Positions 1-14,715 of a DNA stretch of 14,715 nt are shown here, one piece after another (position 1 is the first letter of the stretch; every line of letters begins with the position of its first letter). The DNA is taken from the NCBI GenBank assembly GCA_946480965.1, contig CAMLMI010000089.1:1-14715 (forward strand), read 5' to 3'. A model generated the notes under the pieces. That model was not told the DNA's origin. It saw nothing but the letters and a program-made list of their open reading frames with translations, and did not search any database. The DNA comes from an uncultured Verrucomicrobiales bacterium. GTDB lineage: Bacteria > Verrucomicrobiota > Verrucomicrobiae > Limisphaerales > CANJSG01. A program made the translations under genes and the position numbers.

Positions 1-179
1 GCGCCGTCGGCGGACTGGAGCGCGTTCAGGCAAGGCGTGGAGAGGGACTGATGGAGGAAGACCTGGGCATCGGCTTCGAGCAGCGCACGCGTTTCATCGC
101 CGAGCATCTCGGCGTTCCATTCGCGGCGCTGGGGCGATAGGTTCACGTCGCCCTCGGAACGCAGGCCATCGAGATTCAT
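1..179 (-). CDS. N-terminus of a PLP-dependent class-III-transaminase-fold enzyme, probably PbfA-type phosphonate ammonia-lyase (cut by left edge)
   Basis: Only the first 60 or so codons are inside the window. The readable N-terminus contains EGDVNLSPQRREW followed by FLHQSLSTPCLNALQS. I recognise this as the leader of a subgroup of 'aspartate aminotransferase family' proteins that includes (R)-1-hydroxy-2-aminoethylphosphonate ammonia-lyase (PbfA). That enzyme eliminates ammonia to give phosphonoacetaldehyde in the cytoplasm, using PLP. The catalytic lysine and PLP pocket lie outside the window, so the function is inferred from the N-terminal signature plus an aminophosphonate-type FAD oxidoreductase gene 6 kb away. 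Two starts are possible: ATG at 200, overlapping the preceding stop as ATGA, or ATG at 179, which I prefer because GGAGAAGAG lies just upstream. Alternative: another class-III aminotransferase. Confidence 0.6.
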   Translation of the reverse strand, partial: MNLDGLRSEGDVNLSPQRREWNAEMLGDETRALLEADAQVFLHQSLSTPCLNALQSADG

Positions 180-188
180 CTCTTCTCC
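180..188 (-). promoter_or_regulatory. Shine-Dalgarno sequence deciding the start of the left-edge gene
   Basis: On the minus strand GGAGAAGAG directly precedes the ATG at 179, with the GGAG core about 5 nt from the start. The in-frame ATG at 200 has no comparable motif, so initiation at 179 is favoured. Clear Shine-Dalgarno sequences are rare among the other genes of the window, which makes this one informative. Confidence 0.55.
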
Positions 189-196
189 GGAAGGGT

Positions 197-1054
197 TCAT
201 GGCTGGGTCTTCAGGAAGGTCGCCAACCCGGCCAGGTTGTCGGTGTTGATCAGGTCCACGCCGCCGTCGCGCAACGTCCGCCACATCGCGGGCTGATCCG
301 GAACCGCCCAGAAGCGGATGCGGCGGCCTTGGGCATGGGCGAGGTCGATCTCGCGGCGCGGCAACCACGTGGTGGAATCCAGCGGCTGGTTCTGGCTCTT
401 GGCCAGCGCGGCCCAGCTTTCACTGACCAACGGCACGAGGTGGACCGAGGGCGTATCTCCTTCGAGATCCGGGAAACGACCGTCGATGGCGCAGAAGCGC
501 TCGGCTTCGGCGGCCACCAGGGCCCTCGGACGATTGCCGCTGAGAATCACCGTGACCGGGCCTGTTTGGGTGTTGGTTGGGGTGAACTTGGTCAAGATGG
601 AGGAATAGCGCCGGAGGGTTTCGCGCAGCACGGCGTAGGTCGCGGCTCCGTCGCTCTTCAAATCGATCAGGAGGGTGAACTCGACGTCCGGCGCGGAAGC
701 GGCGAGCGGACGGCGGAGTTTCGGATCTTTCAGCCCGGGAAAGACAGGGCCGCCATTCGCGCGGCAGCGGGCCAGGAGCGGATCGAGATACAGCGCCTCC
801 AGCGTCCGTTCGGGGCGAACCTTCTCCAGGTCGTGGGCGACGAGGAGTTTTCCTTCCACGAGATGGATGTCGGCCTCGACGCTGCAAAAGCCCTGCTCCA
901 AGGCGTCCAGGAGCGGACGGGCGTGTTCGTAGTCGTTGTGGGCATGGGCGCGCGGCAAGGGCTCCGTGGCATCGGCCGCGAGCGCCGGGAGAAAGAAAGA
1001 CAGCAGTCCAAGGGCTAGCAGCCCCGCGATCCGCGGACACAGGATGGGCTTCAT
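197..1054 (-). CDS. Exported GDPD / PI-PLC-like TIM-barrel phosphodiesterase
   Basis: 285 residues from the ATG at 1054. I chose this start because it opens directly with a signal peptide (MKPILCPRIAGLLALGLLSF, A-L-A at 24-26); the ATG 25 codons upstream would put an unlikely extension before it. The mature protein starts with the H-A-H-N-D-Y motif (37-42), followed by V-E-A-D-I (59-63) and V-A-H-D (72-75). These match the His, Glu/Asp and His-Asp positions of the glycerophosphodiester phosphodiesterase/PLC-like barrel. L-I-D-L-K (129-133), F-W-A-V (248-251) and N-T-D-N (270-273) fit later strands of the barrel. Likely periplasmic or extracytoplasmic hydrolysis of a phosphodiester; substrate not determinable. 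The stop touches the PLP-enzyme start, so the two are probably cotranscribed. No Shine-Dalgarno motif is visible. Confidence 0.75.
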   Translation of the reverse strand: MKPILCPRIAGLLALGLLSFFLPALAADATEPLPRAHAHNDYEHARPLLDALEQGFCSVEADIHLVEGKLLVAHDLEKVRPERTLEALYLDPLLARCRANGGPVFPGLKDPKLRRPLAASAPDVEFTLLIDLKSDGAATYAVLRETLRRYSSILTKFTPTNTQTGPVTVILSGNRPRALVAAEAERFCAIDGRFPDLEGDTPSVHLVPLVSESWAALAKSQNQPLDSTTWLPRREIDLAHAQGRRIRFWAVPDQPAMWRTLRDGGVDLINTDNLAGLATFLKTQP

Positions 1055-1080
1055 GGACGGCACGATGGACAGTGGGAGCA

Positions 1081-1140
1081 GGAACAACAACCCGGCGGGC
1101 CGGCGTGTGACACACGGATTCACACACACCGACCCGCCGG
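1081..1140 (-). terminator. Likely intrinsic terminator after the LamG/Ig gene
   Basis: CCGGCGGG at 1092-1099 pairs with CCCGCCGG at 1133-1140, and an inner GTGTG/CACAC pairing extends the stem. Read on the minus strand the hairpin is followed by GTTGTTGTTCC, a modestly U-rich tail. It lies between the stop of the LamG gene (1184) and the start of the GDPD-like gene (1054). It therefore probably ends or attenuates the upstream surface-protein transcript and isolates the GDPD/PLP-enzyme pair. The imperfect T-tract keeps confidence moderate. Confidence 0.5.
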
Positions 1141-1183
1141 TGAATCACTTCCACTCAGAAGCGAAAACGGTCCCGGCGAAGGG

Positions 1184-4100
1184 TCACTTCGCCAAGCGAT
1201 AGAACGTCGCCGTTCCCGCGGCGGGCAAGGTGATGGTGCCGACACCGGTGGTGCCCGGCACGTCTTCCCAGACGATGGGGGTGGCCGCCAGGTTGGTGGT
1301 GCGCTGGAGCTTCACGCCGGTGGCGGCGGTCCAGTTGAGCGTCACGCTCGCCCCGGCCGGGACGATGGTGACGGAACCGATGGTCACGGTGGTGGCCGTG
1401 CTGAGATCGAGGCCCGCCTGGCCCTGGGCGTAGATGGAGGCGACTTCCTGCGGAGTCACCACGCGGCGCCAGATGCCGACGTCGTCGAGCAGGGCGTTGG
1501 TGATGCCGGAGGCGTAAGCGCCGGTGCCGTCCTGGCCGAGGTTCCAGGCGAGACCGGCCGGAGCATCGATGGAGGCGACGTTGTTGCCGATGGGGGTGAC
1601 GGCGGTGAGGACGCCGTCGATGTAGGTGCGGGCCGCGACGCCTCGGTCATAGGAAACCAGCATGTGGTGCCATTGGCCGTCCACGGAGTTGCCGCCGGGG
1701 TTGTAGTCCACGCGGGCGCCGCCGGTGCCGCTGCCCTGGCCTTCCTTGTAGTTCCAGCGGAGCGGGCCGGTGGTGAAGATGACGAAGCCCTGGTTGTTGC
1801 CGCTGCCCCAGTTCTTGTTGCCGATGAGGGCGGGGTCGCCGTTGTAGCCGCCGGTCGGCACCCGGACCCAGAAGGACACGGAGAAGTCGTTCGTGGAATC
1901 CATCATCAGATCCTCGGGCGAACCGAGGGTAGCGTAGCTGATTGAGGAGGCGTCGTCAAACGTGGTGAACTGCATGGCGCCGGATCCGACCTTGCCGCCG
2001 ACGAGGGCGGGTTCGCCCATGGGGGTGGCGTGGTTGTTCCGGCCGGAGGCGTCGTTGTAGGCCGTTTCGGCCGCGCCATCGAACTTGATGTGGACCACGA
2101 GGCCGTCGGAGATCGTGCCGGTGAAAACCTCCAGCGCGGCGACCACGCTGGTGACGCTGCCGGAGACGTTGGTCACGACCAACTGGTAGTTGCCCGCATT
2201 GCCCGCGGCGGCGGAGGGAATGTTCAGGGCCGCACCGGAACCCGCTTGGACGACGGTTCCGTCCTTGAGCCAGAGGTAGGTGAGCGGATCACGGCCGCGC
2301 GCGGCGGCGGGGATGATGGCGGCGTTGCCCGAGCTGACGATGGTCTTGGCCGGCTGCTGGGTGATCTGCGGGGCATCGATCACGTTCAACGAGGCCGCGG
2401 CGCTCGCGGTGGTGCCGTCCGAGTTGGACACGAGGACCGAGTAGGCGCCGACGTTGGACGGTTCCACAGCGGCGATGGTGTAGGTCGCGTTGGTCGCGTT
2501 CAGGATCGGCGCGCCGTTGAAGCGCCACTGGTAGGTGTAGGGCGGGTTGATCGTCGCGGCCACGGAGAAGGTCACGGGCTTGCCCGCGTCGATGGTCTGG
2601 GAGAGCGGCTGCTGGGTGATCACAGGAGTGTTGATGCTGTAGAGGCCGAAGTTGTCCACGCTCCAATACCAGCTCGCGGTGCCCGCCTGCATGAAGCGGA
2701 AGCGGACCGTCGCCTTACCGTCGGCCTGGGGGAGACGGATGATCTCGATGCGCTTCGACTCGAAGGAATCGTCGTCGATCCGGCCGCTGATGTGCTCGGG
2801 CTTGATGATGGAGACGGGGGCTCCGAGGAAATTGCTGAAGGCAAGGCCGTAGGCCTGGTCGCCGCGGGCAGTGCCGAGGGTCGCGCCCACGTCGATCACC
2901 CCGTTGGTGAGGATCACGTCGGGATTGTCGCTGCGGTTGTTCACCAGGTAGAGGGCGGGCAACCAGTTCGCGCCGCCGTCGATGGAGTATTCGAGGGCGT
3001 TGATGTTGTCCTGGTTCTGCTCATAGCCGCTGAAGAAGGCCACGAAGATGTTGCTCTTCCCGGTCAGGTTGAAGTCGGGGGAGAACAGCGCCTGCACTTG
3101 GGGGCCGCTGCGGACGTCGGACTCGGCGTAGAAGAGGTTGCCGGAAACGATGCTGTCCACCAGCGAGCCGTTCAGCACGATGGTGTTCTTGTTCAGGCGA
3201 CGCCCGCCGTGGACGGTCGAGAGGCGGTTGCTGCTGATGACGACCCAGTCGCGGTAGGAGTCGGAGCGGGGCTGGTCGAGGTCCAATCCCTCGATTTGGA
3301 CCTGGGTGTTGTTCGTCACGGACCAACCGGCGGGCAGCGCGCCTTCCTCGACGGCGTCGAACGTCTCCAGCACGAGCGGGGCGGGCAGGGTGACGGACTG
3401 GTAAGCGGCCACGGTGAAGCTCCAGGAATTCGTCCGGCGACCGGCGTTGGCGTCGGTCCAGGCGACGGAGACGGTGTGGACCGACTCGGGCGCAAGGATC
3501 GTCGGCACGGTGTAGGCGAGATCGAAACCGTCGGCCACCGTCGTCACGGTGGCGGGCACGGACACGCCGTCGAGGAGCATGCCGACCGTTCCGGCGGTGA
3601 TGGTGGTGTCTCCGCGCTTGAGGGAGGCGGTGATCTCCGGCAGGGGCACCACCCCGGTGGCGTTCACGCTCGGTGAACGGGAGGAGAAGTAGGCGGGCAC
3701 GGGCGGGATCGCCTGCGGAATCCCGGCGGCGGAGGGACCGCCCAAGGCGAGGATCTGGCCGACATTCAGCGCATTGGCGCGGAACTGGATGCTGTTCACG
3801 TAGCCGGCCTGCGACTCGAAATTGTCGTCGGCAAAAAGCTCGGCTTGTCCCCCGGCGAACAGAGCCCAACGAGCGTCGAGCGCAACGCCGGTTTCTTCGC
3901 CCACCAGTTCACCGTCGATGAACTTCTGGATCTTGCCGTTCCCCACGACAAAGGCGACGCGGTGCCAGGTGTTGTCGAGCAACGCGCCGCTGAAGCTGGT
4001 TCCGCCGATGCCGTTGTTGGATCCGATGAAGAGATCCGCGTTCGGGTCGAACAGCGTGTTGGCGTTTAACACCGCGCGCAGCTTTCCCTGCGAAGCCGTC

Positions 4101-4456
4101 GGGAAGAGCACGTCCAGGATGAGAGTGTATTCGTTCACCTGTTCGCCGCCGCCGTTGCCCGTGGCCGGCGCGTTGAAGAGATAGCCGATGCTCGCGGTGG
4201 AATCGGCCGGGAAACCCATGACGTTGGCCACGGCCCCACCGATCATCGGCAGGCCGAGCGCCGTGGTGGTGCCGAACTGCGATCCGGTCTGGGTAGCTCC
4301 ACCGTCGCCGTCCTTGTAGGTGAGCGCGTCGCCGACGGTGGCGGTGAGGTTTCCGTTGTTGAAGTCCCACTGGCCGGTGACTTGGGCCTGAGCACCGGAG
4401 ATTCCGGCGAACAGTCCACAAGCCGCCACCAAGCGGACAAGGCAGGTGTGTTTCAT
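1184..4456 (-). CDS. Large secreted LamG / immunoglobulin-repeat protein
   Basis: 1090 residues from the ATG at 4456, chosen because a signal peptide begins there (MKHTCLVRLVAACGLFAGIS, cleavage near GAQA/Q at 24-25). Domain order, by eye: N-terminal LamG-like jelly roll (26-240, with W-H-R-V-A-F at 164-169 and F-I-D-G at 179-182); Ig-like unit (255-355); MAM-like beta-rich region (360-608, with W-S-V-D-N-F near 598-603); two Ig domains each opening I-T-Q-Q-P (611-693 and 696-778, with Y-Q-W and G-A-Y-S-V-L-V-S-N cores); a second LamG domain (782-1010, with W-H-H-M-L-V and Y-I-D-G-V-L); and a C-terminal module (1019-1090) ending A-T-F-Y-R-L-A-K. Expected to be extracellular or surface-bound and to bind glycans or proteins; no catalytic domain seen. 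No PEP-CTERM or LPXTG sorting signal. Lies 61 bp downstream of the small lipoprotein gene and probably shares its transcript. Confidence 0.85.
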   Translation of the reverse strand: MKHTCLVRLVAACGLFAGISGAQAQVTGQWDFNNGNLTATVGDALTYKDGDGGATQTGSQFGTTTALGLPMIGGAVANVMGFPADSTASIGYLFNAPATGNGGGEQVNEYTLILDVLFPTASQGKLRAVLNANTLFDPNADLFIGSNNGIGGTSFSGALLDNTWHRVAFVVGNGKIQKFIDGELVGEETGVALDARWALFAGGQAELFADDNFESQAGYVNSIQFRANALNVGQILALGGPSAAGIPQAIPPVPAYFSSRSPSVNATGVVPLPEITASLKRGDTTITAGTVGMLLDGVSVPATVTTVADGFDLAYTVPTILAPESVHTVSVAWTDANAGRRTNSWSFTVAAYQSVTLPAPLVLETFDAVEEGALPAGWSVTNNTQVQIEGLDLDQPRSDSYRDWVVISSNRLSTVHGGRRLNKNTIVLNGSLVDSIVSGNLFYAESDVRSGPQVQALFSPDFNLTGKSNIFVAFFSGYEQNQDNINALEYSIDGGANWLPALYLVNNRSDNPDVILTNGVIDVGATLGTARGDQAYGLAFSNFLGAPVSIIKPEHISGRIDDDSFESKRIEIIRLPQADGKATVRFRFMQAGTASWYWSVDNFGLYSINTPVITQQPLSQTIDAGKPVTFSVAATINPPYTYQWRFNGAPILNATNATYTIAAVEPSNVGAYSVLVSNSDGTTASAAASLNVIDAPQITQQPAKTIVSSGNAAIIPAAARGRDPLTYLWLKDGTVVQAGSGAALNIPSAAAGNAGNYQLVVTNVSGSVTSVVAALEVFTGTISDGLVVHIKFDGAAETAYNDASGRNNHATPMGEPALVGGKVGSGAMQFTTFDDASSISYATLGSPEDLMMDSTNDFSVSFWVRVPTGGYNGDPALIGNKNWGSGNNQGFVIFTTGPLRWNYKEGQGSGTGGARVDYNPGGNSVDGQWHHMLVSYDRGVAARTYIDGVLTAVTPIGNNVASIDAPAGLAWNLGQDGTGAYASGITNALLDDVGIWRRVVTPQEVASIYAQGQAGLDLSTATTVTIGSVTIVPAGASVTLNWTAATGVKLQRTTNLAATPIVWEDVPGTTGVGTITLPAAGTATFYRLAK

Positions 4457-4517
4457 GTGTGGTTGGGGGTGGTTTGGAAGCGGACGGGAAGGAGGGATCG
4501 ACGGAACGAAGACGGCG

Positions 4518-4883
4518 CTATTTGGACGACCGGTATCGCTGCATCGCGTCCTGGGACCGGCTGTCTCCGGCACCCGCGTCCTTCTGCATCTTCTGGAGCA
4601 TGGCGACAGCTGCCTGGCCGGCCTGCTTTTGCTGTTCGGGCATCAGGCCCGGGGCGCTCTGGAGGCGGGTGAAGGCGTCGTGCGCCGCCACGGCGTCGCC
4701 GCTGTTCATCGCGGCCAGCGCACGGTCCAGGATCTGCCGGATCTCGGGCGGTGCGCCCTTGAAGGCATCCGCGATTCCGGCGGAGTCCGCCGTGACCTCG
4801 ACCGGCTGCGGCGCCTTTTCTCCGCAGCCCGTTGCGAACAACAAACCACCAGCGGCCAAGGCCGCGCACAAGTTCAGCTTCAT
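4518..4883 (-). CDS. Small helical lipoprotein next to the pseudopilin
   Basis: 121 residues. The N-terminus MKLNLCAALAAGGLLFATGC gives a lipobox-like F-A-T-G-C with the acylated cysteine at 20, so an outer- or inner-membrane-anchored lipoprotein is expected. The remainder (roughly 35-105) is helical and Ala/Gln-rich and contains E-I-R-Q-I-L-D-R-A-L-A-A-M-N-S-G-D-A-V-A-A-H, reminiscent of a single TPR-like hairpin; the tail is charged. I do not recognise a named family. It starts 6 bp after the pseudopilin stop, so the two are almost certainly cotranscribed, and the large LamG gene follows. A helper role in presenting or assembling the secreted protein is inference from position only. Confidence 0.7.
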   Translation of the reverse strand: MKLNLCAALAAGGLLFATGCGEKAPQPVEVTADSAGIADAFKGAPPEIRQILDRALAAMNSGDAVAAHDAFTRLQSAPGLMPEQQKQAGQAAVAMLQKMQKDAGAGDSRSQDAMQRYRSSK

Positions 4884-4889
4884 GGGAGA

Positions 4890-5750
4890 TCAGGGATAGG
4901 CGGGAAGGCCGGTTTCGCCCGCATACCAGCGGTAGTCAACGCCGGTCTTAGTGTAGGGAATCGCGGTGACGTGGCCGTCGGCCCAGATCGTGTTGCAGAC
5001 CCGGTTCCGATTGTGCGACCACCATCCGTTCTCAAGCTTCACGCCCGGATAAAGGCTTGCGTAGCCCTGCTTCCATTGCAGCAGACATTCCGTCTGCCCG
5101 GGAAACCGGCCCAGCATGTCGCCGCCGCCGTTGTTCTCCATCCGCTGCTCGGTCGCGTCCTGGGCGAACACCGTTTCAGCGGGGATCGGATAGGTGGACA
5201 GCTTCTTTTTCCCGCTCTTCGACGGCGAATACCACGTGGTCAGAAACGTGTTGATCCCGATGCTGGAGTTCAACCACCAGTCCGGTTGGTAACGCCTGTC
5301 TTCGTCGCGCCAATCATCGACGACCTTGGCTGAAGGACAGCGCCATATGCGGATGACCCCGGTCTTCTCGTATCCGCCACTGGAGCTGTTGACCACTTTG
5401 TCTCCCTTGAACCCAACATAAGGCACGTAGGCGATGGCCCAGTAGGCAAACTCGTGCGTCGGGTCCAGCAAGGTGGTGGACATAGGATTCGGCGTCCATT
5501 GGCCATCATTGGGGATCGAGCCGTTGATGTTGTGGAACTCGTCCCGGTTGTCGTCGGCATAGAGCACGGCAGCCACGCCAATCTGCTTCAGATTGCTCAT
5601 GCAGACCGCCTGATGCCCGCGCTGTTTCGCTCCGGCCAGGGCCGGCAGCAGCATTCCGGCGAGGATCGCGATGATGGCGATGACGACGAGGAGTTCGATC
5701 AGGGTGAAACCTCGGGAAAAGGAACGCGAACGGGATGGTGTGAAGTTCAT
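4890..5750 (-). CDS. Type II secretion pseudopilin-like protein (prepilin N-methylation motif, H-X-DG C-terminus)
   Basis: 286 residues from the ATG at 5750; the ATG 10 codons upstream is less likely because the short basic leader is complete without it. The leader [14 protein letters not shown] is followed by [16 protein letters not shown]. Cleavage is expected at G14/F15 by prepilin peptidase, with the Glu at +5 (E19). The hydrophobic helix runs to about 37, then the typical [18 protein letters not shown] segment. The C-terminus has W-A-D-G-H-V (256-261) as in 'prepilin-type processing-associated H-X9-DG' proteins, but here the spacing is H246-X11-DG258. These proteins are abundant in Verrucomicrobiota and Planctomycetota; whether they form pseudopili is unclear. 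First gene of a three-gene minus-strand cluster, read from the 5751-6096 spacer. Confidence 0.88.
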
Positions 5751-6096
5751 AATGCTGCTTCGGCCTACGGCGCACTGCACGACTATGAAACTAGCGTCCT
5801 GGGAAGCAGGACCTCTCCGCCCTACATGCTACATCACGCAGGGACGCGGGTGGAAAGTCCACCCCCCAAGTTGGGGAGGCTCCCGGGGAACGGCCGCAGG
5901 CTCCCACCGGGACGAAGGCCAAGGTCATGTTTTCGATGGCCGACAAGCTGGGCACGGACGGTTACAAACATCGGACGTGACGGTGACGACTGCGTGAGCG
6001 TCCGGAAACGGAGCCGACACCCATCGCGCACCAAAGCGTCGCACTTGTCCCATCGACAAATCGCCGCCGTGGCCACCAGACTTGGATGCCAATTTC
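5751..6096. promoter_or_regulatory. 346-bp divergent intergenic region with hairpins and a 21-bp-spaced direct repeat
   Basis: Separates the minus-strand pseudopilin gene from the plus-strand FAD oxidoreductase gene, so it must carry both promoters. Visible structure: GTCCTG/CAGGAC (5796-5801 and 5807-5812, 5-nt loop); GGGTGGA/TCCACCC (5848-5854 and 5858-5864, 3-nt loop); CCCC-AAGTT-GGGG (5864-5876); and AGGCTCCC repeated directly at 5877 and 5898, 21 bp apart (two helical turns). I find no clean -35/-10 pair and no match to a riboswitch I know. No ORF here looks genuine. Confidence 0.5.
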
Positions 6097-7233
6097 ATGT
6101 CCTCCCCATCCTCGGCCCTCGTCGTCGGAGCCGGCATCGTCGGCTTGGCCAACGCCCTCGCGCTCGCCCGTCGCGGCCACACCGTCACCGTCTTGGAACG
6201 TCATCCGCGCGCGCAAGGCGCGTCGATCCGCAACTTCGGCATGGTCTGGCCCATAGGCCAACCCGCCGGACCGTTGCACGACCAGGCCCGCCGCAGCCGT
6301 GCGATCTGGGAGACCTTGGCGCAAGAAGCCGGGCTGTTCTTCGATCCCTGCGGCTCGCTCCACCTCGCGCATCGGCCGGACGAACTGGCCGTGCTGGAGG
6401 AGTTCGCCGCCTTCGCCGCTGCCCGTGGAATCGACGCCGCGTTGCTCTCGCCGGAAGAAACGTTGCGCCGTTCTCCCGCCGCCCGGCCCGACGGGTTGCT
6501 CGGCGCGTTGTGGAGTCCGACCGAATCCTGCGTGTGTCCGCCCGCCGTGGTCGCCGCGTTGCCCGGCCATCTGCGTTCGCGCCACGGCGTAGAGTTCCGG
6601 TTCGACTGTCCGGTGCGCGCGGTCGAACCGGGGCGAGTGATCTTGGGCGACGGTTCCGCATGGGCGGCGGAGCAGATCGTGGTCTGCACCGGGGAAGATT
6701 TCCGGCTTTTGTTGCCCGAGGCCTTTGCCAACTCCGGCATCCGCCGCTGCAAGCTGCAGATGCTCAAGACCGCGCCGCAACCCGACGGTTGGCGTCTCGG
6801 CCCGATGATCGCCAGCGGGCTGACGCTGCGGCACTACGCCATCTTCCAGGATTGCCGGACTCTCGCGGCCTTGAAGGAGCGGATCGCCCGCGAAACCCCG
6901 GAGTTGGACCGGTTCGGCGTCCATGTCATGGCCTCGCAGCATCCCGATGGCGGCCTGGTGTTGGGCGACTCCCACGAATACGACGACGCCATCACGCCCT
7001 TCGACCGCGCGGAGATCGACGATCTGATCCTTCGTGAGTTGCGGAAGATCGTCCGGCTTCCTTGCTGGGACATCGCCGCGCGTTGGCACGGCGTCTATGC
7101 GAAGCACCCGTCCAGGACCGAGTGGATCGCGGAACCCTTGCCCGGCGTCACGGTGATGAACGCCCTAGGCGGTGCGGGCATGACGCGATCCTTCGCCGTG
7201 GCTGAAGACCATTGGGCGGCGAAGCTGGGTTGA
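6097..7233 (+). CDS. FAD-dependent oxidoreductase of the phosphonate-associated DAO type (TIGR03364-like)
   Basis: 378 residues from the ATG at 6097; an in-frame TTG at 6082 is possible but the Rossmann strand begins right after the ATG. V-V-G-A-G-I-V-G-L-A (9-18) is the dinucleotide-binding GxGxxG, with the acidic end of the second strand in V-L-E-R. S-I-R-N-F-G-M-V-W-P-I-G-Q follows and is the signature I associate with the TIGR03364 clade of glycine-oxidase-like enzymes. Near the C-terminus, H-G-V-Y-A-K-H-P and A-L-G-G-A-G-M-T complete the FAD/substrate site. Members are known from aminophosphonate catabolism, where they oxidise 2-aminoethylphosphonate or its N-methyl or hydroxy derivatives; cytoplasmic. 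Context supports this because a probable PbfA-type enzyme starts at the left edge. Exact substrate is inference. No Shine-Dalgarno motif. Confidence 0.8.
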   Translation: MSSPSSALVVGAGIVGLANALALARRGHTVTVLERHPRAQGASIRNFGMVWPIGQPAGPLHDQARRSRAIWETLAQEAGLFFDPCGSLHLAHRPDELAVLEEFAAFAAARGIDAALLSPEETLRRSPAARPDGLLGALWSPTESCVCPPAVVAALPGHLRSRHGVEFRFDCPVRAVEPGRVILGDGSAWAAEQIVVCTGEDFRLLLPEAFANSGIRRCKLQMLKTAPQPDGWRLGPMIASGLTLRHYAIFQDCRTLAALKERIARETPELDRFGVHVMASQHPDGGLVLGDSHEYDDAITPFDRAEIDDLILRELRKIVRLPCWDIAARWHGVYAKHPSRTEWIAEPLPGVTVMNALGGAGMTRSFAVAEDHWAAKLG

Positions 7234-7253
7234 TCGCCGACCGTAAGCCGATG

Positions 7254-7292
7254 AAACGAAAAAGGCCGCCGATCCTTCTCGGATCGACGGCC
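7254..7292 (-). terminator. Strong intrinsic terminator after the PEP-CTERM gene
   Basis: Stem arms at 7264-7275 and 7281-7292 pair over 12 positions with one mismatch (GGCCG-c-CGATCC against GGATCG-a-CGGCC), with a 5-nt TTCTC loop. Read on the minus strand the hairpin is followed by TTTTTCGTTT, a classical U-tract. It sits in the convergent gap between the FAD oxidoreductase stop (7233) and the PEP-CTERM stop (7329). On the plus strand no U-tract follows, so it acts primarily for the minus-strand operon. Confidence 0.85.
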
Positions 7293-7328
7293 TCGGGCGA
7301 TGTCGGTAACGAAGCTCGCCGGAAGGAC

Positions 7329-8114
7329 TCAAACTGAGCGACGGCGCTTGGCCAACATCGCCAACGCACCACCGCCCAGCAGCAGCAGCGCGCCGGACGC
7401 GGGCTCGGGCACGGGTGTAATGCTCAGATTGTCGAGGCTGCCCAGCGAACCGCCCACCGCGCGGAGATCGCCGTAGAATCCGATCGCCGTGCCCACGTCG
7501 GTGGCGGTGAAGGAAATGGTGCGCGTGTCGTGGCGGACGGCGCCGGTGTCCACGTAGCCCACGGTGAAGTCGGTGGAGGAGATGCGCTCAATGAAGAGCG
7601 TGCTCACCGAGGTTTCCACCGCTGTAACCACGCCCGCACCTGTATTCACCGTGCCGTTGATCGAGCTGGTGTTGCGGACTGCGTCTTGGCCTGGACGGAG
7701 GTAAACCGCCGCCCAATTGAAGGTGTCGCGCACATCGGTGTCACCGACGGAAGCGGATGCCGGTGTCGCGGTGGAGGCAATGGCGAGACCGAAGTCCATC
7801 TGGCTCGTCTGCGCGGCGAAGGAGACGTCCACGCTCAACGTGTCGCCGATGGAGAGGCTGAAGTCGCTGCGCAGGAGAAGCACCTGCTCTGCTTGGGCGA
7901 CGGTGCCGCCGTAAGAGGCGACGAGCGATCCGCTCGCGTCGGAGAACGAAACGTTCGACTCGGCGACACCGTTGTCCAAGACGCGGGTCAAGGTGTAGTT
8001 CTCGAGACCGACCGTGTCGAAGTCGTCGATCACGGCGGCATGGGTTCCAGCGGCGAAGGACAGCGACGCGGCCGCCATCAGGGACAGGGTTTTCCGGGAT
8101 TGGTTTTGGTTCAT
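7329..8114 (-). CDS. PEP-CTERM sorted exported protein
   Basis: 261 residues from the ATG at 8114, which places a Sec signal peptide at 1-26 (K-T-L-S-L-M-A-A-A-S-L-S-F-A-A-G-T-H-A). The central part (28-232) is beta-rich, low in cysteine and Ser/Thr/Asp/Val-rich, without a catalytic motif I recognise. The C-terminus has V-P-E-P-A-S (235-240), then a hydrophobic segment (241-255) and A-K-R-R-R-S-V. This is the complete PEP-CTERM tripartite signal processed by exosortase, in bacteria that make exopolysaccharide. The mature protein is expected on the surface or in the extracellular matrix. It begins 34 bp after the second LamG gene and is probably cotranscribed with it; the strong terminator follows. 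No Shine-Dalgarno motif. Exosortase itself is not in the window. Confidence 0.85.
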   Translation of the reverse strand: MNQNQSRKTLSLMAAASLSFAAGTHAAVIDDFDTVGLENYTLTRVLDNGVAESNVSFSDASGSLVASYGGTVAQAEQVLLLRSDFSLSIGDTLSVDVSFAAQTSQMDFGLAIASTATPASASVGDTDVRDTFNWAAVYLRPGQDAVRNTSSINGTVNTGAGVVTAVETSVSTLFIERISSTDFTVGYVDTGAVRHDTRTISFTATDVGTAIGFYGDLRAVGGSLGSLDNLSITPVPEPASGALLLLGGGALAMLAKRRRSV

Positions 8115-8148
8115 CGGAGCATGGGGTTGTTTTGTGGGAACGGGAATC

Positions 8149-10623
8149 TCAGGGGGTCTGAAGCCGGATGAACGACTGCGGCTGGTTGATCTGGTTGGTG
8201 AAGGCGAAGGTTCCGCCAGGGCCGAAGGTGTTCGTCGCGAGCGGAACCCAGGTGGCGAACGGCGCGGCCACATTGGTCGTGCCGAAGATGCGGTAGCTCG
8301 CGCCGGCCGTGCCGTTGGTCCCGGTCACGACCAGCGTGGAACCGGCGACGGTGGCCCCGGCGAATGCGGGATTGCCCGGCGTCCGCACGGTGATGTCCAC
8401 CGGGACGGCCACGGTGTCGAGACCATCCGACAGCGTGACGAAGAAACGGTCCGCACCGACATAACCGGTCGGCGGCGTGTAGAGGATCGATGCACCCTCC
8501 TCGACCAACACGCCATTGTTGGTGCTGGAGGCATCGGTGAACACGTAGAGGACCGCGTCGCCGTCCGCGTCGAAGGCGCTGTTGACGATCCTGGAGATGG
8601 AAACCGCGACCGGCACGTCCACCGAGGTGATCGCGGTCGCCGCCGGAACGACGGGCGGATGGTTCGCCTGGGTCAGCGCCAGCGCCGCGCCGCTGCTCGT
8701 CACGAACCCCGAGTCGTTCGAGACCACCACCGAATAGGTCCCGGCCGTCAGGTTGCCCAATGCGGCGTCTAGGCTGAGCACGCGGTTGGTGGCGTCGGCG
8801 ATGGGCTGGCCGTCCAGGCGCCACTGGTAGCGGAGCGGTTGCCGGCCTCGCGCCACGACCGAGAAGGAGGCCTTCGATCCCTCGCGCACGGTGGTCGCAA
8901 TCGGCGGCACGGGAATCGTCGGCACACCGGCAGGCAGCGGATCGGCCAAGCCGGACATCTCGACCCGGAAGGCGGAACCACCGGCGGTGTTCGTCAGAAC
9001 GAAGTCGAGCGTGTTGAGTCCGATGATGAAGCCGTTGGTCAGGGCGAAGGCCGTTCCAGGCCGTTGCGCGACGTCGTTGCGCAGGCCGGTGGCAACGCCG
9101 TTCAACCGGATGTCCACTCCGGCGGAATTCACCCACCAGGAACCGCTGAGCGAAGCGCTGGCGGGATCGCCGCCGTCGATGAGGAAGGTAGTGCGATAAA
9201 CATAGGTGCCGACGGGCGAGGTGTAGGAGTTCGCCTGCGGTCCGACCCATTGGGAGACGCCGTTGATGTTGTCGTAGGTGCCGCCGTTCGCGAGCATGGG
9301 AAAGGCTCCCATGTCCCAGACCGTGACCGGTCCGCCGAGCCGCTCGATGTCGGCGCTTTCCACCAGCCGATAGTGCGGGTCCAGCATATCGACGCCGCCC
9401 GCGATCAACGCCCCGTCTTCCGCCTGTCCGGTCTGGAACAAGCCGGAGAACGAAGCCCGGACCGTGACGGAAGCGACTTGGCTGGTGACGGCGCCGGAGG
9501 CATTGGACGCCACCAAGCGGAACAGCCCGGAGTTTCCGAACACGGCGGCGGGATACTCCAACGCGTTGGCCGTTTGCCCGGTCACGTTGGTGAAGCCGCT
9601 TGGTCCCTGTTGTTGCCACTGGAGAGCCAGCGGCTGCGAACCGGTGACGAGCGCCGCGACGGTCAGCGGTTTGCCGAAGCCGACGGTCGTCGTCGCGGGC
9701 GGTTGCTGGAGAAAGGATGGCGGATTCACCGCGCCGCCCGAAGTGAAGACCATCTCGTTCGAGCCGCGAGCGACCGTGCTCATCCGCACCTCGTCGAGGA
9801 ACCCTTTGAAGCCCTCGGCATTCGCCAGCGTTCCCGGAAAATTCCGGCCGCTGCCGCCCACCGCGATGGGCACGCTTCCGGACGCGGGCAGGCCAAAGCC
9901 CGCTCCAACCGTCGTCTCGAACAACACGTCGGCCGCCGTGCGGTTCGCGTCGAAGAGCGTCCAATAAAGCCGCAGCAGCCCGGCCGAGTCGCCGTTCGTC
10001 GGCGAATGGCCGCTGTAGGTCACGGCGGTGTGATACCACTGGCCGACGACGACCGCGTTGGGGCCGCTGGCGGGCAGCGGCGTCACGAGGTTGTTCACCG
10101 CCGCGTTGTTCCCGGGGAAGGCGTTGAAGTTGAGCGTCGGCGTCGCGCCCGTCTGGATGCGGAACTGCCAGCCGCGCGGCGCGGCGCTGGAATCGGCGGC
10201 GATGATCTCCCAGTTGCCGTTCGCCACGAAGGGATTGCCCTCCGGCTTGACCAAGGCCTCGAAGGTGAAGGCACCGGTCTCGGGGTTGACCACGTTGGCG
10301 ATCTCCGCGCGGTCGCCATTGGCGAAGGCGTAGGAGTTTCCGGCGGAAAGGTTGGTGGCGACGAGGCGCAGGGCGTTGCCGAGCGCCGCGATGCCGGAGT
10401 CGGTGATGGACGCGGTCGATCCCGGCGTCACCGTCTGGCTGTAGTTCGTCAGGGTGATGCCGCCCGGGCCCTTGTCCGACGTGGTGCTGCCGGGAGCATC
10501 GAAGCTCCACAGATGCAGCGTCGCGTCGTCCGCGACATAGGGAACCCTCAAGCCGGCCCGGACTTCCCCGGCGCAACCCGCAGCCGCCCCGAGCAGGGCC
10601 AGCCATCTGGACAGAGATTTCAT
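8149..10623 (-). CDS. Large secreted LamG / Ig / cadherin-like repeat protein
   Basis: 824 residues from the ATG at 10623, supported by a GGAG Shine-Dalgarno 5 nt upstream (10629-10632) and an immediate signal peptide (MKSLSRWLALLGAAAGCAGE, cleavage near V-R-A/G at 23). C17 sits in a weak lipobox-like context, so lipidation cannot be excluded. Domains by eye: LamG (25-290, with L-H-L-W-S-F-D and G-F-L-D-E-V-R); Ig (302-388, opening F-L-Q-Q-P); beta-sandwich resembling a carbohydrate-binding fold (395-560, with W-W-V-N-S-A-G-V-D-I-R-L-N-G); Ig (565-650, with Y-Q-W-R-L-D-G); cadherin/Big-like unit (655-747, with A-F-D-A-D-G-D and Y-T-P-P-T-G-Y-V-G-A-D-R-F); C-terminal module (750-824) ending S-F-I-R-L-Q-T-P. 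Likely an extracellular adhesin or matrix protein; no enzyme signature. First gene of the pair with the PEP-CTERM protein. Confidence 0.85.
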   Translation of the reverse strand: MKSLSRWLALLGAAAGCAGEVRAGLRVPYVADDATLHLWSFDAPGSTTSDKGPGGITLTNYSQTVTPGSTASITDSGIAALGNALRLVATNLSAGNSYAFANGDRAEIANVVNPETGAFTFEALVKPEGNPFVANGNWEIIAADSSAAPRGWQFRIQTGATPTLNFNAFPGNNAAVNNLVTPLPASGPNAVVVGQWYHTAVTYSGHSPTNGDSAGLLRLYWTLFDANRTAADVLFETTVGAGFGLPASGSVPIAVGGSGRNFPGTLANAEGFKGFLDEVRMSTVARGSNEMVFTSGGAVNPPSFLQQPPATTTVGFGKPLTVAALVTGSQPLALQWQQQGPSGFTNVTGQTANALEYPAAVFGNSGLFRLVASNASGAVTSQVASVTVRASFSGLFQTGQAEDGALIAGGVDMLDPHYRLVESADIERLGGPVTVWDMGAFPMLANGGTYDNINGVSQWVGPQANSYTSPVGTYVYRTTFLIDGGDPASASLSGSWWVNSAGVDIRLNGVATGLRNDVAQRPGTAFALTNGFIIGLNTLDFVLTNTAGGSAFRVEMSGLADPLPAGVPTIPVPPIATTVREGSKASFSVVARGRQPLRYQWRLDGQPIADATNRVLSLDAALGNLTAGTYSVVVSNDSGFVTSSGAALALTQANHPPVVPAATAITSVDVPVAVSISRIVNSAFDADGDAVLYVFTDASSTNNGVLVEEGASILYTPPTGYVGADRFFVTLSDGLDTVAVPVDITVRTPGNPAFAGATVAGSTLVVTGTNGTAGASYRIFGTTNVAAPFATWVPLATNTFGPGGTFAFTNQINQPQSFIRLQTP

Positions 10624-10682
10624 GGTGTCTCCGGCAGCATAGAAGAGGCCCGGACCCCGCGAACATCCCTCAAGGCGGTGCT

Positions 10683-10710
10683 TCCCCATCACCCAAACGG
10701 GGGATGGGGA
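10683..10710. repeat. Hairpin in the leader of the second LamG gene
   Basis: TCCCCATC (10683-10690) and GATGGGGA (10703-10710) are perfect inverted repeats. An inner CCC/GGG pairing follows across one mismatch, closing an AAAC-like loop. It lies about 60-90 nt upstream of the LamG start. There is no U-tract on either side, so a leader structure or protein-binding palindrome is more likely than a terminator. Confidence 0.5.
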
Positions 10711-10743
10711 GTGCTTTCACACCAAGCTGCGAAGCTGCCTTTG

Positions 10744-10860
10744 AACCACGAATGAACACGAATCCACACGAATGAAGAAGGGTTCAATCGGCCTGCACTG
10801 GGGCTGCAGCTCGAATCTCCCGCACCAAGGATTCGTGTTCCTTGGTGTTCATTCGTGGTT
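10744..10860. repeat. REP-like intergenic element: inverted repeats with a 10-bp tandem array
   Basis: AACCACGAATGAACAC at 10744-10759 is the exact reverse complement of GTGTTCATTCGTGGTT at 10845-10860. Inside the left arm the unit CACGAATGAA / CACGAATCCA / CACGAATGAA repeats three times in tandem (10747-10776, period 10). The right arm contains a second palindrome, CACCAAGG (10823-10830) with CCTTGGTG (10840-10847). The element fills the 299-bp gap between the glycine-zipper lipoprotein stop (10923) and the LamG start (10623). From memory, similar 'CCACGAATGAACACGAAT' strings recur between genes in many environmental genomes of this kind. It could be a mobile MITE-like repeat and might also terminate the lipoprotein transcript. 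No ORF is present. Confidence 0.75.
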
Positions 10861-10922
10861 TCCTCCGTTTTCCCAGAAGCGAGGAGGCTCGGACGCACCG
10901 TCCGTGGCTTCGTCGCCGAAGC

Positions 10923-11315
10923 TCACTGCGCCGGAGGATTCGTCACCGCCGTGGGCGGCGTGACGGCGACGGGCGCGTGCAACGGCCGGCCGTATTCGTC
11001 CACCTCGATGTCCACCGGCACTTGGATCGTGCGCCCGTCGGCCGTGGTCTCGGTGCGCCAGGTGCGGACGACGCGGCGCGTGTTGTTGAACGGCTTGGAA
11101 CCCACCGCCACGGCCCCTTCCCCGATGCCGACCACGCCGCCGGCCACGTTGCCGCCAACCGCGCCGACCACGCTGCCGATGCCGCGGCCGATGGCGGGAC
11201 CGGGCTGGCGCGAATTCGTGATGCCGGGTGTGTTGGGGTCCGAGGCGCAGCCCGCCGCGAGCGCGGCGGCCAACACGGAGATCGAAAACACCGGGGAGCG
11301 AAGCATCGAGTTCAT
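10923..11315 (-). CDS. Small lipoprotein with a glycine-zipper segment
   Basis: 130 residues from the ATG at 11315, chosen because it gives a standard short lipoprotein leader (MNSMLRSPVFSISVLAAALA then A-G-C with the acylated cysteine at 23). The longer upstream open frame only shadows rdgB. After a Pro/Ser linker, residues 43-72 form a glycine zipper (G-R-G-I-G-S-V-V-G-A-V-G-G-N-V-A-G-G), typical of short membrane-inserting segments in envelope lipoproteins. The C-terminal part (76-115) carries a T-W-R-T-E-T-T-A-D-G-R-T-I-Q-V-P-V-D-I-E-V-D motif that looks like a small beta domain, then a Pro/Val tail. Envelope location is likely; function unknown. Divergent from rdgB across 97 bp. Confidence 0.75.
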   Translation of the reverse strand: MNSMLRSPVFSISVLAAALAAGCASDPNTPGITNSRQPGPAIGRGIGSVVGAVGGNVAGGVVGIGEGAVAVGSKPFNNTRRVVRTWRTETTADGRTIQVPVDIEVDEYGRPLHAPVAVTPPTAVTNPPAQ

Positions 11316-11412
11316 GGAAAAAACGGCGGTTGCCATCGGCAGCGTAGCCCGGACCCGCTGCCCCGCAATCCCAAGCTGGCCCCCGCCCCGCCCGCTCCGG
11401 CAACGTGCCGCC

Positions 11413-12099
11413 ATGCAACCGACCACGCTCCTGATCGCCACGCGCAACCGCCACAAGACGGAGGAAATCGCCGCCATTCTCGGCGCGGGCTTCGCCTGCC
11501 TGACGCTCGACGCCGCGCCCGGAGCGCCCACGCCGGTGGAGGATGCGGCCACCTTCGAGGGCAACGCGCTGATCAAGGCGCTCAGCCTCGGCGCATGGCT
11601 CGTTGCCCAGCCCGGCCACGATCTCTGGAAGCGGAACATCTCCGGACGTTTCCTGGCTCTGGCCGATGATTCCGGCCTCGAAGTCGATGCGCTGGACGGC
11701 GCGCCCGGCGTCCATTCCGCCCGCTTCGCCGCCCTCGACACCGGCGCGACCGGCAACAGCCCCGACGCGGCCAACAACGCCAAGCTCATCCGCCTCCTCG
11801 CCTCCGTGCCGCCGGAGAAACGCGCCGCCCGCTTCCGCTGTTGCCTCGCCGTGGTCCCGCTCCGGCCCGGCGCGACCACGGCCGAACTGAAAGCATCCGC
11901 CCGCACCTTCAGCGGTGCCTGCGAAGGCCGCATCCATCCCGAACCCTCGGGCCAAGGCGGCTTCGGCTATGACCCGCTGTTCATTCCCGCCGGCTACGAC
12001 CGCTCGTTCGCCGAACTGGGGGAAGAGGTGAAGAACCGCCTGAGCCATCGCGCCCATGCGCTGGTCGGCTTGCGCGGCCATCTGCTCGAAGTCGGCTGA
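11413..12099 (+). CDS. rdgB: XTP/dITP diphosphatase (RdgB/HAM1 family)
   Basis: 228 residues from the ATG at 11413. The enzyme hydrolyses dITP, ITP and XTP to the monophosphate and pyrophosphate and keeps deaminated purines out of DNA; cytoplasmic. Family motifs in order: L-I-A-T-R-N-R-H-K-T-E-E-I (7-19); T-F-E-G-N-A-L-I-K-A (47-56); A-D-D-S-G-L-E-V-D-A-L-D-G-A-P-G-V-H-S-A-R (84-104, with the Asp pair D85/D86); E-P-S-G-Q-G-G-F-G-Y-D-P-L-F-I-P (177-192); and the closing E-E-V-K-N-R-L-S-H-R-A-H-A-L (204-217). Compared with E. coli RdgB there are about 15 extra residues (roughly 66-81) between the FEGNA and ADDSG motifs, probably a surface loop. No Shine-Dalgarno sequence. Confidence 0.93.
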   Translation: MQPTTLLIATRNRHKTEEIAAILGAGFACLTLDAAPGAPTPVEDAATFEGNALIKALSLGAWLVAQPGHDLWKRNISGRFLALADDSGLEVDALDGAPGVHSARFAALDTGATGNSPDAANNAKLIRLLASVPPEKRAARFRCCLAVVPLRPGATTAELKASARTFSGACEGRIHPEPSGQGGFGYDPLFIPAGYDRSFAELGEEVKNRLSHRAHALVGLRGHLLEVG

Positions 12100-12154
12100 A
12101 TCCCACGCAACCCCTTCCCCGCCCAGCTTCGGGTCCGCCCGGCTCATTCGCGGT

Positions 12155-12182
12155 TTGCCCTCGACGCGGATTCCGGTATCTT
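12155..12182 (+). promoter_or_regulatory. Candidate sigma-70-like promoter for the rnk-like operon
   Basis: TTGCCC (12155-12160) and TATCTT (12177-12182) are separated by 16 bp. This would start transcription near 12189-12190, just ahead of the first base of the structured leader. The match is partial in both boxes, and GC-rich bacteria of this type may use other consensus elements. The agreement of its predicted start with the edge of the folded region raises its plausibility. Confidence 0.4.
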
Positions 12183-12189
12183 CTGCTCC

Positions 12190-12382
12190 AGTGATTGGCA
12201 ACGCGCACAAAACGATGGTGCAACCGGAAAGAGGTTCTTTCCGGGGCGTTTGCCTGTCGTTTAGCCGCCTCTCGGCCTGCCGCCACTTTGGGAGCTAGCC
12301 CTGTCGGCCTCGGCCGATAGCGAGCAGCTCCCCTTCCCCCCAAGCCGTTTCCTGGACGACGCGCCCTGTCGGCGCGACGTCC
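12190..12382 (+). ncRNA. Structured 5' leader (three stacked hairpins) of the rnk-like gene
   Basis: Hairpin 1: CCGGAAAGA (12224-12232) pairs perfectly with TCTTTCCGG (12236-12244) around a 3-nt loop. It is extended by GCAA/TTGC (12220-12223 with 12250-12253) and AAACGA/TCGTTT (12210-12215 with 12257-12262) across internal loops. Hairpin 2: GGGAGCT/AGCTCCC (12290-12296 with 12326-12332) encloses TCGGCC/GGCCGA (12304-12309 with 12312-12317). Hairpin 3: GGACG-a-CGCGCC (12354-12365) pairs with GGCGCG-a-CGTCC (12371-12382) with a CTGTC loop. The 11-mer GCCCTGTCGGC occurs in hairpins 2 and 3 (12298 and 12363). Hairpin 3 ends 33 nt before the rnk-like ATG. There is no credible ORF and no U-tract. 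Could be a cis-regulatory RNA, an attenuator or a processed small RNA. Confidence 0.5.
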
Positions 12383-12415
12383 TCATCCGTTCACACCTAA
12401 ACCCTGTCCAATACC

Positions 12416-12820
12416 ATGAACCCGACTCCCCTCATCGGTCAGCGAGATGAAAGCCGCCTTCGCCGGCTGCTCGCCACCGTTCGCCCCAACAACGCCTCGC
12501 TCCGCGAAAGCCTCGTCCGTCTGGCCGCCGAGCTGGACCGCGCCCGGCTGTTGCCGGACAGCGAGATCCCGCCCGACATCGTCCGCCTCGGATCGACGGT
12601 GGAGCTGGAGGATCTCTCGGACGGCGAGATCCTGACCTACACGCTGGTGCTGCCCAGCGAGGCGGACGCCAGCCTTGGGCGCATTTCGATCCTGGCTCCC
12701 CTGGGCACGGCGATGCTCGGCTACGGGGCGGGAGACGACTTCCGCTGGCCCGTGCCCGGCGGGACGCTTCACGCCCGCATCCGCCGTGTCGGCCTGCACG
12801 AACCCGCACCCATCGCCTGA
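12416..12820 (+). CDS. rnk: Rnk / GreA-GreB C-terminal-domain protein
   Basis: 134 residues. A short helical N-terminus (10-48) lacks the long coiled coil of GreA and precedes a GreA/GreB C-terminal FKBP-like fold (55-127). Its hallmarks are V-R-L-G-S-T-V-E-L-E-D-L (56-67), Y-T-L-V-L-P-S-E-A-D (75-84), G-R-I-S-I-L-A-P-L-G-T-A-M-L-G (88-102) and G-D-D-F-R-W-P-V-P-G-G (106-116). This layout and size match Rnk, an RNA-polymerase-binding protein first named as a regulator of nucleoside diphosphate kinase, which binds near the secondary channel without cleavage activity. The gene follows the structured leader and is only 3 bp ahead of the next ORF. The start is the first ATG after the leader; no Shine-Dalgarno motif. 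Confidence 0.85.
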   Translation: MNPTPLIGQRDESRLRRLLATVRPNNASLRESLVRLAAELDRARLLPDSEIPPDIVRLGSTVELEDLSDGEILTYTLVLPSEADASLGRISILAPLGTAMLGYGAGDDFRWPVPGGTLHARIRRVGLHEPAPIA

Positions 12821-12823
12821 GCC

Positions 12824-13234
12824 ATGACCATGAAGACGCTTGTTCCCACGGACCGTCTGGACCATGTCGCCTGGGCCCGGCGCGTGAACGCGCGCTGGAT
12901 CGTGCGCGGCGGGTTGAACGACTCGGCCACGGCCTACATGAACCACCTGGAACGCATCCACCCCGAGCGCCTGGTGCGGTCCTGTCGCCGCGCCCATCGG
13001 CTCGTGTATTCGATGGAGCCTCTGGAGGACCCCAAGCCGTGGTTCTACGGCGGGCTGTTCAGCCTGGCCACCACGGCCGAAGCCCGGCGCTTCCTCGCGG
13101 AGCATCCGTTCATTTTGGCCACGATCCCGTCGCTGGCCTTCGATCCGGACCTGCCGGAGGTGCTGGTCTCCGCCGCACCGGAAACGGCCCGGAAGATCCA
13201 GCGGTTGAAGAACGCGCTGGCCAGGTTGGCCTGA
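12824..13234 (+). CDS. Small protein of unknown function in the rnk operon
   Basis: 136 residues from the ATG at 12824 (a second ATG at 12830 is equally possible). I do not recognise a family. It has no signal peptide or membrane segment, so it is probably cytoplasmic. It is Arg/His/Trp-rich in the first half (H-V-A-W-A-R-R-V-N-A-R-W, R-S-C-R-R-A-H-R-L) and has a conserved-looking P-W-F-Y-G-G-L-F-S (72-80). The pattern would suit a small nucleic-acid- or RNA-polymerase-associated protein, but that is speculation. It starts 3 bp after the rnk-like stop, so the two are surely cotranscribed and probably functionally linked. Confidence 0.75.
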   Translation: MTMKTLVPTDRLDHVAWARRVNARWIVRGGLNDSATAYMNHLERIHPERLVRSCRRAHRLVYSMEPLEDPKPWFYGGLFSLATTAEARRFLAEHPFILATIPSLAFDPDLPEVLVSAAPETARKIQRLKNALARLA

Positions 13235-13276
13235 ACCTCCGTCCTGGGCCGCGCCGGGTCCACGGCACATCGGCCC

Positions 13277-14005
13277 TCAACGTTCCGGCTCCCGGCGACG
13301 CGCCCCGTTCGTCCGGGAGCCTTCCCGGGGCGTGCCCAGGAGCTGCACCAGCCGGACCAGATCGTCCTCGGTGATGTCCACGAACGAATCGAGCGACCTC
13401 AGCGCCGCGACGATCTCCTCGTGGGAGGGCGCGGCCGGGAGATCACCGGACGCGGTTTCCGGCGGTGGCGGATGGTTGGCGAAGGCCGGGTAGCGCCGCC
13501 ACGGGAAGCACGCGTTGATGGCCACGGCCAGCCCCACCATCGCCACCGCGTTGAACAGCACCGGGAACAGCACGTAGCCGAAGCCCAGCCCATGCAGCTC
13601 GTCGCCGCCCAGCACGGCGGTCAACGCCGTCGCGCCGCCCGGAGGATGGATGCACTTGAGCTGGTGCATCGCCATGATGGACAGCCCCACGGCGCAGGCC
13701 GCGGCCCACATCGGCGACGGCATCCACCTCGCGCACGCCACACCGATCAAAGCCGAGAACCCGTGCCCGGCCACCACCGGCCAGGGCTGGGAAAGCTGTC
13801 CGTGCGGGACCGCGAACAGCAGCACGGCGCTCGCGCCCATCGACGCGACCAGCCCCGCAGCCGGGCCCGGGGGCAAAAGCCAGTGGCCGAGGAAAAGGGC
13901 GAACAGGATGGAGGCCAGGCCGCCGGCTCCGGAGACCAGCTTCTCCATGGCGCTGACCGCGCTCAACTCGACGCCCAACCAGTTCTTCAACGGCTCCAGG
14001 TTCAT
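13277..14005 (-). CDS. HPP-family integral membrane protein
   Basis: 242 residues from the ATG at 14005. The defining motif C-I-H-P-P-G-G-A-T-A-L (118-128) contains the His-Pro-Pro that names the family. Hydrophobic segments at roughly 25-45, 50-67, 78-95, 99-116 and 142-165 predict four to five transmembrane helices, and P-H-G-Q-L-S-Q-P-W-P (67-76) is also family-typical. A soluble C-terminal tail (170-242) contains a short helical stretch with L-D-S-F-V-D-I-T-E-D-D-L (205-216). Some HPP members have been reported as nitrite transporters; the substrate here cannot be read. Downstream of the MarR gene in the same direction, 63 nt apart, with a promoter/operator in the gap. Confidence 0.88.
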   Translation of the reverse strand: MNLEPLKNWLGVELSAVSAMEKLVSGAGGLASILFALFLGHWLLPPGPAAGLVASMGASAVLLFAVPHGQLSQPWPVVAGHGFSALIGVACARWMPSPMWAAACAVGLSIMAMHQLKCIHPPGGATALTAVLGGDELHGLGFGYVLFPVLFNAVAMVGLAVAINACFPWRRYPAFANHPPPPETASGDLPAAPSHEEIVAALRSLDSFVDITEDDLVRLVQLLGTPREGSRTNGARRREPER

Positions 14006-14045
14006 ACGTCCCGCACGCGCCGGGTCGGCCGGACGGGCCGCGACA

Positions 14046-14072
14046 TGTATATCGCACCGCGATATGCGTCAA
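14046..14072 (-). promoter_or_regulatory. Promoter of the HPP gene with embedded MarR-type operator
   Basis: The palindrome ATATCGC-ACC-GCGATAT (14049-14065) is perfect in both 7-bp arms. On the minus strand, TTGACG (14067-14072, overlapping the marR stop codon) and TATACA (14046-14051) form a -35/-10 pair with a 15-bp spacer occupied by the palindrome. A bound regulator would therefore block RNA polymerase. The site lies 41-60 nt upstream of the HPP start. A near copy stands in front of marR. Confidence 0.7.
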
Positions 14073-14503
14073 ACCCCGTTCTGCCCACCGGACAGTCCTT
14101 CGAGCAGCCCCTTCAGATGGGGCCCGATCTTTTCGAGCTGCGCCCGGTGCGCGGCCGAGAGCCTTTCCAGCAGGTCCTCCCCCTTTTCGGTCAACGAAAG
14201 GTCCACCTGCCGCCGGTCCACCGTCGATGGCGTCCGCAACACCAGGCCCGACGCCACGAGCCGGTCCGCCAGCCCCACGGCGCTGTGGTGGCGGAGCTGG
14301 AGCCGCTCGGCCAACTCGCCGACCGACACGGAATCGCGTCCGGGAAACCCCTTGATCGCCAGCAGCGCCTGGTGCTGCTGCGGCGTGAGCCCGACGGACT
14401 GGGCGGCCTCTTCGCTGAAGCGCAGGAAAAGGCGCAGCGAGTAACGGAACGCGGCCAGCAGTTCGTATTGGGCCTTGGTGACGCGGCGTGGCTTCGACGG
14501 CAT
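14069..14503 (-). CDS. MarR-family winged-helix repressor
   Basis: 144 residues from the ATG at 14503; further upstream frame is Arg-rich and unlike the family. Helical N-terminal dimerisation region (8-48, with A-F-R-Y-S-L-R-L-F-L-R-F-S). The winged helix spans about 57-108: V-S-V-G-E-L-A-E-R-L-Q-L (59-70) and a recognition helix H-H-S-A-V-G-L-A-D-R-L-V-A-S-G (72-86). The wing has D-R-R-Q-V-D-L-S-L-T-E-K-G (96-108), the MarR hallmark D-x-R-x-x-x-x-x-L-T. A C-terminal helix closes the dimer interface. MarR proteins usually respond to small phenolic, oxidative or metal signals. It is probably autoregulated through the palindrome at 14556-14572 and controls the HPP gene and perhaps the divergent right-edge gene. 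Confidence 0.9.
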   Translation of the reverse strand: MPSKPRRVTKAQYELLAAFRYSLRLFLRFSEEAAQSVGLTPQQHQALLAIKGFPGRDSVSVGELAERLQLRHHSAVGLADRLVASGLVLRTPSTVDRRQVDLSLTEKGEDLLERLSAAHRAQLEKIGPHLKGLLEGLSGGQNGV

Positions 14504-14555
14504 GGGCGCAAAGCTACCACGGACCGGCCTCAAGGATCGACACCGCCGCCGCCAA

Positions 14556-14572
14556 ATATCGCGGCGCGATGC
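14556..14572. promoter_or_regulatory. Second MarR-type operator, upstream of marR
   Basis: ATATCGC-GGC-GCGATGC matches the palindrome in front of the HPP gene at 13 of 15 positions over ATATCGCnnCGCGAT. It lies 53 nt upstream of the marR start and about 76 nt upstream of the divergent gene at the right edge, so one site could control both. On the minus strand it overlaps a possible -10 (GATATT) with TGGCAA 16 bp upstream, a weak promoter match. Confidence 0.65.
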
Positions 14573-14647
14573 AGAATTGCCATCGTCCGCCCCGGAGGGT
14601 GTCATCCCCCCGGCCGTTGCGCGCGTCGCGGCGCCCCCGAAAAAACC

Positions 14648-14715
14648 ATGCTGAAACTTCTCCTCCTCAAGCTGCTGCTCGCCGGGCTGTCCGGCTGGGC
14701 GATCCTCGCCCTCCT
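14648..14715 (+). CDS. Start of a membrane-anchored or exported protein (cut by right edge)
   Basis: An ATG at 14648 opens a frame that stays open to the window edge (22 codons). It begins M-L-K-L-L-L-L-K-L-L-L-A-G-L-S-G-W-A-I-L and is strongly hydrophobic, consistent with a signal peptide or the first transmembrane helix. It is divergent from marR and shares the upstream palindrome, so it is a candidate target of that regulator. Product cannot be identified from this stub. Confidence 0.5.
   Translation, partial: MLKLLLLKLLLAGLSGWAILAL

What the first reader, a model, noticed from the sequence alone, without database searches (positions are those of the whole stretch)
12190..12415. Strongly folded leader upstream of an rnk-like gene
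Three hairpins, one with a perfect 9-bp stem and two outer helices, fill the gap between a candidate promoter and the rnk-like start. An 11-mer (GCCCTGTCGGC) recurs in two of them. A leader pseudoknot is known upstream of rnk in Proteobacteria, but I see no sequence match, so this may be an independent RNA regulator of Rnk in another phylum.
Basis: partly seen in the sequence, partly recalled or inferred. Interest (0 to 1): 0.7.

Follow-up and report, generated by a model that had tools for sequence, protein, structure and literature searches.

The report
Conserved leader peptide before rnk gene
Just upstream of a gene for an Rnk-like protein (a presumed RNA-polymerase-binding factor), this bacterium carries a conserved RNA leader that seems to encode a roughly 35-residue peptide ending at the foot of a conserved hairpin, which would be a previously undescribed switch controlling Rnk.

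Summary
The structured leader is real and is more than three hairpins. Related leaders lie upstream of rnk in four other genomes of one Verrucomicrobiota order (rnk identity 51-63%): 4 of 320 genomes searched, the four with the best rnk match. In all five leaders the conserved core reads in frame as R-L-[S/A/I]-A, at residues 26-30 of a uORF of 35-43 codons. Its start codon is 6-9 nt after a -10-like hexamer; 4 of 5 have TTGC-N16-TAnnnT. That layout occurs in 1 of 101 other rnk-like upstream regions. The uORF stop lies within hairpin 2 (4 of 5) or directly before it (1 of 5). The hairpin 2 stem shows compensatory changes. Hairpin 1 is not conserved in sequence and hairpin 3 is inconsistent. 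Rfam has no match. Most likely this is a leaderless leader-peptide attenuator of rnk: a ribosome at the uORF stop decides whether hairpin 2 forms. Described rnk/greA attenuators were found by their terminators; none is seen here. Stalling, ligand and Rho involvement are inferred. I rate it a new variant of a known kind.

The parts
12155..12160 (+). -35-like hexamer TTGCCC
   Evidence: TTGC + N16 + TAnnnT shared by window, L001, L090, L002; L091 has TTGCCG-N16-TACCAA by eye, weak, no hit
12177..12182 (+). -10-like hexamer TATCTT; predicted transcript start about 12189-12191
   Evidence: start position inferred from the usual spacing, no transcript data
12191..12298 (+). candidate leaderless uORF, 35 codons, GTG start, VIGNAHKTMVQPERGSFRGVCLSFSRLSACRHFGS, stop TAG
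   Evidence: start codon 6-9 nt after the -10 in frame with the core in 5 of 5 leaders, 0 of 10 in the other frames; layout in 4 of 5 leaders versus 1 of 101 controls; an ATG at 12215 would give 27 codons
12210..12262 (+). hairpin 1, inside the uORF (9-bp inner stem 12224-12244)
   Evidence: fold of the 5' part: z -3.25 in the window, -1.19, -1.53, -2.42, -2.84 in L001, L090, L002, L091; sequence not conserved
12266..12277 (+). conserved codons R-L-S-A; Leu codon CTC/TTA/CTT/TTG/CTG in window, L001, L090, L091, L002
12290..12332 (+). hairpin 2 (GGGAGCU...AGCUCCC); the uORF stop 12296-12298 overlaps its 5' arm
   Evidence: z -4.69, -4.78, -4.1, -2.58, -1.86 in window, L001, L090, L002, L091; 97.1% of cells paired and 2 pairs with changes on both sides
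12330..12341 (+). C-rich tract at the end of and behind hairpin 2
   Evidence: sequence; from hp2 to the rnk start C 42% and G 24%; C exceeds G in 5 of 5 leaders, only slightly in L090, 26% against 22%
12354..12382 (+). hairpin 3 (GGACGACGCGCCCUGUCGGCGCGACGUCC)
   Evidence: 3' part z -2.95 here, -3.64 L090, -1.87 L091, but 0.36 L001 and -0.15 L002
12416..12820 (+). rnk-like gene, 134 aa
   Evidence: PF01272; 3bmb
12824..13234 (+). ORF136, unknown protein next to rnk, probably the same operon
   Evidence: homologue follows rnk also in L090 and L002; no Pfam or NCBIfam match

Best explanation
A cis-acting leader-peptide control element of the rnk(-ORF136) transcript. Transcription from a TTGC-N16-TAnnnT promoter begins at, or within a few bases of, the start codon of a uORF, so the uORF is translated leaderless. 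Its conserved C-terminal part, R-L-[S/A/I]-A-x-[R/L], is laid down as the ribosome nears the stop codon, which lies within or directly before hairpin 2. A ribosome held there (by the nascent peptide, a ligand or slow termination) would keep hairpin 2 open and cover the start of the C-rich stretch behind it. A ribosome that releases would let hairpin 2 form and free that stretch, for instance for Rho. rnk output would thus follow the fate of a ribosome at the end of the uORF, much as tnaCAB follows TnaC. Shown by computation: conservation of the leader with rnk, the uORF layout and frame, and the covarying stem. Inferred: that the uORF is translated, that the ribosome stalls, what is sensed, the use of Rho and the direction of the effect. 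My confidence is about 0.7 that the uORF is translated and regulatory, and about 0.3 in the TnaC/Rho-type details.
For: A covariance model built from three leaders (R1) found, without being trained on them, matches upstream of rnk on the same strand in L091 (23.4 bits; the only match at E <= 1 in that 6.7-Mb genome, where 12 of 744 candidates were scored) and in L002 (15.4 bits). Model R2, which was trained on all five, gave over 320 genomes of the order strong matches (53-76 bits, expected for its own training loci) in the four genomes with the best rnk match and nothing else above 32 bits. Start codon 6-9 nt after the -10 in the core's frame in 5 of 5 leaders, 0 of 10 in the other frames; product of the five shuffle frequencies 4.9e-9, with the -10 (also the poor one of L091) and the distance window chosen after seeing the data. 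Promoter + spacing + 25-50-codon ORF in 4 of 5 leaders, 1 of 101 other rnk-like upstream regions. Core at residues 26-30 of 35-43-codon uORFs. Five different Leu codons at one site; third codon positions differ most (55 against 40 and 40 pairwise differences). hp2 compensatory changes. The coding frames in front of rnk look different from locus to locus by eye, so the leader seems to travel with rnk. The greA/rnk gene family is often attenuated (PMC2965389 passages).
Against: Only five sequences. A column-shuffle coding test on the 12 core codons is not significant (p 0.09-0.12). In L091 and L002 the stop is not at the window's place: it is directly before the hp2 arm in L002 and in the hp2 loop in L091. 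The L091 -10 is poor (no hit). Two of five covariation measures are not better than shuffles (81 and 329 of 500), and the alignment was fitted to the model. The whole L002 leader is not unusually folded (z -0.75). Masking the stop region in folding hardly changes predicted access of the rnk start (largest change 0.66 to 0.56, L091), so simple start occlusion is not supported. No intrinsic terminator found and no rut site tested. No independent homologue of the peptide in the protein collection (1 protein of 66 candidates, L002's own annotated ORF).
Confidence: 0.55

Rival explanations
1. A purely RNA-level cis element: the conserved core and hairpin 2 bind a protein or small molecule, and the open frame is incidental in GC-rich DNA.
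For: hp2 covaries; the core is conserved in nucleotides as well as codons (GCC and GGG invariant in the five); the coding test is weak; the stop is not at a fixed place in 2 of 5.
Against: In-frame start at the promoter-defined 5' end in 5 of 5 with 0 of 10 in other frames; Leu codon variation at both synonymous positions.
Confidence: 0.25
2. The uORF encodes a small functional protein, merely co-transcribed with rnk.
For: The ORF has an ATG/GTG start and its end is conserved; L002's version was annotated as a hypothetical protein (P0119).
Against: The part before R-L-x-A does not align well (mean column identity 36% over the whole, only R, L and A invariant); conservation is confined to the residues next to the stop; the protein search found no homologue other than L002's own ORF.
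Confidence: 0.08
3. The leader is a premature-termination or processing product that also acts in trans as a small RNA, as proposed for greA/rnk leaders in Proteobacteria.
For: Precedent in PMC2965389 (passages): short greA transcripts, and an rnk leader region that co-immunoprecipitates with Hfq.
Against: No intrinsic terminator in 11900-12600; no target or transcript data.
Confidence: 0.07
4. Chance folding of GC-rich intergenic DNA.
For: Raw folding energy is ordinary for this window; the region is GC-rich.
Against: Homologous leaders upstream of rnk in four other genomes, two of them found by a model not trained on them, and covariation.
Confidence: 0.03

Closest known systems
rnk-leaders and greA-leaders of Proteobacteria and Firmicutes (Naville and Gautheret 2010, PMC2965389, passages read; experimental E. 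coli greA attenuator cited there)
   Same: Cis leaders upstream of the same gene family, proposed to act by attenuation; different lineages use unrelated leaders.
   Different: Those were found by a search for premature terminators and have a clear antiterminator; no leader peptide is described for them in the passages read. Here no intrinsic terminator is found, no Rfam family matches, and the conserved part is the end of a uORF plus a hairpin at its stop.
TnaC/tna operon (PMC8429421, passages read)
   Same: Short leader ORF (24 residues there), proposed decision by a ribosome at the uORF stop, region behind the stop that Rho could use.
   Different: No sequence relation seen by eye (not searched); a covarying hairpin begins at the stop; ligand unknown; Rho use untested; uORF apparently leaderless; the target is an rnk-like gene rather than a catabolic operon.
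SpeFL (ornithine) leader peptide (mentioned in PMC8429421, passages)
   Same: Arrest at termination on a short uORF of similar length (length recalled).
   Different: No sequence relation noted (not searched); different gene; sensing not shown here.

Membership tests
Rfam families, including the rnk/greA leader families (their presence in Rfam is recalled) | covariance-model score at or above gathering | tested here: not met
   0 matches in the window; 0 in L001, L002, L090, L091; relaxed search of 12050-12500 gave only Xoo5 (E 0.18) and sR22 (E 2.6), both far below gathering
terminator/antiterminator rnk attenuator | intrinsic terminator before the gene | tested here: not met
   0 terminator-like sites in window 11900-12600; the other four leaders were not scanned with that tool
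leader-peptide attenuators | short ORF in the leader, conserved, upstream of the regulated gene | tested here: met
   5 of 5 leaders have an in-frame uORF; conserved end R-L-x-A; translation itself not tested
leader-peptide attenuators | ribosome position changes an RNA structure that controls the gene | tested here: inconclusive
   the stop lies in the hp2 arm in 3 of 5, in its loop in L091 and directly before it in L002; masking removes hp2 but does not clearly change access to the rnk start
ligand-dependent arrest peptides (TnaC, SpeFL) | ligand-dependent stalling at the stop codon | not testable with these tools
   needs toeprinting or ribosome profiling
TnaC-type control | Rho-dependent termination behind the uORF | not tested
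   only base composition seen: C exceeds G from hp2 to rnk in 5 of 5 leaders
Rnk (regulator of nucleoside diphosphate kinase) | homology to E. coli Rnk, GreA/GreB C-terminal domain, about 135 aa | tested here: met
   3bmb over residues 3-120; PF01272; NCBIfam PRK05753 is the best match but 5 bits under its cut-off

The most novel reading that the evidence does not exclude
A new class of nascent-chain sensor: a leaderless 35-43-residue peptide ending near R-L-S-A-x-R that arrests the ribosome at termination, in response to a metabolite or to the state of translation. A hairpin nucleated at its stop codon converts that into control of Rnk, which would tie translation status to an RNA-polymerase-binding factor in Verrucomicrobiota.
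Probability: 0.25. Interest if true: 0.8.

Novelty: new variant of a known kind. Interest (0 to 1): 0.6.

Why it matters
rnk and greA are reported to have unrelated attenuators in different lineages (PMC2965389, passages); this would add an independent one, in Verrucomicrobiota, that appears to work through a leader peptide rather than a terminator. It offers a compact test case for leaderless uORFs and nascent-peptide control in a phylum where I know of little RNA biology, and for the open question of what signal rnk expression follows.

Tried and rejected
Rfam scans: nothing at gathering; weak hits Xoo5 and sR22 rejected. Single-protein scans of genome contigs and viral contigs found no relatives; the alignment scan gave 80 loci kept of 111 relatives; the viral scan with the alignment gave none. 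A plasmid DNA search gave none. The GGAGCTAGC...GCAGCTCC pattern in viral contigs gave 42 stretches, not more than chance by my own rough estimate, and these were not followed up one by one. Other R1 hits near 20-31 bits across 384 class genomes were treated as noise; 15 of them were read by frame, and L177 sits directly behind a long ORF. R2 hits at 29-32 bits in the order search (L196, L212, L210, L211) were read and rejected. R-L-S-A-like ends near a stop in L018, L048, L184 and L190 were dropped: L018 lies downstream of rnk, in what I judged an overlapping frame of another gene; L048, L184 and L190 lack the promoter-plus-start layout, L048 having an in-frame stop just before the core. Further looser matches (L110, L134) were not followed. 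L096 has a bare GGAGCU/CAGCUCC stem upstream of rnk (10.5 bits); too weak, so not counted. The 11-mer repeat and pairing of the hp2 3' arm with the rnk coding sequence were judged peculiar to this window. Sequestration of the rnk start was not supported. ORF136 was tested as the leader's partner and rejected: in G416, G423, G425 and G065 it occurs without the leader or rnk beside it.

Full report
What is there. The three hairpins, the 9-bp stem and the repeated 11-mer are at the stated places. The gene behind it is rnk-like. Rfam has nothing at gathering in the window or in the four loci that carry related leaders.

Finding relatives. No whole genome is held for the window. An alignment of 24 Rnk proteins (the window's and 23 of the 118 found) brought 80 loci out of genome contigs. 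A covariance model of these three (R1) found two more loci it had not been trained on, both upstream of rnk on the same strand: L091 (23.4 bits; the only match at E <= 1 in a 6.7-Mb genome, where 12 of 744 candidates were scored) and L002 (ADurb.Bin118, 15.4 bits).

Distribution. Searching 320 genomes of the order with the rnk protein gave 14 with E <= 1e-25; the four best are G001, G205, G065 and G002. Model R2, built from all five leaders and therefore bound to match its own four training loci, gave 53-76 bits in exactly those four of the 320 and nothing else above 32 bits. Four further matches at 29-32 bits, one of them a second place in G205, were read and rejected. The other ten rnk-bearing genomes had no R2 match at E <= 0.02, with 14 candidates or fewer scored per genome and strict filters. 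A search of 241 class genomes with R2 gave nothing new above 34 bits. By eye the coding frames in front of rnk differ between loci, so the leader seems to go with rnk. ORF136, next to rnk in the window, L090 and L002, occurs in four genomes away from rnk and without the leader.

A reading frame. In all five leaders the core is in frame with R-L-S-A (window, L001, L090), R-L-A-A (L091) or R-L-I-A (L002). The Leu codon is CTC, TTA, CTT, TTG and CTG in window, L001, L090, L091 and L002. A column-shuffle test on the 12 codons is only suggestive (p 0.09-0.12), though this frame scores best of three and third positions differ most. The stronger evidence is the layout. Four of five leaders have TTGC-N16-TAnnnT, then 6-9 nt, then ATG or GTG opening an uninterrupted frame into the core; for these four, shuffles reach it in 3 to 16 of 5000. 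In L091 the -10 is poor (TACCAA) but an ATG is at the same distance. With the -10 fixed, all five have the start in the core's frame and none in the other two frames; the product of the five shuffle frequencies is 4.9e-9, with the -10s and the distance window chosen after seeing the data. The same layout with any frame of 25-50 codons occurs in 1 of 101 other rnk-like upstream regions, which come from several phyla. The uORFs have 35, 35, 37 (or 38), 36 and 43 codons in window, L001, L090, L002 and L091, and the core begins at residue 26-30. A search of the protein collection with the five frames, lengthened to meet its 40-residue minimum, returned only L002's own ORF, already annotated as a hypothetical protein.

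The RNA structure. Hairpin 2 is the conserved element: z -4.69, -4.78, -4.1, -2.58 and -1.86 in window, L001, L090, L002 and L091. On the model-fitted alignment of the five (A7), 97.1% of cells pair; A12293-U12329 becomes G-C in L091 and L002, U12296-A12326 becomes A-U in L091, one pair is G-U in L002 and one is broken in L091. The covariation score (0.343) is reached by 10 of 500 shuffles and falls to 0.086-0.143 when the partner is slid by one to three columns; the number of pairs with both-side changes (2) is reached by 81 of 500 and the number of pair types by 329 of 500. The 5' part has z -3.25, -1.19, -1.53, -2.42 and -2.84 in the same order as for hairpin 2; the 3' part (hairpin 3) is strong in window and L090, moderate in L091, and not better than shuffles in L001 (0.36) and L002 (-0.15). 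Over the whole leader L002 is ordinary (z -0.75).

How it may work. The uORF stop is in the 5' arm of hairpin 2 in three leaders, directly before the arm in L002 and in the hairpin loop, 12 nt past the window's place, in L091. A ribosome waiting there should exclude hairpin 2; one that leaves lets it form. Folding with that stretch masked removes hairpin 2 but hardly changes the predicted access of the rnk start, and there is no terminator-like site in the window's leader, so neither start occlusion nor intrinsic termination is supported. The stretch from hairpin 2 to rnk has more C than G in all five, in L090 only slightly, so Rho is a possible reader, as for tnaCAB (PMC8429421, passages). 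Stalling, ligand, Rho and direction of control are inference.

Comparison. Naville and Gautheret (PMC2965389, passages) list greA/rnk as a family often controlled by attenuation, with rnk- or greA-leaders in Pseudomonas, enterobacteria, Yersinia and bacilli, found through premature terminators and each with an antiterminator; the main text held does not mention Verrucomicrobia. The main text held of Weinberg et al. 2010 (PMC2864571) does not contain 'rnk'. In the held library one paper, the same PMC2965389, holds any of 'rnk leader', 'rnk-leader', 'rnk 5 UTR' or 'rnk mRNA'; searches of rnk with leader peptide and Rho-dependent gave that paper alone, rnk with pseudoknot, structured RNA and Verrucomicrobia gave none, and RLSA with leader peptide gave none. 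So it works like a leader-peptide attenuator and is not a member of a described rnk-leader family that I could test.

Limits.

Noticed in passing
window 12824-13234 (+): ORF136, next to rnk, belongs to a family of 68 proteins found at E <= 0.001 (its own near-copy included) with no Pfam or NCBIfam match. Its predicted structure is confident and helical (mean pLDDT 90.4), with no PDB fold at E <= 0.001. D-P-K-P-W-F-Y is invariant in the 35 aligned.
   Followed up: partly
L117 and L207: Genomes G001 and G002 carry a second rnk-like gene (44-47% identical to the window's) behind another coding frame and without a leader match in front of it, so one of two paralogues has it.
   Followed up: partly
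window 11413-12099 (+): Ham1/RdgB-type nucleotide pyrophosphatase ends 55 bases before the -35-like hexamer; by eye not next to rnk in the four relatives.
   Followed up: no
L023, L034, L097, L106, L108, L110, L116: In these other loci an rnk-like gene follows closely on the end of an upstream coding frame that looked to me like an aldo/keto reductase, leaving little room for a leader (sequence read; gene name by eye, not searched).
   Followed up: no
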